Assembly (NCBI RefSeq): GCF_037996765.1
Contig: NZ_JBBNAD010000005.1
Location: forward strand, 776,001 to 840,000
DNA: 64,000 nt
Direction: 5' to 3'
DNA from: Bdellovibrio sp. GT3
GTDB taxonomy: Bacteria; Bdellovibrionota; Bdellovibrionia; Bdellovibrionales; Bdellovibrionaceae
The first letter of the stretch is position 1; each line of letters begins with the position of its first letter. Under the pieces are notes generated by a model. That model searched no databases, was not told where the DNA came from, and worked only from the letters and a program-made list of their open reading frames with translations. The position numbers and the translations under genes were made by a program. Positions 1 to 64,000 of this stretch are shown piece after piece.

Positions 1-140
1 CCTACAGCGAGAAAGACAATGCGTCTTTGAACGCCGCTAAGAAATTTGGATTTAAAGTTCTAAGTATGAAAAACGACTGGAAGCAGATTTTTCCAGTCGC
101 AGACAAAATCGCACAACAAAAACAAAACGATCATAAATGA
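1..140 (+). CDS. C-terminal end of an unidentified gene, possibly HAD-type phosphatase
   Basis: The reading frame is open from the left edge and stops at TGA 138-140, giving the last 45 residues of a protein that begins outside the window. It starts with YSEKDNASLNAAKKFGFKV, which loosely resembles the motif IV region of HAD-superfamily phosphatases (Y-G/S-D-x-D-N followed by an A-A-K/R helix), and it ends in a Gln/Lys-rich tail. The acidic residues expected in that motif are only partly kept, so the family call is weak. It ends 18 bases before the sulfatase start and may share its transcript. Confidence 0.45.
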   Translation, partial: YSEKDNASLNAAKKFGFKVLSMKNDWKQIFPVADKIAQQKQNDHK

Positions 141-158
141 TTTATGAAGGAGAAAAGT

Positions 159-1856
159 ATGGTGAAACCAGGGACGGAGAAAAAAGAAGAACGGAAATCC
201 GATGGTAAAGGTAAGTCGGCAAAACCGAATATCTTGGTCATCATGGGTGATGATATCGGTATATCCAATCTAAGTTGTTACAGTCGCGGGATGATGGGGT
301 ATCACACTCCAAATATCGACCGTATTGCGCATGAAGGCATGTTGTTCACTGATTCTTATGGTGAGCAGAGTTGTACTGCCGGTCGTGCATCGTTCATGAC
401 AGGGCAAAGCTGCTTCCGAACGGGTTTGACCAAAGTGGGCATGCCTGGATCTGTGATTGGTCTTTCGAAAGATGATCCAACAATTGCTGAACTGCTAAAA
501 CCATTAGGGTACGCAACAGGTCAGTTTGGTAAAAATCACTTCGGTGATCGCAATGAATTTTTACCGACCGTGCACGGCTTCGATGAGTTCTATGGAAATC
601 TATATCATTTGAACGCTGAAGAAGAGCCGGAGAACATCGACTATCCAAAAAATGAAGAATTCAGAAAACAACTTTTGCCGAGAGGCGTGTTGCGTTGTAA
701 GGCGACGACCAAAGACGATTCAACCGAGCACGAGCGTTGGGGGCGAGTTGGAAAGCAGACTATTGAAGATACAGGACCACTTACAAAATTGCGTATGGAA
801 ACTTGCGATGATGAATTTGTGGATGAAGCGAAAAAATTCATTTCCAAACAAAATGATGAAGGCAAGCCGTGGTTTGTTTGGTTGAACACAACTCATATGC
901 ATTGTCGGACTCATACCAAGCCTGAAAGCATTGGCCAGGCAGGGCCGCATCAGTCTCGCTATCATGATACGATGATAGATCACGATAAAAATGTCGGTGA
1001 TGTATTGAATCTCTTGGATGATTTGAACATCACTGAGGAGACGATTGTTCTGTATACCACAGACAATGGGCCTCATATGAACACTTGGCCGGATGGTGCA
1101 ATGACGCCATTTAGAAGTGAAAAGAATACGAACTGGGAAGGTGCTTTCCGTGTTCCGATGATGGTGCGTTGGCCAAATAAAATCAAAGCGGGCAGCATTT
1201 CAAATGAAATGGTTCAGCATCATGATTGGTTGCCGACGTTTTTAGCTGCAGCCGGAGATATGGATGTGGTGGAACGACTGAAAAAAGGCGCCGACTTCGG
1301 AGAGAAGAATTTTAAAGTGCACATCGATGGCTTCAACTTGATACCTTATTTGACGGGTAAGGAAAAAGAAAGTCCTCGCAAAGGATTTATCTATTGGAGC
1401 GACGATGGCGATCTGGTGGCTTTACGCTACGGAAACTGGAAAGCCGTATTTGCTGAGCAAAGATGCAAAGGTACCTTGGAAGTCTGGGGCGAGCCGTTTG
1501 TGAAAATGCGTATTCCAAAACTTTTCAATTTGCGCACGGATCCCTATGAAAGAGCTGATGTGACTTCCAATACTTACTGGGATTGGTACTTAAGCCGGGC
1601 ATTCATGTTGATGGCTGCTCAATCAGTGGTGTCAAAGTTTATGGCGACATTTGAGGAGTTCCCACCTCGTCAAAAAGCGGCATCATTCACGGTTGATCAG
1701 ATTTTAGAGAAAATGTCGAATGCTGCGGGATATGCACATAATGATTCAGAAGGGAATGCCGTTGCATCGGCAGTCACCGAAAAGTCACCCGGTCGGGAGA
1801 ATCAATTCAGAGGCAAAGATAAGAAATCTGATGGTGGAGAACACCGTGCACATTAA
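159..1856 (+). CDS. Arylsulfatase, cytoplasmic-type, formylglycine-dependent
   Basis: This is a full-length type I sulfatase that should hydrolyse a sulfate ester. The N-terminal metal-binding segment is NILVIMGDDIG, and the activation motif C-T-A-G-R (Cys about residue 72) fits the CxAxR type in which Cys becomes formylglycine. The later YTTDNGPH and FRSEKNTNWEG segments match the active-site region of the family. There is no signal peptide, only a Lys/Glu-rich leader, so the enzyme should be cytoplasmic. The ATG at 159 is chosen because AAGGAG sits 6 bases upstream; an in-frame ATG at 144 has no ribosome-binding site. The next gene encodes the matching maturation enzyme. The last ~50 residues are hydrophilic and look like a lineage-specific tail. 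The substrate is unknown. Confidence 0.93.
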   Translation: MVKPGTEKKEERKSDGKGKSAKPNILVIMGDDIGISNLSCYSRGMMGYHTPNIDRIAHEGMLFTDSYGEQSCTAGRASFMTGQSCFRTGLTKVGMPGSVIGLSKDDPTIAELLKPLGYATGQFGKNHFGDRNEFLPTVHGFDEFYGNLYHLNAEEEPENIDYPKNEEFRKQLLPRGVLRCKATTKDDSTEHERWGRVGKQTIEDTGPLTKLRMETCDDEFVDEAKKFISKQNDEGKPWFVWLNTTHMHCRTHTKPESIGQAGPHQSRYHDTMIDHDKNVGDVLNLLDDLNITEETIVLYTTDNGPHMNTWPDGAMTPFRSEKNTNWEGAFRVPMMVRWPNKIKAGSISNEMVQHHDWLPTFLAAAGDMDVVERLKKGADFGEKNFKVHIDGFNLIPYLTGKEKESPRKGFIYWSDDGDLVALRYGNWKAVFAEQRCKGTLEVWGEPFVKMRIPKLFNLRTDPYERADVTSNTYWDWYLSRAFMLMAAQSVVSKFMATFEEFPPRQKAASFTVDQILEKMSNAAGYAHNDSEGNAVASAVTEKSPGRENQFRGKDKKSDGGEHRAH

Positions 1857-1866
1857 GGATTAAGCA

Positions 1867-2847
1867 GTGTCACAAGTAGTTGAAGTTGAAAAAACCCACG
1901 AGGAAGGGGAGCGAAAAGCTCCCTTTCCGAATATGGTGTGGATTCCTGGTGGTTTGTTTAAGATGGGATCTGATCATCACTATTCTGAAGAAGCTCCAGC
2001 ACACAGAGTAAAAGTCGATGGATTCTGGATGGATCAATATGCGGTCACCAACCGGGACTTTGCGGAGTTTGTTCAGGCAACTGGTTACAAAACTTTCTGT
2101 GAGAAGATTCCAGATCTTTCTCAGTATCCCGGCGCAACACCTGAAATGCTGGTGCCGGCTTCCGTGGTATTTGTGAAACCTGATGGTCCCGTGGATTTAA
2201 GAAATCCATATCAATGGTGGCAGTTCATACCTGGAGCAAACTGGCGTTCGCCTCAAGGGCCGGCTAGTTCAATTGGTAATCGTATGGATCATCCCGTTGT
2301 GCATTTGGCTTGGCAGGACATCGAAGCGTATTCCCTTTGGGCAGGCAAAGAAATTCCTACGGAAGCAGAATGGGAATTCGCCGCGAACGGTGGCCATGAG
2401 GGTCGAGAGTTTGCCTGGGGTGATGAATTGGTTCCCAACGGAATTCATCAGGCGAATACCTGGCAAGGAACTTTCCCTTGGCAGAATTTGGGTGATGACG
2501 GCTTTGAAGGAACGTCTCCGGTGGGTAGCTATCCGCCGAATGACTATGGGTTGTTTGATATGATCGGAAATGTCTGGGAATGGACATCTGCTTGGTACAG
2601 CCCGAGACATCCCGATGAAAAGCCCAAGGCTTGTTGTATTCCCAAGAATCCACGTGGAGCAAATGAAACCGAGAGTTTCGATCCTCGCCAGGAGATTAAG
2701 ATTTCAAGAAAAGTAATGAAGGGTGGGTCACATCTTTGTGCTCCCAATTATTGCAAACGCTATCGTCCATCGGCACGAATGGCGCAGCCAGTGGACACTT
2801 CGACTTCGCATTTGGGATTTCGATGTATAGTTCGAGAGGTGCGCTAG
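1867..2847 (+). CDS. Formylglycine-generating enzyme (sulfatase-modifying factor)
   Basis: This 326-residue protein has the FGE-sulfatase fold: an N-terminal PNMVWIPGGLFKMGSD, a central PTEAEWEFAANGG, then GNVWEWT and a C-terminal GFRC. The two catalytic cysteines that bind copper in aerobic FGE are present as Cys291 and Cys296 in GGSHLCAPNYCKRYR. This separates it from the many FGE-fold proteins that lack them. It should oxidise the Cys in the CTAGR motif of the adjacent sulfatase to formylglycine. It starts at GTG 1867, ten bases after the sulfatase stop, with AAGGA overlapping that stop, so translation is probably coupled. No signal peptide is seen, consistent with a cytoplasmic partner. 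Confidence 0.93.
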   Translation: MSQVVEVEKTHEEGERKAPFPNMVWIPGGLFKMGSDHHYSEEAPAHRVKVDGFWMDQYAVTNRDFAEFVQATGYKTFCEKIPDLSQYPGATPEMLVPASVVFVKPDGPVDLRNPYQWWQFIPGANWRSPQGPASSIGNRMDHPVVHLAWQDIEAYSLWAGKEIPTEAEWEFAANGGHEGREFAWGDELVPNGIHQANTWQGTFPWQNLGDDGFEGTSPVGSYPPNDYGLFDMIGNVWEWTSAWYSPRHPDEKPKACCIPKNPRGANETESFDPRQEIKISRKVMKGGSHLCAPNYCKRYRPSARMAQPVDTSTSHLGFRCIVREVR

Positions 2848-2861
2848 CAAGGAAGGTCTGA

Positions 2862-3209
2862 TTGGAAGAATTTGTTCACGATTGGACAAAAATTATTTCG
2901 TTATGCCTGGAATTTATTGCCGCTCTTTTGATGGCGGTAGGCGCCCTTGAAGCTACGTTTAAACTTTGTAGAGTTTCTATTTTTGGCAGTACAGGAGACC
3001 TCTTAAGACGGGGAATCTGGCTGGGTTTTGCCAGATGGATCATACTTGGCCTGGAGTTCATGATGGCGGCCGACGTTGTGTCCACGATTGTTTCACCCAC
3101 GTGGGATGAAATCGGCATGCTGGCATCAATCGCGTTAATACGCACCTTCTTAAGCTACTTTATGGAGCGGGACCTTGAAGCTGCGAATAGAAACAAGGAG
3201 TCGGTCTGA
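2862..3209 (+). CDS. DUF1622 family membrane protein
   Basis: This 115-residue protein has three predicted membrane segments (about residues 10-32, 48-70 and 78-100). The ISLCLEFIAALLMAVGALEA segment and the R-x-x-LG-x-x-L-EF-M-x-A-AD-V pattern resemble DUF1622, a family of unknown function. The start is TTG at 2862, with AAGGAAGG about 6 bases upstream. It follows the FGE gene by 14 bases, and its stop codon overlaps the next start by one base, so it belongs to the sulfatase transcript. Its role is unknown. A link to the sulfatase substrate or product is only a guess from position. Confidence 0.78.
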   Translation: MEEFVHDWTKIISLCLEFIAALLMAVGALEATFKLCRVSIFGSTGDLLRRGIWLGFARWIILGLEFMMAADVVSTIVSPTWDEIGMLASIALIRTFLSYFMERDLEAANRNKESV

Positions 3210-3682
3210 TGGAAATTGAGCCTAAGAAAGATCTATCGACTGACCTTGCTCAGCAGCGAACCGCAATGGCGTCGGACCGCACAAGTATGGCGGAGAATCG
3301 CACCAGCATGGCTGAAGATAGAAGCAGTCTTGCGACGGCAAGGTCTCATCTTGCAAATGAAAGAACTCATCTGGCTTATATGAGGACGGGTATTTCATTG
3401 GTGAGCTTGGGAATCACCATGAATCGGTTCAGCTGGTTTATGATGGATAATAAATCAATATCTCGATTTGGTGGGATTGGGTTCTTGAATGACGCCAAGA
3501 ATATTGGTTTAGGCATGGTGATACTGGGTAGCGCCATGCTGATCTGGTCTTTGTTTCGTTATAATTCAGCAACTACTGCGATCAATAATTTTCAGTATCA
3601 ACCCGCTCACCGTTCGGTTTTGATTTTTACTCTTGTTTTAATTCTGTTGGGAGTTGGTTCAACGATCTGGTTGATCGTTTAG
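3209..3682 (+). CDS. DUF202 (YidH-like) membrane protein with seven-residue N-terminal repeats
   Basis: The C-terminal ~110 residues fit DUF202: the LANERTHLAYMRTGISLVSLG motif and three hydrophobic segments (about residues 57-75, 97-118 and 137-156). Before it lie six consecutive seven-residue units ending in R, such as TSMAENR, TSMAEDR, SSLATAR and SHLANER. They run directly into the family motif, as if that motif had been duplicated outward. The repeats probably form a long amphipathic helix or coiled coil ahead of the first membrane helix. The start ATG overlaps the previous stop by one base. DUF202 function is unknown. Confidence 0.85.
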   Translation: MEIEPKKDLSTDLAQQRTAMASDRTSMAENRTSMAEDRSSLATARSHLANERTHLAYMRTGISLVSLGITMNRFSWFMMDNKSISRFGGIGFLNDAKNIGLGMVILGSAMLIWSLFRYNSATTAINNFQYQPAHRSVLIFTLVLILLGVGSTIWLIV

Positions 3683-3693
3683 CGAGGTGATCT

Positions 3694-4308
3694 ATGGATG
3701 GTAATTACGAAGTTGGTGTGTTGCAGGTCTTTACTGTGTTTTTTATTATGATGGGCCCTCTTAGATTGTTGCCGATGTTTGCCTCTGCAACTGCACAACT
3801 GGCACCCGGGCAGGTTCGCACTCTTGCGGTAAAATCTACTTTTCTTGCAGTTCCATTGTTCATTGTGGCTGGATTTGTTGGGCAGAATCTGATGGAGAAG
3901 TGGCATATCCCTTCAGCGATTTTGCAGATAACCAACGGAATCATTTTTGCATTTGTTGCATTTCCGATGGTTTTGAAGTTTGCCTCTGCAAATCAAAAGA
4001 CGGGACCTCAGCCGGAAAAAGAACTAAATCCTTTTTCAGTTGTATTGAATATGATCACAACAGCTTATGGGCTAGGCACTCTTATTATGCTCTTGGCATT
4101 AAGCAGAGATACACAGCGGACTCTTTTGATTTTCGCAGCTCTTGGTGCCGTTTTGATATGTAACTTTCTAACGATGTTCTTTATTCGTCAATTGAGAGGC
4201 AAGGCTGTGTTCGTTACTTTGCAGATTCTGGGTGCGTTCTTAGGAGTCTTGCAGGCTTCCCTTGCTATTGAAATGATCCACAAGGGATGGGCCAGTCTTA
4301 ACGGCTGA
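3694..4308 (+). CDS. MarC-family integral membrane protein
   Basis: This 204-residue protein has six hydrophobic segments and the MarC/YchE layout: an N-terminal FFIMMGPLRLLPMF in place of the usual D-P-x-G-x-x-P-x-F, then FVGQNLMEKW and ITNGIIFAFVAFPM, resembling the family's second and third helices. MarC proteins are inner-membrane proteins of uncertain function; the old link to antibiotic resistance has not held up. It lies 11 bases after the DUF202 gene and closes the rightward block. Its 3' end overlaps the opposite-strand NTPase gene by 11 bases. Confidence 0.75.
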   Translation: MDGNYEVGVLQVFTVFFIMMGPLRLLPMFASATAQLAPGQVRTLAVKSTFLAVPLFIVAGFVGQNLMEKWHIPSAILQITNGIIFAFVAFPMVLKFASANQKTGPQPEKELNPFSVVLNMITTAYGLGTLIMLLALSRDTQRTLLIFAALGAVLICNFLTMFFIRQLRGKAVFVTLQILGAFLGVLQASLAIEMIHKGWASLNG

Positions 4309-4891
4309 TAATTTTCTTAATAGTCGCGGCAACCAGATCAATCTTTTCCTGAAGAGTTGGTGTGGCTGAAATTTTCTGAAACCCTGGGTGACCGCTCCAA
4401 GCTTTTTCCAATTGTTGTTCGCTATGCAGACTTTGCTGATAGTTGTGGAATCTTTTGTCATTCACTCCACCAAACATTTCAGGTGTTGGTAGCTCAAGGA
4501 ATAAGACGTCCGTGAACTTGCGATACTCAGCACTTTTATCGATTGCGAACTGTTTTAGATAGTCCTCTGGGCCAGGGGGCCAGAAGCCCGCACCATCCAG
4601 AGTGCCCCGGTCAAAAACCATAAATTTTGCCTCGGGGTTTTGATGAGGGAGGATGAACTCCAATCCACGTTGGACTTCCACGATGGCGTTTTGAAACGCG
4701 CGGATCTCTGCCAGCTCCGTATGCTGTGGGGGTGGGAAGCCCCCGCTTAACAGCACCACAGCACTTTCCGGTATTAATGCCACTTGATTGCCGTAAATTG
4801 ATTTAAGTTCATTCATGACAGAGCTTTTTCCGCTGGAAGGAGCGCCAGTGAGAACAATTCGTTTAAGGCTGGAATTTTCAAGATGTGACAC
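4298..4891 (-). CDS. AAA_28-like P-loop NTPase/kinase
   Basis: A P-loop, LTGAPSSGKSSV, lies near the N-terminus, and the VFDRGTLDGAGFWP segment resembles the Walker B/lid region of AAA_28 (NadR/Ttd14-like) nucleotide-binding proteins. It is therefore a small NTPase or kinase whose substrate cannot be read from sequence. I chose GTG at 4891, since AAGGG sits seven bases before it and the upstream stop codon touches that site. An ATG at 4939 would add 16 residues inside the upstream gene and has no better signal. It is probably translated together with the upstream hydratase-family gene. Confidence 0.75.
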   Translation of the reverse strand: MSHLENSSLKRIVLTGAPSSGKSSVMNELKSIYGNQVALIPESAVVLLSGGFPPPQHTELAEIRAFQNAIVEVQRGLEFILPHQNPEAKFMVFDRGTLDGAGFWPPGPEDYLKQFAIDKSAEYRKFTDVLFLELPTPEMFGGVNDKRFHNYQQSLHSEQQLEKAWSGHPGFQKISATPTLQEKIDLVAATIKKIISR

Positions 4892-4902
4892 AGTTGAACC
4901 CT

Positions 4903-6006
4903 TTATAGATCTTTCAGAGGATGATTGTCTTTGTTCCAAAGCGGCTTGAAGTAGCCCTCAATCCATTCATTTGAAGCTTCATCCAGAGTGGACGGATTCC
5001 ATTTTGGATTCTGATCCTTGTCGACCAAAAGTGCGCGTACACCTTCGGCAAAATCAGGATGGCGGCAGCACTGCACAGCCAGGTTCAATTCTGATTGGAA
5101 GACTTCTTCAAGAGTGTAATTTGCTGTTCGGCGCAGTTGTTCGAAAATGACCTTAACGGAACTTGGTGAACCGGCATTCATTGTTTTAAGGCCGCCCGCG
5201 AACCACTCTTCATTTAGTGCGGCTTTAGTGACAAGATCGCGATACTCCGTTGCTGATGTGGCGTTTCTCCATTGTTTCACTGTTGATCCGAATTTATGCA
5301 GATCAGATGTTGGTGGAGATGTGGAAAAACCTGCAAGAGTGTTTTTAACCAGCTCACGATTCTGGGCGGTATTTCCGCTCCAGTTTATTTTTTGAAGTGA
5401 TGTCAGGATATCTTCTTTGGCCGTTGAAGGGACATAGTGATTGGCAAGGCTCAGATAGATGGCATCGGCCCCGTTGAGTCTGGCGCCTGTAAGTGCCAGA
5501 TAGTATCCCCAGCCTTCCGGCATTTTATTCAGAAACCAACTGCCGCCGACATCGGGGAATAGTCCGATAGTGACCTCGGGCATGGCAAGTTTGCTTTTTT
5601 CTGTGACGATACGGTCAGAAGCACCTGCAAATAATCCAATACCACCACCCATCACAACGCCGTCACCCCAAACGATGATCGGCTTTTTAAAGCGATGGAT
5701 CAGATGATCGACCTTATACTCTTTGGTGAAAAAATCAGTGCAAGCTTCAGTTGCCAGATTGGATCCGTTATTTCTGTCGTCGATGATCGCATTGTAAAGA
5801 CGACGAACGTCACCGCCGGCGCAGAATGCTTTTTCTCCAGATCCTTGCAGAAACACGCAGCTAATTTGTGGATCATTCTGCCATTGATTCAAAATGTCCC
5901 AAAGGCCCTCAACCATGCTCAGGGTCAATGAATTCAAACTGCGAGGAGCATCGAGTGTTAGAACTCCGACCCCGTTTTTTATTTGCGTGCTAAGTTCTTG
6001 TGTCAT
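4903..6006 (-). CDS. Enoyl-CoA hydratase / 3-hydroxyisobutyryl-CoA hydrolase family protein
   Basis: This ~367-residue crotonase-fold enzyme has the longer ECH_2 architecture of 3-hydroxyisobutyryl-CoA hydrolase (valine breakdown). Visible motifs are FCAGGDVRRLY (oxyanion hole), GDGVVMGGGIGLF and AMPEVTIGLFPDVGGSWFL, with the Glu and Asp positions typical of HIBCH. Ordinary enoyl-CoA hydratases are ~260 residues, so length also favours HIBCH. The start ATG at 6006 is preferred; upstream in-frame codons would add 18 residues with no ribosome-binding site. It is followed after 11 bases by the NTPase gene. Confidence 0.85.
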   Translation of the reverse strand: MTQELSTQIKNGVGVLTLDAPRSLNSLTLSMVEGLWDILNQWQNDPQISCVFLQGSGEKAFCAGGDVRRLYNAIIDDRNNGSNLATEACTDFFTKEYKVDHLIHRFKKPIIVWGDGVVMGGGIGLFAGASDRIVTEKSKLAMPEVTIGLFPDVGGSWFLNKMPEGWGYYLALTGARLNGADAIYLSLANHYVPSTAKEDILTSLQKINWSGNTAQNRELVKNTLAGFSTSPPTSDLHKFGSTVKQWRNATSATEYRDLVTKAALNEEWFAGGLKTMNAGSPSSVKVIFEQLRRTANYTLEEVFQSELNLAVQCCRHPDFAEGVRALLVDKDQNPKWNPSTLDEASNEWIEGYFKPLWNKDNHPLKDL

Positions 6007-6260
6007 GTTTCTTTCAACTTTTGATTTAGTACATAACGACGTCGAAGGACCGTCAACCATCTTCGACGCCGAGGGTAATCTCAGTATAGCCCGCCTCCTA
6101 TTGAGACCTTGAAATTATGAAGTCTCTTATTGAAACGAGTGTTGCGTAAAGGACCCGTATAAACATGATAATTTCGAGATGAGCTAATGTGAAGAAACTA
6201 ACGTTCCGATAAGTACTATGTCCACCAAAACAAGAATGAAATAAAGGGAGCGGTACGTTT

Positions 6261-6899
6261 ATGATGAAACCTTTAGTAAAGATGATTCTAGTAGGCACGT
6301 TAGCAACTTCAACTTTGGCAGGATGTGAAGCTACGGAAGAAAGTCCGAGTACGGGCTCGAGCTTTACATACGCAGGGTTGGCAAAAACTTGGACGAGCGG
6401 TTGCATCACCGCTACTGATGGAATCGTGAGTAGTGCCAATCGAACAAAAATTGATCTGACGTTGAACGGTGATGGATCTTTCAGTCACACTCAGTACTGG
6501 TTTACCGGCGGTAGTTGCATTAGCTATGCGATCTATTACAGATCAGCGGGAACCTTCACGATCGGTTCAGCTACAGGGGCATTGTATCCACTGGCATTTA
6601 CAGTGACATCTTCAGCAATGATGGCGTGGAACACATCGGTGCAAGCAAATGTAAATACGGCTTGCGGCGGAAGCAGTCCATATCAAAGTACACCGAGCGC
6701 GTCTGATAATGGGATGTCCAAATCTACTTACATGATGACTTGTAGTTCAATGGTGCTACCAAACAGTAGCAACAAGTTCGTGGATAATGTGGCCTCACTA
6801 AGTGGCGGAGTTCTAAGTCTTGGTCAGAACCAAAATGGTGTGCCTGGAGAATTCCAAGGTGGCTCGGTTCCGACTTCAACATCTGTTGATTTTTATTAA
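6261..6899 (+). CDS. Putative lipoprotein of unknown function
   Basis: The N-terminus is a lipoprotein signal ending in LATSTLAGC, so Cys22 should be lipidated. The mature part is Ser/Thr/Gly-rich and beta-strand-like, with several cysteines that could form disulfides. I recognise no domain. A GGGAG ribosome-binding site lies about 11 bases before the ATG. The ~250 bases upstream contain no gene and must hold its promoter. It stands alone and is followed by a hairpin terminator. A periplasmic or outer-membrane location is inferred from the signal only. Confidence 0.7.
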   Translation: MMKPLVKMILVGTLATSTLAGCEATEESPSTGSSFTYAGLAKTWTSGCITATDGIVSSANRTKIDLTLNGDGSFSHTQYWFTGGSCISYAIYYRSAGTFTIGSATGALYPLAFTVTSSAMMAWNTSVQANVNTACGGSSPYQSTPSASDNGMSKSTYMMTCSSMVLPNSSNKFVDNVASLSGGVLSLGQNQNGVPGEFQGGSVPTSTSVDFY

Positions 6900-6903
6900 T
6901 CAC

Positions 6904-6927
6904 CAAGGGGAGTTTGCTCCCCCTTTC
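6904..6927 (+). terminator. Probable intrinsic terminator
   Basis: AAGGGGAG and CTCCCCCTT flank a short TTTG loop just after the 6261-6899 lipoprotein gene and are followed by a T/C-rich run. There is one extra C in the right arm. Confidence 0.55.
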
Positions 6928-7015
6928 TCATTTCTTCATTGCCGGCAAGCATTGCTGCATAAAATACCTTCCGTAAGCATCTTAAGTTTTAGACAATAAA
7001 TAAAAAGGAGTATTT

Positions 7016-7378
7016 ATGGGCTCATATGTAGATGGATTTGTAATTCCCATTCCAAAGGGTAAAGTTGCGGCTTACAAAAAAATGGCCAAGATGGGCTGCA
7101 AAACGTGGATGAAGCACGGGGCGCTGGCGTACTTTGAATGTGTAGCTGACGATACCAAAGCGCCTTACAGTTTGAACTTTCCACAGATGTGCAAAGTTAA
7201 GAAGAATGAAACTGTGATCTTTGCCTTTATCGTATTTAAATCAAAAGCACACCGCAAACAGGTGAATGCAAAAGTTCACAAAGAGTTCAGTCAAATGCCT
7301 GGTGCTGAAAACTTCTCGATGCCATTTGATGCTTCAAAAATGGCTTACGGCGGATTCAAAACTTTGGTTCAAGATTAA
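7016..7378 (+). CDS. DUF1428 family protein (YbaA-like)
   Basis: This 120-residue protein begins YVDGFVIPIPKGKVAAYKKMA and continues with a typical DUF1428 pattern (E-C-V-A-D-D, then a FPQMCKVKKNETVIFAFIVF strand and a final MAYGGFK). The fold is a dimeric alpha/beta barrel related to ABM/EthD proteins, and the molecular role is unknown. It has a good AAGGAG ribosome-binding site and a full family length. It appears to be monocistronic. Confidence 0.85.
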   Translation: MGSYVDGFVIPIPKGKVAAYKKMAKMGCKTWMKHGALAYFECVADDTKAPYSLNFPQMCKVKKNETVIFAFIVFKSKAHRKQVNAKVHKEFSQMPGAENFSMPFDASKMAYGGFKTLVQD

Positions 7379-7387
7379 TTGCTTAAC

Positions 7388-7415
7388 GTCCGCCTTCGCC
7401 AAGGCTTCGGCGGAC
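7388..7415. repeat. Palindromic element, REP-like
   Basis: GTCCGCC and GGCGGAC form a perfect seven-base stem around TTCGCCAAGGCTTC, which itself contains a GCC/GGC palindrome. A related core (AGCCTTGGCGAAGGCT) lies at 17248-17263, so this may be a dispersed intergenic palindrome. The T-run follows only ~15 bases later, so it is a poor terminator. Confidence 0.5.
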
Positions 7416-7496
7416 ATCCTTCGCGTGTTTTTAATTTCTATAGCATTAACTTTGAAAATCAGTGGCCTGCCAAGCCATAGCCCGCAGGGCGAAGGA

Positions 7497-7573
7497 TGGT
7501 AGGGGGCGAGGGACTTGAACCCCCGATCCCAGTGTTATGAGCACCGTGCTTTAACCAACTAAGCTAGCCCCCC
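7497..7573 (-). tRNA. tRNA with CAT anticodon (Met or Ile2)
   Basis: The minus strand folds as a complete 77-nt cloverleaf with encoded CCA. The acceptor arms are GGGGGGC and GCCCCCT, the anticodon stem is CGGTG/CACTG around CTCATAA, and the T arm is GGGGG-TTCAAGT-CCCTC. The anticodon is CAT. The first pair is G-U rather than the C-A mismatch of initiators, so it is not tRNA-fMet. Elongator Met and lysidine-modified Ile2 tRNAs share the CTCATAA loop and cannot be told apart by eye. Confidence 0.92.
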
Positions 7574-7635
7574 ACTTTAGGAAAACTAAACTTATCAAAA
7601 GACATTGGAGTTGGCAAAAGCGCGGCGCGTAAGTG

Positions 7636-7983
7636 TTAGTGTGTGGGGCGATTTTCGCGATTTTTGGTGTTCGACGGGATAATCTGTTCACTGACGCTGC
7701 CATAAGCACCCACTTTGCCGAGGATTATCTCAGGTGTGGTCATTCCAATATGGCTGAAGTGGGCGTTGCGAAACTCGGCAGCCAGGTGAATGGACTCGCG
7801 GAGACCGTCCTCATCCCTGAAAACGCAGACCCCAACGCCCTGGCCATCGGGGGTGGTAATCCAGCTATAGGAAACAAAGCCTTCCATCTGCTCCAGCAAA
7901 GGGACGAACATTTGCTGCAACTTTTCCCCAATCTCCTGAATATACACTGGGCTGAAACGATATGTACGTACCGAAGCAAACAT
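7636..7983 (-). CDS. Small ABM/dimeric alpha-beta-barrel-like protein
   Basis: The ~115-residue product has an N-terminal strand MFASVRTYRF, a helix EIGEKLQQMFVPLLEQMEGF, then SYSWITT and a second helix. This is the layout of antibiotic-biosynthesis-monooxygenase-like dimeric barrel proteins, but no catalytic residue is recognisable. The ATG at 7983 is preferred because GGAGG lies five bases upstream. A perfect inverted repeat (8000-8014) lies just upstream of the ribosome-binding site and may bind a regulator. It is a single gene next to the CAT tRNA. Confidence 0.65.
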   Translation of the reverse strand: MFASVRTYRFSPVYIQEIGEKLQQMFVPLLEQMEGFVSYSWITTPDGQGVGVCVFRDEDGLRESIHLAAEFRNAHFSHIGMTTPEIILGKVGAYGSVSEQIIPSNTKNRENRPTH

Positions 7984-7999
7984 ACCCACCTCCAATTAA

Positions 8000-8014
8000 T
8001 ATTCCATTGGAATA
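8000..8014. promoter_or_regulatory. Perfect inverted repeat, candidate operator
   Basis: TATTCCA-T-TGGAATA is a perfect palindrome with seven-base arms, placed 17-31 bases upstream of the ATG at 7983 (minus strand). Its position between promoter and ribosome-binding site suits a repressor site; the regulator is unknown. Confidence 0.45.
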
Positions 8015-8065
8015 CCTCAAAGTTGTGTAGGTGCTAGCAGCAGGCTTGTGGAAAAACAGGGAATT

Positions 8066-8446
8066 CTAGTGTTTATAACACTTAAATTCTGAGTAAGGCG
8101 GGTTGTCGAGTTCGGCACTTGTTGTTGGATCCACCACCGCCAAACCCAAACTGACTTCGCGGTTGCGGTACATATACGTTCTGTACTGAGACCAAGGAGA
8201 GTCCACTTCAAACTTGAATTTTGTGGAGCTGACAGACTTCCAAGGATTCTTGCGCACATCATTTCCCGGGAATGTCGTCGTCAATTGAGATTTGAATAAT
8301 GTTCCATGATTGTAGGTCACCTGCCATTGGAATGAGAACTCTGCCGATTTGCCAAAGCAGCGATAGGTCATCAAGTCAGGTGAAGGAGCCGCAAGTGCTA
8401 CAGAGGAAAGAATTGAAGTCACAATAAGCGCTGCAAAGTATTTCAT
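8066..8446 (-). CDS. Secreted protein of unknown function, paralogue of the gene at 9980
   Basis: The start at 8446 has GAGG at a normal distance and begins a clean signal peptide (MKYFAALIVTSILSSVALA). The mature part is ~107 residues with two cysteines, one near each end. Its C-terminal half (FEVDSPWSQYRTYM, then LAVVDPTTSAELDNPPYSEF) aligns well with the product of 9980-10363 (FAVDSPFNQYKAFL, then LILVDSITSAVVEPPPYDRF). The two are therefore paralogues about 1.5 kb apart. No known domain is recognised; the location should be periplasmic. Confidence 0.7.
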   Translation of the reverse strand: MKYFAALIVTSILSSVALAAPSPDLMTYRCFGKSAEFSFQWQVTYNHGTLFKSQLTTTFPGNDVRKNPWKSVSSTKFKFEVDSPWSQYRTYMYRNREVSLGLAVVDPTTSAELDNPPYSEFKCYKH

Positions 8447-8583
8447 AAAAACCTCGAGGGAATCATTGCGTGAGAGTGTTCCCATGACAAGCTTCAAAGC
8501 ACTCTCTCTCATTTGTGTTGCAACGACCCAGACCAGAGGGGGATAGGCATTGACCTTAACGGATCAGTTTATAAAATAAGGGA

Positions 8584-9087
8584 ATGAAAAAACATCTGGT
8601 TACGGCAATCATCGCAGCGGTATTGGGCTTGGCACTTCAGGCCTGCTCACCATCAGGATCTCTGATCGCGCATCAAAGAGGCGCGGATTTTTATGGGAAG
8701 TTTGTAAATCCGGCCGCTGATTGGCCACAGGCTGAAAGCAAAATCGATGAACTAAAAGTCCTGCAAACAAACAGCGAGTATCCAATGCGTTACGTGTTGT
8801 TTGATAACGGCAAATTCTATTATCAAGTGGATAAGCTTGGAAACGGTGAGGGAGTTTGGTCCTACGAAAATGGGGCCCTGATTGTTACAGCTCAGCGTAC
8901 GATTTTTAAGATGGAGCTTGCGGTGTCTGCCGCCAAAGAAACGGGCGACGAAACTATCGTGCGTTTTTATGATCGTCATGGCTTTAACGAAATGCCAATC
9001 AAGCTGCGAAACCCTGAAGCTTTGAAGGCGCAAGGAAAGTCGGCGCCACAGCTAAGAAACTTCACTCGATCAGAGAAGAACATCTAG
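8584..9087 (+). CDS. Putative lipoprotein of unknown function
   Basis: The signal ends in LGLALQAC, with Cys21 as the lipidation site. The mature ~147 residues contain a strand-rich centre (YVLFDNGKFYYQVDKLGNG, EGVWSYENGALIVTA) that reads like a small lipocalin-like or beta-sandwich domain, but I cannot assign a family. It is divergent from the 8066 gene and ends at a strong terminator shared with the gene on the other strand. Confidence 0.65.
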   Translation: MKKHLVTAIIAAVLGLALQACSPSGSLIAHQRGADFYGKFVNPAADWPQAESKIDELKVLQTNSEYPMRYVLFDNGKFYYQVDKLGNGEGVWSYENGALIVTAQRTIFKMELAVSAAKETGDETIVRFYDRHGFNEMPIKLRNPEALKAQGKSAPQLRNFTRSEKNI

Positions 9088-9091
9088 AAAT

Positions 9092-9120
9092 AAAAAAGGG
9101 AGCTTCGCAGCTCCCTTTTT
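9092..9120. terminator. Bidirectional intrinsic terminator
   Basis: AAAAAGGGAGCT and AGCTCCCTTTTT form a 12-base stem with a four-base loop, A-run on one side and T-run on the other. It can end both the 8584 (+) and 9137 (-) genes. Confidence 0.85.
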
Positions 9121-9136
9121 CGTATTTAAATTTAGA

Positions 9137-9562
9137 CTATTTTTCGATGGTGCAGGAGAAGCTATAGCTCTCTTGAATCTCATAGCCCTTAAAGAAGCCC
9201 TTGCGGGCAGAGTAATCCAAAATCAACAAGCTCGCATTTGGCCAGTAGATTGAAGTGATACGTTTGCTCTCGCGAGTTGTGCTGTACGTGGCGCTAAGCC
9301 CTTTCAAATCAATTGATTTGGAAGTTGCGGCGTTGATCACGACCATGTCTTGGACCGTCTGATAAAGATATTGGTTGTCTCCGACTTTGGCGATTACAAG
9401 ACAAATTGGCTTTTGGCCTTCTTGTTCCGGTTGGCAATCGAACAATGTTGTTGGCGAGGCATTTAGTGGAAGAGTTGTTGCAGCCACTTCTTCGCATGTT
9501 GCGGCTTTTGCGTTGGCAACTGCAAGAATCAAAAGAACAAAGAAAATACTAACGTGTTTCAT
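9137..9562 (-). CDS. Secreted protein of unknown function
   Basis: A signal peptide (MKHVSIFFVLLILAVANAKA) precedes a ~121-residue mature part with four cysteines in pairs, including CEEV near the start and SCTIEK at the end. This suggests a disulfide-bonded periplasmic protein. No family is recognised. It lies five bases after the 9568-9876 gene on the same strand, so the two are probably co-transcribed. Confidence 0.65.
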   Translation of the reverse strand: MKHVSIFFVLLILAVANAKAATCEEVAATTLPLNASPTTLFDCQPEQEGQKPICLVIAKVGDNQYLYQTVQDMVVINAATSKSIDLKGLSATYSTTRESKRITSIYWPNASLLILDYSARKGFFKGYEIQESYSFSCTIEK

Positions 9563-9567
9563 AAATC

Positions 9568-9876
9568 CTACTTAAGAGTTTCGCACTCTGTTTTAACGAT
9601 ATCGTACCAGTTGTCAGAATTTTTCTTGAAGACAGTAAGGCATTCAAAAGTAGGGGCTACGCCTTTCACTTTGTAGTTAGCACGAGCAACTGAAATGATC
9701 GCAACATCATAACCTTCTACTTGTGTGAACTTGTGATCGATGGACACGATACTTTCGTCGAAACCCAGTGTTTCAAGAACACTGTCCGTTGTCATAATGG
9801 AGATTTCTTTCATCGCTCCCGCAGATGCGAAAGATGAACCAAGAACTACCGCCGCGATAATGAAAAATGCCTTCAC
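9568..9876 (-). CDS. Small secreted protein of unknown function
   Basis: The 102-residue product has a signal peptide (MKAFFIIAAVVLGSSFASAG). The ~80-residue mature part carries two cysteines (FECLTVF and KTECETLK) that could pair. A GGAGG ribosome-binding site lies just upstream. It is the first gene of a two-gene leftward unit with 9137-9562. No family is recognised. Confidence 0.62.
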   Translation of the reverse strand: MKAFFIIAAVVLGSSFASAGAMKEISIMTTDSVLETLGFDESIVSIDHKFTQVEGYDVAIISVARANYKVKGVAPTFECLTVFKKNSDNWYDIVKTECETLK

Positions 9877-9979
9877 AGTAACCTCCGAAAAATCTGAATG
9901 AATGATCGACGGAGGTTTACAAAAATTTAGTTAATTTGGGCAGTACAGAGTGAAAAACCTGTCAATTTTACTCGAGGAT

Positions 9980-10363
9980 TCACAGATCGGTGATGCAAAC
10001 GAAGCGGTCGTAAGGAGGCGGTTCCACGACGGCACTGGTGATGGAGTCCACCAAAATCAGGCTGAAACTGTGACCTTCTTTGGTTAGAAACGCCTTATAT
10101 TGATTAAAAGGGGAATCCACGGCGAATTTGTTATAGTTAGGGGTCGAAATCTCTCTCCAGCCATAGTCCATAGAGTCGCTGTATCCGGAACTTGTGGTCA
10201 GTCGACTGCGGGAAAGCCCGGGGGAGTGAATTTCGATATTGTATCTGAAAAAGAAGCCCTGCTCATATGCTCGGCCGTGGCAGCGAAAGGATGTGTCTGC
10301 TGAAAAAGCTGGAAGGGAAAACAGGATGTGGACCGCAACAAGCAAAGAACGAAGGTGTTTCAT
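9980..10363 (-). CDS. Secreted protein of unknown function, paralogue of the gene at 8066
   Basis: The predicted start (ATG 10363, MKHLRSLLVAV) opens a signal peptide ending near PAFSA. The mature part has cysteines near both ends (SFRCHG, RFVCITDL), and its VDSPFNQYKAFL and VDSITSAVVEPPPYDRFVC segments match the 8066 product. Start choice is uncertain because ribosome-binding signals are weak; an in-frame ATG lies six bases upstream. It follows the alcohol dehydrogenase gene closely and may depend on its transcript. Confidence 0.62.
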   Translation of the reverse strand: MKHLRSLLVAVHILFSLPAFSADTSFRCHGRAYEQGFFFRYNIEIHSPGLSRSRLTTSSGYSDSMDYGWREISTPNYNKFAVDSPFNQYKAFLTKEGHSFSLILVDSITSAVVEPPPYDRFVCITDL

Positions 10364-10391
10364 TCCCATTAGCTTGCTGCGGTCGCAATGT

Positions 10392-11435
10392 CTAAGCAAG
10401 TGATTTCATGTCGATCACAAAGCGATACTTCACATCGCTTTTGATCATGCGTTCATAGGCTTCGTTGATTTTTTGAGCGGGAATCATTTCGATGTCAGAC
10501 ACGATTCCGTGTTTTGCACAGAAGTCCAACATCTCTTGAGTTTCCTGGATGCCGCCAATCAAAGAGCCACCAAGCTTTCGGCGTCCCATAATCAGGGCGC
10601 CTGCCGCTAGAGTCGGCGGAGTGTCTGGCAAACCCACCAGAACCATATTTCCATCACGACGAAGCATGCTCAGGTAAAGATTGTAGTCATGAGGAGCAGA
10701 CACCGTGTCGATGATAAAATCAAAAGAACCCATGTGAGCTTTCATTTGCTCCATGTCCTTGGAGATAATCACCTCGTGGGCACCCAGGCGTTTTGCGTCA
10801 TCAACCTTTGAAGGTGAAGTCGTGAAAACTGCAACGTTTGCGCCCATGGCATTTGCAAGTTTCACAGCCATGTGACCCAAGCCGCCCAATCCAACGACGC
10901 CCACTTTTTGTCCTTTGGTCACATTCCAATGACGAAGCGGGGAGTAAGTGGTGATGCCCGCGCACAACAAAGGAGCGGCTGCCGCCAGATCCAGATTTTT
11001 GGGAATCGAAAGGCAGAACTCTTCGCGAGTCACGATAGATGTTGAATAACCACCGAAGGTGGGTGTTCCATCTTTCTCTTTGGAATTGTAGGTGCCAACG
11101 AAACCTCTTTCGCAGAATTGCTCCAGGCCTTCTTTACAAGAGGCGCAATCCAGGCACGAGTCCACCATGCATCCGACGCCGGCAAGATCACCGACGTTGA
11201 ATTTTTTAACTTTTGATCCGACAGCTGTCACTTTGCCGACAATTTCATGACCCGGTACCATCGGGAACATTCCTTTGCCCCATTCGTCACGAACCTGATG
11301 GACGTCAGAGTGGCAAACACCGCAATAATGAATTTCAATATGAACATCATTATCGCGAAGTTCGCGGCGCTCGAAACTAAAAGGTGCAAGGGGAGCTTTG
11401 GCCGATGGTGCGGCGAATGCTTTTGCCTTAATCAT
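10392..11435 (-). CDS. Zinc-dependent NAD(P) alcohol dehydrogenase (YahK/CAD type)
   Basis: This ~347-residue medium-chain dehydrogenase should interconvert aldehydes and alcohols. Catalytic zinc ligands are seen in HYCGVCHSDVH and PGHEIVG, and the structural zinc cysteines in CMVDSCLDCASCKEGLEQFC. The Rossmann motif is VGVVGLGGLGHMA. The overall pattern (WNVTKGQKVGVVGLGGLGH, IGGIQETQEMLDFC) fits the cinnamyl-alcohol-dehydrogenase/YahK branch, usually NADPH-linked with broad substrates. The start at 11435 has GGAGG five bases upstream. Confidence 0.9.
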   Translation of the reverse strand: MIKAKAFAAPSAKAPLAPFSFERRELRDNDVHIEIHYCGVCHSDVHQVRDEWGKGMFPMVPGHEIVGKVTAVGSKVKKFNVGDLAGVGCMVDSCLDCASCKEGLEQFCERGFVGTYNSKEKDGTPTFGGYSTSIVTREEFCLSIPKNLDLAAAAPLLCAGITTYSPLRHWNVTKGQKVGVVGLGGLGHMAVKLANAMGANVAVFTTSPSKVDDAKRLGAHEVIISKDMEQMKAHMGSFDFIIDTVSAPHDYNLYLSMLRRDGNMVLVGLPDTPPTLAAGALIMGRRKLGGSLIGGIQETQEMLDFCAKHGIVSDIEMIPAQKINEAYERMIKSDVKYRFVIDMKSLA

Positions 11436-11529
11436 AAAAACCTCCAATTAAGATATTGAACAACAATCATAGCGATCAGTGGGAAAATGGACAGTGAAAT
11501 TAGTGAAAGGCTGTGGCATAGTTAGGAGT

Positions 11530-11802
11530 ATGAAAATCAAAGTCAGCCATATATTGGTGCAACACTCTTACGAAGCCGATGATATTTTGCGATCCCTGAA
11601 AGATGGCAAAGATTTTGAGGAACTTGCGCGCAAGTTTTCAAAGTGCTCGTCCGCAGCTGATGGCGGAAACTTAGGTGTTTTTTCAGAAGGCCGTCTGGAT
11701 CCTGATTTTGAGGAAGCCGCCTTCGCATTGAAAGTGGGCCAAACCACGACTAAACCAATTCGTACGCGCTTTGGATATCACATCATTCGCAGAACCGCGT
11801 AA
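11530..11802 (+). CDS. ppiC: Parvulin-type peptidyl-prolyl isomerase (PpiC-like)
   Basis: The 90-residue product is a single parvulin domain without a signal peptide, so it should work in the cytoplasm. It begins MKIKVSHILV and shows the family core: the F-S-K-C-S-S-A-A-D-G-G-N-L-G stretch, FEEAAFALKVGQ and the final FGYHIIRR. Length matches E. coli PpiC (93 residues). The ATG at 11530 is chosen because homology begins there and GGAG lies close upstream. Confidence 0.9.
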   Translation: MKIKVSHILVQHSYEADDILRSLKDGKDFEELARKFSKCSSAADGGNLGVFSEGRLDPDFEEAAFALKVGQTTTKPIRTRFGYHIIRRTA

Positions 11803-11966
11803 ACAAACACGTAACTTTTTGATTCAAGCATCATTCATCTTTTTTCGCCCAGAATTCCGACGGTTTCCGACGAACGACTGGTAAAACCCTGCGCGCAATA
11901 AAAAACATTAAATTCTAAATGTGAATACTCCGAAGGGATCAGGAACTACCTTAGGAGGGATTTGAG

Positions 11967-13229
11967 ATGCTTGCACCTCGTTCAGTAATCTACCTTGGTA
12001 CGTTGTCTCTGGTTCTGGCCATGACGGCTTGCGGACCAAGTAATGAAGGCCTTACGGCGATTGATGAAACCGGCGATGAGACGGCATCTATTGTTGACCC
12101 AGGAACTGGGACAGTAACGGATGAAGTACCGGGCGGAAATAATAGTCAATCCGTCGCTCCTCAAAAACTATTGTTAAATCAGGCGATGAGTGTTCGCTAT
12201 GAAAGTAACAGTATTCTGGAAAACAAAGCGGAGCTTCCTGCGGGAACTCAGATTGAGGTTCCAGAGGACTATTCCACCAAGAATCTGGATTATCGTGATT
12301 CCGATGGGAAGATTGTCAGATCCAGCACAGGCTTTATTTACCCAATTAAAGTCGTATCGGTCCCATCTTCGTTTGCGTCTCAATTTCCTCAAAGCAAAAT
12401 TGATTCCCTGAACAAAACCTCAGGGGGACTTTTTATCTTCGCTTCGATTGTTGGAAGTTTGCAAGGAGCTGAAGGTAACTTCGCGGTGATAAAGCCCGCT
12501 GCAGCTGGAGAGGGTTTCTTAAAAAATTACAATACCACCGGCAAACCGAAGTTCAGTTACACAACTTCTTCGACGAAGCGCTTTCCTAAAATCAACAAGG
12601 GCGTTGATCCCACAAGCTTAAGCACAGCAGATCGTGCGAAGTGGAATGCGATCTATGCAGAGCTTAGAAAAGTCGCCAACCGTGAAATTGAAACTCCCAA
12701 GTCTTATCTGATGGTGGATGCCACAACTGCAAAAGCGGCATCTCTGGACTATGAGAAAACCGGCAAAGTGGCATTGAATGGAGCTTGGTCCATCGCTGTT
12801 CAACAAACAGCAGTTCGCCATGGCTTTGCAAATGTTCCTTGTGCGGAATTTCAATCTGAACTTGTCCGAGAAGCTTATCAACGTGCGGGTTACCGTGTGA
12901 GTGATGACTTCAACACAAGTAAAGGCAATAAGCTTATTTGGTCCAGTACGGCGGCCGTGGTGAATTTTTCGATGTCTCTGTATAAGGCCGGCTGGATTGC
13001 CTGGGATGGGACAAAGTATAAACCCATGACCGGCGCTATCTTGATGAATGGTTCGGGAATTTCTCCGGGGCATACTTATATTTCAGGAAGCGATGACGGC
13101 ATGATTATCGTTGATAATGGTGCGCCTCAAGGTCGTGACCTTAGAAAAACTTCCGATTCAATTATCAGTATGATGTTTGAGACAGGTGTTTTTTTCCTGC
13201 CTCCAGGAATCAACCCGCCGACTTGGTAA
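11967..13229 (+). CDS. Lipoprotein with a possible NlpC/P60-like cysteine peptidase domain
   Basis: A strong TTAGGAGGG site precedes a lipoprotein signal ending in LAMTAC (Cys22). A Gly/Thr-rich linker follows, then a domain of about 300 residues. Cys292 in NVPCAEFQSELV starts a helix, and His369 lies in SPGHTYISG, followed by a strand MIIVDNG. This is the order of catalytic Cys and His in NlpC/P60-like hydrolases, which cut peptidoglycan peptides. The assignment rests on these two motifs alone. The 3' end overlaps the opposite-strand transporter gene by 20 bases. Confidence 0.6.
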   Translation: MLAPRSVIYLGTLSLVLAMTACGPSNEGLTAIDETGDETASIVDPGTGTVTDEVPGGNNSQSVAPQKLLLNQAMSVRYESNSILENKAELPAGTQIEVPEDYSTKNLDYRDSDGKIVRSSTGFIYPIKVVSVPSSFASQFPQSKIDSLNKTSGGLFIFASIVGSLQGAEGNFAVIKPAAAGEGFLKNYNTTGKPKFSYTTSSTKRFPKINKGVDPTSLSTADRAKWNAIYAELRKVANREIETPKSYLMVDATTAKAASLDYEKTGKVALNGAWSIAVQQTAVRHGFANVPCAEFQSELVREAYQRAGYRVSDDFNTSKGNKLIWSSTAAVVNFSMSLYKAGWIAWDGTKYKPMTGAILMNGSGISPGHTYISGSDDGMIIVDNGAPQGRDLRKTSDSIISMMFETGVFFLPPGINPPTW

Positions 13230-14100
13230 TTCGTTTCGGCGAATAAAGAGTTAAAACATTTCCTAAAAGACAAAGTGCGACTCCCGCGACAATGTAGGGA
13301 GTCCACTTAAAGTCCTCATACATGCTGGAAAGAGTCAGTGCAATAATCGGGGAGACAACACCGGAATAGGCGGCTCTTTCGGCGCCAATTCGTCCTGCAA
13401 GCAATAAGTATGCTCCGAACGCAAACACCGATCCAAATAATGAAAGATACATCAAAGAGCTTAAGTACTTTGCCGTCATGGGAATGGCGAAGCTATGTTG
13501 CAAAACCAACCCGACCATCAAAGTAAAGATGCTTCCGTACAGCATGCCCCAGGTGTTTGAGATAACCACGGGCACCGCTTTTCGATAGGATCGTTGCGAA
13601 AGCATGTTTCCAGTGGAAGCTGACAAAGTTGCGATCAATCCCAGCACCAATCCAAAAATGGTATTGCGGTTGGCTTGCAGGCCCGTGATCTCGTTCATAA
13701 ATATCAGGGCGATACCTGCTCCACCCAAAAGAGATCCGGCAACAACTTTGGGTGTGATGGGTTTCTTAAAGAAAATCTTCATTCCCAGCATATTGTAAGG
13801 AACGATGACCGTAAAACAAATGGCAGCGATGCCGGAACTGATCATCGTTTCTGACCAATACACCAACATATAGTTGATGGAAAACATGAAGATCCCCATC
13901 GCCAGAAAATTCAGATGGTCTTGCTTACCGTAACTCAACTTTTTTCGGGTGATCAGGCAGTAGGAGAATAGCAGAGCTGCACCCAAGGCAAATCGCCAAA
14001 ATACCGAGGCAATTGGGGAGGCCGAGTCGACTTGAAAAGTGATAACGAGCCAAGTGGAGCCCCAGATCAGAGTGCATATAGCATACAGGAGGAAATTCAT
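13210..14100 (-). CDS. EamA/DMT-superfamily transporter
   Basis: The ~296-residue product has ten hydrophobic segments in two EamA repeats: the first begins LLYAICTLIWGSTWLVITFQ, the second NTIFGLVLGLIATLSASTGN. WGSTW and the P-I-A-S-V-F-W-R-F motif are typical of drug/metabolite transporters of the inner membrane. Substrate is unknown. I chose the ATG at 14100; a TTG at 14118 would add six residues. Neither has a clear ribosome-binding site. Confidence 0.88.
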   Translation of the reverse strand: MNFLLYAICTLIWGSTWLVITFQVDSASPIASVFWRFALGAALLFSYCLITRKKLSYGKQDHLNFLAMGIFMFSINYMLVYWSETMISSGIAAICFTVIVPYNMLGMKIFFKKPITPKVVAGSLLGGAGIALIFMNEITGLQANRNTIFGLVLGLIATLSASTGNMLSQRSYRKAVPVVISNTWGMLYGSIFTLMVGLVLQHSFAIPMTAKYLSSLMYLSLFGSVFAFGAYLLLAGRIGAERAAYSGVVSPIIALTLSSMYEDFKWTPYIVAGVALCLLGNVLTLYSPKRITKSAG

Positions 14101-14216
14101 GGGATTCACAGTGGGCAAGTTCTCAGCTTAAGTCAAGAAATGGACCTTCTGGACCCCTTAGGTTGCCTAATTCCATATCCGTTAGTATTCTTCATATATT
14201 GACTAAGGTGGTACTG

Positions 14217-14645
14217 GTGAAAAGACTTCTATTTGCAATCATCACATCTGTTTCGTTGTCGACTATGGCAGCACCTAAAGACTCTGGTAAAGAAACACAG
14301 CCATATCGTGGTGTGGTTTATTTCAAGTACGATCTTAATGGAAAAAAGCATCGCGAAACCCTGCACATTCAAAAAGACAAGATCCGTGTGAATGCTGAAG
14401 AAGTTCAGAAAAAGAACTGGAAGAAGGGTGAGCCTGCGATGAAAGTGGTGACCAAACTTGAGAAGTCATCCACTGCAAAATGCACAGCAGGAAAATACAC
14501 TCTGAAAGTTGAAAAGGGCGGTAAAAAAAGCCAGACAGAATCCGGTTGTGTCGGCACGCCTCGTTTTAAGCAGCTTGAAACATCTTTTGCCACTTTGAAA
14601 GGCCTTGTGCCGAAGCAATACAACAAAGACATGACTCCGCAGTAG
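14217..14645 (+). CDS. Small secreted basic protein of unknown function
   Basis: A GTG start at 14217 with AAGG eight bases upstream opens a signal peptide (KRLLFAIITSVSLSTMAAP). The mature ~120 residues are very Lys-rich, with two cysteines (AKCTAGKYTL and ESGCVGT). No domain is recognised; a basic periplasmic protein is the most that can be said. Its stop codon lies within the terminator hairpin shared with the methyltransferase gene. Confidence 0.65.
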   Translation: MKRLLFAIITSVSLSTMAAPKDSGKETQPYRGVVYFKYDLNGKKHRETLHIQKDKIRVNAEEVQKKNWKKGEPAMKVVTKLEKSSTAKCTAGKYTLKVEKGGKKSQTESGCVGTPRFKQLETSFATLKGLVPKQYNKDMTPQ

Positions 14646-14655
14646 TCATGTCTTT
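14625..14655. terminator. Bidirectional terminator hairpin
   Basis: AAAGACATGACT and AGTCATGTCTTT form a perfect 12-base stem with a seven-base loop. The stop codon of the 14217 gene lies inside it, and the convergent 14664 gene ends nine bases away. The T-run is short (three). Confidence 0.65.
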
Positions 14656-14663
14656 GATTTCGA

Positions 14664-15278
14664 TTAACGTTTACCAGTAAACTTCAAGCGACGGAAATAC
14701 AGCAGACGATTGTTTGCAGGCATTTCGTAGTCCTTCACCAGCTCAAATTCATTTTTAAACATCGCACTGATAACATCTTCAAATGCGCGGATGCCGCTTT
14801 GAGGGTTGGCTTCACGCAGAGTTTTGTCGAACTCTTCGTTCGTGGGTGCGGTGAATTTGCCGTTGTAGTTGAAAGGTCCATAAATCAAAACCTTGCCGCC
14901 TTCCTGCAGGCGTCCGCTGATCAGCTTGATAAAGGTTTTGCATTCCTTCCAACTCATGATGTGAAAGGTATTGATGGTCAGGATCACATCGTAAGAGCGG
15001 ATTGGAAAATCATCTTCACCAACCTTCATGCGATACGGAGTCTTGATGTTGGGAGATCCTTCCTCCTTGATGCGGGCTTTAAGGGCCGGCAGGTTTTCGC
15101 TGACTTCAGTGGGTTGCCATTCCATTTTTGGAAAAAAGGGAGCCAGGTAGACTGCATGTTGCCCGGTTCCTGAACCAACTTCTAAAAGTCTTTGATCCTC
15201 GGGGCGGATGACTTTTTTAAGTACTTCCAGAATGGGTTCTTTGTTGCGTTCAGCAGAAGGGGAGTGAGGGAGTTCCAT
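14664..15278 (-). CDS. DUF938 SAM-dependent methyltransferase-like protein
   Basis: The 204-residue product begins PHSPSAERNKEPILEVL, a hallmark of DUF938, and has the SAM-binding LLEVGSGTGQHAVYL. The later segments INTFHIMSWKE and LIYGPFNYNGKFT match the family. DUF938 proteins are class I methyltransferases of unknown substrate. AAAGGA precedes the ATG at a good distance. Confidence 0.88.
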   Translation of the reverse strand: MELPHSPSAERNKEPILEVLKKVIRPEDQRLLEVGSGTGQHAVYLAPFFPKMEWQPTEVSENLPALKARIKEEGSPNIKTPYRMKVGEDDFPIRSYDVILTINTFHIMSWKECKTFIKLISGRLQEGGKVLIYGPFNYNGKFTAPTNEEFDKTLREANPQSGIRAFEDVISAMFKNEFELVKDYEMPANNRLLYFRRLKFTGKR

Positions 15279-15301
15279 AAGATCCTTTGTGGTTAAATGA
15301 A

Positions 15302-15326
15302 AAAAGCCCCGAAAACCGGGGCTTTT
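15302..15326. terminator. Intrinsic terminator of the glnB-glnA-GcvH-like unit
   Basis: AAAAGCCCCG and CGGGGCTTTT form a ten-base stem around AAAAC, with a flanking A-run that reads as a T-run on the minus strand. It lies 13 bases after the GcvH-like stop. Confidence 0.85.
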
Positions 15327-15338
15327 AAGTGACGGGGA

Positions 15339-15749
15339 CTAGTCTTCGTCCTCGTCGTCATAATCCTCATCTTCATCGTCCTCATCATCTTCGTCGTCTT
15401 CATCATCCTCATCCTCGTCTTCATCGACGTCGTCTGCGGATTCGATACGTACCAACCAACCCTCTTCGTAAGGGTCTTCCATGATGATGGATGGATCGTC
15501 GATCACTTGTGTGTTGATTTCGATAACAGTTCCGTCAACTGGAGAATAAATGTCCAGTGGGCCATCGCTGGTCTCGATTGTTCCGATCACAGCTTCAGTG
15601 TCCACTTCCTCTTGTTCAGCAGGAAGGTCCACAGAACTGATAGAATCGAAATCCTCAAGTCCGTCTTCGTTGATACCGATTGTGATCACGCCATCTTCTT
15701 GGCGGTACCACAAATAGCCCATAAAATTTTTTACGTCGTCTGATGCCAT
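15339..15749 (-). CDS. GcvH-like protein lacking the lipoyl lysine, with an acidic tail
   Basis: The middle of this 136-residue protein matches glycine-cleavage H protein: TEAVIGTIETSDGPLDIYSP, then VDGTVIEINTQVIDDP and EDPYEEGWLVRIE. In real H proteins the first segment carries the lipoylated Lys (E-S-V-K-A-A-S-D-I-Y). Here that position is Asp62, so it cannot be lipoylated there. The last ~30 residues are almost only Asp and Glu. It follows glnA by 23 bases with GGAG before its ATG and ends at a strong terminator. It is not a working H protein; a binding or scaffold role is only a guess. Confidence 0.75.
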   Translation of the reverse strand: MASDDVKNFMGYLWYRQEDGVITIGINEDGLEDFDSISSVDLPAEQEEVDTEAVIGTIETSDGPLDIYSPVDGTVIEINTQVIDDPSIIMEDPYEEGWLVRIESADDVDEDEDEDDEDDEDDEDDEDEDYDDEDED

Positions 15750-15772
15750 TTAATCTCCAGGAAAAAATACTG

Positions 15773-17188
15773 TTAACAATCGTAGTACAAGTGGAACTCG
15801 TAAGGAACTGGTCTTTGCTGTACTGGACGAACTTCTTTGTCGATTTTGTACTGCACCCACGTATCAATCAAGTCTTCACTGAAAACATCGCCCTTTTTCA
15901 AGAAACTGCAGTTTTTCATCAGATTATCCAAGGATTCTTCCAATGTTCCCGGAACAGATGGGATTTTTGCTGCCTCTTGAGGTGGCAATCCGTAGATATC
16001 TTTATCCAAAGGATCGCCCGGATTGATCTTATTGATGATACCGTCCAGGCCCGCCATCAGGATCGCTGCTTCTGCAAGGTAGATGTTCGCAGTAGGATCT
16101 GGAGTACGGAATTCAATACGTTTTGCTTTCGGGTTTGGACCTGAATTTGGAATACGCATCGCCGCAGAGCGGTTTTTGAAGCTGTAAGCCAATTTCGTCG
16201 GAGCTTCAAAGCCCGGAACCAAACGCTTGTAGGAGTTTGTCGTTGGATTGATGATACCGCACAATGCAGGAGCATGTTTTAACACGCCACCGATGTAGTG
16301 CAACGCCATCTCTGACAAACCAGCATACTTGTTACCTGCAAAAAGATTTTTACCATCTTTCCACAAAGACATATGAATGTGCATACCGGAACCATTGTCG
16401 CCAAAGATTGGTTTTGGCATGAATGTCGCCGATTTGCCGTGGCGAGCGCAAACATTCTTAACGATATATTTGAACCACATCATTTTGTCGCCCATGTTCA
16501 GGGCAGTGTCGAATTGGAAATTGATTTCACATTGACCGGCAGAAGCTACTTCGTGGTGATGGCGCTCCACACGCATCCCACAACGTTCCATCTCTTCACA
16601 AATTTCAGAGCGGATGTCTTGCAAGGTATCTGTTGGAAGCGCTGGGAAATAACCTTCTTTGGAGCGGATTTTGTAACCCAAGTTTGCTCCGCCTTCATCG
16701 CGACCTGTATTCCATACAGCTTCATTGCTGTCGACCATATAGAATGCAGAGTTTGGTGTCTGTTCAAAACGAACATCATCAAAAATGAAGAATTCAGCTT
16801 CAGGACCGAAGTACGCTGTATCAGCAATGCCTGTTGACTGCATGTAGGCGATTGCTTTTTTAACGATTTGACGTGGGTCGCGGTCATAAGGCTGCAAGGT
16901 TTCCGGCAGACATACGTCGCAGATCAAAGACAAAGTGGGCATTTCCATGAAAGGATCCATCATTGCTGTCTTGGCGTCAGGTCTGATGATCATGTCAGAC
17001 TCTTCGATGCCTCTCCAGCCGCGAATGGAGCTTCCGTCGAAGCCAAATCCGTTTTCAAATGATTCTTCTTCAAGCTGGTGAAGAGGAATGGTTAAGTGTT
17101 GCCAAGTTCCGATCATGTCACAGAACTTGAGGTCTACCATCTTCGCACCCTTTTCGTGCGCGAATTTTAAAGCTTCCTTCGCAGTCAT
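15773..17188 (-). CDS. glnA: Glutamine synthetase, type I
   Basis: The 471-residue enzyme makes glutamine from glutamate, ammonia and ATP. Motifs are DGSSIRGW near the N-terminus, the metal-binding Glu pair in [22 protein letters not shown], the [13 protein letters not shown]-site segment and the [17 protein letters not shown] arginine region. Tyr399 in [10 protein letters not shown] is at the position of the adenylylated Tyr of GSI-beta enzymes, so adenylyl control is possible. AAGGAG precedes the ATG. It lies 73 bases after glnB in the same direction. Confidence 0.97.
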
Positions 17189-17247
17189 TTGCGTCTCCTT
17201 GCAAAAAATAAAATCTAAAAACTTAAATTGCTAACTTGTTCAGCCGT

Positions 17248-17261
17248 AGCCTTGGCGAAGG

Positions 17262-17263
<2 letters not shown>
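17248..17263. repeat. Palindrome related to the element at 7388
   Basis: AGCCTTGGCGAAGGCT contains the TTCGCCAAGGC core seen at 7395-7405, here within the glnB-glnA gap and touching the glnB stop. Such a hairpin could tune expression between the two genes. Confidence 0.4.
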
Positions 17264-17657
<394 letters not shown>

Positions 17658-17837
17658 TTAAATAAAGCAAAAAGGACTCAAGCGATTTTATTATTTTAAT
17701 TTTCACATAACGCGAATCGCCACCCAATTCTAGGTTGAGCACTCTAGTTGTTTTTGGTACACAGCCCGTCCGCGCCGCTTTTTTGAGCAGCGCTTTTGGA
17801 TTCGGAAAACCACTATTGTTGTCAGACCGGGGGGATT

Positions 17838-18440
17838 ATGACTGCAACACGTTTTTTCGTATATGGATCATTGACCGAGGGGATGGTTCATTACACAAAG
17901 ATTCAGAACTTCGTGGAATCATTGAGCTTTGCCAGAATTAAGGCCAAAGCTTATCGTTTGAAGGTCGGCTATCCGGCGCTTGTAAAAGGCGGGGCTGATT
18001 TAGTACCAGGACAACTTGTTGAACTTAAAGCATCGGACCTTTTGGTCAATTTGCTGGATGAGTTTTACGGATACAATAAATTGGATCCGGACAAGAGTCT
18101 TTGCTCCAGAGAAGAAGTGGATGTTTATGTCGAGGGTTGTTCAGGCCCGGTAAAGGCATGGACTTACTTTTTGAATCCACTGAAAATGCCAGTAAATGCT
18201 GCTGTTATTGAAGGCGGTGACTGGAGAAAATCAATTGAGGAACAGCCTTTGATGACATCTAAGTTGACGGACAAGCAGTCGACTTATATTCAACGTCTGG
18301 GACGCTCCACGGGTCGTGAGATCGTACCTATTGATTTGACCCTTTATCGTGAACTGATGAACCTTGAGTTGATCGTTGATAAAGGTCGCAGACTGGCTCT
18401 ATCCAAATTGGGCCAAGAGGTATTTAGACATCTTGGATAA
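17838..18440 (+). CDS. Gamma-glutamylcyclotransferase (AIG2)-like protein
   Basis: The N-terminus RFFVYGSLTEGMVHY carries the substrate-binding YGSL motif of the AIG2/GGCT fold. The next ~100 residues fit that domain: YPALVKGG, VPGQLVEL, LLDEFYGYNK with the expected acidic residue. The C-terminal ~80 residues (from RKSIEEQPL) are helical and not part of the family core. Start at ATG 17838 has GGGGGG upstream. The 3' end overlaps the trmL start by eight bases, so the two are probably translationally coupled. Confidence 0.8.
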   Translation: MTATRFFVYGSLTEGMVHYTKIQNFVESLSFARIKAKAYRLKVGYPALVKGGADLVPGQLVELKASDLLVNLLDEFYGYNKLDPDKSLCSREEVDVYVEGCSGPVKAWTYFLNPLKMPVNAAVIEGGDWRKSIEEQPLMTSKLTDKQSTYIQRLGRSTGREIVPIDLTLYRELMNLELIVDKGRRLALSKLGQEVFRHLG

Positions 18441-18909
18441 TTCAAACAAAGTCTTCCGAATCGTATTGATTGAGCCCGAAATTCCGCAAAACACGGGGAA
18501 TATCGGGCGCACTTGTGTGGCAACGAACTGTGAGCTTCACATCGTCGGTAAGATGGGCTTTGAGATCAATGATACCAATGTAAAACGTGCGGGGCTGGAT
18601 TACTGGCCTCATCTGACGTGGCATCACCACGCGACTTTTGAAGACTGGTGGAAGCTGGTTGAGGATCCGTCGCGCGCGTGGTTTTTCACGACAAAAACCA
18701 AACGCACCTACTTTGAGCCTCAATATCAATCCGGTGACTGGCTGGTATTTGGAAAAGAAACCAAAGGATTGGATCCGGATCTTCTAGCTAAGTTCCCATC
18801 GCAAACTGTGACCATCCCGATGATCGGTGAGGGTTCGCGCAGTTTGAATCTTGCAACAAGTGTTGCGATCGCCGCCTATGAAGGCGTCAGACAAATCAAG
18901 TACACTTAG
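18433..18909 (+). CDS. trmL: tRNA (cytidine/uridine-34 2'-O)-methyltransferase
   Basis: This SPOUT enzyme should methylate the ribose of the wobble base of leucine tRNAs. It has the three SPOUT motifs: EIPQNTGNIGRTCVAT, LVFGKETKGLDPDLL and SRSLNLATSVAIAAYE, forming the trefoil knot and SAM site. From TTG 18433 the product is 158 residues, the usual TrmL length. A longer form from ATG 18376 would overlap the previous gene by 65 bases and add no family sequence. Confidence 0.92.
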   Translation: MDNSNKVFRIVLIEPEIPQNTGNIGRTCVATNCELHIVGKMGFEINDTNVKRAGLDYWPHLTWHHHATFEDWWKLVEDPSRAWFFTTKTKRTYFEPQYQSGDWLVFGKETKGLDPDLLAKFPSQTVTIPMIGEGSRSLNLATSVAIAAYEGVRQIKYT

Positions 18910-19081
18910 TTCGCTCGGTGATTTTGCAATATGGGATTAAAATCCATTAATGCAAGTAAGGTAGTTTCATTTTTTTATATTTATTTTTTCCTCTCGAGCG
19001 TGTCTGTTGGTCCTAAGTCTGGGTTTACGAATTTCCGAGTGATCTCGCGTCAATGACGCGCATAAAAAATGCCCACTTGCC

Positions 19082-19110
19082 TTGCAGCTCACATGTCATC
19101 GCGCTATCCT
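19082..19110 (+). promoter_or_regulatory. Candidate promoter giving a leaderless secA mRNA
   Basis: TTGCAG (19082-19087) and TATCCT (19105-19110) are spaced by 17 bases, and the secA ATG lies eight bases after the -10 box. There is no Shine-Dalgarno sequence before the ATG, so transcription would start at or next to it. Confidence 0.5.
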
Positions 19111-19118
19111 TATCCCCT

Positions 19119-21794
19119 ATGGTAACGCAAATACTTACAAAACTATTCGGAACGAAACACGACCGTGAAATGAAAAAGATCCAACCTATGGTGGATCGTA
19201 TCAATGCCTTGGAACCACAAATGAAGGCGCTTACGGATGAACAACTAAAAGCAAAAACTCCTGAGTTCCAGGAACGTTTGAAAAAAGGCGAAACTGTTGA
19301 CGACATTTTGCCGGAAGCGTTTGCAGTCTGCCGTGAAGCTTCGATTCGCGTTCTGGGCATGCGCCACTACGACGTTCAGTTGATCGGTGGTATCGTTCTT
19401 AACAGCGGCAAGATCGCGGAGATGAGAACGGGTGAAGGTAAAACCCTGGTGGCTACTTTGCCGGTTTACTTGAATGCTCTTACTGGTCGCGGTGTTCACG
19501 TTGTGACAGTGAATGACTATCTGGTTCGTCGTGACTCTGAGCACATGGGTCGTCTGTACGGCTGGTTGGGTCTTACCACGGGTATCATCGTTCACGGTTT
19601 GAACGATCAACAGCGTAAAGAAATGTACGCTTGTGATGTTACTTATTGCACGAACAATGAACTTGGTTTCGACTACCTTCGTGACAACATGAAGTTTGAT
19701 TTGAACGATTACGTTCAACGTCCTCACTATTATTCGATCGTGGATGAGTGTGACTCCATCCTGGTCGACGAAGCACGTACTCCGCTGATCATTTCCGGTC
19801 CGGCAGAGGCTTCCACTGAAAAATACCAAATCGTTAACGCCATCATCCCGCACTTGAAGCGCGAAACTCACTTCACAATGGAAGAGAAATCCAAAACGGC
19901 TTCTTTGACAGATGAAGGTAATGCGAAAGTTGAAGAACTGTTGGGCGTGGGCAATCTTTACGATCCACAGAACATCGAACTTCTTCACCACGTTTATCAA
20001 GGTTTGAAGGCTCACTATCTGTATCGTCTTGATGTGGAATACATGATCAAAGACGGCGAAATCGTGATCGTGGACGAGTTCACAGGCCGTTTGATGCCGG
20101 GTCGTCGTTGGTCTGATGGTCTACATCAGGCGATCGAGGCGAAAGAAGGCGTTGAAGTTAAGTCTGAGAACCAAACTTTGGCGACTATCACTTTCCAAAA
20201 CTACTTCCGTATGTACGCGAAACTTTCCGGTATGACGGGTACAGCAGACACTGAGGCGGTGGAGTTCAAAAAGATCTACAACCTTGATGTGAACGTGATC
20301 CCGACAAATAAACCGATCCGCCGTATGGATGAAGAGGACGTTGTCTATAAATCTGAGAAAGCCAAATACAAGGCAATCACAGCAGACATCAAGGAACGCT
20401 CCACTAAAGGTCAACCGATCCTGGTGGGTACTGCTTCCATCGAGAAATCCGAAGCTTTAAGCCGCTACCTTCGTAATGAAGGCATCAGACATGAAGTTTT
20501 GAATGCAAAACACCATGAGCGCGAAGCCGAGATCATTGCTCAGGCCGGTCGTAAAGGTTCTGTGACTATCGCAACAAATATGGCAGGTCGTGGTACCGAC
20601 ATCATGCTGGGTGGTAACGCCGAGATGCTTGCGAAGTCCGCTGTTGGTAACGACGAGTCTCCGGAATACACAGAGGCTTTGGCCAAAGTAAAAGGCCAGG
20701 TTGAAAAAGAACGCGCAGAAGTGCGTGAGCTTGGTGGTTTGTACATTATCGGTACTGAACGCCATGAATCCCGTCGTATCGACAATCAGTTGCGTGGTCG
20801 TTCTGGTCGTCAAGGTGACCCGGGTGAGTCTCGCTTCTATCTTTCTTTGGAAGATAACTTGATGCGTATCTTCAACGGTGAACGTATCCAAAAAATCATG
20901 GAAATGTTGAACATCCCTGAAGACGAACCAATCACAGCGAAAATGGTGACGAACGCGGTTGAGGGTGCTCAACGTAAAGTCGAAGGTCATCAATTTGATA
21001 TTCGTAAAAACCTAATGGACTACGACACTGTTATGAACAACCAACGTAACGCGATCTACGGAATGCGCCGTCGTTTGTTGGAAGGACAGGAAGTTGAACG
21101 TTCTGTTTTGGACATGCTTGGTGATGTGGTTTCCAATATCCTGGACACTTACGTTCCTGAAGATGGCAAAAAAGAAGAGATCAACACGGAAGGCTTGAAC
21201 AACTCGTTGGCACAAACTTTCGGTTTCAGAATTGACCTGGAAAACAGAGCTATTAATTCTGACATGATCATTGATCAGGTTCGTGCCGGCGTTAAAGCTG
21301 TTTACGACCGTCAAAAAGAATCCATGGGACCATTCTTTGAACAAGTTCAAAAGATGATCATGCTTCAGTCCATTGACCATCACTGGAAAATGCACTTGGC
21401 GATCATCGATAAGCTTAAAGAAGGTATCGGTTTGCGTGGTTATGCTCAAAAAGATCCTTTGATTGAGTATAAAAAAGAAGCGTTCCTGGCGTTTGAAAAA
21501 CTGAACAACACCATCAAGGGCGATGCGATTGAAAAAATCATGCGCGTTCAACTTGTGCCTCAACAGTCTGAAGAGGAAGTGTTGGAAAGCCTGCGCCCAG
21601 AGGAATCAGATTTGGATGATTTGGATTATTCTTCTCCTGCGGAGTCGGACATCGGTCATTCTCTTCCGGATTTGAGCGGTCCAAATGAACCTCCAAAACG
21701 TAAAATGACTTTCCAAAGCGGCCCTGCAGATGATCGTCCGATGAATCGCGAAGAGCGTCGTCGTATCGAAAAAGCGGGCAAAGGAAAAAAATAA
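19119..21794 (+). CDS. secA: Preprotein translocase ATPase SecA
   Basis: The ~891-residue motor drives proteins through SecYEG. Family sequence starts at [20 protein letters not shown]. Walker A is in [13 protein letters not shown], the DEAD-like box in [19 protein letters not shown], and the second nucleotide-binding fold has [17 protein letters not shown] and [13 protein letters not shown]. The helical scaffold is intact. The C-terminus ends in a basic stretch, [15 protein letters not shown], and lacks the usual Cys-x-Cys...Cys-His zinc motif. There is no ribosome-binding site; a promoter-like pair just upstream suggests a leaderless message. An in-frame ATG at 19053 would add 22 residues with no homology. 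Confidence 0.97.
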
Positions 21795-22550
21795 TTGGTT
21801 CACTGTCCGAGCTGCCAACAACCAGTAGAGATTCTGGATAAACACCTGGGGACGCTATTCACGTGTCCCCTGTGTGCGGCAGTTTTCTTTGTAAACTGGG
21901 ACGGTCAACCCGAGGTTGCGTCCCACGAAGTCGAACAGGAAACCCCGGAGCAAAACGACAATGGTTTTGTTCCTCCCATCGCAGATCAATATCAGGATCA
22001 GTATCAAGATCAATATATCGAGCCCACTGAAGAGCCCCACTTTCAGGCAAATGCTGACAGTTTCGGCGAAGTGAATGCGGATCATGCCGGTGAAGGTTTT
22101 GAATCAACACCTCTGACTGAGCAGTACTCTGAACAGCTGTCAGTGGCCGCAACGGAATCCGAACCTGCTTACGATATCGGTTCCAATGAAAGTTTCGATT
22201 ATTCTGAAAATTTGAATCAGCCAGCGGAGCCAATCATTCCTCCAGCCACCTCAGACGATGCGAATTTTGCGGATGTCCTTGATTTTGCCAATGCGAATAC
22301 CACGGCGGGGAATTTCTCCTATGCCGTGATCATTGAAGGTCTGGACAGCAGTCAGTTGGTTTATCAGCTGAAAGAGGCCATTACGGATTCAAAGTTTGGC
22401 TGGGATGTGAGTGAATTACTAACTCACATTGGTGGTGGTCGCCTGATCATTAAGGGCTTAAGCCCAGCTAAAGCTTCCGTGCTAATCAACCGAATTAAAT
22501 ATCTGCCTTTTAAAATTTCTTGGAGGCAAGATGTTCTCTCTGGCTCTTAA
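21795..22550 (+). CDS. Zinc-ribbon protein abutting secA
   Basis: The TTG start at 21795 follows the secA stop with no gap. The N-terminus has a Cys4 zinc ribbon (VHCPSCQQPVE, TCPLCAAVFFVNW). Then comes a ~130-residue acidic Gln/Glu/Asn-rich linker that includes three DQY(Q) units in tandem. The last ~80 residues form a compact domain (YAVIIEGLDSSQLVYQLKEA, GGGRLIIKGLSPAKASVLI) with two alpha/beta units that I cannot name. Translation is surely coupled to secA. Its 3' end overlaps the next gene by 20 bases. Its function is unknown. Confidence 0.75.
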   Translation: MVHCPSCQQPVEILDKHLGTLFTCPLCAAVFFVNWDGQPEVASHEVEQETPEQNDNGFVPPIADQYQDQYQDQYIEPTEEPHFQANADSFGEVNADHAGEGFESTPLTEQYSEQLSVAATESEPAYDIGSNESFDYSENLNQPAEPIIPPATSDDANFADVLDFANANTTAGNFSYAVIIEGLDSSQLVYQLKEAITDSKFGWDVSELLTHIGGGRLIIKGLSPAKASVLINRIKYLPFKISWRQDVLSGS

Positions 22551-23145
22551 ATCATTTTTGGTTTTATTGATGGTAATGTCCGTTGCTATGGCTGCGTTTG
22601 CCAGCGAGGGTGGCGGTCACGGCGGTGGCGAAGCCGAGGGCGAAAAGAAGGAAGAGGCCCCTAAGGTTGAAGTCAAAGCTGAAGAAAGCTATGACAAGGT
22701 GGCTGCCCGGGTTTCCGCTCTGGAAGCCAAAATCAAGTCAGGCCAGGAAGAAATCGAAAAGCTGATTGAAGCCAAGGCCCATACCAAAGAACCCGCTGCT
22801 GTGAATGACATCGTTAAACAGATGCTGACCCTGCATAAAGATTTGAAAAAGAATGTGGAAGAATACAATCAGGCTCGTGGTCTGATGAAGTATCGCTATC
22901 CTGAAAAAGGGCTTACGACCAAGCGCGAATATGAGCGAATTGAAGTGAAATCCCTGGACGACATGGAATCTCAGATGAGTTTGTCGTCTTCGGTGAATCG
23001 CACTTTAAAGAAGGTTCGTACGCAGTATGAATCCCCGGAAGGTGTAAAACAGCACACCTCGGGAGATCAGGTTTCCGCGTCCCAGGGCTCTAAAAAAGCA
23101 CCTAAGGCTCCGGAACTGACTGAGCCGGTGATTCTAAAAAAATAA
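22531..23145 (+). CDS. Secreted coiled-coil protein of unknown function
   Basis: GGAGG lies four bases before the ATG, inside the preceding gene. A signal peptide (ending about AAFASEGGG) leads to a short Gly/His-rich stretch, a Lys/Glu-rich segment and a predicted coiled coil (about residues 57-115: VSALEAKIKSGQEEIEKLIE). The tail is Ser/Lys/Pro-rich. No domain is recognised; a periplasmic structural role is possible. It is probably translated with the zinc-ribbon gene. Confidence 0.68.
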   Translation: MFSLALKSFLVLLMVMSVAMAAFASEGGGHGGGEAEGEKKEEAPKVEVKAEESYDKVAARVSALEAKIKSGQEEIEKLIEAKAHTKEPAAVNDIVKQMLTLHKDLKKNVEEYNQARGLMKYRYPEKGLTTKREYERIEVKSLDDMESQMSLSSSVNRTLKKVRTQYESPEGVKQHTSGDQVSASQGSKKAPKAPELTEPVILKK

Positions 23146-23227
23146 CTGTCTCAAACTGATACAACGTGTTCTTGTCACCTTTCCGTCATAGGCCGAAACT
23201 GATATCTTATAAAGGTGTGGGGGAAAC

Positions 23228-23671
23228 ATGTTCCGACTGATGTCGATTCCAATCGTCGTTCTAGGGCTGCTCACGTCAGCTTGTCAGACATCTATGCTGA
23301 AGCAATTCGATTCCATCAAACCAGGTATGGAAAAGGATGATGTTTTGGATATTATGGGAAGCCCCAATCAAACGCAACGGGTATCCGGCAAGGACCGTTG
23401 GTACTATACCTTCTATGACAAACGCATGCGCTTTCAAAAAGAAGTTCAATTCGTTGATGGCATGGCGATCTATATAGGCGAAGTGGCGCAACCTGTGGCG
23501 GAGCAATCTGCGGCGGCAGTTGATGCCCGAAATGAAACCTACAATAAACAGGTCGATGAAGAAATCAAAAAAGAAGTACTGGAAAATCGTAAAGCCTATG
23601 ATGCTTACGAGGCGCAAACGCGTGGAACCGATAAGGTTCGCTATCTTCCGCAGTTTGAACCTATTCGCTGA
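23228..23671 (+). CDS. BamE/SmpA-like outer-membrane lipoprotein
   Basis: The signal ends in LLTSAC (Cys19), followed by the SmpA/OmlA pattern: FDSIKPGMEKDDVLDIMGSP, a W-Y-Y-T-F strand and QKEVQFVDGMAIYIG. BamE proteins support the beta-barrel assembly machine, but this fold also occurs in other lipoproteins. The C-terminal ~50 residues form a charged helix not found in short BamE proteins. GGGGG lies before the ATG. It overlaps the opposite-strand gene by 11 bases. Confidence 0.75.
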   Translation: MFRLMSIPIVVLGLLTSACQTSMLKQFDSIKPGMEKDDVLDIMGSPNQTQRVSGKDRWYYTFYDKRMRFQKEVQFVDGMAIYIGEVAQPVAEQSAAAVDARNETYNKQVDEEIKKEVLENRKAYDAYEAQTRGTDKVRYLPQFEPIR

Positions 23672-24257
23672 AGTTTAGCGGTGTGCCCAGAACAGAAATG
23701 ATTTCGTAACCAGAGACTTCCAAAGACTCCGATTGGTCAGAGCTGACAAGTTTAATTCCCGTCCAAACCCATTGGTAATTTTGCTGTCTTGGCAAATCAA
23801 CAATAATGCCTTCCAAGTGCAGGCCATCCGGAGCCACTCTGCAGGAACCGCGAACGATAGTGCGTGGAACCTCGCCGGATTCGGCCATTCCTTCAGCGGA
23901 AAAATGCAGTTCAATTTTTGGAAAGCGATGACAAACGGAAATCTTCGCACCAGCTTCATCACTCATGAAAAAATGACCCAGATGCAAGCGCATCCCGTCG
24001 CTGTAGTCTGTGACTTGAGCACTTTTCAATAGCTGATACTTAAACGCTTTTTGAAATTCCTTGGGATTTGATTCGGACAAATCAGAACTCGCCATGGCTG
24101 TGTCCATTGCCGCTTCCTGCTCTGTGGAAGCGATTTTGCGGCTGCTCGAGAATTGATTGTTCATGTAGGTGATCCCCACAGGCAGTGCCAGCAAAAATAA
24201 AATTGCGATTTTGGTTTTCGGTGATCTTTTGGATACGGGCTTTTGTTCGTCGCTCAT
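23661..24257 (-). CDS. Membrane-anchored periplasmic protein of unknown function
   Basis: A basic cytoplasmic start (KPVSKRSPKTK) leads into one membrane segment (IAILFLLALPVGITYM) and a ~165-residue outer part that looks strand-rich, with two cysteines. No family is recognised. It starts one base after the stop of the matrixin-like protease gene, so the pair is an operon and may work together. Confidence 0.65.
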   Translation of the reverse strand: MSDEQKPVSKRSPKTKIAILFLLALPVGITYMNNQFSSSRKIASTEQEAAMDTAMASSDLSESNPKEFQKAFKYQLLKSAQVTDYSDGMRLHLGHFFMSDEAGAKISVCHRFPKIELHFSAEGMAESGEVPRTIVRGSCRVAPDGLHLEGIIVDLPRQQNYQWVWTGIKLVSSDQSESLEVSGYEIISVLGTPLNFSE

Positions 24258-24258
24258 T

Positions 24259-24891
24259 TTAGTACTCGCATTTCAATGCTTTACGATCCGCATCTGTTAA
24301 GACATCACGTTTTGTACCGGCATTCAAGACGGGCCACATGACGGTTGACAGTGTGGAGCGATGTTTGAGACCCAGGACGTGTCCAAATTCATGAATCAAC
24401 AAGCTGCTCAGGTGAAGATCCGATGTGAGTTCCGGATTTTCTATATAGAAATGGTAGTACTTTGAGTTAATGGTCATGTCGGACTCAATGATTTGATTTC
24501 CTGACCAGTAAAGAGTTGTGATGGCTTGGTAGTTTGGCGATTTGGTCCAATTCGGATTCCAATAAATTCCGTTGCGGCTGTCTTTGCCGCCTTCGTAGGA
24601 AAGATCGTCTTCATTAACTATATCAAACAGTTTTAAGCCAGCTGCATCTTCCCAAATTTGTGCGGCAGCGCGGATGACCGCTTCGTTGGGAAGCGCTTCG
24701 CGACTGATAAACATGCGAACTGGCAGGCGTGATTTCCATGAGACGCGTTGTCCATATACGTTTTGAACAAATCCACATTCATCCTGCGCGGCACTTGCAA
24801 GTGTTGTGTCTGTTCCAGGGCCCAATGTGACACCTTGGCTACATCCACTCACTACAAAGCACAGCAAAACGAATACGAAAATTTTGTACAT
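24259..24891 (-). CDS. Matrixin-like (M10 family) zinc metalloprotease lipoprotein
   Basis: The signal ends in FVVSGC (Cys17). The catalytic zinc motif of metzincins is complete as HEFGHVLGLKH (residues 167-177), followed by a Met-turn-like VMWPVL about nine residues on. The domain before it (VRMFISREALPNEAVIRAAAQIW) fits the matrixin fold. It should be a lipid-anchored endopeptidase at the cell surface or in the periplasm, plausible in protein turnover or predation. No propeptide cysteine switch is seen. A TAAACT box lies six bases before the ATG and there is no clear ribosome-binding site. Confidence 0.85.
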   Translation of the reverse strand: MYKIFVFVLLCFVVSGCSQGVTLGPGTDTTLASAAQDECGFVQNVYGQRVSWKSRLPVRMFISREALPNEAVIRAAAQIWEDAAGLKLFDIVNEDDLSYEGGKDSRNGIYWNPNWTKSPNYQAITTLYWSGNQIIESDMTINSKYYHFYIENPELTSDLHLSSLLIHEFGHVLGLKHRSTLSTVMWPVLNAGTKRDVLTDADRKALKCEY

Positions 24892-24971
24892 ATTCTCAGT
24901 TTACACGGAAAGCGAATGCAGGCGAATGGGTGCATTGTGTTCTCGACCTTCGACTGGTCCTGTGTCCTTCC

Positions 24972-25000
24972 TTGCCTCGTGAAGTCGCCCGGCGTAGGCT
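24972..25000 (+). promoter_or_regulatory. Candidate promoter giving a leaderless mRNA
   Basis: TTGCCT (24972-24977) and TAGGCT (24995-25000) are spaced by 17 bases. The ATG at 25007 lies six bases downstream and has no Shine-Dalgarno sequence. Confidence 0.42.
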
Positions 25001-25006
25001 TTGGGC

Positions 25007-25750
25007 ATGATAAATTTTAAATTCGCGAATAAAAATACTGTCGTTACAGGTGGCGCGGCTGGCATTGGGCTTGAGATTGTTCAAAGCTTTCTGGCTGCGG
25101 GTGGAAATGTTTCTGTCTGGGATTACTCGGAAAAGGCTCTGGCTCAGGCTTCCGGGGAATTGTCCAAGTACGGGGCGCAAGTTCAATACGTGCAGGTGGA
25201 TATTACGGACCGCGAATCCGTTGCCAAAGCGACTTCGGGGCTGCCGTGGGCTGTGGATATTCTTGTGAATAACGCCGGAATCACGCGCGACAAGTCTTTT
25301 GCAAAAATGGGCGCGGACGATTGGGATGCTGTCATCAACACGAATCTGACGGGATTATTTAACGTTACGAAGTCCTTGTTGGAAAAATTCAATCCAAACT
25401 CCAATCACAAACGCATTATCAACATTTCTTCCGTTGTTGGTTTGTACGGAAACTTTGGTCAGACGAATTATGCCGCAGCAAAATCAGGCGTGATCGGAAT
25501 GACCAAAACTTGGGGCAAAGAATTGGGGCGCAAAGGATTTACATCTAATGCGATCGCCCCGGGCTTTATCAACACCGCAATGACGAAAGCGATGCCGAAA
25601 GAGGCGATCGACGCTATGGCGGCTAAGATTCCGGTGATGCGCCTTGGCGAGACTTCGGATATTGCGAATGCCGTTCTGTTTTTGGCTTCTGAGCAAGCGG
25701 CCTACATCAATGCGACAGTGTTAAGCGTTGATGGCGGTATCACTTTATAA
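25007..25750 (+). CDS. Short-chain dehydrogenase, FabG-like 3-oxoacyl reductase
   Basis: The ~247-residue protein has the classical SDR motifs: TGGAAGIGLE for the cofactor, NNAG, a catalytic Ser in INISSVVGLYG, Y-A-A-A-K, and the C-terminal SVDGG. FabG reduces 3-oxoacyl-ACP, but several SDRs (acetoacetyl-CoA reductase among them) look alike. It is not beside other fatty-acid synthesis genes, so a role outside core synthesis is possible. ATG 25007 is chosen over TTG 25001. Confidence 0.88.
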   Translation: MINFKFANKNTVVTGGAAGIGLEIVQSFLAAGGNVSVWDYSEKALAQASGELSKYGAQVQYVQVDITDRESVAKATSGLPWAVDILVNNAGITRDKSFAKMGADDWDAVINTNLTGLFNVTKSLLEKFNPNSNHKRIINISSVVGLYGNFGQTNYAAAKSGVIGMTKTWGKELGRKGFTSNAIAPGFINTAMTKAMPKEAIDAMAAKIPVMRLGETSDIANAVLFLASEQAAYINATVLSVDGGITL

Positions 25751-25923
25751 GCCAAATTGAGAGCGAGTATCAGTGCTGATATTTCACCTTTTGCGGCGCA
25801 ACAACTCCATCTGGACGAGATAGTGTAATTAGTTGCGGTCCCTAGGGTTTTCCGGTACTTAACTTAGATTATATTACAATACTGTGACAAAACTTTTTTG
25901 CGTCCCCTTGGGAGTGCCAGCCT

Positions 25924-26457
25924 ATGTCTGAGAATAAAGATCATTATAACCGCGGTGGCTTGTTTGCCTTCTTGTTTTCAATGGCGTTTGTATTCGCCTT
26001 TTTCTTCTACCTAGTTGTTATCAACAAAGGTGTTGATTTGGCTGAAAACGTTATCGATCCAAATGCTCCGGCAGCAGCAACGGGTCCAGTGTTTGATATC
26101 ACTAAAGTGACTGAGCCGTGGGTAGAAACTCCAGAGATGATCACTTACGGACAAAAAGTATTCAAAACAAACTGTGCTATGTGCCACGGTGATACTGGTA
26201 AGGGTGATGGCGCCGCTGGTGCAGCTTTGAATCCAAAACCACGTAACTTGGTTGAAGGTAAATGGACTCAAGGTGATGGTATCATCAATCACTTTAAAGT
26301 CGTTACTAACGGTATCCCGGGAACATCCATGGCAGCTTTCGGTCACTTTAAGGCCGCTGACCGTTGGGCTGTTTCTCACTACATTAATTCTATCACTGAA
26401 AATAAATCGAAAGACGATCCTGCTAAAGTTGCTGAGTTTGCAAAAACCGCAAAATAA
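25924..26457 (+). CDS. Membrane-anchored c-type cytochrome
   Basis: One N-terminal membrane helix (about residues 12-33) anchors a periplasmic cytochrome c domain. The heme motif is CAMCH (Cys84, Cys87, His88), and a likely axial Met136 lies in PGTSMAAFG. It is the first gene of the oxidase operon and may pass electrons to CoxB or belong to the complex. It is 15 bases ahead of the SCO gene. The 173-base upstream gap should hold the operon promoter; it contains an AT-rich stretch near 25868-25882. Confidence 0.9.
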   Translation: MSENKDHYNRGGLFAFLFSMAFVFAFFFYLVVINKGVDLAENVIDPNAPAAATGPVFDITKVTEPWVETPEMITYGQKVFKTNCAMCHGDTGKGDGAAGAALNPKPRNLVEGKWTQGDGIINHFKVVTNGIPGTSMAAFGHFKAADRWAVSHYINSITENKSKDDPAKVAEFAKTAK

Positions 26458-26472
26458 ATAGGAACTTACTGA

Positions 26473-27363
26473 ATGTCCAAAAGGCTGTTCGTTTTGAAAG
26501 CAAAAACAATGGGAAAGGTTCTGACTGGAGCCATCGTTGTTTTGTTCTCAGCAACACCGACCTGGGCATCCTACGACCTGAAACAAAAAGAAGCGGGCAT
26601 GCCTGCCAACGAAAAGGCACGTGAGCTTCAGGGTGTAGGGATCGAGGAGAAATTGGGCAAGAAGCTCGATTTCGGAATGAAGTTTAAGGACGAAACCGGC
26701 AAAGAAGTTTCCTTTGGAGATTACTTTGACGGAAAACATCCGGTGATTGTTTCGCCCGTGTATTTTGTCTGTCCCGGTTTGTGCAACTTTCACCTTAATG
26801 GTCTGACAGATGCACTGAAGGTGATGGAAAAGCAGTGGACGGTGGGTGATAAATTTAAAGTCTTGGCTGTCAGCTTTGACTCTAAAGAAACACCTCAACA
26901 TGCGGCGAATAAAAAGGACTTGTACATGAAAATGTACAACCGTCCGGGGTCAGAGGGTGGTTGGCACTTTTTGACAGGCACTGAAGAGCAAGTAAGAGCT
27001 TTGACAGATGCTATTGGATTTAAGTTCAGATGGGATGAAAATCAGAAGGAGTGGGCACACGCTTCAGCAGCGGTTGTTGTTTCTCCGGACGGAACGATTT
27101 CCCGTTATCTTCCTGGGATTATGTTTAATCAGCAGGATATTAAGTTGGCTCTAAACGAAGCGACCGAAGGTAAAATCGGAAACTTTGTGGATAGCCTGGT
27201 TTTGTATTGTTTTAAGTATGACCCACATAAGAGTAAGTACTCGTTGGCTGCGGTTTCGGTGATGAAGCTGGGCGGGGGAGTGATGGTTCTTGTGATGGTT
27301 TTATGGTTATTGCCGATTTATATTCGTTCTCGTAGAGCGAAAAAGAATGCGGCGGGGAGATAA
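26473..27363 (+). CDS. SCO1/SenC copper-delivery protein
   Basis: The thioredoxin-fold domain carries CPGLC (Cys100, Cys104) and His196 (EWAHASAAVV), the three copper ligands of SCO proteins, which load the CuA site of CoxB. A signal or membrane segment lies at residues 14-32, and an extra helix near 255-285 ends in a basic tail, so both ends are membrane-associated. This C-terminal anchor fits a subgroup of SCO proteins. It lies between the cytochrome c and coxB genes. Confidence 0.92.
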   Translation: MSKRLFVLKAKTMGKVLTGAIVVLFSATPTWASYDLKQKEAGMPANEKARELQGVGIEEKLGKKLDFGMKFKDETGKEVSFGDYFDGKHPVIVSPVYFVCPGLCNFHLNGLTDALKVMEKQWTVGDKFKVLAVSFDSKETPQHAANKKDLYMKMYNRPGSEGGWHFLTGTEEQVRALTDAIGFKFRWDENQKEWAHASAAVVVSPDGTISRYLPGIMFNQQDIKLALNEATEGKIGNFVDSLVLYCFKYDPHKSKYSLAAVSVMKLGGGVMVLVMVLWLLPIYIRSRRAKKNAAGR

Positions 27364-27369
27364 AGGTAC

Positions 27370-28326
27370 ATGATGTGGTTTAATATTGCGAAGGCCCAAT
27401 CCTTCATGCCAACGCAAGGAACCGAGATTGCCAAGCAGGTGGACAATCTTTACGGATTCTTGCTGATTACAAGTTTCATCGCCTGCGTGCTGGTTATCGG
27501 CGGGATGATTTACTTCGTACTTAAGTACAAACGTAAATCTGACAACGATAAAACAGCATATATCTCTCACAGCACAGCTTTGGAGTTCTTGTGGTCATTC
27601 ATTCCACTTGTGATCTTCCTGGCGGTGTTTGCCTGGGGTTGGTACATCTACCACGGTATGCGCACCATGCCGAAGGATGCTTTGGAAATCAACGTCCTTG
27701 GTAAACAATGGGCATGGGAAGTTGAATACAAGAATGGTTATAAAGCAGTTAATGAAATCGTTGTTCCAGTGAACACTGATGTTAAGTTGCTTCTAACTTC
27801 TCAAGACGTAATCCACTCCTTCTTCATCCCAAGCTTCCGTATCAAGCAAGATGCTGTTCCAGGTCGTTATACGGCTTTGTGGTTCCGCGCTGAAAAACTG
27901 GGTGAGTTCCATGCATTCTGTGCTGAGTACTGCGGTACCACTCACTCTGGCATGATCGGTAAAGTACGTGTTGTAACTCGTGAAGAGTTCGACAAGTACA
28001 TGGAAGAAGGTCAGGAAGAAGGCCAATTGCCTTTGGCTAAACGTGGGGAAAAACTTTTTGCGTTGAAAGCTTGTGCTTCTTGCCATGCTGTCGACAATCC
28101 TGCAGCAAAAGTTGGTCCTTCTCTATTCCAGGTATTTGGCCACGAAGTTGTATTGGCTGATGGTTCTAAAGTGAATGCGGATGAAAACTACATCCGTGAA
28201 TCCATCCTTCAACCAAACGCTAAAGTTGTAAAAGGTTTCCCTCAAGGCGTTATGCCAACGTTCCAGGGTCAGATTAACGAAAATGAGCTTAACGCACTTA
28301 TCGAGTACGTTAAGAGCTTGAAGTAA
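27370..28326 (+). CDS. coxB: Cytochrome c oxidase subunit II, caa3 type
   Basis: Two membrane helices (about residues 29-52 and 73-94) are followed by the CuA cupredoxin domain with His149 and the cluster FCAEYCGTTHSGM (Cys184, Cys188, His192, Met195). A fused C-terminal cytochrome c domain has CASCH (Cys235, Cys238, His239) and a likely axial Met in VMPTFQG. This fusion defines caa3 oxidases. Electrons enter via the heme, pass to CuA and then to CoxA. AAAGG precedes the ATG. Confidence 0.96.
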   Translation: MMWFNIAKAQSFMPTQGTEIAKQVDNLYGFLLITSFIACVLVIGGMIYFVLKYKRKSDNDKTAYISHSTALEFLWSFIPLVIFLAVFAWGWYIYHGMRTMPKDALEINVLGKQWAWEVEYKNGYKAVNEIVVPVNTDVKLLLTSQDVIHSFFIPSFRIKQDAVPGRYTALWFRAEKLGEFHAFCAEYCGTTHSGMIGKVRVVTREEFDKYMEEGQEEGQLPLAKRGEKLFALKACASCHAVDNPAAKVGPSLFQVFGHEVVLADGSKVNADENYIRESILQPNAKVVKGFPQGVMPTFQGQINENELNALIEYVKSLK

Positions 28327-28341
28327 TAAGGAGTGCAGCTC

Positions 28342-29955
28342 ATGGGTAGTCATTCATCATCAGCTCACGGCGAAAACTATATTAATTGTGAAAAAGGCCT
28401 ATGGTCTTGGTTGACGACAATCGACCACAAGCGCATCGGTATCATGTACATGATCGCTGTTATGTTCTTCTTCTTTGTCGGCGGGGTTATGGCCTTGCTT
28501 CTTCGTTTGGAACTTTTTGCTCCGAACGCGACAGCGGGAGTTGGTCAGGTTTTGAAAAACGGTGACGCTTATAATCAGGTACTAACGTATCATGGTGCGA
28601 TCATGGTTTTCATGGTTATCGTTCCTGGTATCCCTGCGATTCTTGGTAACTTCTTCCTGCCGATTCATTTGGGCGCGAAGGATATGGCCTTCCCTAAGAT
28701 CAACTTGCTTAGCTGGTACGTGTTTATGGCCGGCGCATTGTTGGCTGTAGCGACTTTCTTCCTGTCTAAAATTGACACTGGTTGGACGTTCTACACTCCT
28801 TACTCTATCCGCACTGGTACATCAGTAGTTGTGATGGTTGTGGCAGCCTTCATCATGGGTATGTCTTCCATCCTGACTGGTTTGAACATGATCGTGACAG
28901 TTCACAAACTAAGAGCTCCGGGCATGACTATGCACCGTATGCCTTTGTTCGTGTGGGCGATGTATTCCACGGCGATTTTGCAGCTTCTTGCAACTCCGGT
29001 TTTGGGTATCACTTTGATGTTGTTGGCAGCTGAGAAAATCTTCGGTGTTGGTATCTTCGATCCAGCATTGGGCGGTGACCCGGTATTGTTCCAGCATTTC
29101 TTCTGGTTCTATTCGCATCCAGCGGTTTACATCATGATCTTGCCAGCGATGGGTGTGATCTCTGAGATCATCACTGCTTTCTCTCGCAAAGTTATCTTTG
29201 GTTATACGGCAATTGCATACTCTTCTTTGGGTATCGCAGCGGTTTCCTTCTTCGTTTGGGGACATCACATGTTCGTATCCGGTCAGTCTGAACTTGCCGG
29301 TATCATGTTCTCTTTCATCACGATGCTGGTTGGGGTTCCGACGGCGATCAAGATGTTCAACTGGGTTGCGACGATCTACAAAGGTTCTGTCAGCTTTGAT
29401 TCCCCGATGTTGTTCGCTCTTGGTTTCTTGTTCCTGTTCGCTATCGGTGGTGTGACAGGTATCATGCTTGCGACTCTTCCAATCGACGTTCACTTCCATG
29501 ACACTTACTTCGTGGTAGCTCACTTCCACTACGTAATGGTGGGTGGTACTTTGATGGCGTTGATGGGTGGCTTCTATTACTGGTTCCCGAAAATGTTCGG
29601 TAAGAACTTCAACGAAGCTTTGGCTCGTTTGTCCTTCGTGTTCATCTTTATCGGTTTCAACGTGACGTTCTTCCCTCAGTTCATCCTGGGCGCGATGGGT
29701 ATGCCACGTCGTTACTTCGATTACATCCCGAACTATGAACAGCTGAATAAAGTTTCAACTGTAGGTTCTTGGTTGATCCTTATCGGTTTCTTGATCGGTC
29801 TTTATGCGATTGTACAAGGTATCAGAAAAGGTTCGAAAGCGGTTGCAAACCCATGGGGCGCAAAAACTCTTGAGTGGCAGACAGCTTCACCTCCACCACA
29901 ATTTAACTTCGATGTTGAACCAGTAGTAACAGCGGGGCCTTATGAGTACAGATAA
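28342..29955 (+). CDS. coxA: Cytochrome c oxidase subunit I
   Basis: The ~537-residue, 12-helix subunit holds heme a and the heme a3-CuB centre. Visible ligand regions are TYHGAIMVFM, the HPAVYI motif of the CuB His-Tyr crosslink, GHHMFVSG (two CuB histidines) and HFHYVMVGG (heme ligands). The K- and D-channel regions appear ordinary. ATG 28342 is chosen since AAGGAG lies eight bases upstream; a GTG at 28333 overlaps that site. The 3' end overlaps coxC by 14 bases. Confidence 0.97.
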   Translation: MGSHSSSAHGENYINCEKGLWSWLTTIDHKRIGIMYMIAVMFFFFVGGVMALLLRLELFAPNATAGVGQVLKNGDAYNQVLTYHGAIMVFMVIVPGIPAILGNFFLPIHLGAKDMAFPKINLLSWYVFMAGALLAVATFFLSKIDTGWTFYTPYSIRTGTSVVVMVVAAFIMGMSSILTGLNMIVTVHKLRAPGMTMHRMPLFVWAMYSTAILQLLATPVLGITLMLLAAEKIFGVGIFDPALGGDPVLFQHFFWFYSHPAVYIMILPAMGVISEIITAFSRKVIFGYTAIAYSSLGIAAVSFFVWGHHMFVSGQSELAGIMFSFITMLVGVPTAIKMFNWVATIYKGSVSFDSPMLFALGFLFLFAIGGVTGIMLATLPIDVHFHDTYFVVAHFHYVMVGGTLMALMGGFYYWFPKMFGKNFNEALARLSFVFIFIGFNVTFFPQFILGAMGMPRRYFDYIPNYEQLNKVSTVGSWLILIGFLIGLYAIVQGIRKGSKAVANPWGAKTLEWQTASPPPQFNFDVEPVVTAGPYEYR

Positions 29956-30604
29956 TGTAACACATCCACACGCAGCACACGTGTCGCATCACTTTAACGA
30001 TGCGACTCAGGAATATGACAGCGGTAAGCAGGGTATTTGGTTGTTCATGGTAACCGAGATCCTGATGTTCGGAGCGTTGTTGATCGGTTATGGAATCTTC
30101 CATCACCTTTATCCTGCGATGTTCTCTGAAGGAGCGAAGCAACTTGATTGGAAATTGGGTTTCGTAAATACCCTGGTTCTGATCTTCTCTTCTTTCACAA
30201 TGGCGATCTCAATCCAGTTGATCCAGCGTAATCAGATAAAAAAAGCTGCAATGGCTTTGGCGATCACGATTCTTTGCGGTGCGGTCTTCATGGTGATCAA
30301 GTACTTCGAGTGGACACATAAATTCCATTTGGGCTTCTATCCAGGCCGTTTCCTGGATTTGGCTAAGACGGGTGCAGAGCACGCAAACCTTGGTATGTAC
30401 TTTGGTTTCTACTTCTGTATGTCCGGTCTGCACGGTCTTCACGTATTGATTGGTATGGGATTGATCACATGGTTGTTGATCAGAACGATCCGCGGTGAGT
30501 TCCACTCCCAATACTGGATTCCAGTAGAGGGTGTTGGTATCTTCTGGCATATCGTCGATTTGATCTGGATCTTCTTATTCCCTCTTCTTTATTTGGTGGG
30601 TTAA
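29942..30604 (+). CDS. coxC: Cytochrome c oxidase subunit III
   Basis: The 220-residue protein has about five membrane helices and the family segments IWLFMVTEILMFGALLIGY, LHGLHVLIGMGLI and GIFWHIVDLIWIFLFPLLYL. It stabilises subunit I and is full length for the short bacterial form. It starts inside coxA, so translation is coupled, and is followed after two bases by subunit IV. Confidence 0.95.
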   Translation: MSTDNVTHPHAAHVSHHFNDATQEYDSGKQGIWLFMVTEILMFGALLIGYGIFHHLYPAMFSEGAKQLDWKLGFVNTLVLIFSSFTMAISIQLIQRNQIKKAAMALAITILCGAVFMVIKYFEWTHKFHLGFYPGRFLDLAKTGAEHANLGMYFGFYFCMSGLHGLHVLIGMGLITWLLIRTIRGEFHSQYWIPVEGVGIFWHIVDLIWIFLFPLLYLVG

Positions 30605-30606
30605 CA

Positions 30607-30948
30607 ATGGCAGCAGCACACAATCAAAATAACGATCAAAACGTTCTTCATCCGCACATTTCTCCGACTTCCATGTATTTGAAAGTCGGGGGCGCATTGT
30701 TCGGTTTGACTATCCTGACGGTAATTGCCCATCAATTCCACGAAGCTTTGGGTGCTTTCAATGCACTTGTGGCTTTCGGGATTGCAGCGATCAAAGCCGG
30801 TCTGGTTTTATTGTACTTCATGCATTTGAAGGACGATAACAACATGAATCGCGTGATCTTTGCGTCTGGTTTCTTTTTCTTGATCGTTCTTCTTCTCTTT
30901 AGCGTAGTGGATATTGCATCTCGTGCTTTAGAGGTAAGTCCTCTTTAA
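30607..30948 (+). CDS. Cytochrome c oxidase subunit IV family protein
   Basis: This 113-residue protein has three membrane helices and the segment IAAIKAGLVLLYFMHLKDD, typical of prokaryotic subunit IV (CyoD/CoxD-like), which helps assemble the CuB centre. A His-rich N-terminus precedes the first helix. Position between coxC and the heme o synthase supports the assignment. Confidence 0.9.
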   Translation: MAAAHNQNNDQNVLHPHISPTSMYLKVGGALFGLTILTVIAHQFHEALGAFNALVAFGIAAIKAGLVLLYFMHLKDDNNMNRVIFASGFFFLIVLLLFSVVDIASRALEVSPL

Positions 30949-30952
30949 GATC

Positions 30953-31831
30953 GTGTTAAAAACATACGCGGATCTTACCAAGTTTGGCATAGTCGTTTTC
31001 TCCGTTTTGGCGGGATTAGCCGGCTATGCCACGGGTTTTCAAAGTGAAAATCCATTCGACTGGAAACTCTTCTTGGAAGCTCTTCTGGGAATCTATTTCT
31101 TAAGTTCAGGTTCTTTGGCACTAAATCAGGTGCAAGACTGGCAGCTTGATAAAAAAATGCCCCGCACAGCGAATCGTCCCATCCCTGCAGGTCGTTTGAA
31201 ACCAGCAGCGGCGGGTATTCTTGCTGTGACATTTATCTTCGTGGGACTTCAGCTCTTGTTCATGGTTCAGCCTATGGCTGGATTGGTGGGGCTGGTTTGC
31301 GTTCTGTTTTACAACGGTCCATACACTCTTTATCTTAAAAAGAAGTGGGCTTATGGTGCGGTTCCGGGTGCATTCCCAGGCGCTTTGCCTGTAACGATCG
31401 GCTACGCTGCCGCAAATCCGGATATTTTTAATTCCGAATCCATCTACTTGTTCCTGATCATGTTCATTTGGCAAATGCCGCACTTTTGGGTTTTGGCAAT
31501 TCGCTACAAGGATGACTATGCAGCCGGCGATATTCCGGTTTTGCCAGTGGCTCGTGGTATCGACAAAACATTGGAACAAATCGCTCTTTGGACTTTTGCG
31601 TATGTGGGGGTTGCACTGGCGGCACCATTGTTCGTTCATGCCAGCTGGTTGTACATCCTTCTGACTTTCCCGTTCGTGTTTAAGGTTTTGCAGGAACTTT
31701 ATCGTTATTACAAATCCAAGGGCACTCAACGTTGGATGGCCTTCTTTATGTGGCTTAACGTAAGTATGCTGGTCTTTATCATCATCCCAGTCATTGATAA
31801 GTGGCACTTCCTGATTACAGAGCGTAACTAA
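30953..31831 (+). CDS. ctaB: Heme o synthase (protoheme IX farnesyltransferase)
   Basis: The UbiA-family enzyme adds a farnesyl group to heme b, giving heme o for the oxidase. It has the first Asp-rich motif (QDWQLDKKMPRTANRPIPAG), then YNGPYTLYLKKKWAYG, FPGALPVTIGY and the second motif RYKDDYAAGDIPVLPV. About nine membrane helices are seen. The start is GTG 30953, four bases after subunit IV. A strong terminator ends the operon. No heme a synthase (ctaA) gene is present here. Confidence 0.94.
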   Translation: MLKTYADLTKFGIVVFSVLAGLAGYATGFQSENPFDWKLFLEALLGIYFLSSGSLALNQVQDWQLDKKMPRTANRPIPAGRLKPAAAGILAVTFIFVGLQLLFMVQPMAGLVGLVCVLFYNGPYTLYLKKKWAYGAVPGAFPGALPVTIGYAAANPDIFNSESIYLFLIMFIWQMPHFWVLAIRYKDDYAAGDIPVLPVARGIDKTLEQIALWTFAYVGVALAAPLFVHASWLYILLTFPFVFKVLQELYRYYKSKGTQRWMAFFMWLNVSMLVFIIIPVIDKWHFLITERN

Positions 31832-31859
31832 AAAAAAGCCCGGTTTCCCGGGCTTTTTT
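31832..31859. terminator. Bidirectional intrinsic terminator of the oxidase operon
   Basis: AAAAAAGCCCGG and CCGGGCTTTTTT flank a four-base loop directly after the ctaB stop. It also serves the convergent maiA gene. Confidence 0.9.
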
Positions 31860-31862
31860 CGT

Positions 31863-32522
31863 TTAGGGCTTTCTAAGATCTTCAGGTGTGTCGATCTGAC
31901 GACTGAAGTGAGCTTTGATAAAGGCTGGATGCTGATCCAGATTGCCAAAGACTTTCATCACTGTCGGGTATTTGCTTAAGTCGACGTGAAAGCGCTGGCA
32001 GGTGATGATTTGAGGGTAAAGGACCACGTCCGCCATAGTCACCTGATCACCAAAGCAGTATTTGCCTGAAAACTCGGGCAAAGTTTTCTCCAGGGCTTCA
32101 AGGCCCTGAATAACCCACTTCTGCACCCACTGATCCTTTTGCTCCTGAGTATAGCCATGGGCTTGACCCAGATACTTTGTGATTTTCAGATTTCCGTAAG
32201 GGTGCATGGAAGCATTCACAATCTCACAAACCTGGCGCACGCGTGCGCGCAGGTAAGCATCCTTGGGCATGATCGACGGTGAAGGATGAATCTCCTCAAG
32301 GTATTCGATGATGGCCATGGAATCAGGAATGATCTTTCCATCATGAATTAATGTCGGGATACCGCCCAGGGGGTTGAGCTTCAAGTATTCGGGGGAGTGT
32401 TGTTCGTCCTTCAGCAGATTGATCGGTTTGTAGTCGTAAGCGAGACTCTTCAACTCCAGAACCACGCGGGCTCTGAAGGACGTGGAGCTTCGAAAATAGT
32501 TGTAAAGTGCGTATGAGGACAT
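31863..32522 (-). CDS. maiA: Maleylacetoacetate isomerase (zeta-class GST)
   Basis: The 219-residue protein has the zeta-class signature SSTSFRARVVLELK near the N-terminus (normally S-S-C-x-x-R-V-R), plus LNPLGGIPTLI and the PDSMAIIEYLEE glutathione site. A C-terminal helical domain contains the FGDQVTMADVVLYPQ motif. It should convert maleylacetoacetate to fumarylacetoacetate in tyrosine/homogentisate breakdown. The Cys of the usual SSC motif is Thr here, which some family members tolerate. hmgA and a FAH-family gene lie within 10 kb. Confidence 0.87.
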   Translation of the reverse strand: MSSYALYNYFRSSTSFRARVVLELKSLAYDYKPINLLKDEQHSPEYLKLNPLGGIPTLIHDGKIIPDSMAIIEYLEEIHPSPSIMPKDAYLRARVRQVCEIVNASMHPYGNLKITKYLGQAHGYTQEQKDQWVQKWVIQGLEALEKTLPEFSGKYCFGDQVTMADVVLYPQIITCQRFHVDLSKYPTVMKVFGNLDQHPAFIKAHFSRQIDTPEDLRKP

Positions 32523-32583
32523 ATACTAACTCCTGTTGATGTGCATAATTTAACAACACAGATTTTCATCAAAGGGCGTTTTA

Positions 32584-33309
32584 ATGCCAAGTAGATTTAT
32601 CTTTTCGCTGCGCTTTTCATCTAAAGTTATGATGAAGCTTGCGAAGTTGTCGCTTGCCATGGTCTTGTTCATGAGTCTTTTCAGGCTCAACCTTTTTTTG
32701 CTAAGCACCTTATCCAAAATTCAGATGTTGAACTTCCTTGAAGTGCTGCACTCATTTGGAGCGGGTATTCGCTTTGATCTGTTGGTTTTTGGTTTCCTGC
32801 TTTTGCCGATCTATTTTATTTTGATGATTCAGGCGTTTTTTGAAAAATGGCCGAATTGGATGTTTGTGATTTACAAGATCTACTTCGGTGCCGTGTGGTT
32901 GGCGATCTCTTTGCTGACCTACGTGGACTTCTTTCATTATGCGCATCACGGTCGTCGCATGCGTTTTGCTGAGTATTCAAACTGGTCGCCAGAGTTCACC
33001 TGGGAACAAATGCGCTCTTTGCCGCAAAATCAAAACTGGGTATTCACGGTGATCACTCTTGCCCTGCTGATTTTAGGTTACATGCTTATTAAAGCCGTGA
33101 ACTTCGGTCAGTGGAAAGATGAGTATTCACCGCAGAAGGGGTCCAAATTTGAAATGGCTCTGCGCATTGTGGTGCCGCTACTTCTGATTGTTTTGGCGGC
33201 GCGTGGCACAGTGGAGCCTCACCATTTGGCTTTGGAACACAGCCTGGTCTCCGACAGTACGTCACTGAACGAAATGGCCCTGAATGCCGTGTGGTGTTTT
33301 GATAAATAA
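32584..33309 (+). CDS. Membrane domain of an LTA synthase/sulfatase-type protein, without the catalytic domain
   Basis: This 241-residue protein has five hydrophobic segments and the look of the N-terminal half of YejM/LTA-synthase-like proteins: FGAGIRFDLLVFGFLLLPI, WLAISLLTYVDFFHYAHHGRR and a closing LNEMALNAVWCF. In full proteins the alkaline-phosphatase-superfamily domain follows at that point; here there is a stop codon and then an unrelated gene. Start has AAAGGG upstream. It is either a natural short form or a remnant; no frameshifted catalytic part is seen downstream. Confidence 0.65.
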   Translation: MPSRFIFSLRFSSKVMMKLAKLSLAMVLFMSLFRLNLFLLSTLSKIQMLNFLEVLHSFGAGIRFDLLVFGFLLLPIYFILMIQAFFEKWPNWMFVIYKIYFGAVWLAISLLTYVDFFHYAHHGRRMRFAEYSNWSPEFTWEQMRSLPQNQNWVFTVITLALLILGYMLIKAVNFGQWKDEYSPQKGSKFEMALRIVVPLLLIVLAARGTVEPHHLALEHSLVSDSTSLNEMALNAVWCFDK

Positions 33310-33347
33310 GACAACTTGTGGGAGACTTTTTCCCATAAGGGGTTCTT

Positions 33348-33917
33348 ATGAAAAAACTGGCACTATCGTTCCTTGTTGTTTCTGGTCTATTTTCTTCGGT
33401 AGCATTCGCTGATCTAACTTATGGTCTTGAGGTTGGCGTACGTTCCCAATCTGGCGATACTGACGCTTCTGGTGTAAGTACCGACTCTCAAACTGCAATG
33501 CAATTTGGTATGTTTGGTATTCTGCCAATTTCCGGTCCTTGGAATGTTCGTACCGGTTTGCTTTACACACAACGCCCTTTGGTATTGAAGTCCGGTGGTT
33601 CAGACGGGAAAGTCGAAATGAACTACGTCGATATTCCATTGAACATCATGTACAAATTCGAAGACTATGCTGGCGTATACTTGGGTGTGAACCTGGCAAT
33701 CAATATGGATAAAAAATGCAGTTTGAATAACTGCAATGTGACGGATGTGACGTCTCCATTGATTCCATTGACTGTGGGTGCCTCCTTCAAGTTTGCACCG
33801 AACTTCGGTTTGAATGTTTATTTTGAAAGTGCCAGCGGCAAAGCTGCAATGGCTGGTGGTGCAGAATTGAAAAACTACCGCGCGGTTGGTGCTAACTTAC
33901 TTGTTACTTTTGACTAA
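33348..33917 (+). CDS. Outer-membrane beta-barrel protein
   Basis: A signal peptide (MKKLALSFLVVSGLFSSVAFA) leads into alternating strands such as LTYGLEVGVRSQSG, WNVRTGLLYTQR and YVDIPLNIMYKF, ending in an aromatic residue pattern (LLVTFD). This fits the porin-like beta-barrel family PF13568. Two cysteines near residue 126 (KKCSLNNCN) may form a loop disulfide. AAGGGG lies before the ATG. Its ligand or role is unknown. Confidence 0.75.
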   Translation: MKKLALSFLVVSGLFSSVAFADLTYGLEVGVRSQSGDTDASGVSTDSQTAMQFGMFGILPISGPWNVRTGLLYTQRPLVLKSGGSDGKVEMNYVDIPLNIMYKFEDYAGVYLGVNLAINMDKKCSLNNCNVTDVTSPLIPLTVGASFKFAPNFGLNVYFESASGKAAMAGGAELKNYRAVGANLLVTFD

Positions 33918-33926
33918 GGATAGAAC

Positions 33927-34907
33927 GTGAAACTAGGTACTCTGAAATCAGCTCATAGTTTGGATGGTGACTTGTGTGTGGTCAGCCGTGATTTGAAAAC
34001 GGCGGTTAAGGCCACTCATATTGCTCCTAACTTGCGCGAGGCCATGGAAAAGTGGTCTTCAAAAGAAGCTGATTTGAAAAAGCTTTATAACGATTTGAAT
34101 GATGGAAAAGCGGCCGGATCATTTGCGGTGAACGAGCAGGATTTCCACTCGGCATTGCCAAGAACCTGGCTGTTCGCAGATGGTTCTGCTTTTATTTATC
34201 ATATCAAACTGGTGCGCAAAGCGCGTAATGCTCCATTGCCTGAAACATTGACGACTGTGCCGTTGATGTATCAAGGGGAGTGCGGGCAGTTCCTGGCTCC
34301 GACAGAAGATATTCCGCAGCGTGATTTTGCGCACGGGACGGATTTCGAAGGTGAAGTTGGTATTGTTACTGACTTCGTTCCGATGGGTGTAACTCCTGAG
34401 GAGGCGCTAAAGCATATTAAACTTCTGGTTTTGATCAATGACGTTTCTTTGCGTGGTTTGATCCCAGCTGAACTTGCCGGTGGATTTGGATTCTTCCAAA
34501 GTAAACCCGCTTCCGCACTTTCTCCATTTGCAGTGACTGCGGATGAATTGGGTGATGGATATAAAGACGGACGTATTCAATTGCCATTGGATGTGACTTA
34601 CAACGGCGAGTTTTTTGGTAAAGCGAATGCAGGGGCAATGCACTTTCATTTCGGTCAATTGATTGCCCACGCGGCGAAAACTCGCAATCTGCCAGCTGGT
34701 GCTATCATCGGCAGCGGAACGGTTTCCAATGAAGATCACACCAAAGGTTCAAGCTGTCTGGCTGAAAAACGCATGATTGAACAGATTGAGCAAGGCGAGA
34801 TCAAAACGCCATTCATGAAGGCGGGCGATACGATTCAAATGCAGATGAATAATGCCAAAGGAGAAAGTATCTTTGGTAAGATTTCACAGAAAGTTCGTTC
34901 AGTTTAA
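33927..34907 (+). CDS. Fumarylacetoacetate hydrolase family protein
   Basis: The 326-residue enzyme has the FAH fold with the metal ligands DFEGEVGIV (Glu pair) and the VLINDVSLRGL Asp, followed by the long loop FFQSKPASALSPFAVT. This is the set of motifs seen in tyrosine-pathway fumarylacetoacetase relatives. It probably cuts fumarylacetoacetate to fumarate and acetoacetate, as maiA and hmgA are nearby. The broader family also has acylpyruvases, so the substrate is an inference. GTG start with AAGGA upstream. Confidence 0.85.
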   Translation: MKLGTLKSAHSLDGDLCVVSRDLKTAVKATHIAPNLREAMEKWSSKEADLKKLYNDLNDGKAAGSFAVNEQDFHSALPRTWLFADGSAFIYHIKLVRKARNAPLPETLTTVPLMYQGECGQFLAPTEDIPQRDFAHGTDFEGEVGIVTDFVPMGVTPEEALKHIKLLVLINDVSLRGLIPAELAGGFGFFQSKPASALSPFAVTADELGDGYKDGRIQLPLDVTYNGEFFGKANAGAMHFHFGQLIAHAAKTRNLPAGAIIGSGTVSNEDHTKGSSCLAEKRMIEQIEQGEIKTPFMKAGDTIQMQMNNAKGESIFGKISQKVRSV

Positions 34908-34910
34908 ATA

Positions 34911-34942
34911 AAAAAATGCCGGGTCACCCCGGCATTTTTTTT
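34911..34942. terminator. Bidirectional intrinsic terminator
   Basis: AAAAAATGCCGGG and CCCGGCATTTTTT form a strong hairpin with a short loop between the convergent FAH-family and sodC genes. Confidence 0.9.
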
Positions 34943-34967
34943 GATTCTATAATTTTAAATCAAGAAA

Positions 34968-35507
34968 TTACATTGCTTCGATAACGCCGCAAGCTTCGCG
35001 AGCTCCAGCATTGCCAGCAGGTTGAGATTTCAAATCATCTTTACCTTTGTGTACGATGATGGATTTACCGATGATGCCATCAGTACCACTCAATGAACCT
35101 TTGATAGTGATAGTAGTGTTACCTTTGCCTTTTTTGTCAGCCATTAGGTTGCCCATGTCACCCACGTGGCGATCAGCAGAAGTCAAAGAACCATGTTTTG
35201 AATTTGTTGGATTGAAGTGTCCACCAGCAGAAGTGAAATCACCTTCGCAAGTTCCAACTTCATGGATGTGGAAACCGTGAGGGCCGGCTTTCAAACCGTC
35301 GATCATTGTTTCAACTTTAATTTCGCCGTTTTCCTCTGTGAAGTGAACAGTACCTTTAATTTTGGAGCCTTTTGCTGCTTTCAATACAGCTTGAGCTTTG
35401 GTAGGTGCTGGAGGTGCAGGCGGAGCCGTTACTACTGGAGCTTCCTCTTTGTGAGCGCAAGCGCCGATAAATAGTGCCGCAAGGACTGGTGCGATAATTC
35501 TTTTCAT
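34968..35507 (-). CDS. sodC: Cu/Zn superoxide dismutase, lipoprotein
   Basis: The signal ends in LFIGAC (Cys17), then a Pro/Ala-rich linker leads to the SOD domain. Copper and zinc ligands are visible: HGFHIHEVGTC, SAGGHFNPTNSKHGS, DRHVGDMGNL and VHKGKDD, with the conserved C-terminal NAGAREACGV disulfide cysteine. It should remove superoxide in the periplasm. A GGAAG site precedes the ATG. Confidence 0.95.
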   Translation of the reverse strand: MKRIIAPVLAALFIGACAHKEEAPVVTAPPAPPAPTKAQAVLKAAKGSKIKGTVHFTEENGEIKVETMIDGLKAGPHGFHIHEVGTCEGDFTSAGGHFNPTNSKHGSLTSADRHVGDMGNLMADKKGKGNTTITIKGSLSGTDGIIGKSIIVHKGKDDLKSQPAGNAGAREACGVIEAM

Positions 35508-35571
35508 GTGTATCTTCCTTTCGTCGAAAATTTACATGAAAAGATGGTCACAAAATTTTATCACGCTGTCA

Positions 35572-35694
35572 TTATTGAATCGGAAAATGGCGTAAGACCT
35601 CGACCGTGACAAATGTTAAGGCATAAAATGCCAGGACTTTTCGTCCAGTTCTGATCTTTGAGGCAAGCAGTGCGCGTGTTCCAAGCGTTGTCAT
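35572..35694 (-). CDS. Small 40-residue protein with a strong ribosome-binding site
   Basis: This short frame lies in the 304-base gap between sodC and the OsmC gene. AGGGGG sits five bases before its ATG (35694), and it ends at TAA 35572. The start is MTTLGTRALLASKIRTGRKV, followed by a hydrophobic stretch (LAFYALTFVTVEVL) that could cross a membrane. Codon use looks ordinary. No homology can be claimed; the evidence is the ribosome-binding site, the lack of any other gene there and the plausible amphipathic-plus-membrane layout. Confidence 0.5.
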   Translation of the reverse strand: MTTLGTRALLASKIRTGRKVLAFYALTFVTVEVLRHFPIQ

Positions 35695-35811
35695 AGCAAC
35701 CCCCTTCTCTATTTAATTATCGGCCAAGGCCTATAATAGATCCAATTGATTGTATCTACTGGACCTATAGATAATAACTATGGGGAAAGCTTTAGAACAA
35801 AATGAAGCGAA

Positions 35812-36222
35812 CTACGCTATATCATAGTGAAACAAAACAGGAATTTGCATATCGGGATGCATGCTGACCTTCACCGGACAACCCAGGGCAAAGTCTTCAA
35901 GCTTTTTGCGATAGTCATGCGGGATGCTCATTGGCAAATGCAGGATCACATTTAGTTTTGCAATTCGACGCGGATTCGGAACCATTTCTTTTTCAACTTC
36001 AGCCCAAGCGCCTTTCAAATTGATGGCATCTTTTTCTGAATGAATGGCCATGGTCGTAAGCATGCAACTGCCCATGGCAGCGCCCACCAGATCTGTCGGT
36101 GAAAACAACTCACCCTTGCCGTGATTGTCCTTCGGGGCGTCAGTTCCGATACGAGCTGAAGAAGGTTGGTGGGTAATCTCGCAATGCTTGTCGCCGTGAT
36201 AGTGAGTGGTGGATTTTACCAT
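35812..36222 (-). CDS. OsmC/Ohr family peroxide-resistance protein
   Basis: The 136-residue protein has the family layout with two redox cysteines: the first in MGSCMLTTMAIHSE, the second in FALGCPVKVSM. The segment FSPTDLVGAAMGS is the usual lead-in. These proteins reduce organic peroxides, though YhfA-like members of similar size have unclear roles. Its neighbour sodC supports an oxidative-stress setting. Confidence 0.85.
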   Translation of the reverse strand: MVKSTTHYHGDKHCEITHQPSSARIGTDAPKDNHGKGELFSPTDLVGAAMGSCMLTTMAIHSEKDAINLKGAWAEVEKEMVPNPRRIAKLNVILHLPMSIPHDYRKKLEDFALGCPVKVSMHPDMQIPVLFHYDIA

Positions 36223-36239
36223 GCTAACGAAACCTCTGA

Positions 36240-36746
36240 TTAGTTGGACATCTGGTCGATGATTTTTCTTAGGCGCATTTCTGAGGATTTGGACATATCA
36301 GTGTAAATCTTGCGAAGATGATTGGATTGAACCGGATCATTCTTGGAAGCTTTCATTTCGCGCCCGATTTTGATCGCAGAACATACGCTCTCGATAACCA
36401 ATTTACGTTTGGAATCCTTGGTGATGAAATCGAATGCACCCAATGACAGGGCTTCGAGAGCACGGGAGTGATCGCCATGTGCAGTCAGTACCACAAATGG
36501 AGTCATATGACCCAAGGAGCGAACATAGGCCAAAAACTTCAGGCCATTCATGTTTGGCATTTCAATATCTGACAGAATCGTGTCGAATTCTTTCGATTTC
36601 ACGTATTGAAGAGCGGCGGCGCCATCTTCAGCCTCGACGATTTCGTCGACGAATTCTTTTAAGAAATGTTTCAGGAGCTCGCGAATATCCGCGTCGTCCT
36701 CAACAATCAGCAATCTGCTTTTTTCTTCTTGTGAATTCATCATCAT
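36240..36746 (-). CDS. Response regulator, receiver domain only
   Basis: A receiver domain fills residues 10-130: acidic pair in IVEDDAD, phospho-acceptor Asp60 in TILSDIEMPNMNG, Thr in VVLTAHGD and Lys in FITKD. The last ~35 residues are a charged helix without a DNA-binding domain. It is the last gene of a leftward unit after Hpt and hybrid kinase, so it is the natural output of that phosphorelay. Three ATG codons in a row follow AAGG; any could be used. Confidence 0.92.
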   Translation of the reverse strand: MMMNSQEEKSRLLIVEDDADIRELLKHFLKEFVDEIVEAEDGAAALQYVKSKEFDTILSDIEMPNMNGLKFLAYVRSLGHMTPFVVLTAHGDHSRALEALSLGAFDFITKDSKRKLVIESVCSAIKIGREMKASKNDPVQSNHLRKIYTDMSKSSEMRLRKIIDQMSN

Positions 36747-36748
36747 CC

Positions 36749-39700
36749 TTAATTCGTAAACCTGTTAATCACGCCTAACAAAACATCCTTTTTAAACGGC
36801 TTGGTGATGTGATCGTCACATCCGGCGTTTATGGATTTTTGCTTATCGTCAGAAAGGGCGTGAGCTGTCAGTGCGATTATTGGAATGTGCGCATGTCTGG
36901 TAGTGCGTTCCCATTCACGAATGATCGATGTGGCTGCATAGCCATCCATTTCTGGCATTTGAACGTCCATGAAGACGATATCAAACTCGTTAGACTTTAT
37001 CTTATCTACCGCTTCAAGTCCATTCTCGGCTTCAATTATTTCAAATGGGAAGCTTTTTAGGAAATGGGTGAACAGAATGCGATTATCCTCAGTATCATCT
37101 GCAAGAAGAATACGCAGGTTCTTGTTGTCGCGAACTGTTGTTGGCAGTTTTTCTGTCTCTCGAGCTTCATATTGATCAGCAAATGAGAGCAGGCCTGTGT
37201 TTACCAAGGGATTGGTCTCAATGTTCAGGCCGACGCTTTGCTCGCGATAAGGCATAGTGAAATAGAACGTCGTTCCTGTGTTTTCACGGCTCTTGAACCA
37301 GATTTGTCCGCCCATCAGTTCAACCAGGCTCTTGGAGATGGCCAAACCTAAACCGGTTCCACCGTATCGACGTGTGATGGAGCTGTCAGCTTGCGAAAAC
37401 TTCTGGAATATCAAATGTTGTTTTTGTGGAGCAATACCAACACCGGTATCGCGGACAGCGATCAACAGGCTGTCTTTTTTGGTGGCATTCTTTGTGACGG
37501 AAACGGTGATTTCCCCACGATCTGTAAATTTGATTGAGTTGCTTACTAGATTGATCAGTACTTGACGAAGTTTTGTGGGGTCACCCATGAGATTGATGTT
37601 AACACCCTGACCAATTTCAAATGAATAGTCCACGCCTTTTAACTGCGCGCGAGGTCTCATAATTTCCTGAACATCTGTCATCATTTTGCGCAGATCAAAG
37701 AAGATATTTTCGATTGAAACCTCACCGGCCTCAATTTTTGAAAGATCCAGGATGTCATTGATTAAGGTCATCAACACGTCGCTGGCTTTTTGGAATATCG
37801 TCAGATAGTAACGTTGATCCGGATCAAGCTTGGTTTCTTTTAGCAGCTCGGCCATACCCATGATGGCATTCATCGGTGTTCGGATTTCATGACTCATGTG
37901 GGCCAGGAATTGAGACTTGGCCAATGACGACTTCTCGGCTTCGTCCTTCATCGAGATTAACTCAAGTTCGGCTTTCTTAAGTTCCGTGATATCCTGATTA
38001 ATACCCCAAGTACACAGAGCATTTTTATTATCATCATACTCTGTGATGCCCATCATGTTCGTCCAAACATACTCATTAGTGTCGGCACGACGGACTCTAA
38101 GTACGAAATGAAATTCGCGAGTGCCGATGCCTTGCATGCGAATGGCGTTATCCAGCTCCTGCACGTCCTCGTGGTGAACCATCGCTCTGAAAAGTTCATA
38201 ACTGGGTTGAACCTCGGTGGGATTAAGTCCCAACAATTTAAACTGTTCATCTGACCACAGCATTTGACCGTTACGCAGGTCCCATCGGAAGGATCCGGTT
38301 TTGGAGATGGCCTGGGAGGCCTTCAACAGATCTTCTTTCATGCGAAGTTCGCGCTGGGCTTCGATTTTCCAGCGCAAGTCATTACCCACAACAACAAAGC
38401 GCTCTCGGCCCGTGGTATTTTCCATCGGGATGACTGTGACCGCCAATGGGATGCGTTCTCCCGACAGGCACTTCAAATTTGCTTCTTTCTTATGTGTGTT
38501 TATCAGATCCTTCGCCTCAATATCCATCCATAGGGAGATATCAGAACCCACAACCGACATTTCAGGAGTGCCGATAAGTTCATAGGCGATGCGATTTGTT
38601 TTGCGGATGATGGCTTTAAGGTGTCCCTCGTAGCCGGGGATCACTTCAACCATGAACATGACCTTGCCCAGAGTCAGAATGACATCTTCCAGGACATTTT
38701 TTTCCTGCTTTTCCTGATTCAGATTCTGAGCCAGGGAATTATAGTCATTGAAGACATTGGCGAACTCGTCCTGATTTGAATATGAGATTTCCTTGATGGC
38801 ACCACCTTGAGACTGAATTTTACGGTGCAGGTAACTTAAAGGCTGAGTCAGCTGTTTGCCGAAAAAGTATGCCAATCCCAAAGAGACAATTAAAAACAAT
38901 AAACCAATGACAACGAAAACAACCAAGTAGTGATTGATTGGACCGGTAGTTTCGTTGAAATTTGACTTGGCAATGATCACCCATTCCACGCCGCCGGGTA
39001 ACTGTACTTTACCAATCGACATCAGGCTGACGGCATTGAGGTAATCTGTTCCTGTTTCCACAGAGTCTTCAGAGCGCAGATAGTGGCGAATCTTGTCAGC
39101 TGGGACTGCTGCAATCAGGGCCGTGGTGCCCTTGGTTTGGACTGCGTTGATGCTTTCTTGTTTGGCACCGGCACTGGAAAACTGTCGGTTAAATTCCCCT
39201 GGGTTTTCGTGAAACATGCGTGAGCTGTTTCTCATTAAACCATCCGGGCCAAATGCCACGACCTCACCAGTTTCGCGCAGTCCTTGCTTTTTCCATTGAT
39301 AGTTGTCGCTCAGTATCTGATCGAATCGATTCAGACCAATCTTAAATAACAAAGTTCCGATATAGTTTTTTTGATCATAAATTGGCGCGGCAATATAAGA
39401 AACGTATTCCGGAAATCCCGAGGACAGCGGCGCAAAATCAAAGAATCTGAATGTTTGGGGTGGCGCGCTTTGAGACCAGCGGTAGACATCTGTCAGTCGC
39501 GTTCCGCTGAAGAAGCCAGTATCCAGGCTGGCCCCTAGCTCCAATCCTTTTTGGACCGAGTAAACGACAACTCCGTCGCGATCGATCAGCAGGACGTCTT
39601 CCACCTGAAAACGATCTGCATAGTCTGAAAGGAAAGTATGAATTTCGCTGTGTACTTTGGAATAGCCATACGGATCAGCCTCTTTAAGAGCAATCACGTT

Positions 39701-40138
39701 ACGGGGAGTACTTTCATTGCGTTCAGCTTCCATCAGAATCATCGCTTGCAGAACCAATGCAGGTTTGCCTAATCGATCGGCAATAGGGGTGTCATCATGG
39801 CTTGCCGCATGACCAGTGTAATGTGAATTTACGATCCGGATGTTCTGAGCCAGAGTTTTTTCGGGAATATTGTTGTTGAGCTTAATAAAAGATTCATGAA
39901 AAGCGGAAACGGAATCGCGAACACGTACCATTTCGGCAGCGACCAGAAGATTGTTTCCCAGATTTTCCAAATCGGTTTTCAGCGCTTGCGTGCGATTCAG
40001 TCGAATCTGAATCAGGCGCTCCGAATGTCCACTTTGCAGAGTGGAGGCTCCAATTTTATAGCCCATCGTTCCTGCCGCGATCATCGCACCAGTCACAATG
40101 AGCAATGTGAAAAGGAGAATTCGAAGTCTGATTGTCAT
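36749..40138 (-). CDS. Hybrid sensor histidine kinase (Cache-like, HAMP, PAS, HisKA, HATPase, REC)
   Basis: The 1129-residue protein has a first membrane helix (about 8-28), a large periplasmic sensor (30-395, probably double Cache-like), a second helix near 405-430 and a HAMP region. Two PAS regions follow (the second has SFRWDLRNGQMLWSDE). The phospho-acceptor His is in FLAHMSHEIRTPMN. The ATP domain has NLVSNSIKF, DTGVGIAP and GGTGLGLAI, and the C-terminal receiver has FMDVQMPEMDG. It should autophosphorylate and pass phosphate through its receiver to the Hpt protein next door. The stimulus is unknown. Confidence 0.95.
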   Translation of the reverse strand: MTIRLRILLFTLLIVTGAMIAAGTMGYKIGASTLQSGHSERLIQIRLNRTQALKTDLENLGNNLLVAAEMVRVRDSVSAFHESFIKLNNNIPEKTLAQNIRIVNSHYTGHAASHDDTPIADRLGKPALVLQAMILMEAERNESTPRNVIALKEADPYGYSKVHSEIHTFLSDYADRFQVEDVLLIDRDGVVVYSVQKGLELGASLDTGFFSGTRLTDVYRWSQSAPPQTFRFFDFAPLSSGFPEYVSYIAAPIYDQKNYIGTLLFKIGLNRFDQILSDNYQWKKQGLRETGEVVAFGPDGLMRNSSRMFHENPGEFNRQFSSAGAKQESINAVQTKGTTALIAAVPADKIRHYLRSEDSVETGTDYLNAVSLMSIGKVQLPGGVEWVIIAKSNFNETTGPINHYLVVFVVIGLLFLIVSLGLAYFFGKQLTQPLSYLHRKIQSQGGAIKEISYSNQDEFANVFNDYNSLAQNLNQEKQEKNVLEDVILTLGKVMFMVEVIPGYEGHLKAIIRKTNRIAYELIGTPEMSVVGSDISLWMDIEAKDLINTHKKEANLKCLSGERIPLAVTVIPMENTTGRERFVVVGNDLRWKIEAQRELRMKEDLLKASQAISKTGSFRWDLRNGQMLWSDEQFKLLGLNPTEVQPSYELFRAMVHHEDVQELDNAIRMQGIGTREFHFVLRVRRADTNEYVWTNMMGITEYDDNKNALCTWGINQDITELKKAELELISMKDEAEKSSLAKSQFLAHMSHEIRTPMNAIMGMAELLKETKLDPDQRYYLTIFQKASDVLMTLINDILDLSKIEAGEVSIENIFFDLRKMMTDVQEIMRPRAQLKGVDYSFEIGQGVNINLMGDPTKLRQVLINLVSNSIKFTDRGEITVSVTKNATKKDSLLIAVRDTGVGIAPQKQHLIFQKFSQADSSITRRYGGTGLGLAISKSLVELMGGQIWFKSRENTGTTFYFTMPYREQSVGLNIETNPLVNTGLLSFADQYEARETEKLPTTVRDNKNLRILLADDTEDNRILFTHFLKSFPFEIIEAENGLEAVDKIKSNEFDIVFMDVQMPEMDGYAATSIIREWERTTRHAHIPIIALTAHALSDDKQKSINAGCDDHITKPFKKDVLLGVINRFTN

Positions 40139-40144
40139 GATTTC

Positions 40145-40453
40145 CTAAGACATCGGAACGAACTGAATTTCGATATTTTCAAAGTGAGATTTCATATCCT
40201 GGGCAAGATTCGCTAGTTGGGCAGCCTCATTGTTTTTGGAGAGCTTTTCCATTTGTGCCGCAATTTCACTTAATTGCATAAAGCCATAGCTGGAAGCTGC
40301 GCCTTTGATCTTGTGAGTTAAGGCCGCGATAGCCGGAAGGTCGTTGCTATTTATCAATTCCTGAAGGGCTGCGATGTCTTTTTTGCGATTCTCAGTGAAC
40401 TGAGGGATCAAATCCTGAAGGTCAGCGTCTATTTCTACTTTGATTTTTGCCAT
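40145..40453 (-). CDS. Histidine phosphotransfer (Hpt) protein
   Basis: The ~102-residue helical protein has the Hpt motif with His47 in ALTHKIKGAASSYGF. It starts at MAKIKVEIDADLQD; an upstream in-frame ATG (40525) lacks a ribosome-binding site. It lies six bases before the hybrid kinase gene and completes a His-Asp-His-Asp relay with the response regulator at the other end of the unit. Confidence 0.88.
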   Translation of the reverse strand: MAKIKVEIDADLQDLIPQFTENRKKDIAALQELINSNDLPAIAALTHKIKGAASSYGFMQLSEIAAQMEKLSKNNEAAQLANLAQDMKSHFENIEIQFVPMS

Positions 40454-40630
40454 ATTCCTGTCGTTATCCTTATAAGCTGCGGCCAATACAACCAATTTTG
40501 GTTTATCATCAACTTTATTGCACATTCTTAATATCTTCAGGTTTCTTAATACGCCATAACCTCTATGGGCCTGATTTGATGAAGAAAATACTAGTATTAA
40601 AAATCTACTTTTATCTGCTGTATACCACGA

Positions 40631-40662
40631 AAAACGGCCGACAAGTAGGTTCGGCCGTTTTG
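40631..40662. terminator. Intrinsic terminator of the 40675 outer-membrane gene
   Basis: AAAACGGCCGA and TCGGCCGTTTT form an 11-base stem around a 10-base loop, with an A-run that is a T-run on the minus strand. Confidence 0.85.
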
Positions 40663-40674
40663 GTGGGCAAAGGA

Positions 40675-41250
40675 TTAGAAGCTCATCGGAACAGAAAGGC
40701 TGACCATGGTGACTTTGTTGTTAAAGTCATCAAGTGATGGGACGGAACCCCAGTTGCCCGAGCCTTTTTTGTATTTTAGATCCATGTATTCAACATTGAG
40801 CGCGACAAAGAAGATCTTAATGCCGACGCCAACTTTGGGTCCCGTGGCTTCTTCGAATTTAACGTCAAATAGACCACTTTCCTCGGGGTCCAGTGTTCCG
40901 CCAAAGACATAGCCGGCCCAGAAGCGCAGGCCCACCAAGGGAGTTTGCACGCCAATAATCGCACCGTAGGTCATCGAGGTCGCGTCAGCATCATATCCGG
41001 TATTTGAGTGCTCAAACTTTGGCATTGAGTAGCTGCCATCGACTCCCACGAAAAGCATTTTATCGACAAAGTTCATACCCAGTTTCAGATCGACGCCGAG
41101 ACCTTTCGTTGTCGCCTTTGAGTCATCAATATCAACTTTACCGTCGCCACTTTCATAGAAAAGACCCGGCTCCAGATAGAAACCAAAGGCCATTGATTTT
41201 GCCGAGAACAAAAGAAGCAAACCCGCAAACGCCAAGCTCCATTTTTTCAC
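40675..41250 (-). CDS. Outer-membrane beta-barrel protein
   Basis: A signal peptide (MKKWSLAFAGLLLLFSAKSMA) precedes ~170 residues of alternating strands (FGFYLEPGLFYESGDG, MLFVGVDGSYSMP, LRFWAGYVFGG), ending in a typical terminal Phe (VSLSVPMSF), the signal for BamA recognition. A family of small Bdellovibrio-type barrels is likely. Function is unknown. It is divergent from hmgA. Confidence 0.78.
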   Translation of the reverse strand: MKKWSLAFAGLLLLFSAKSMAFGFYLEPGLFYESGDGKVDIDDSKATTKGLGVDLKLGMNFVDKMLFVGVDGSYSMPKFEHSNTGYDADATSMTYGAIIGVQTPLVGLRFWAGYVFGGTLDPEESGLFDVKFEEATGPKVGVGIKIFFVALNVEYMDLKYKKGSGNWGSVPSLDDFNNKVTMVSLSVPMSF

Positions 41251-41342
41251 TGAAAACCTCCATTGATTTCTTCAAGAATACTTCTGTGTTGGCTCTTCGT
41301 CGCACTGTGTTTTATCACCGGACCTCCACCCCGGCGGGAGCA

Positions 41343-41370
41343 TTGACTTTAGTAGGTAAAACCTGATTAT
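41343..41370 (+). promoter_or_regulatory. Candidate promoter giving a leaderless hmgA mRNA
   Basis: TTGACT (41343-41348) and GATTAT (41365-41370) are spaced by 16 bases, and the ATG of hmgA lies eight bases further on. No Shine-Dalgarno sequence precedes that ATG. Confidence 0.5.
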
Positions 41371-41378
41371 CATGACCT

Positions 41379-42662
41379 ATGGAAAATCAATATTTGTCAG
41401 GATTCGGAAATCATTTTTCTTCAGAAGCTCGCGCTGGTGCATTGCCTGTGGATCAGAACTCTCCACAGCGAGTTTCCATGGGGCTTTACGCGGAACAACT
41501 GAGTGGTTCAGCATTCACAGCTCCGCGCCATCATAATCTGTATTCGTGGCTGTATCGCATTCGTCCATCGGTTGCGCACAAAGCTTTTGTTCCGATGAAG
41601 GAACTGACTGCAAAAACATTCACAAAACCCAAATACATCAATCCCAATCAGATGCGCTGGAATCCGGTATCTGAAGATGTCACACAGGATTTTGTGGAGG
41701 GCATCCGCACTGTTTGTGGCAACGGCGGAGTTGAAGAACATCGCGGTATTCATGTGCATTTGTATTCGTTTAACAAAGGCATGGGTCAGCGTTATTTCAT
41801 GAACGCCGATGGCGACTTCATGTTTGTTCCGCAAGCAGGATCCATTCAAATTAAAACTGAAGTGGGCTTCATTAATGCAGAACCGGGCGAAATTGCGGTG
41901 GTTCCACGCGGGATGAAGTTTCAAGTGAATCCTTTGGGTTCAGGCAAATGCACAGGGTACTTGGGGGAAAACTTTGGTTGTCCGTTCCAATTGCCAGATC
42001 TGGGGCCGATCGGTGCCAATGGACTTGCGCACCGTCGTCATTTTCAAACTCCTGTGGCAGCGTTCGAAGACCTTGAGGGCAAGTATGAGTTGCTTGGAAA
42101 ATTTGCCGGCGAATTATGGAGCTCGGAGCTGACTCATTCTCCGTTGGATGTGGTGGCTTGGCATGGAAACTACGTTTCCTATAAATACGATCTAAGAAAA
42201 TTTAATACTATCAACACTGTCAGCTTCGATCATCCAGATCCTTCGATTTTCACTGTGTTGACTTCGCCAAGTGAAATCCCTGGAACGGCCAATGTGGATT
42301 TTGCCATCTTCCCACCGCGCTGGATGGTTGCCGAGAATACATTCCGTCCGCCGTATTTCCATCGCAACTGCATGAGTGAGTATATGGGACTGATCTACGG
42401 GGAGTATGATGCCAAGACCGGCGGTGGCTTTGTGCCAGGTGGAGGCAGTCTTCATAATTTCTATTCGGCTCATGGGCCGGATGTTGAGACTTTTGAAAAG
42501 GCCAGCGATGCAGAACTTAAACCGGTTCGTTTGTCACAAACAATGGCGTTTATGTTTGAATCACGGTCTCCGTACCGCGTGACTGATTTTGCAATGGGGA
42601 AAGAACTTCTTCAGTCGAACTATCAGGATTGCTGGCAGGGATTCAAAAAGGGATTTAAATAA
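41379..42662 (+). CDS. hmgA: Homogentisate 1,2-dioxygenase
   Basis: The 427-residue enzyme opens homogentisate to maleylacetoacetate using Fe(II) and oxygen. Family segments are LSGFGNHFSSEA at the start, the IRPSVAHKAF stretch, GIHVHLYSFNKGM, DVVAWHGNYVSYKYDL and the iron-ligand region PYFHRNCMSEYMGLIYGEYD. The length is typical. It starts at ATG 41379 with no ribosome-binding site but a promoter-like pair just upstream. maiA and a FAH-family gene are 7-10 kb away. Confidence 0.96.
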   Translation: MENQYLSGFGNHFSSEARAGALPVDQNSPQRVSMGLYAEQLSGSAFTAPRHHNLYSWLYRIRPSVAHKAFVPMKELTAKTFTKPKYINPNQMRWNPVSEDVTQDFVEGIRTVCGNGGVEEHRGIHVHLYSFNKGMGQRYFMNADGDFMFVPQAGSIQIKTEVGFINAEPGEIAVVPRGMKFQVNPLGSGKCTGYLGENFGCPFQLPDLGPIGANGLAHRRHFQTPVAAFEDLEGKYELLGKFAGELWSSELTHSPLDVVAWHGNYVSYKYDLRKFNTINTVSFDHPDPSIFTVLTSPSEIPGTANVDFAIFPPRWMVAENTFRPPYFHRNCMSEYMGLIYGEYDAKTGGGFVPGGGSLHNFYSAHGPDVETFEKASDAELKPVRLSQTMAFMFESRSPYRVTDFAMGKELLQSNYQDCWQGFKKGFK

Positions 42663-42670
42663 TTAAAAAC

Positions 42671-42700
42671 AAAAAGGGCTCTGAGAAGAGCCCTTTTTTT
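42671..42700. terminator. Bidirectional intrinsic terminator
   Basis: AAAAAGGGCTCT and AGAGCCCTTTTTTT pair around a three- to four-base loop between hmgA and the convergent 42699 gene, whose stop lies in the T-run. Confidence 0.9.
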
Positions 42701-43220
42701 ATTTTTCCAGATTGGAAAGTATGGTTTCGATTCTGCCGGCAAGTTCCTGGGTTTCAGGATTTTGTCTCATCTCTTCAAACTGGGTGAAGGGAATTCGGTC
42801 ATTGTTCGCAAGTCCGATATTTGCAAAATAATTGTCGGGGTTGTCGAAGTGCAGGATGAAGCCCTGGTCGTCGCGCTCAACAGTGACGGATTGATGAAGA
42901 TCAGCAATGTTTTCTTCCAGCATATCCACTGTTTCTTCTGTCAGCTGCAGGTTAATGTCCCGTGGAGGATTTTCTGGAGCTGTGGGTGGTTGAGCCATTG
43001 GAGTCGCTGCGGGATTTGCATTTGCCATGGAGTCTTGAATTTGTGGCATTGCCGCTTCGTCGGCCGCATTTTCCGATGGGTTCGGGTTGGCCATATCTTC
43101 TTCAGAGACACCTTGTGCAATCTCAGTTGGTGCAGGTGCTGCTTTGGGAGAGGTGAATTTAAAAACTCCCCAGCCAACGAGTATTCCTAATGCAAATGCA
43201 ACGATAAGGTCCTTGTTCAT
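42699..43220 (-). CDS. Membrane-anchored protein of unknown function
   Basis: From ATG 43220 one membrane helix (DLIVAFALGILVGWGVFKF) is followed by a Pro/Ala/Asn-rich linker (~70 residues) and a ~90-residue C-terminal part with a helix-strand pattern (DMLEENIADLHQSVTVERDD). It should face the periplasm. No domain is recognised. An upstream in-frame start at 43295 is possible but has no better signal. Confidence 0.62.
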   Translation of the reverse strand: MNKDLIVAFALGILVGWGVFKFTSPKAAPAPTEIAQGVSEEDMANPNPSENAADEAAMPQIQDSMANANPAATPMAQPPTAPENPPRDINLQLTEETVDMLEENIADLHQSVTVERDDQGFILHFDNPDNYFANIGLANNDRIPFTQFEEMRQNPETQELAGRIETILSNLEK

Positions 43221-43355
43221 AGGACCGATATTAGGCTCCTTGTCAGAAAAGGCAATATGGTTCGATTTCTTTTGGGGTATTTTAGTAAATAACACAATTG
43301 GAACAGGCGCTTTACTATCACTCCCTGTTTATTTATGGTTATAGCTGAGGTGATC

Positions 43356-44336
43356 ATGAAGGTTATTGAAATTAGCACGCCAGGCGGGCCGGAAGTACTT
43401 AAGGTGGCAGAGCGCCCGACACCAAAACCCAAAGAAGGTGAAGTCCTTATCAAGGTGAAGGCCGCTGGGGTGAACCGACCTGATTGCGCTCAAAGACAGG
43501 GAACGTATCCTCCTCCTCCCGGGGCTTCGGATTTGCTGGGGCTGGAGGTTTCAGGAGAAATTGTGGAAGTCGGCCCGCATGTGAAGCGCTGGCGGGTGGG
43601 TGACCCGGTGTGTGCCCTGGTCAATGGCGGAGGTTACGCGGAATTTGTTGTCGCTCCCGAGGGTCAGTGTCTGCCCATTCCCTACGATCTGGATTTTACT
43701 CAGGCGGCAGCGTTGCCGGAGACCTTTTTTACAGTTTGGACCAATGTATTTGAAAGTGGTCAGCTAAAAAAAGGTGAAACGATTTTAGTGCATGGCGGTT
43801 CCGGGGGAATTGGAACAACTGCGATTCAACTTTCCCATCAGATGGGTGCCACAGTTTTCACCACAGTCGGAAAAGAGTCGGCCGTCGAGCACTGTTTGCA
43901 ATTGGGGGCACAGAAAGTCATTCAGTACAAAAAAGAAGATTTCGTGACGGCGGTTAAAGACGCCACCAATGGCAAGGGTGTTGATGTCATTCTGGATATG
44001 GTGGGCGGTGAATACTTTGCTCGGAATATTGAGTGCCTGGGTAAAATGGGGAGATTGGTTCAGATCGCAACTCTGCAAGGCGCTTCAGTGTCGTTTGATT
44101 TACGCAAGATGATGGCCAAAAGGCTGATGATCACAGGTTCAACTTTAAGACCACGATCGACGGAAGAGAAATCTCGCATTGCCAGAAGCCTGGAAGAGCA
44201 GGTTTGGCCGTTGTTGAACAAAGGTCTTTTGAAGCCAGTGATTTTCAAAGAGTTCAAACTGGATCAAGCTCGTGAGGCTCATGAGCTGATGGAATCCAGT
44301 GCTCACACAGGGAAAATAGTTCTTAACGTGTTTTAA
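43356..44336 (+). CDS. NAD(P)H quinone oxidoreductase, PIG3-like zinc-free MDR
   Basis: The ~326-residue protein begins MKVIEISTPGGPEVLKVAER and has the MDR segments NRPDCAQRQGTYPPPPGASD, GGGYAEFVVAPEGQC and the cofactor motif VHGGSGGIGTTAIQ. The active-site motif and C-terminus (EFKLDQAREAHELMESSAHTGKIVL) are those of TP53I3/PIG3-type quinone oxidoreductases, which use NADPH. GAGG lies before ATG 43356. Confidence 0.92.
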   Translation: MKVIEISTPGGPEVLKVAERPTPKPKEGEVLIKVKAAGVNRPDCAQRQGTYPPPPGASDLLGLEVSGEIVEVGPHVKRWRVGDPVCALVNGGGYAEFVVAPEGQCLPIPYDLDFTQAAALPETFFTVWTNVFESGQLKKGETILVHGGSGGIGTTAIQLSHQMGATVFTTVGKESAVEHCLQLGAQKVIQYKKEDFVTAVKDATNGKGVDVILDMVGGEYFARNIECLGKMGRLVQIATLQGASVSFDLRKMMAKRLMITGSTLRPRSTEEKSRIARSLEEQVWPLLNKGLLKPVIFKEFKLDQAREAHELMESSAHTGKIVLNVF

Positions 44337-44359
44337 GGTTCCCTTATTCGGGAGGTCCG

Positions 44360-45055
44360 ATGGTTATGTCTCCAGCCGGTGGTTTGTCAGTGCTGCTGTT
44401 TATGGCGGTGGTCATCGGTATTTGCCTAATGTTTATTGGTGCAGTCGGGGTCGTCAGTGAACGGCTGGAGTTTTCAGTGAACCGTGAGGTTCTGAAAGTC
44501 ACCTTGCTGTTGATTCTTTGGCTGACCTTCGGTGCCGTCTTGGTTCAGTCCGGGATTTTGGCAACCCATCCCTATCCCATTGCCTTGGCTTACTTCATCA
44601 CCGTTTTGATTTTATCACTGTGGCTTTCACTTTCGAGTTTGGGCAACAGACTGGCATTGGGATTGTCTTTGATGTCATTGGTTGTGTTTCAGGGGTTTAG
44701 GCTGCCCTTGGAGATTATCATCTATCAATGGGCGGAACAGGGAACGATGCCCTACACGATGACCTGGACAGGATACAATTTTGATATTCTTGCCGGTGCC
44801 TTGGCGTTGGCGGTGGCCCCCATGGTGAACTCAAGCAAGTGGTTGGCTTGGATTTTTAATGTTTTCGGGATTGTGTTTGCCATCAATGCCGTATACGTGG
44901 GGCTTATGTCATCGCCTCTACCATTTGCCTGGGAGATCGAACCCAAACTTCTGCTTCTATATCAAATGCCGTACTTTTTGTTGATGCCTGTGTGCGTAGG
45001 GGGCGGCATCGCCGGCCATGTGATTTTAACGAAGGCCTTGTTGTACAAAGTCTGA
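44360..45055 (+). CDS. Integral membrane protein of unknown function
   Basis: The 231-residue protein has about seven hydrophobic segments, with a conserved-looking GYNFDILAGALALAVAP in the middle and FRLPLEIIIYQWAEQG before it. It has GGGAGG before the ATG and lies 23 bases after the quinone oxidoreductase gene. I cannot assign a family. Confidence 0.7.
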   Translation: MVMSPAGGLSVLLFMAVVIGICLMFIGAVGVVSERLEFSVNREVLKVTLLLILWLTFGAVLVQSGILATHPYPIALAYFITVLILSLWLSLSSLGNRLALGLSLMSLVVFQGFRLPLEIIIYQWAEQGTMPYTMTWTGYNFDILAGALALAVAPMVNSSKWLAWIFNVFGIVFAINAVYVGLMSSPLPFAWEIEPKLLLLYQMPYFLLMPVCVGGGIAGHVILTKALLYKV

Positions 45056-45085
45056 TTTCCGATAATCAGGATGGAGGCGCGTGAT

Positions 45086-45514
45086 ATGGAATTGCAAAAA
45101 GAGTTTGTTTCAGAGCTTCGTTCCCGGGATTTAAAATTCTCTGACTTTCTAAGCTCGGTGGAGCAGATGAATATAGCAAGCTGCCGTTTGGATCTGGCAG
45201 AGGGGCGCCTGGTTTTTTCCGCTCACGATGGCGTGGTTTGCAGTGAGGACGTAGAGTTTGATGCGGATATTTCCGCAAAGTTTGACGATGGTGGAATTGC
45301 GCAGACGATTATGTCCAATCAGACTCTGGGTCTGGGGCTTCGGGATTTTGTGAATAAGGTCATGGAGTGCGGAGTATCCAGTTTCACCATTTATCCAAGA
45401 GGAAGAAAGATCATCTACCTCGGGCTCAATGGTGATTGCTATTATGAATTTATCAGATCAGCACCAAGTGGCGTTCGACATCAAGAACCGGGGACTTCAA
45501 GGGTTCTACAGTAA
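45086..45514 (+). CDS. Protein of unknown function, weakly DUF1398-like
   Basis: From ATG 45086 (GGAGG eight bases upstream) the product is ~142 residues. The C-terminal part, GVSSFTIYPRGRKIIYLGLNG, faintly recalls DUF1398 proteins, but this is weak. It contains two to three cysteines and no signal peptide. Its last 62 bases lie opposite the end of rsmG, an unusually long convergent overlap for this window. Confidence 0.55.
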   Translation: MELQKEFVSELRSRDLKFSDFLSSVEQMNIASCRLDLAEGRLVFSAHDGVVCSEDVEFDADISAKFDDGGIAQTIMSNQTLGLGLRDFVNKVMECGVSSFTIYPRGRKIIYLGLNGDCYYEFIRSAPSGVRHQEPGTSRVLQ

Positions 45515-46064
45515 CGTTAAGATCCTTGAATTTCTTGCGGGCCAGGGTCAGCTCTTCGTCAATTTTTTCTTTGCGTGCTTTCAAAAGGAAGTACTTTCCT
45601 TTTTTCGCGTAGTAGTTGCGGCTGACATCAAGAATGACATCAACTGGTTTAAAACCACGTGCAGTGACAACATCAATATCAACAAGATCCTTGGGGATTT
45701 CGCCGTGAACATTCAGATTTGGAGCAATGGTCTTGCAGCGATTCAGGAAGTTCTGCTTCAGAATACTTTTCTCGTACAGATGAAATTGTACTTCCGGAAA
45801 TTGAATCGCATAGATAACACCAGGAAGGCCTCCGCCAGAGCCAAAGTCAGCAGCAGCTTTGATGTTCTTGGGAAACTGTTTTAGAGGAAGCAGACAATCG
45901 ATAACGTGATTATCCAGCAGCTCATCAAAAGTCATTTTGCGACTGATTAGATTCAGCTCATCATTGGAAGACCATAGAAGGTCGATATAGCTTTTAAGCT
46001 GACCGATGGCTTCTTCACGGAAGCCCAATTCCAAAATGAGGGGGATGCGCTGTTCAAATGACAT
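45453..46064 (-). CDS. rsmG: 16S rRNA (guanine-527 N7)-methyltransferase
   Basis: The 203-residue protein begins with a helical cap and shows the RsmG motifs NLISRKMTFDELLDNHVIDCL, the SAM site AADFGSGGGLPGV, then VVTARGFKPV. It methylates G527 in the 530 loop of 16S rRNA; loss gives low-level streptomycin resistance in other bacteria. It ends inside the 3' end of the opposite gene. Confidence 0.93.
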   Translation of the reverse strand: MSFEQRIPLILELGFREEAIGQLKSYIDLLWSSNDELNLISRKMTFDELLDNHVIDCLLPLKQFPKNIKAAADFGSGGGLPGVIYAIQFPEVQFHLYEKSILKQNFLNRCKTIAPNLNVHGEIPKDLVDIDVVTARGFKPVDVILDVSRNYYAKKGKYFLLKARKEKIDEELTLARKKFKDLNVTVEPLKSPVLDVERHLVLI

Positions 46065-46077
46065 GCCCCCTTATACC

Positions 46078-46731
46078 TTATTGGCCGTTTTTGGGTAGTT
46101 CCTTTTGAACGAATAGAAATAAATCCCGCTCGTTGTACTTACGTAGGAAAAAATACAACTGTGTGGGATCTTTCATCTTTCTGTGAATCTCGCGGACTGT
46201 AACAGGGGTTACGCACTCCAAAGTCAGGCGCTGTTCCTGATTGCAGAAGTCACTCACTTCCTCGTCCCCATTAAATGGCATGACGGTGATTGTGATATAG
46301 GGCTTTTGCGTGGGTTCAATCATTCCGGAAATAAACTCATTGGACGTCAGAGTGTTTGCCAGGTTGTGGGGGAGTTTAATCCAGCAGGGCTTTTCGCATT
46401 TGGCTATTTCCTCGGCGGTGGCTTTGGTTCCATCCTGGATGACATGGGCCGGGGTTTGGAATTGCTTGTAATACTCTTCCAGAAAATAGGTCATCAAGAG
46501 TTGGGTGTCATTGGCTTCCGGCAAAACGCCCCACAATACGTAGTGAGTAGTTTGTAGATCGGGGAATAAGCGCAAAACAGTGTGGCTGGCGATATTGCGA
46601 TGATCGGCGCTGATCACTGTCGGCTTGATCAGGGGTTCTGAGCGCAAGCTGACTCCTTTGCGGACCAAATAGATCATGCAAACAGTTATGATGACAAATA
46701 CCAGGCCCAGAATCGCAAATATTTTTTTCAT
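46078..46731 (-). CDS. Membrane-anchored periplasmic protein of unknown function
   Basis: An N-terminal membrane segment (KKIFAILGLVFVIITVCMIYLV) is followed by ~190 residues with four cysteines in two pairs (KCEKPCWIKL; FCNQEQRLTLEC), suggesting disulfides in the periplasm. No domain is known to me. It lies 13 bases upstream of rsmG in the same direction. There is no ribosome-binding site; a TTGACT/TAGTCT pair lies directly upstream. Confidence 0.65.
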   Translation of the reverse strand: MKKIFAILGLVFVIITVCMIYLVRKGVSLRSEPLIKPTVISADHRNIASHTVLRLFPDLQTTHYVLWGVLPEANDTQLLMTYFLEEYYKQFQTPAHVIQDGTKATAEEIAKCEKPCWIKLPHNLANTLTSNEFISGMIEPTQKPYITITVMPFNGDEEVSDFCNQEQRLTLECVTPVTVREIHRKMKDPTQLYFFLRKYNERDLFLFVQKELPKNGQ

Positions 46732-46741
46732 AAGTAAGCGC

Positions 46742-46771
46742 AGACTAGGACTTCACGGCCCCCGAAGTCAA
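46742..46771 (-). promoter_or_regulatory. Candidate promoter giving a near-leaderless mRNA
   Basis: On the minus strand TTGACT (46771-46766) and TAGTCT (46747-46742) are 18 bases apart. The ATG at 46731 lies ten bases after the -10 box and lacks a Shine-Dalgarno sequence. Confidence 0.45.
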
Positions 46772-46825
46772 GACGTGACGGGCCTTCCTGAACCCTGTAA
46801 ATCAAAAGGATCAAAGGAGTTCTCA

Positions 46826-47323
46826 ATGGCTACAGTCACACTAAAAGGCAATCCAGTAAACACATCCGGCAACATCCCAGCGAAGGGTGCAGCGGTTAAG
46901 GACTTTAACTTGGTTCGCAGCGATCTTTCTGAGGTCAGTCTGAAAGACTACGCTGGTAAAAAGAAAGTTCTGAATATCTTCCCAAGTGTTGATACGGGGA
47001 CTTGTGCAGCCTCTGTTCGTCATTTCAATAAAGACGCTGCTAACCTGACCAACACTGTTGTCTTGAACATTTCTATGGATTTGCCTTTTGCCCAAGCGCG
47101 TTTTTGCGGGGCTGAAGGGATCAAGAACTGTGAATCCTTGTCTGCGTTCCGCAGTCACTTCGGTCCGGAGTGGGGATTGGATATCACGGATTCTCCACTA
47201 AAAGGTCTTCTTTCCCGAGTGGTGATCACTTTGTCTGAAGACAATAAAGTCCTTCATGCGGAACAGGTTTCTGAAATTGCCAATGAGCCGAACTACGAGG
47301 CTGCTTTGGCCTCTTTGCGCTAG
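46826..47323 (+). CDS. tpx: Thiol peroxidase (Tpx)
   Basis: The ~165-residue atypical 2-Cys peroxiredoxin reduces peroxides using thioredoxin. The peroxidatic Cys60 sits in FPSVDTGTCAASVR with Thr57 of the T-x-x-C motif, and the resolving Cys94 is in ARFCGAEGI. Start is at ATG 46826 with AAAGGAG at a good distance; the reading frame is open upstream but without homology. It is divergent from the 46078 gene. Confidence 0.95.
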   Translation: MATVTLKGNPVNTSGNIPAKGAAVKDFNLVRSDLSEVSLKDYAGKKKVLNIFPSVDTGTCAASVRHFNKDAANLTNTVVLNISMDLPFAQARFCGAEGIKNCESLSAFRSHFGPEWGLDITDSPLKGLLSRVVITLSEDNKVLHAEQVSEIANEPNYEAALASLR

Positions 47324-47387
47324 TATTTTTTATAAAAGCAGCGGTCCCGGTGCAGATTGGGGCCGCCTGTGATAGATCTTCCGGTCT

Positions 47388-48662
47388 ATGAAATTTCAGT
47401 CTTCCACTCTCAGTCAGAATTCCTTTCAGGAAATGAATCTAGCTCCGGTGCTTCTAAATGCCCTTGAGCAGATGTCGATCAAAAAGCCAACTCCCATTCA
47501 GTCCAAGGCCATTCCTGCCGTCATCGCTGGTTCGGATTTGATCGGTATTGCCCAAACGGGAAGTGGAAAAACATTGGCTTATGCATTGTCTGTGTTGACG
47601 GGACTGGAACAAAAGCCAACTGCGCGAGCTTTAGTCCTGGCTCCAAGTCGCGAGATGGCACAACAGATCTACAAAGTATTTTTGGATTTGTGCCGTGAAA
47701 TGCCAGTTTCGGTTTGTCTGGCGATCGGTGGCTCGACGGGTTCGAAGCAGGCGAATCAGCTGAAAAAGAACCCAAAGATTATTATCGCAACTCCGGGTCG
47801 TATGAATGATCACCTTCAATCAAACAAGCTTTTGCTGAAAGACGTCGAATACGTTGTTATCGATGAGGCAGATCGCATGTTGGATATGGGCTTTGCACCC
47901 CAATTGAAAAGCATTCAGCAAACTTTGCGAGGGCAAAGACAAACTCTGATGTTTTCAGCAAGCTTTGGTCACAACGTGGATCAGATTGCTCAGTTGTTTC
48001 TTCACCCCAAGGCCGTGATGATTCGTTCCGAACAGGCCGAGTCACCGGTGGATAGCTTGAAACAGAAAGTCGTATTCCTGGACAGAACCATGAAGAATGA
48101 CCGGTTGCTGGATGAATTAAACGCCACTCGTGGTGGAGCGATTGTGTTCACCGGAAGTCAGGAAAGCTGTGAGGCTGTGGGGGAGTATTTGCAATCCTAT
48201 GGATTTGAATCTGACTTGATTCACGGTGGACTTTCCCAAGGTCAGCGCAACCGTGTTGTGCGTGAATTCCGTGAAGGAGATATCCGTATCATGGTTGCAA
48301 CTGATTTGCTGGCGCGTGGACTGGATGTCCCGCATGTGGATCACGTGGTAAATTTTGATCTGCCCTTCCAGGCAGAGGACTTTCTTCATCGCATCGGCCG
48401 CACTGCGCGTGCGGGACGCAGCGGAGAAGCCATCACATTTGTCACTCCTTCCGATCACCGCATGTACAACAAGGTTAAAGGATACCTGCAGGGCGCCAAG
48501 GAAGAAAAGATGGATCCGACTTTCAAATTTATCGATCGGTCCAAAAAGTTCGCGAAACGAAGCGATGAAAAGTCCGGACCCAAAAGAGCCGGCAAAGGTG
48601 CGCCGCCTTCAAAAAAAGGAACTGGAAAATCTTCTGTAAATCCGTTTAAAAAACGCAGATAA
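47388..48662 (+). CDS. DEAD-box RNA helicase (RhlE-like)
   Basis: The 424-residue protein has Q-motif KPTPIQSKAIPAV, Walker A AQTGSGKT, VVIDEADRMLDMGF (DEAD), the SAS motif in MFSASFGHN, and RIGRTARAGRSGE. The C-terminal tail is Lys-rich, as in RhlE-type helicases that remodel rRNA or mRNA. It has no clear ribosome-binding site. It lies ten bases before radD. Confidence 0.94.
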   Translation: MKFQSSTLSQNSFQEMNLAPVLLNALEQMSIKKPTPIQSKAIPAVIAGSDLIGIAQTGSGKTLAYALSVLTGLEQKPTARALVLAPSREMAQQIYKVFLDLCREMPVSVCLAIGGSTGSKQANQLKKNPKIIIATPGRMNDHLQSNKLLLKDVEYVVIDEADRMLDMGFAPQLKSIQQTLRGQRQTLMFSASFGHNVDQIAQLFLHPKAVMIRSEQAESPVDSLKQKVVFLDRTMKNDRLLDELNATRGGAIVFTGSQESCEAVGEYLQSYGFESDLIHGGLSQGQRNRVVREFREGDIRIMVATDLLARGLDVPHVDHVVNFDLPFQAEDFLHRIGRTARAGRSGEAITFVTPSDHRMYNKVKGYLQGAKEEKMDPTFKFIDRSKKFAKRSDEKSGPKRAGKGAPPSKKGTGKSSVNPFKKRR

Positions 48663-48672
48663 TCCCTCCACT

Positions 48673-50397
48673 ATGTATCAACTGCGCCCGTATCAACAGG
48701 AAGCTGTCCAAGCGACGCTTCAACATTTTCGCAAGGAAAAAGCACCAGCGGTGATTGTGCTGCCGACGGGCGCGGGTAAAAGTCTGGTCATTGCAGAACT
48801 GGCTCGATTGGCGCGTGGCCGCGTTTTGGTCATGGCCCACGTCAAAGAACTGGTTGAGCAGAACCATGCGAAGTATATTTCTTTCGGATTGGACGCCGGG
48901 ATTTTTTCTGCAGGCCTGGATCGCAAAGACTCCTCGCAAAAAGTTATTTTCGGAAGCATTCAATCCATTGCCCGGGCCGATGAGGGATTTTTTGATAACT
49001 TCTCTCTTGTGGTGATTGATGAATGTCATCGGGTTTCGATGGAAGGTGAAACGCAGTACTTTCAAGTCGTCACAAAACTCAAAAAAATGAACCCTGAGAT
49101 ATGCGTTCTGGGATTGACTGCGACGCCGTACCGATTGGGGCTGGGCTGGATCTATAACTACCATCAGGATAAAAAGCTTCAGCAGACCACAGAAGACAGA
49201 TTTTTTAAAAAGTGCATCTTCGAACTATCCATCGGATACATGATCAAGAACAAGTATCTGACTCCGCCGTTGAAAATTGACTCTCCCGTTGCATGTTATG
49301 ATTTCTCCAGTCTTAAACTGCATGGCACAAGTTATGTGACGTCGCAGATTGAGGCTTTGCTTAAAGATCAAAAGCGGATCACGCCATTGGTTATTAAAAA
49401 TATTGTGGATATGTCGGTGGATCGTCATGGGGTGATGATCTTTACCAGTTCAGTTAATCATGCGATTGAAATCATGAAAAGCCTGCCGCCATATGTATCG
49501 GCATTAGTTGTCGGGGACACCGAAGTCGAGGAGCGCGATGAAATAATCAATGCTTTCAAAGCCCGCAAACTTAAATTCCTGGTGAATGTTTCGGTTTTGA
49601 CAACCGGATTTGATGCTCCTCACGTGGATGTCATAGCGATTCTAAGACCGACTGAATCAGTAAGCTTGTACCAGCAGATTGTGGGGCGGGGACTTCGGCT
49701 TAGCGAAGGGAAATCGGACTGTCTGGTGCTTGATTATACAGGCCAGGATCACGATCTGTTTTCTCCGGAGATTGATGACGACAAGCCGGCGGGTCACACC
49801 GTCATGGTGGAGGTTCCTTGTCCTGAGTGCGGGACCGTTAATAACTTTTGGGGAATAAAGGATGCCGAAGGCGAAGTGACCGAGCATTTCGGTCGTCGTT
49901 GTAAAGGGGCCTTTCAAGATCCCGTCAGTTTTGAAGTCGAGCCCTGTGGATTCAGATTTCGTTTTAAACGCTGCCCTGACTGCGGGCACGAAAATGATAT
50001 TGCAGCTCGAAGCTGCGAGGGGTGTCAGGCTGTCCTGGTCGACAATGATAAGAAGCTCAAGGAAGCCATGGCTCTTAAAGATGCCCATGTGTTAAGGGTG
50101 GATTCCGTCACTTACGCCAAAGGTTATGACAAGAAGGGCAGCGTGCGGCTGGAAGTTAAATACCACGACGTGGATGCCAAAGCCCTGACTGAGTATTTTT
50201 ACCTGAATAACGCCTCAGACAGCCGGGCTTTCTATTTCAATTTTACCCGTATGCATTTAAGGCTTCCGGGAAAGAAAGTGTTTATCAAGTCTGTCGAAGA
50301 CGCTCTTAAAATGCAGTCGCTGTTTCGTCCACCCATGTTTGTCATTGCTCGTAAGCAAAAGAGCTTTTGGGCTATCCGCGAAAAGATATTCGAATAG
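48673..50397 (+). CDS. radD: RadD-type superfamily 2 DNA helicase
   Basis: The 574-residue protein resembles E. coli RadD (YejH, 586 residues) closely over its length: LRPYQQEAVQATLQHFRKEK, PTGAGKSLVIAELARLARGR, VVIDECHRV, TATPYRLGLGWIY, VSVLTTGFDAPHVDVIAILR and QQIVGRGLRL. The zinc finger cysteines are kept (CPECGTVNNFWG, RCPDCGHENDIAARSCEGC). RadD acts with SSB and RecA in recombination and crossover repair. No ribosome-binding site precedes the ATG. The strong similarity to gammaproteobacterial RadD may mean transfer. Confidence 0.95.
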   Translation: MYQLRPYQQEAVQATLQHFRKEKAPAVIVLPTGAGKSLVIAELARLARGRVLVMAHVKELVEQNHAKYISFGLDAGIFSAGLDRKDSSQKVIFGSIQSIARADEGFFDNFSLVVIDECHRVSMEGETQYFQVVTKLKKMNPEICVLGLTATPYRLGLGWIYNYHQDKKLQQTTEDRFFKKCIFELSIGYMIKNKYLTPPLKIDSPVACYDFSSLKLHGTSYVTSQIEALLKDQKRITPLVIKNIVDMSVDRHGVMIFTSSVNHAIEIMKSLPPYVSALVVGDTEVEERDEIINAFKARKLKFLVNVSVLTTGFDAPHVDVIAILRPTESVSLYQQIVGRGLRLSEGKSDCLVLDYTGQDHDLFSPEIDDDKPAGHTVMVEVPCPECGTVNNFWGIKDAEGEVTEHFGRRCKGAFQDPVSFEVEPCGFRFRFKRCPDCGHENDIAARSCEGCQAVLVDNDKKLKEAMALKDAHVLRVDSVTYAKGYDKKGSVRLEVKYHDVDAKALTEYFYLNNASDSRAFYFNFTRMHLRLPGKKVFIKSVEDALKMQSLFRPPMFVIARKQKSFWAIREKIFE

Positions 50398-50405
50398 GGC
50401 CCAGT

Positions 50406-50454
50406 CCCTGCTGTCTAAACTTTTGACGATCAAGCAAGTTTGCCAAAAGCAGGG
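50406..50454 (+). other. Nested stem-loop after radD
   Basis: CCCTGCT (50406-50412) pairs with AGCAGGG (50448-50454). Inside, AAACTTTTGA (50417-50426) pairs with TCAA-GC-AAGTTT (50430-50441) across a CGA loop with a two-base bulge. The structure has no T-run after it, so it is not a usual terminator. It may be a structured 3' end or a small RNA. Confidence 0.45.
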
Positions 50455-50539
50455 TCCCCAAGGCTGTCGTTGGTTGCAAAGTTCCCCGGAGAATAGTATT
50501 TCTGCGCGGTCTTTAATTTACTAATCCAAGGAGTTTTTT

Positions 50540-50776
50540 ATGAAAACAATGATCGCTGCAATGCTTTTGATTTCTTCATCTGCGATGGCTATCGATGACA
50601 CTATCAACGTTAAAGTATTGTCTTATTGCCTGGATAACCAGGTTGTTCGTGAAACTGACGGCCAAGTTGTATTGGCTGATGACTGTGAAGGTAAGAACCT
50701 GACTTGTGTGGACTATGTAAACCAAAGAGGCATCCACATCAGATACGCAGCTCGTTGCGAAGCGAAAGCTAACTAA
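50540..50776 (+). CDS. Small secreted cysteine-rich protein
   Basis: The 78-residue product has a signal peptide (MKTMIAAMLLISSSAMA) and a ~60-residue mature part with four cysteines (SYCLDNQ, ADDCEGKNLTC, ARCEAKAN). This is a likely two-disulfide secreted domain. The AAGGAG site is ideal and a strong terminator follows. No family is recognised. Similar small secreted proteins are frequent in predatory bacteria (general knowledge, not a match). Confidence 0.72.
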   Translation: MKTMIAAMLLISSSAMAIDDTINVKVLSYCLDNQVVRETDGQVVLADDCEGKNLTCVDYVNQRGIHIRYAARCEAKAN

Positions 50777-50780
50777 AAAG

Positions 50781-50810
50781 AAAAAGGACCTCGATGAGGT
50801 CCTTTTTTTT
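50781..50810. terminator. Bidirectional intrinsic terminator
   Basis: AAAAAGGACCTC and GAGGTCCTTTTTTTT form a 12-base stem around GAT between the 50540 and 50831 genes. Confidence 0.92.
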
Positions 50811-50830
50811 GTCCAAATTTTCTCAGAAGA

Positions 50831-51337
50831 CTAATGTCTTAGATTCAACTCTCCATGGCTTCCCATTTTCAGATGTTTTGAACCTGTTGTCAGCTTCACA
50901 AACTCCAGCATTTTTGAGACCGGATTGGAATGTCCTTCCCAGTACTCTGCTTTTTCGATTTCAACTTTTAGCAATTGAACGTTTGGATCGTTAGGGCCTT
51001 GAGGGAACCACACTTCGTAACCTTTGGACCACATCTGGCGAACCTTTTCCGGATGATCATCGATCAGCTCCGCAAAACCGGTGACGGACACATAAGTACT
51101 GCTGCCGGAGTACGTGATATTCACACGATTTTCGTTTTGAATATCAGAGGCCTTTTGGGAAGCCCTAGAGATGATGAACCAAAGACTGCCGTCAGCCTCG
51201 ATTCCCTGGGTGACAAGTGGAGCGCTATGCAAACTATTGCCACCAGAAACTGTTACCAGCATAGCAATCTTGATATCTGAAATCAGATCGCTGAGTTTCT
51301 TAACCTCCGGACTGGAGTGTTTTGAATTGTCTTCCAT
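50831..51337 (-). CDS. PNPOx-like general stress protein (flavin-binding fold)
   Basis: The 168-residue protein has the split-barrel flavin fold: IKIAMLVTVSGGNSLHSAPL, SLWFIISRASQKASDIQ, VNITYSGSSTYVSVTGFAEL and the final WEGHSNPVSKMLEFVKLTTG. It fits the general stress protein 26-like branch. The cofactor and reaction are unknown. AGGAG precedes the ATG. Confidence 0.87.
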   Translation of the reverse strand: MEDNSKHSSPEVKKLSDLISDIKIAMLVTVSGGNSLHSAPLVTQGIEADGSLWFIISRASQKASDIQNENRVNITYSGSSTYVSVTGFAELIDDHPEKVRQMWSKGYEVWFPQGPNDPNVQLLKVEIEKAEYWEGHSNPVSKMLEFVKLTTGSKHLKMGSHGELNLRH

Positions 51338-51576
51338 GTCGATCTCCTCATCTTGTTAATTAAAATTATCCCGCAGTTATTCGTGGGTCCCAAGGTGACT
51401 TTTCACAATGATGGAACAGTCATGTGGCATAGATTAGCAATTCAGATTGGCGTAAATTTGTTCTGCTGCCAGTTCCCAGACTAAAACCCCATGTGATTTC
51501 ACAGCTGAATCCAAAATATTTTCCCTTATAAAAAGCAGCCGCCTAGTCTGAGGTCCATCACTGAGGGGAACATAAC

Positions 51577-53175
51577 ATGGAAGTAGTTCGTCGATTTACG
51601 AAGTGTATCGTAATCGCGTCGGTGTTGCCTGCAATTGCATGGGCGCAACTGCAGACACAAGCTAAGCCTAAACCGGCTGAGCCGATCGATTACAATACGG
51701 TGGTAGCAAATATTTCGGTAGCAGATATGCGTGCCGCTATCAAAAAAAGTTGGAAGCATGGGTTGAATCCCAAGCAGTATTGGACAGATTCGTTAGAGTC
51801 CAATTATGCAAAAGGGGTCAATATTCGCTCGGCGGCGAATAAGGCCTATCTGCGTATGCTTGGGCATTTATATGCGGGAAGTGTGGATCCGCAGTTTGTT
51901 GGCTATGACATTAAGTTTGCTAAAAAAGACTTCTTAAGTGCGAAACAGCTTCGCGCGATTGTTGTGGCCACGGGGAATGACGCCGAAAGCTTGATGGATG
52001 AGGTCGCTCCACAAAATTCTCCCTACCAATCTGCAAGAGAAGGCTATCTTAAAATTTACCCGACGTGTGTGGATGGCTCTTGGAAAGAGATTACGCCGGT
52101 TAACGTGTCTCTAAGAATGTATACAAAGAATCCCGTGATTCCGCAGATCAAAGCGCGACTTGCGATCATGGGTTATAAGATGTCAAACATGAACGATATC
52201 TTTGATGTCGATCTTTTGAATGCAGTCACAGATATTCAATGGGGTTTGCGTATCAAGCCTGACGGCGAGATTTCCCCAAAAGGAAAAGTCTGGCAGTTCT
52301 TAAGTGTTCCTTGCGGCGAGCGTGCTCGGCAATTGCAAGTTGATATGGAAAAGATGCGCTGGTTCCCACAATACTTTGAGGATCGCTATATTTTCGTGAA
52401 CCTGGCGATGTCGTACTTCATCTTAATGGATGTCTCGAATCCCGACTACAATCGGGTGATGAGCTTCCGTACGGTGAATGGCAGACCGACACGCAAATCT
52501 CCGACGATGCGGGACATGGTGGTTGAGGTTATTTTGAATCCTTTCTGGACCGTGCCTCCGACCATATTTAGTGAAGACAAAGTGAATGACCTGAAAGTGC
52601 TGAATAAACAGCAGATTCGTGAATACTTTGATTCTCATCATTACGAAGTATGGAGTGGTGACTATCGTCGTAAGATTGACCCAACCACAATCGATTGGAT
52701 GGGATTAAGTACCGGGCGCGTGAACTATGACATCCATATTCGTCAATTGCCTCACTTGGGAAATGCGCTGGGTGTGGTGAAGTTTGATCTTACCAATGGA
52801 TTCCTGATTTACCTGCATGACACCAATGCACGTGAGCTTTTTAATGAACCGATGCGCCAGTTAAGTTCGGGCTGCATTCGCCTGGAAAAGCCATTTGAAT
52901 TGGCCGAGTATCTACTTGAGGACACCGCTTGGGATCGTAAGACCATTGAATCAATGGTGGCTCGCCCGGGTGAGGTGATGTCCAAGTCGACCGAGATTCC
53001 GATTCCGAAAGCAAAGCAAACGCCAGTATACACGGCTTATTTAACTTCCATGATGAGTTCTGATGGTGTGGTTCGATTCGTCGACGACATTTATGGTCAG
53101 AATAATGCGATCAAAAAATATTTGACGCCATTAATTGTGGGAAATGAGAGCAGTGAATATTGGGGAACTAATTAA
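51577..53175 (+). CDS. L,D-transpeptidase (YcbB-like)
   Basis: The 532-residue protein has a signal segment, a helical region, a peptidoglycan-binding-like part (IPQIKARLAIMGYKMSN) and the YkuD catalytic domain with Cys433 in LSSGCIRLEKP and the upstream His in YLHDTNARELF. This order fits YcbB (LdtD), which makes 3-3 crosslinks in peptidoglycan, often during envelope stress. Predatory bacteria also use such enzymes on prey walls (established for Bdellovibrio, but not for this gene). The next gene may be co-transcribed. Confidence 0.93.
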   Translation: MEVVRRFTKCIVIASVLPAIAWAQLQTQAKPKPAEPIDYNTVVANISVADMRAAIKKSWKHGLNPKQYWTDSLESNYAKGVNIRSAANKAYLRMLGHLYAGSVDPQFVGYDIKFAKKDFLSAKQLRAIVVATGNDAESLMDEVAPQNSPYQSAREGYLKIYPTCVDGSWKEITPVNVSLRMYTKNPVIPQIKARLAIMGYKMSNMNDIFDVDLLNAVTDIQWGLRIKPDGEISPKGKVWQFLSVPCGERARQLQVDMEKMRWFPQYFEDRYIFVNLAMSYFILMDVSNPDYNRVMSFRTVNGRPTRKSPTMRDMVVEVILNPFWTVPPTIFSEDKVNDLKVLNKQQIREYFDSHHYEVWSGDYRRKIDPTTIDWMGLSTGRVNYDIHIRQLPHLGNALGVVKFDLTNGFLIYLHDTNARELFNEPMRQLSSGCIRLEKPFELAEYLLEDTAWDRKTIESMVARPGEVMSKSTEIPIPKAKQTPVYTAYLTSMMSSDGVVRFVDDIYGQNNAIKKYLTPLIVGNESSEYWGTN

Positions 53176-53208
53176 AGATATCAACTGAAGATTCGAAAGG
53201 GGTTCGAA

Positions 53209-54507
53209 ATGCATTACGGTAAGATTTTATTATTGGTACTAGCAAGTGCGCAGATGGCCAGCGCAAATCCGGCAGCGGCGGATAAAGGCCGTGGTCAATT
53301 GCCGAAACCACCGGCACCACCAACACAACCGACGCAGCCGCCTTCAGAGGCGACTTATTCGGGCACGGGGCGTATCGAATCCATCACTCGCGCCACGGGT
53401 GGTGAGATTTACAGACTTGAGCTTATTAAGGCACTTCCATTGGTGCGTATTGAGCTTTCCTCCAAACTGGGCCGTGCGAAAGTTTATTCGGCGACACTGG
53501 TGACGACACAGAATGACCGTATTCCTCTGCGCCAGCTGACTGGAATCAATATCAATGATGGCAATCAGCCGGTAAGTTCTGAGATCGTAACGACTCAGGC
53601 AAGCATCATGGCTGTTGAGGTATTGGCTGAGGCGATGGGTGGTGAAGCCGCAATGGATATCACAGCGCACTCTACGAAAGAGGCTCCTCGCTTGGCGGTG
53701 GGCAATCGCATCCCTGAGTATTCATGCAAACGCAACCTGGATGCCTTGCTGAAGGATAAACTTGAGCCGGTGCAACTGTGGGTTGGTCGTGCGGAAAGTG
53801 CGGCGGCAGGTTCTGTTCAGGAAAAATTCGCTGGCAATCAGCTGAAAGATCAGGTCAGAGAGTTTGTTTCCACTATGCGCACTAACGGAGCCTATGCTTC
53901 GTCGGCATACTTGGTAACGTTGATTAACTTCTTTGCTGATCAGTACAATGCTGTTCGCGTGGGTGGTGTTTCTGAGCCTGCATACCGTGATCTCATGACT
54001 GCGACTATCGATGTTTTGACGATTGCGATGCAAAACGAACTGCCTTGCAGAAAGTTTTCAAGCGACACATTGTTGAAGATGTCAGCAGAGTTCCATAAGA
54101 AACTTCAAACGATGGCATCTGATGCACGTGCACGTGCAAGTTTTGAAAAACTTGCGATCAAAGTTCGCGACTTTGCTCCGGAGCAGTACCGTAAGGAAAT
54201 TTTGGCAGCAAGCCTTACTTTCCGCGAAGGTGAAGCGCAAGGTTTGAAGCTGTACAAAGAGTATATTGCAGCGAAGGACGGCGAGTTCCTGAAAGATGCC
54301 AGCAAGAACATGAGTGCATCCGCATTCCTGGTTGCTGAAAATGCTTTGAAAGTCGAAGTGCGAATGATGGACGTTGAACAACGCTATCAGATGATTGTGG
54401 AGTTCCAGGCGAAGTATAACTCCAACGGGGAGTATCCACAGGCTGTGGCGCAAAGATATTTGAACATCTTGGCGGAGTACACGTTGGGATATAAGCTGAT
54501 CCCGTAG
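53209..54507 (+). CDS. Secreted protein of unknown function downstream of the L,D-transpeptidase
   Basis: A signal peptide (KILLLVLASAQMASA) precedes a Pro-rich linker (PKPPAPPTQPTQPP), a ~110-residue strand-rich domain (GTGRIESITRATGGEIYRLE, VRIELSSKLGRAKVYSA) and a ~230-residue helical domain. Two cysteines are seen: YSCKRNL near residue 173 and LPCRKFS near 282. I recognise no family. AAGGGG lies before the ATG. It is 33 bases after the L,D-transpeptidase gene and may serve the same cell-wall function. Confidence 0.68.
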   Translation: MHYGKILLLVLASAQMASANPAAADKGRGQLPKPPAPPTQPTQPPSEATYSGTGRIESITRATGGEIYRLELIKALPLVRIELSSKLGRAKVYSATLVTTQNDRIPLRQLTGININDGNQPVSSEIVTTQASIMAVEVLAEAMGGEAAMDITAHSTKEAPRLAVGNRIPEYSCKRNLDALLKDKLEPVQLWVGRAESAAAGSVQEKFAGNQLKDQVREFVSTMRTNGAYASSAYLVTLINFFADQYNAVRVGGVSEPAYRDLMTATIDVLTIAMQNELPCRKFSSDTLLKMSAEFHKKLQTMASDARARASFEKLAIKVRDFAPEQYRKEILAASLTFREGEAQGLKLYKEYIAAKDGEFLKDASKNMSASAFLVAENALKVEVRMMDVEQRYQMIVEFQAKYNSNGEYPQAVAQRYLNILAEYTLGYKLIP

Positions 54508-54526
54508 TCAAAATAGGTCCAAATTC

Positions 54527-54562
54527 AAAGGCTGCCACGGGAAGACCGGTGGCAGCCTTTTT
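54527..54562 (+). terminator. Intrinsic terminator
   Basis: AAAGGCTGCCAC and GTGGCAGCCTTT form a 12-base stem followed by TT and a short T/C run, 19 bases after the 53209 gene. Confidence 0.85.
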
Positions 54563-54719
54563 GCTTTCGTAGATCTATCAATATCTCGCAATTACAAATA
54601 CTTGATGCGGCGTGATGAGTTTAAGCATGGCATTCGAGGCCATAAGAATTCCCCAACAGGGTCCTTGCATTATAAAGAACCATCATGCTATGTTGGCTCC
54701 TCTTCAGATCGTTCCCGAT

Positions 54720-54810
54720 GGACAGGTGGCCGAGTGGCTGAAGGCGCACGCCTGGAACGCGTGTGTAGGTCAAAAGCCTACCGAGAGTTCGAATCTCTCC
54801 CTGTCCGCCA
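54720..54810 (+). tRNA. tRNA-Ser (GGA)
   Basis: The 91-nt sequence has acceptor arms GGACAGG/CCTGTCC, an anticodon stem CACGC/GCGTG around CTGGAAC (anticodon GGA), a long variable arm (GTAGG...CCTAC) typical of class II tRNAs and an encoded CCA. It reads TCC and TCT codons. A TTGCAT/TATGTT pair lies about 30 bases upstream and may be its promoter. Confidence 0.96.
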
Positions 54811-54842
54811 TTTTTCAAAGCTATACATGACTTAATCTACAT

Positions 54843-55394
54843 ATGACACAACATGCACTTAAGTTTTTATCTTTTCCTGGGAAAATCCATCTGATCAACA
54901 CGGATCAAGAACTACATCGGATTGCTGGCGAGCTTGAATCTCATACCATGCTTGGTTTTGATACCGAAACGCGTCCTTCATTTAAAAAGGGCGAGTCCTA
55001 TCCAGTGTCCATGTTGCAATTGGCGACAGATACGGACGCCTATGTCATTCGTCTTAAGCACATCGGGCATACTGAAGTAATTAAAAATATTTTTGAGAAT
55101 CCTGAAGTCGTAAAAGTGGGTGCTGCAATTAGGGATGACCTTAAGCAATTGCAGAAGCGGTTTCCATTTCATCCCCACGGATTTATCGAGCTGCAAACCG
55201 TGGCTAAAACCATGAAGCTAAATAATATTGGTCTTAAAGGTATGACTGAGGAAGTCCTGCACGCCACGATTTCCAAAGGACCGAAAACCACAAATTGGGA
55301 CGCGCAGGTTTTGACCGAAAAGCAGATTCTGTATGCCGCAACAGATGCCTGGATCGGGCTTAAACTTTATCAGAAGCTGACTTCCAAAACTTAG
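54843..55394 (+). CDS. RNase D-like 3'-5' exonuclease (DEDD family)
   Basis: The 183-residue protein is a single DEDD nuclease domain: LGFDTETRPSF carries the first Asp-x-Glu, VKVGAAIRDDLKQL the second Asp, and ILYAATDAWIGLKLY the last Asp with Tyr-containing pattern. It lacks the HRDC domains of true RNase D and may act on RNA or DNA. It starts 32 bases after tRNA-Ser with no ribosome-binding site, so it may be read from the tRNA transcript. Confidence 0.87.
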   Translation: MTQHALKFLSFPGKIHLINTDQELHRIAGELESHTMLGFDTETRPSFKKGESYPVSMLQLATDTDAYVIRLKHIGHTEVIKNIFENPEVVKVGAAIRDDLKQLQKRFPFHPHGFIELQTVAKTMKLNNIGLKGMTEEVLHATISKGPKTTNWDAQVLTEKQILYAATDAWIGLKLYQKLTSKT

Positions 55395-55427
55395 TTCGGC
55401 GGAAATCCAACGACCAACGGAAATTGG

Positions 55428-55823
55428 CTACTCTTTTTCCAAATACTTTTTAATGGGATCCCAATTGTACTTGCGCCATCCCAGTTCAATAGCAGGAATC
55501 ATTTCCTTGGGAACTCCTCGGTGAATCAAGACCAGCTCTGTATCGTTCTTTGCCGTGGGTTTTAGATTAAAGGTCGCCATCGAAAAGATCCCATCAGGAA
55601 AGCTATGGCCCTGCCAAGCCTGAACGATTCTTTTGTTGCGAACGAGCTCCACGATGATGCCTGTCGCTTGCCCACCGTAAACAGAAAAGGGCTCTCCGGC
55701 CGACTTTCCAATCTTTGCTTTTTTGCCAGTCAAGGATGCGTATTTTTTGGAATCAGTAAGCAGACTGTAAATCACTTCGGGAGGAGCCTTAAAATGAACC
55801 TTCTGTTTTATTGTCTTGCACAC
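55428..55823 (-). CDS. SRPBCC/AHSA1-like protein
   Basis: The 131-residue protein has the START-like AHSA1 pattern: QKVHFKAPPEVIYSLLTDSKKYA, FSVYGGQATG, VQAWQGHSFPDGIFSMATF and the final helix WRKYNWDPIKKYLEKE. It should be a hydrophobic-ligand-binding protein or a stress protein of unknown ligand. Start is GTG 55823 with GGAGG at six bases. Confidence 0.85.
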   Translation of the reverse strand: MCKTIKQKVHFKAPPEVIYSLLTDSKKYASLTGKKAKIGKSAGEPFSVYGGQATGIIVELVRNKRIVQAWQGHSFPDGIFSMATFNLKPTAKNDTELVLIHRGVPKEMIPAIELGWRKYNWDPIKKYLEKE

Positions 55824-55918
55824 CTTAGACCTCCTGAACTGAATTTTTAGATATTCAGTATAGCGGTATAGAGAAAACTAGGGAATTGGAAGTGCATCAG
55901 ATGTTACGAAGCAAAACG

Positions 55919-57115
55919 CTAGTGCATTAACTGGTCTTTGGAAACGGGCAGGTCGATATGTGCACCTTTTCGGAAAAGCTTAAAGGCAACGATCAAGCCC
56001 GTGAAGGCAAGTCCGGCACCGACCCAAAGTGGGGAGGTGAACGTCATGCCTGCGGCTAATGGCAGTCCTCCCAGAAATGCTCCCAGGGAATTTCCTAAGT
56101 TGAAAGCACCTTGTCCAATAGAGGAGCCCAAGAGAGGTGACTCTTTGGATGAGTTGATCAAAATAATTTGAATTGGTGCACCCATGGCCATTGCGATGGC
56201 ACCAGTTGCAAAAGTCAGGAAGATCATAGGGATCAGGTGTGCTGCCAACAAAGAATCCAATAGAAGAACCGAAATCATCGCGATCAACAGGTAGACGACC
56301 GCTTTAATGGCTGACATGGAATCGGCCATTCTGCCGCCCATCCAATTGCCTACAGTCATTCCCACTCCTGCCAGCGACAGGAAGTAAGGAACATACTCCT
56401 TCGACACACCAGTCACGTTAGTAAGCAGGGGAGTAATATAGCTAAACCAAGCAAAGAAACCGCCAAAGCCAATAGAGGCAATGACGATGGCGTACCACAG
56501 GGAAGGATTCTTGAAGATCACGAAATCCTGACGAACGCTGCCGCCTTTGTTTTCGGATTCGAAATTGGGGATCGTCATGGCAATTGCAATTAAAGTGGCG
56601 ATACCGACGACAGCAACCAAGGCAAAGGATGCGCGCCAGCTGACCATCTGACCAATGTAAGTGGCGATGGGAACTCCTATGATATTGCAAATCGTCAGAC
56701 CGCTTAGCATGACGGCAAAGGCAGAGGCTGCTTTGCCGGGGCCAGCAATTCTACCTGCGACAACAGCTCCGACTCCGAAGTAGGCTCCGTGTGGAAGTCC
56801 CGATAGAAATCTTAGGATAAGCAGTGATGTCCCATTAGGTGCTAAAGCTGAAAGTCCGTTAAACACCGTGAAGATTACCATCAACACCAGCAACATTTTT
56901 TTGGGAGGAAGATTGCGGCCCGCAATCACCAGCAAAGGTGCTCCGACAACGACACCCAAGGCATATGCGGCAATATAGTGGCCGGCCTGAGCGATCGAAA
57001 CATTCATGGCCTTCGCAACATCGGGCAAAGGTCCCATGATGACGAACTCCGTAAGACCGATACCAAAACCACCTATGGCTAACGACAAAAGACTGCGGGG
57101 AATGCGTGAAGACAT
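55919..57115 (-). CDS. MFS transporter, AraJ-like
   Basis: The ~398-residue protein has 12 helices. The first (LLSLAIGGFGIGLTEFVIMGPLPDVA) and the MFS motif in RFLSGLPHGAYFGVGAVVAG resemble AraJ/YdhP-type sugar or drug exporters. ATG 57115 is chosen; an extended -10 box (TGCTATGCT) ends six bases before it and there is no ribosome-binding site. Substrate unknown. Confidence 0.9.
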   Translation of the reverse strand: MSSRIPRSLLSLAIGGFGIGLTEFVIMGPLPDVAKAMNVSIAQAGHYIAAYALGVVVGAPLLVIAGRNLPPKKMLLVLMVIFTVFNGLSALAPNGTSLLILRFLSGLPHGAYFGVGAVVAGRIAGPGKAASAFAVMLSGLTICNIIGVPIATYIGQMVSWRASFALVAVVGIATLIAIAMTIPNFESENKGGSVRQDFVIFKNPSLWYAIVIASIGFGGFFAWFSYITPLLTNVTGVSKEYVPYFLSLAGVGMTVGNWMGGRMADSMSAIKAVVYLLIAMISVLLLDSLLAAHLIPMIFLTFATGAIAMAMGAPIQIILINSSKESPLLGSSIGQGAFNLGNSLGAFLGGLPLAAGMTFTSPLWVGAGLAFTGLIVAFKLFRKGAHIDLPVSKDQLMH

Positions 57116-57252
57116 GGGCCGAGCATAGCACAATTGTCGTGAAGCTTGTGTCAGGTATTTAAAATAATTCGTAAATAGACTATTTTTAGAAGATAGCTCG
57201 GATACTTGAATGGTAAAGTGATTTAGAATCCACAGCAAAGAAGGAGCAAACT

Positions 57253-57729
57253 ATGAGTGAGTTGGTAACATGCGTTTGGTTTGACCACGGTGAGGCAAGC
57301 AAAGCTGCTGCATTTTATGCAAAGACTTTCCCGAATAGCAGCGTTGGTAAAGTAAATAAAGCCCCGGGAGAATTCCCTGGTGGTAAAGAAGGTGTTGAAT
57401 TGACTGTGGAGTTTACAGTTATGGGGAAAAAGTTCGTGGGCCTGAATGGCGGACCGATTTTTAAACCCAATGAATCTGTGAGCTTTATGATCATCACGGA
57501 GGATCAAAAGGAAACGGATCACTACTGGAATACTATCATCGGCAACGGTGGTGCTGCGAGTGATTGTGGTTGGTGCAAGGATCGCTGGGGCTTCTCGTGG
57601 CAGATCACACCAAGAATTCTTCTGGATTTAACCACGAGTTCTGATCCAAAAATCGCCAAGAAGGCTTTTGATTCGATGATGACGATGCAAAAGATTGATA
57701 TTGCAACTATCCAAGCGGCAGTTCGTTAA
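57253..57729 (+). CDS. VOC family protein (PhnB/3-demethylubiquinone-like)
   Basis: The 158-residue protein begins [22 protein letters not shown] and has the VOC/PhnB segments [24 protein letters not shown] and [15 protein letters not shown]. The family includes 3-demethylubiquinone methyltransferase-like proteins of unclear function. AAGGAG lies before the ATG. Its stop overlaps the opposite gene by four bases. Confidence 0.88.
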
Positions 57730-60203
57730 AACAAAAACTGCCTAGGGACGATTTGTTTTGTTCGAGAGGGGCTCTGCCAATACAGCTGGATCACAGAGCT
57801 TCCGCTATTTTCATAGAAGTCCAATTCGATGTCATACTTCTGACCGGCCGTTAAAGCTATAGTGCCGCAGTTTTCAGTCACGGCATGATCGGTCCAATTG
57901 TTGACGACGTAAACGTTATTTACCTTCAAGCGAACACCGTCATCAGAACGTGTGCAGAACGTGTATGTTTCTGAATACTGGGCCAGAACTTTACCTGACC
58001 AGCGGATAGAGAACTGATCGCCAACACCCAAAGGTGCAGCGCCTGCCGCCCAGTCAAAATTGATCGTGCCATCAATGCGCGAACCCTTAAATCCCGAAGC
58101 GGTCAAAGTACGATTGGCATAATAGGAACCTCGTAGCCCCATGCCCTGTTCGGATTGATTTTCTGTCGCAGAATCGCTGACAGTTACATTCAAGGTGCCG
58201 TTCACTGATCCTAGCGAGGCCGTCAGTACTGCCGTTCCCTCTGTCAAGGATGTCACTTCACCTTTTTCAAGATCAAAATTGCTGACGCTCATCACGCTGC
58301 TTTGACTGGAGGACCAGTTCACAAGGTCCGTTAAATCCGTGCTTCCGCCATCGCTGAATTGTCCATAAGCCCGCGCTTGAAATATCTTACCGCTGTTAAT
58401 GCTGACAGAGTTTGGATTGATCACAACGCTATTCAAAGTTGCAGGAGCCAGAACCCATTCTGTGGAAGCAGATTTTCCCTGCATACTGGTGGTGATCTGA
58501 AATCCGACGGTGGAGCTGCCAGTATAAGTGTTCAGCAAAGTTCCCTTGTTTTCGGCGGCCGTGCTGATTTGCCCGATGCTGGCATTAGAGACTGTGAAGC
58601 TTGCGTTCTCTGTAACATCATATTCGATGCCATCGGTGAATGTGGCATAGGCTTTAAGGGGAATATTGACGTTCTTGGGGATCATCAATCCTGACGGACT
58701 TAGTCTGATACTTGAAACGGTTGCAGCAGTGGTCGTAAAGGATATACCAGTGGATTTTCCCTGCCATAAAACCTGAACGGTGGTGGAGCCAGCCGCCTGG
58801 GCGATAAGAGTGCCTTTTTGATGATCGGTATTTTTTGCAGTTACTACTTGAGTATCTGCGATCACCCATTCTACAAGTTCATTGACGACTTCGGTGCTGT
58901 TGTCATCATAGTTCGCTGTGATGGTGACTTTCTTTTGGCTTCCTGCCGGCAATGAAATACTGCTCTCAGAAGCGGTAAGAGTGTTCAGTTTTTTCGCCGA
59001 CACTTTAATCAAACCCGATCCCGTTGCGGAACCAAGGGTGGAAGAGATTGCCGTATTCCCGGCACTTAGAGCTTGAACAAAACCTGAACTAAAAGTGGCG
59101 ACCGAAGCGTCACCTAATGACCAGGACGATGTGCTTGTGACGTCTGTGGTTGACCCGTCAGATAGTACTGCCATAGCGCGAATACTTTGCGACAGTCCAA
59201 TGGAACTGTTAATAAGCGCCGGACTTAAAGATATTGAAGAAACAGAGCTGCTGGAAACGGTAATGGAGCGGGTGGTGGAAATAGCACCGACTTCCGCCAT
59301 CACATTGGCTGTTCCTCCGGCGACGGATTGCAAGAGGCCTTTATTTGAAGCGTTGTCGACAGTCACCTTGCTATTGTCAGAGCTGCTCCAAGTGGCAACG
59401 CCCGTGAGGTCCTGAGTGGAACCATCGTTGTAGGTTCCTGTTACTTTAAGATTCTTTTGAGTTGCCGCAAGCATGGTCACCTGGCTGGGGCTGATTTGTA
59501 AGGAGGTGAGGGTCGTGGATTTAACCGTCACGGCTCTGCTGACTTGAGTTCCCGCAAACGTAAAGGTCACATTGGAAGTGCCTGGCGCATCTCCGGAGAA
59601 AACAGATCCGCTGCGACTTAAAACGGAAACGTCAGAGGAAGCCCAGATCCCAAAGTCTTTCAAATTTCTGACCTGGCTATCTGAATAAACGCCGACGGCA
59701 TCAGCGGTGAAGGTCGCTCCTCGATTTAATTGCGCCGGAACATTTGATATTGAAATTGAGTTCAGAGTCGGGCAGCTGATCTGAACATTGCTGATATCAG
59801 CGCTTGTCACGGTGCCGCTGGAGTTTTGCAAGGAGCACGGGATGGTCGGATTCTGGGGATGGGAGAGAATCGAAACTGTATATGCATCACCTGATTTGAT
59901 TTTGGTGGTGAAGGCAAAACTTGTAGCACCGGAGCTTAATGTTTGGGTTTCGGAGCCATTGAGTCGAACAGAGATTGTGTCGTGCGCTAAACCCGCAATC
60001 GAACCACTGATTGAGTATTCGGCAACAGGGGTTGGCGAAGGCGAAGGAGACGGCGACGGCGATGGCGTCGCTGAAGGTGTCGGCGTTGGTGTTGAGGCAA
60101 CCGGATTGGTTGAATTCTCGTCTTCTTCGGACGGAGAACTGCATCCCGTGAAGAAAACGGTAACTGTAAGTAGAAGAAGAACGTGCCGAACTACATTGAA
60201 CAT
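57726..60203 (-). CDS. Large lipoprotein with six Big2-like repeats and a PA14 domain
   Basis: The signal ends in FFTGC (Cys21). A Pro/Ser/Thr linker with [10 protein letters not shown] repeats leads to about six bacterial Ig-like (Big2) units of ~85 residues, each with a pattern such as [24 protein letters not shown] and TWSSSD. The C-terminal ~135 residues form a PA14-like domain ([50 protein letters not shown]), which often binds sugars. It should be a surface protein, perhaps an adhesin. Confidence 0.85.
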
Positions 60204-60425
60204 GTTTTATATATCGGTCACAGAATTATATGTCTTCATAATGCAAACGTGCGCAACCGTTCGATTTTTCGTTACAATCAAGAAACAAGAACTCTAGTGC
60301 TTATAACTTTTGAATCATGATCCCTGCAGAAAATCACACTTTGGTCGGGAAACTTCTCCGTCCTTGGTCCTATCATGGGAAACAGTGATAATACCGATTA
60401 TGGTAATAGATTCGGAGGGATGGAC

Positions 60426-61958
60426 GTGAAGAAGTACATTGTGGGTTTCGCGCTCGTGGTTTTGGTTTCAGCTTTGTTTTTCGCAAAATACACAGGTGAC
60501 GACACCATTTCCTCTTCTGAAAGAACTCCAGCCGAAAGTTCCACTGCAGTTTTCGGTACGGATGAGCTTTTTACCGGCTCCAAGAAAGTTCTGTCTGACC
60601 TAAATAATCCCAATGTATTCAATGCTCGAACTTGCGCAGAGGTCGTGAACAAGGTCACTGATTATTTGTTTTACCTTCCGGCGAACCATTTTATTCCTAA
60701 GACTGATGCAGAAAAAGAGCAGCTGAAAACAAAAGGTCCTGAGCTTTTAAATACCGTGTTTCAGATCCGCGTGACCTTGCATGAAAAACTTAAACAGTTC
60801 GATTCCAGAAATGAACTGGAAAGCAATTGCATCCAGAAGATTCGTGAAGGGTTTCAATACGCAAGATTTACGGAAGAATATATTTTAGATTGGCTTTATG
60901 CCCAAAAGGTATACACGTTTAAGAAAACCCCTGTTTTGATAGATGAACAACCCAGCACCTGGACAAATCCAAAGTTTAAAGGATTTCAGTTGCAGTCAGG
61001 TGACGTGATGCTGATAAGAGGAAAATCCTATGTGTCGGCCATGATTGCACGTATTGCGGACGAAGAAGGGAACTTCTCTCATGCCGCTATTGTTGGCGAG
61101 GACAAAGCCGGTAAGAAGTATGTTGTGGAAGCCTTGATTCAACACGGGGTGGTTGTCACACCATTGGAGAAATGGCGTCAGGCCGAAGATTCGCGAGTGG
61201 CTTTATTCCGATATCCTGATCAGGCACTTGCCAAGAAGGCGGCTCGTTATATGTATGATCTTGCGCAGGGAGCGTTGGATCGCAAACAAGGCATTCGCTA
61301 CGATTTTTCCATGAACGACGATGACTACTCCTCAATGTTCTGCTCAGAAGTGATCCGCGTCGCCTATGACAAGGCTTCGGGCGGAAAGGTGATGATTCCA
61401 AAGTTCCGCAGCACGACTACCAAGTTTAAAGATCATAAGTATCCACGCACTCTTGGCGTGACCAAAACATCTTTGTTTGCTCCATACGATGTCGAAGTGG
61501 ACCCGCGTTTTGACTTTATTGCTGAATACAGATTCATGCCGCTGCTGCGCCAGGTTCGCATGCAGGATGCAGTCCTGCAAAGTGTCTATAGTTGGATGAT
61601 TGAAAAGGGCTATGATTTCCATTGGGATCTTGGCCATAGCTCAAAATCATACCTTGCGAAGCTAGTAAGACAGTTTGGTGTGGCGAAAGAGTCTTTGCCC
61701 AAGTATATGCCGGTGGAAACAATAAAAACGACCGTGCAGTTTGAAACTGTCGCAGCAGCACTGGAAAAGAATATTTATAAGAAGGAAGCAGAGTACTACA
61801 AAAAGAACGGTTATCTTCCTTCGTTCCAGGACATGCTGGCTATCAATGAGGCTTTCAGAGTGCAGGATTGTAAGAATGGCAAGCGCTTCGAGCTTCCAGG
61901 CATTGATCGCTCCCAGTTCCATGGCTTCTTCTACAGTGATTCCAAAAGCTGCGAATAG
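60426..61958 (+). CDS. YiiX/YebB-like cysteine hydrolase (NlpC/P60 superfamily)
   Basis: From GTG 60426 (GGAGG seven bases upstream) a signal anchor (KKYIVGFALVVLVSALFFA) is followed by a helical part and a domain with QSGDVMLIRGKSYVSAMIAR, His219 in NFSHAAIVGED, an acidic residue in VVEALIQHGVV and Cys306 in SMFCSEVIRVAY. This His-first, Cys-later order is that of the permuted NlpC/P60 YiiX group. It should be an amidase or peptidase in the envelope; the substrate is unknown. Confidence 0.83.
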   Translation: MKKYIVGFALVVLVSALFFAKYTGDDTISSSERTPAESSTAVFGTDELFTGSKKVLSDLNNPNVFNARTCAEVVNKVTDYLFYLPANHFIPKTDAEKEQLKTKGPELLNTVFQIRVTLHEKLKQFDSRNELESNCIQKIREGFQYARFTEEYILDWLYAQKVYTFKKTPVLIDEQPSTWTNPKFKGFQLQSGDVMLIRGKSYVSAMIARIADEEGNFSHAAIVGEDKAGKKYVVEALIQHGVVVTPLEKWRQAEDSRVALFRYPDQALAKKAARYMYDLAQGALDRKQGIRYDFSMNDDDYSSMFCSEVIRVAYDKASGGKVMIPKFRSTTTKFKDHKYPRTLGVTKTSLFAPYDVEVDPRFDFIAEYRFMPLLRQVRMQDAVLQSVYSWMIEKGYDFHWDLGHSSKSYLAKLVRQFGVAKESLPKYMPVETIKTTVQFETVAAALEKNIYKKEAEYYKKNGYLPSFQDMLAINEAFRVQDCKNGKRFELPGIDRSQFHGFFYSDSKSCE

Positions 61959-62034
61959 TGATTTCTATCACTTCCACGTTGTTCGTATTGAATAAATCCA
62001 CTTAAGATTCTTCAATACGATCAGTGGGGGAAAG

Positions 62035-62547
62035 ATGAAGCTAAATTTCACCGTAGCACTGTTGTGTTTGTTCATTACTATTTACACCGCAAATGCCCAA
62101 GTTAAGATGTTCAAGTCGGTCGTACGACCTACGAAGGGAATTCTAGTGACCTATCCAGTCCATCAGGCAAGCATTTCAATCCGTAAAAGTGCCAGCGAAG
62201 TGTATGAGTTCATGGTTCAGCCGGAAAATATGCCGCTATGGGCGCAGGGTTTAACCAAAGCCCAAATGAAAAAATCAGATGATGGGTGGATTGCAGAGTC
62301 GCCGATGGGTAAGGTCAAGATCCGGTTCGTCCCCAGAAATAATCTGGGAGTTCTGGATCACGATGTGACATTGCCTTCCGGGGAGGTAAATCACAATCCG
62401 CTGCGTGTTGTTCGTAACGGTGAAGGCAGCGAAGTGATATTCACACTATATCGTCTTCCCAAAATGTCAGATGAAGATTTTGAAAAGGATCAAAGAGCTG
62501 TACACAAAGACCTGCAGACTTTAAAATCTATTCTGGAAAATAGATAA
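62035..62547 (+). CDS. Secreted SRPBCC-like protein
   Basis: A signal peptide (KLNFTVALLCLFITIYTANA) leads to a SRPBCC-like domain (ASISIRKSASEVYEFMVQPENM, SPMGKVKIRFVPRNNLG, DFEKDQRAVHKDLQTLKSIL). The ligand is unknown. GGGGGAAAG lies before the ATG. It is 12 bases before the DUF4442 gene and may be its partner. Confidence 0.72.
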   Translation: MKLNFTVALLCLFITIYTANAQVKMFKSVVRPTKGILVTYPVHQASISIRKSASEVYEFMVQPENMPLWAQGLTKAQMKKSDDGWIAESPMGKVKIRFVPRNNLGVLDHDVTLPSGEVNHNPLRVVRNGEGSEVIFTLYRLPKMSDEDFEKDQRAVHKDLQTLKSILENR

Positions 62548-62559
62548 GAGGTTGTGCGA

Positions 62560-63042
62560 ATGATAACGGCGTTGCTTAGAAAAATGGGTTCAAAAACTCC
62601 GGGATGGGTGGTTAAGGAGCTGATTAGTATCTGGCCGCCATACTTGGGCGCCGGTATTAGAATCATGGAAATTTCCAAAGACTACCGCTACATCAAAGTT
62701 TGCCTTAAGCAAACCTGGTATAATCGCAATTACGTGGGCACTCAATTTGGTGGTTCCCTTTATGCGATGACGGATCCATTTTATATGCTGATGCTGATCA
62801 ATAACCTGGGACAGGATTACTATGTCTGGGATAAAGGGGCGACAATTGATTTCGTTTCCCCGGGGAAAAGCCAGGTCACTGTTGAGTTCCGAATTGATGA
62901 TGAGATTATTAATAGAGTTCTAAAAGAAACTGCCTCTGGCGAGAAGTACATCTTTGATCTTCCTGTACAAGTGGTGGATATCAAGGGTGAGGTTGTCGCA
63001 ACCGTTCTTAAAAAACTCTATGTTCGCAAGAAAAAGAAATAG
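62560..63042 (+). CDS. DUF4442 hot-dog thioesterase-like protein
   Basis: The 160-residue protein carries the DUF4442 signature: WPPYLGAGIRI, then WYNRNYVGTQFGGSLYAMTDP and YYVWDKGATIDF. The fold is hot-dog, like acyl-CoA thioesterases; the substrate is unknown. ATG 62560 is chosen since GAGG lies eight bases upstream (the GTG at 62554 is too close). Confidence 0.88.
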   Translation: MITALLRKMGSKTPGWVVKELISIWPPYLGAGIRIMEISKDYRYIKVCLKQTWYNRNYVGTQFGGSLYAMTDPFYMLMLINNLGQDYYVWDKGATIDFVSPGKSQVTVEFRIDDEIINRVLKETASGEKYIFDLPVQVVDIKGEVVATVLKKLYVRKKKK

Positions 63043-63106
63043 TCTAAAAACTGTCAGATAAAAGTTTTTAGTTGTGCTAAGTATTCGAACTTGTCACGAT
63101 AGATTC

Positions 63107-63622
63107 ATGAAAACCAGTCAAATCGCAATCATCGTCTTTGCATTCTTCGTTTCATTGCTACATTCATCACAAGCATTTGCCGAGGGCAGCTTTGCCAAGC
63201 TGGTGTTTTCCTATTCCAGCAGATCATCTGAAGATGGTGGCACAGCATCCAGTAAATCGACCCGAATGATGTATGACCTAAGCGCCTACTATAAGTTTCA
63301 AGGCGGTGGCTGGGTATTGGGTGCCCTTTACCAAAACGATGCTCAAACGTCGGATGCAACCGTTGATAGAACTTCTTATGGGGTGAGTGGCGGGTGGATG
63401 ACACCACGTGAATCTGGTTTCTACTTGTTGGGGACGTACTTTGTATCTTCTAAGTATGGGGACTTCGATGGCGGCAATGGGTACCAGTTGGATCTGGGTT
63501 ACAAGGTGCCAACTCGCGTTCCGTTGGTTTTGCAGATGAGCTATAAGCACTACGAATACTCCAAATACGATCACTCAGATACATTGATTGATCCGTATTT
63601 GGGCTTCATGATCATGTTCTAA
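63107..63622 (+). CDS. Outer-membrane beta-barrel protein
   Basis: The start MKTSQIAIIVFAFFVSLLHSSQAFA is a signal peptide. The mature ~147 residues are strand-rich (FAKLVFSYSSRSS, DLSAYYKFQGGGWVLGALY) and end in Phe (LGFMIMF), as barrel proteins do. The role is unknown. Its stop overlaps the next convergent gene by four bases. Confidence 0.75.
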   Translation: MKTSQIAIIVFAFFVSLLHSSQAFAEGSFAKLVFSYSSRSSEDGGTASSKSTRMMYDLSAYYKFQGGGWVLGALYQNDAQTSDATVDRTSYGVSGGWMTPRESGFYLLGTYFVSSKYGDFDGGNGYQLDLGYKVPTRVPLVLQMSYKHYEYSKYDHSDTLIDPYLGFMIMF

Positions 63623-64000
63623 AAAGAAATCTGAAAACGAATATCGATATTGCTGGGCAGAGCGCCCGGTGCCGCACTGATTTTGTCAGAGGCATCGATT
63701 ATTTTATCACCGGAGTAGGTGTCGTAGGCGCCACGTAACAAACTGGCCACAACGCTGGATGCAACTCCGATCCAGTAGGCCTGCTTCTTGGTTATATTCC
63801 ATTGTTTGTAGGCCAAGGCAGCCGTTGAAACTGCAACCAGAGTGTCAGCAACCGAGTTGATGACTTTCGTGTTTCTTTCGGGATCATCAACGTCGGCGGT
63901 AGCCAGTCCCTGAACCAAAGTTCCCGCGCCCACTTCCATCAGGATGTCAGAGGGATCATCTGTTTTTATATTGGCAGGTCGGGAAATCTCGGTGGAAAAC
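63619..64000 (-). CDS. Membrane protein of unknown function, 5' part missing
   Basis: The frame is open to the right edge, so this is the C-terminal ~126 residues of a longer protein. Visible features are a small hydrophobic segment (VADTLVAVSTAALAY), YWIGVASSVVASLLRGAYDTY and a final strand ending in Phe. It may be a secreted or outer-membrane protein; no family is recognised. Confidence 0.6.
   Translation of the reverse strand, partial: FSTEISRPANIKTDDPSDILMEVGAGTLVQGLATADVDDPERNTKVINSVADTLVAVSTAALAYKQWNITKKQAYWIGVASSVVASLLRGAYDTYSGDKIIDASDKISAAPGALPSNIDIRFQISF

Follow-up and report, generated by a model that had tools for sequence, protein, structure and literature searches.

What can a protein with the H-protein fold be doing if it lacks the lysine that carries lipoate, ends in a run of acidic residues and is encoded directly after the glutamine synthetase gene? 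This question is raised by an open reading frame at positions 15339-15749 of the window (the whole stretch of Bdellovibrio DNA that was analysed, 64,000 nucleotides). The original prediction had its position right and left its strand unstated; the frame was found on the minus strand, begins with ATG and has a product of 136 amino acids. We call this product Q and identify it, from the open reading frame list, Pfam, Foldseek and alignment columns, as a lysine-less H-protein paralogue.

Fold, lipoyl position and acidic tail of Q

The expected H-protein fold was borne out by the Pfam family GCV_H, which matches Q with 81.8 bits (cut-off 22.2), and by Foldseek, in which the AF2 model of Q, a modest one (4-row alignment, mean pLDDT 65.8, pTM 0.50), retrieved H-protein or GcvH-L chains exclusively (22 from the PDB at E ≤ 0.001). 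As to the NCBIfam models of the GcvH type, Q stays below the cut-off in all four that it matches, namely PRK01202.1 (79.8 bits, cut-off 117), the equivalog TIGR00527 (73 bits, cut-off 115.85), the chlamydial not_gcvH model TIGR03077 (46.4 bits, cut-off 144.05) and NF045810 (GcvH_rel_desulf; 42.4 bits, cut-off 150). The last two represent homologues of the H-protein for which NCBI has models distinct from GcvH; Q is like them in this respect but, scoring below both cut-offs, is a member of neither. Since Q passes the Pfam cut-off, it may well be annotated as a glycine cleavage H protein, which would make metabolic reconstructions misleading.

Besides the fold, Q shares with GcvH (PF01597; TIGR00527) the residues W14 and G25, the SPV.G..E.N motif and the DP..(E)GW signature. 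However, it has no lipoyl lysine: in phmmer alignments of Q with the two best solved H-proteins the lipoyl loop is ungapped, ETSDGP lying over ESVKAA, so that Asp62 (codon at 15564-15566, minus strand), followed by Gly63, occupies the position of the lipoylated lysine, as had been claimed from the sequence. The multiple alignment gives the same picture. It comprised 111 rows, i.e., 84 class-level Q rows (own row included), 17 rows of a distant group, 9 GcvH rows and the locus L035, and was made from 115 loci, four of which had been removed: L115 had no match, L002 represents a gene already covered by L003, and L033 and L034 were taken to duplicate L030 and L037. In the lipoyl column the 84 class rows have 55 Asp, 14 Gln, 6 Glu, 4 Asn, 3 Ser, 1 Gly, 1 Thr and no Lys, while all nine GcvH rows have Lys; after it comes Gly in 83 of the 84 and Ala in 9/9 GcvH rows. 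Two further loci, L137 and L140 (genomes G282 and G115), stand outside these column counts, and neither shows the ESVK motif. The loss of the lysine is thus conserved in relatives, and a sequencing error as its source is ruled out, as the lysine is absent from every class row and these come from separate genomes. The protein cannot carry lipoate at the usual site, as the original prediction had stated. Q also differs from GcvH in having mostly lost the histidine of the HEW motif (kept in 14 of the 84 class rows vs 9/9 GcvH rows) and, as read by eye from the alignment, in missing the usual C-terminal helix region.

For the genus, the median dN/dS was 0.082 for the Q core (69 of 91 pairs usable) and 0.031 for glnA (75 pairs); in genera without type I glutamine synthetase (GS-I) the medians for Q were 0.044 (g4, 7 of 15 pairs) and 0.134 (g2, 24 of 45 pairs), all values being rough because of high dS in many pairs, and the rows G284, G280, G256 and G266 being assigned to the no-GS-I set by genus. 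The linked Q rows of f2 and f9 provided a single usable pair (1 of 28), with a dN/dS of 0.241. Judged by these ratios, Q stays under purifying selection, including in the GS-I-less genera, and with medians of 0.04-0.13 in three genera its being a pseudogene is ruled out. That Q could be a lipoyl carrier with its lysine elsewhere, or else a decaying gene, might be argued from its score, still above the Pfam cut-off; considering the ungapped loop, the 84 rows devoid of the lysine and dN/dS well under 1, we regard this as highly improbable.

The C-terminal tail (residues 105-136, positions 15342-15437, minus strand) is indeed almost purely acidic over some thirty residues, 29 of its 32 being Asp or Glu, and the net charge of Q (K+R-D-E) is -53 by count. 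The genome, of 3.58 Mb, has two places with runs of at least 12 consecutive GAN codons (10 + 2 overlapping matches), one of them the Q tail; the reversed pattern, used as a control, gave 0 matches. The other place (G000:C5:1276496-1276533, within L152 1482-2084, minus strand) belongs to a protein of 200 aa that is Lys/Ala-rich, histone-H1-like and has an acidic C-terminus; no Pfam match was found for it at E ≤ 0.01.

With a tail scored as at least 12 Asp/Glu in some 15-residue window past the core, it is present in 50/50 rows of the window's family, in 7 of the 34 class rows outside the family, in two of the 17 distant rows and in L035, and none of the 9 GcvH rows has it. The tail, asked about as a conserved trait of relatives, is therefore constant within the family and lacking in most other rows of the class. 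These counts bear on a further reading, in which Q would be an acidic chaperone or a nucleic-acid mimic, the tail doing the work and the H fold providing a mere stable base. The density of acidic residues speaks for it, and so does the occurrence of the sole other GAN run of such length in a histone-H1-like protein; but 27 of the 34 non-family class rows keep the conserved core with no tail, which indicates that the core has a role of its own, and we find this reading rather improbable.

Relation to the canonical GcvH and to glycine cleavage

Among 290 genomes drawn at the phylum level, 281 have some GCV_H match, and most genomes of the window's family have two. Q itself is present in 50 of the 51 family genomes (G286 being the exception), in 34 of the 45 remaining genomes of the order and in 2/2 others of the class. 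A second GCV_H gene of the genome under study (C5:14379-14735) scores 153.7 bits in Pfam and 163.4 bits, over the cut-off, in TIGR00527. It is located near gcvT (C5:15088-15840), about 0.78 Mb away from Q, which adjoins neither gcvT nor gcvP. With a canonical GcvH thus available near gcvT, Q is a paralogue and not the working H-protein.

In a tree of 135 rows, a branch with support of 100/99 separates 107 rows (90 class-level Q and 17 distant) from 28 rows of the GcvH type, of which 26 have the lipoyl lysine in an ESVK, ESTK or ESNK context, the exceptions being L136 and L035. Because the tree program issued a warning about the small number of columns and about long branches that meet, we limit the claim as follows: on the tree, the Q proteins of the class are one old paralogue family, and the distant group likely belongs with it. 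Five of the 17 distant rows do have Lys in the lipoyl column, where the surrounding residues are not ESVKA (EGEKQNF is one example). We therefore do not call the distant group as a whole lysine-less, and how the loss came about further back is uncertain.

As for the surroundings of the distant genes, 9 of the 17 loci (L086, L091, L093, L094, L096, L101, L103, L104 and L105) have members of a single cluster directly after the H-like gene, the one member tested (L104) having a HisKA match; a gene that looks by eye like miaB occurs in 7 of the 17.

The retained fold allows one to suppose that Q is a pseudo-H-protein, i.e., a decoy or placeholder through which glycine cleavage or the enzymes of lipoylation would be modulated. 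The contact between H-protein and lipoyl synthase would suit such a role, being mostly negative on H and positive on LIAS (PMC12246082), and of the genomes tested 29 of 30 have GcvP and 25 of 25 an LplA/LipB-type enzyme. However, the LplA/LipB-type enzymes occur both with and without Q, and the HEW histidine, seldom kept in Q, is the one that in the H-protein lies near the LIAS interface (PMC12246082) and in the modelled P-protein clamp (PMC9990993). The exceptional genome without GcvP, G228, has Q and gives no match to the canonical GcvH or to GcvT either; this genome is 94% complete, and a single gap might account for all three missing genes, which in G005 of the same genus are contained in about 7 kb. 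In G280 and G190, GcvP and GcvT were found with Q as the only GCV_H gene; both assemblies are fragmented, and we give these two cases no weight. Finally, each of the 12 order genomes lacking Q has one GCV_H gene with the lipoyl lysine kept, which means that the glycine cleavage system runs without Q. A decoy role appears to us unlikely on the whole.

Gene neighbourhood and the link to glutamine synthetase

In the window, glnB, glnA and Q follow one another on the minus strand, 73 and 23 nt apart, which confirms the predicted placement of Q in a glnB-glnA unit, 23 bases past glnA. The glnB gene (17262-17600) encodes a PII protein of 112 aa (P-II, 117.9 bits), and glnA (15773-17188) a type I glutamine synthetase of 471 aa (TIGR00653, 655.5 bits, cut-off 429.15). 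The gap between glnA and Q (15750-15772) contains a ribosome-binding sequence of the GGAGA type, noticed by eye, and the hairpin scan found no terminator-like hairpin on the minus strand of this interval. The terminator announced after Q corresponds to a hairpin at 15326-15302 (minus strand) that is terminator-like by shape, with 11 pairs, 6 of them G-C; as the scan gave 2 sites overall vs 3.0 expected in shuffles, this hairpin rests on its own shape and not on enrichment. The spacing and the common strand suggest that in genomes with GS-I Q is usually made from the glnB-glnA transcript.

Divergently from this unit, on the plus strand, lie a GGACT/AIG2-like gene of cluster c3 (17796-18440, start codon as mechanically listed), a SpoU-family methylase gene of cluster c2 (18376-18909), TrmL-like by eye, and a gene of cluster c4 named secA-like by eye (19053-21794); the three form one conserved block, and the resulting order is secA-like, methylase, c3, glnB, glnA, Q. 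Beyond the hairpin, on the same strand as Q, there is a DUF938 methyltransferase-like gene (14664-15278), whose cluster occurs among the fetched loci only in L002/L003, which are the same place, and in at most one more.

Our comparison of the 84 class loci did not confirm that Q always follows glnA. It does so immediately and on the same strand in 43 of them (gap -7 to 189 nt, median 72), with glnA further upstream in 5 more; c3 lies directly upstream, without glnA, in 25, and the remaining 11 have other arrangements, several of these at contig ends or with short flanks. Loci without glnBA retain the secA-like gene, the methylase, c3 and Q, so that glnBA, in the loci that have it, separates c3 from Q. 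In 42 of the 84 the gene 3' of Q is encoded on the opposite strand; SpoVR and DUF444 genes occupy this place and orientation in L061, L080, L095 and others, and among all 115 loci the SpoVR cluster (c7) occurs in 15 and the DUF444 cluster (c9) in 8.

The frequent adjacency gives some grounds to regard Q as a dedicated regulator or partner of GlnA, similar to the GS-inactivating factors, the more so as in genomes having both Q and GS-I the former lies within 400 nt of the end of the GS domain in 39 of 48. The distribution of the two genes argues otherwise. In the 86 order genomes scored for both, Q and GS-I occur together in 48, Q only in 27, GS-I only in 5 and neither in 6; in other words, Q is found in 48 of 53 genomes with GS-I and in 27 of 33 without it, the difference giving a Fisher p of 0.32, uncorrected for relatedness. 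On a gene tree of 71 rows, the glnA-linked label requires 9 changes, 4 of which are forced by well-supported branches. As Q is present in 27/33 GS-I-less genomes and is under purifying selection there, it cannot be a partner of GlnA only; its linkage to glnA is frequent and not essential.

Glutamine synthetase control was also surveyed in 108 genomes of the order, which were searched for GlnE, the GS domain and PII. Taking as GS-I a GS-domain match of about E 1e-120 or better, and counting as without GS-I G308 (partial match) and G307 (GS of another class), neither of which is among the 86, we found GlnE and PII each in 56 of the 60 genomes with GS-I; in the 48 without, GlnE is absent from 44 and PII from 47, the weak short PII-like matches of G151, G246 and G307 being excluded. 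GlnE and PII are thus closely tied to GS-I, whereas Q is not. In 26 of the 27 GS-I-less genomes having Q, a weak GS match falls in a frame of 640-776 aa, which suggests an enzyme of the GSIII type, while G196 has a weaker match only. The c3-Q arrangement is present in 21 of these 27.

Comparison with the known small proteins of GS control does not help the GlnA reading either. The cyanobacterial inactivating factors IF7 and IF17 are functional analogues at most, no homology to Q being seen; according to PMC6316151, they carry much positive charge and attach through arginines to a negatively charged site of GS, and Glu substitutions abolish this binding, whereas Q is of the opposite charge. Taken together, we hold a dedicated GlnA partner to be improbable. 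Of the binding or regulatory role in nitrogen metabolism assigned to Q by the original prediction, binding stands as the likeliest activity, and the nitrogen part, as far as it was to run via GlnA, is unsupported; the frequent adjacency of glnA is no proof of it. The acidic tail does not track glnA: it is present in 22/22 family rows whose locus has no glnA and absent from 16 of the 20 non-family rows with glnA upstream.

The GGACT/AIG2-like gene of cluster c3 was considered as a strict partner of Q and rejected. It occurs in 66 of the 108 order genomes, among them the Q-less G097, G118 and G222, and gave no match in several genomes with Q, e.g., G226, G230 and G043. In G097, G118 and G222, c3 and glnB-glnA are found at one place with Q absent. 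A defence role of Q was rejected as well, 0 PADLOC families being found at E ≤ 0.1.

A possible binding role and its precedents

Purifying selection, the conserved turn that replaces the lipoyl loop and the strong acidity together point to binding; fold and acidity alone do not prove it, and a binding role is the most likely one. We see about an even chance that Q, whose ancestor was a carrier, now acts as a fixed and strongly acidic protein for binding or as an adaptor, and that its partner is probably basic. Q goes back to an ancient gcvH duplication and has kept the H-protein fold; the lipoyl lysine is gone, as is the adjacent HEW histidine in most members, and a short or acidic tail took the place of the usual C-terminal helix. 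The lipoyl loop has given way to a conserved hairpin of the E-T-D-D-G-P type, predicted to engage the basic partner, and members of the window's family may engage it with a disordered poly-Asp/Glu arm as well. As the H-protein turns negative charge toward lipoyl synthase, a retained acidic face of Q could meet basic partners. Whatever its function, Q does not need GS-I for it.

Several points count against the adaptor reading, among them the lysine in the five distant rows, the warning on the tree and the single pair with a dN/dS of 0.241. In addition, Q is missing from 11 of the 45 non-family genomes of the order and from 1 of the 51 family genomes and is thus not essential to the group, and its frequent linkage to glnA needs some explanation. 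A broader form of the same adaptor reading is, in our opinion, a tentative possibility. According to it, an ancient family would have passed from a swinging-arm carrier to a fixed electrostatic docking protein, with an acidic turn at the site of the arm and poly-Asp/Glu tails added several times; it would serve a conserved process unrelated to glycine cleavage or glutamine synthesis, glnBA being merely a frequent neighbour on the transcript.

H-like proteins that lack the lysine or work outside the glycine cleavage system are already known as a kind. GcvH-L of Streptococcus pyogenes (5a35), retrieved by Foldseek at rank 21 with E 2.3e-5, is an H-like protein outside glycine cleavage, as Q appears to be. 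GcvH-L is encoded with ADP-ribosylation genes and, unlike Q, keeps the modified lysine. LbpA of the sHdr sulfur oxidation pathway is likewise a GcvH homologue recruited to another pathway, but it is lipoylated and works via lipoate (PMC10332631). The open-licence PMC literature gave no description of a lysine-less H-protein beside glnA or in Bdellovibrio, and one may exist in print elsewhere; PMC12419801 names Bdellovibrio and a GcvH-like protein in unrelated passages. In general, non-carrier kin of carrier proteins show a route from a metabolic shuttle to a binding module, and a partner of Q, if found, would provide a new function in a group of predators with poorly characterised genes.

The two exceptional rows on the GcvH side of the tree are further cases of H-like proteins with a changed loop. 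In genome G065, L136 (1477-1884, plus strand) is a third H-protein paralogue, in which Arg replaces the lipoyl lysine (ESVRQ) and whose gene sits between those of a HEAT-repeat protein and a methyltransferase. L035 (1215-1712, plus strand), from Candidatus Adiutrix, is H-like, has a loop without the lysine and a long Asp/Glu tail of its own; it groups with the GcvH rows on a long branch, and the same change may have arisen here independently.
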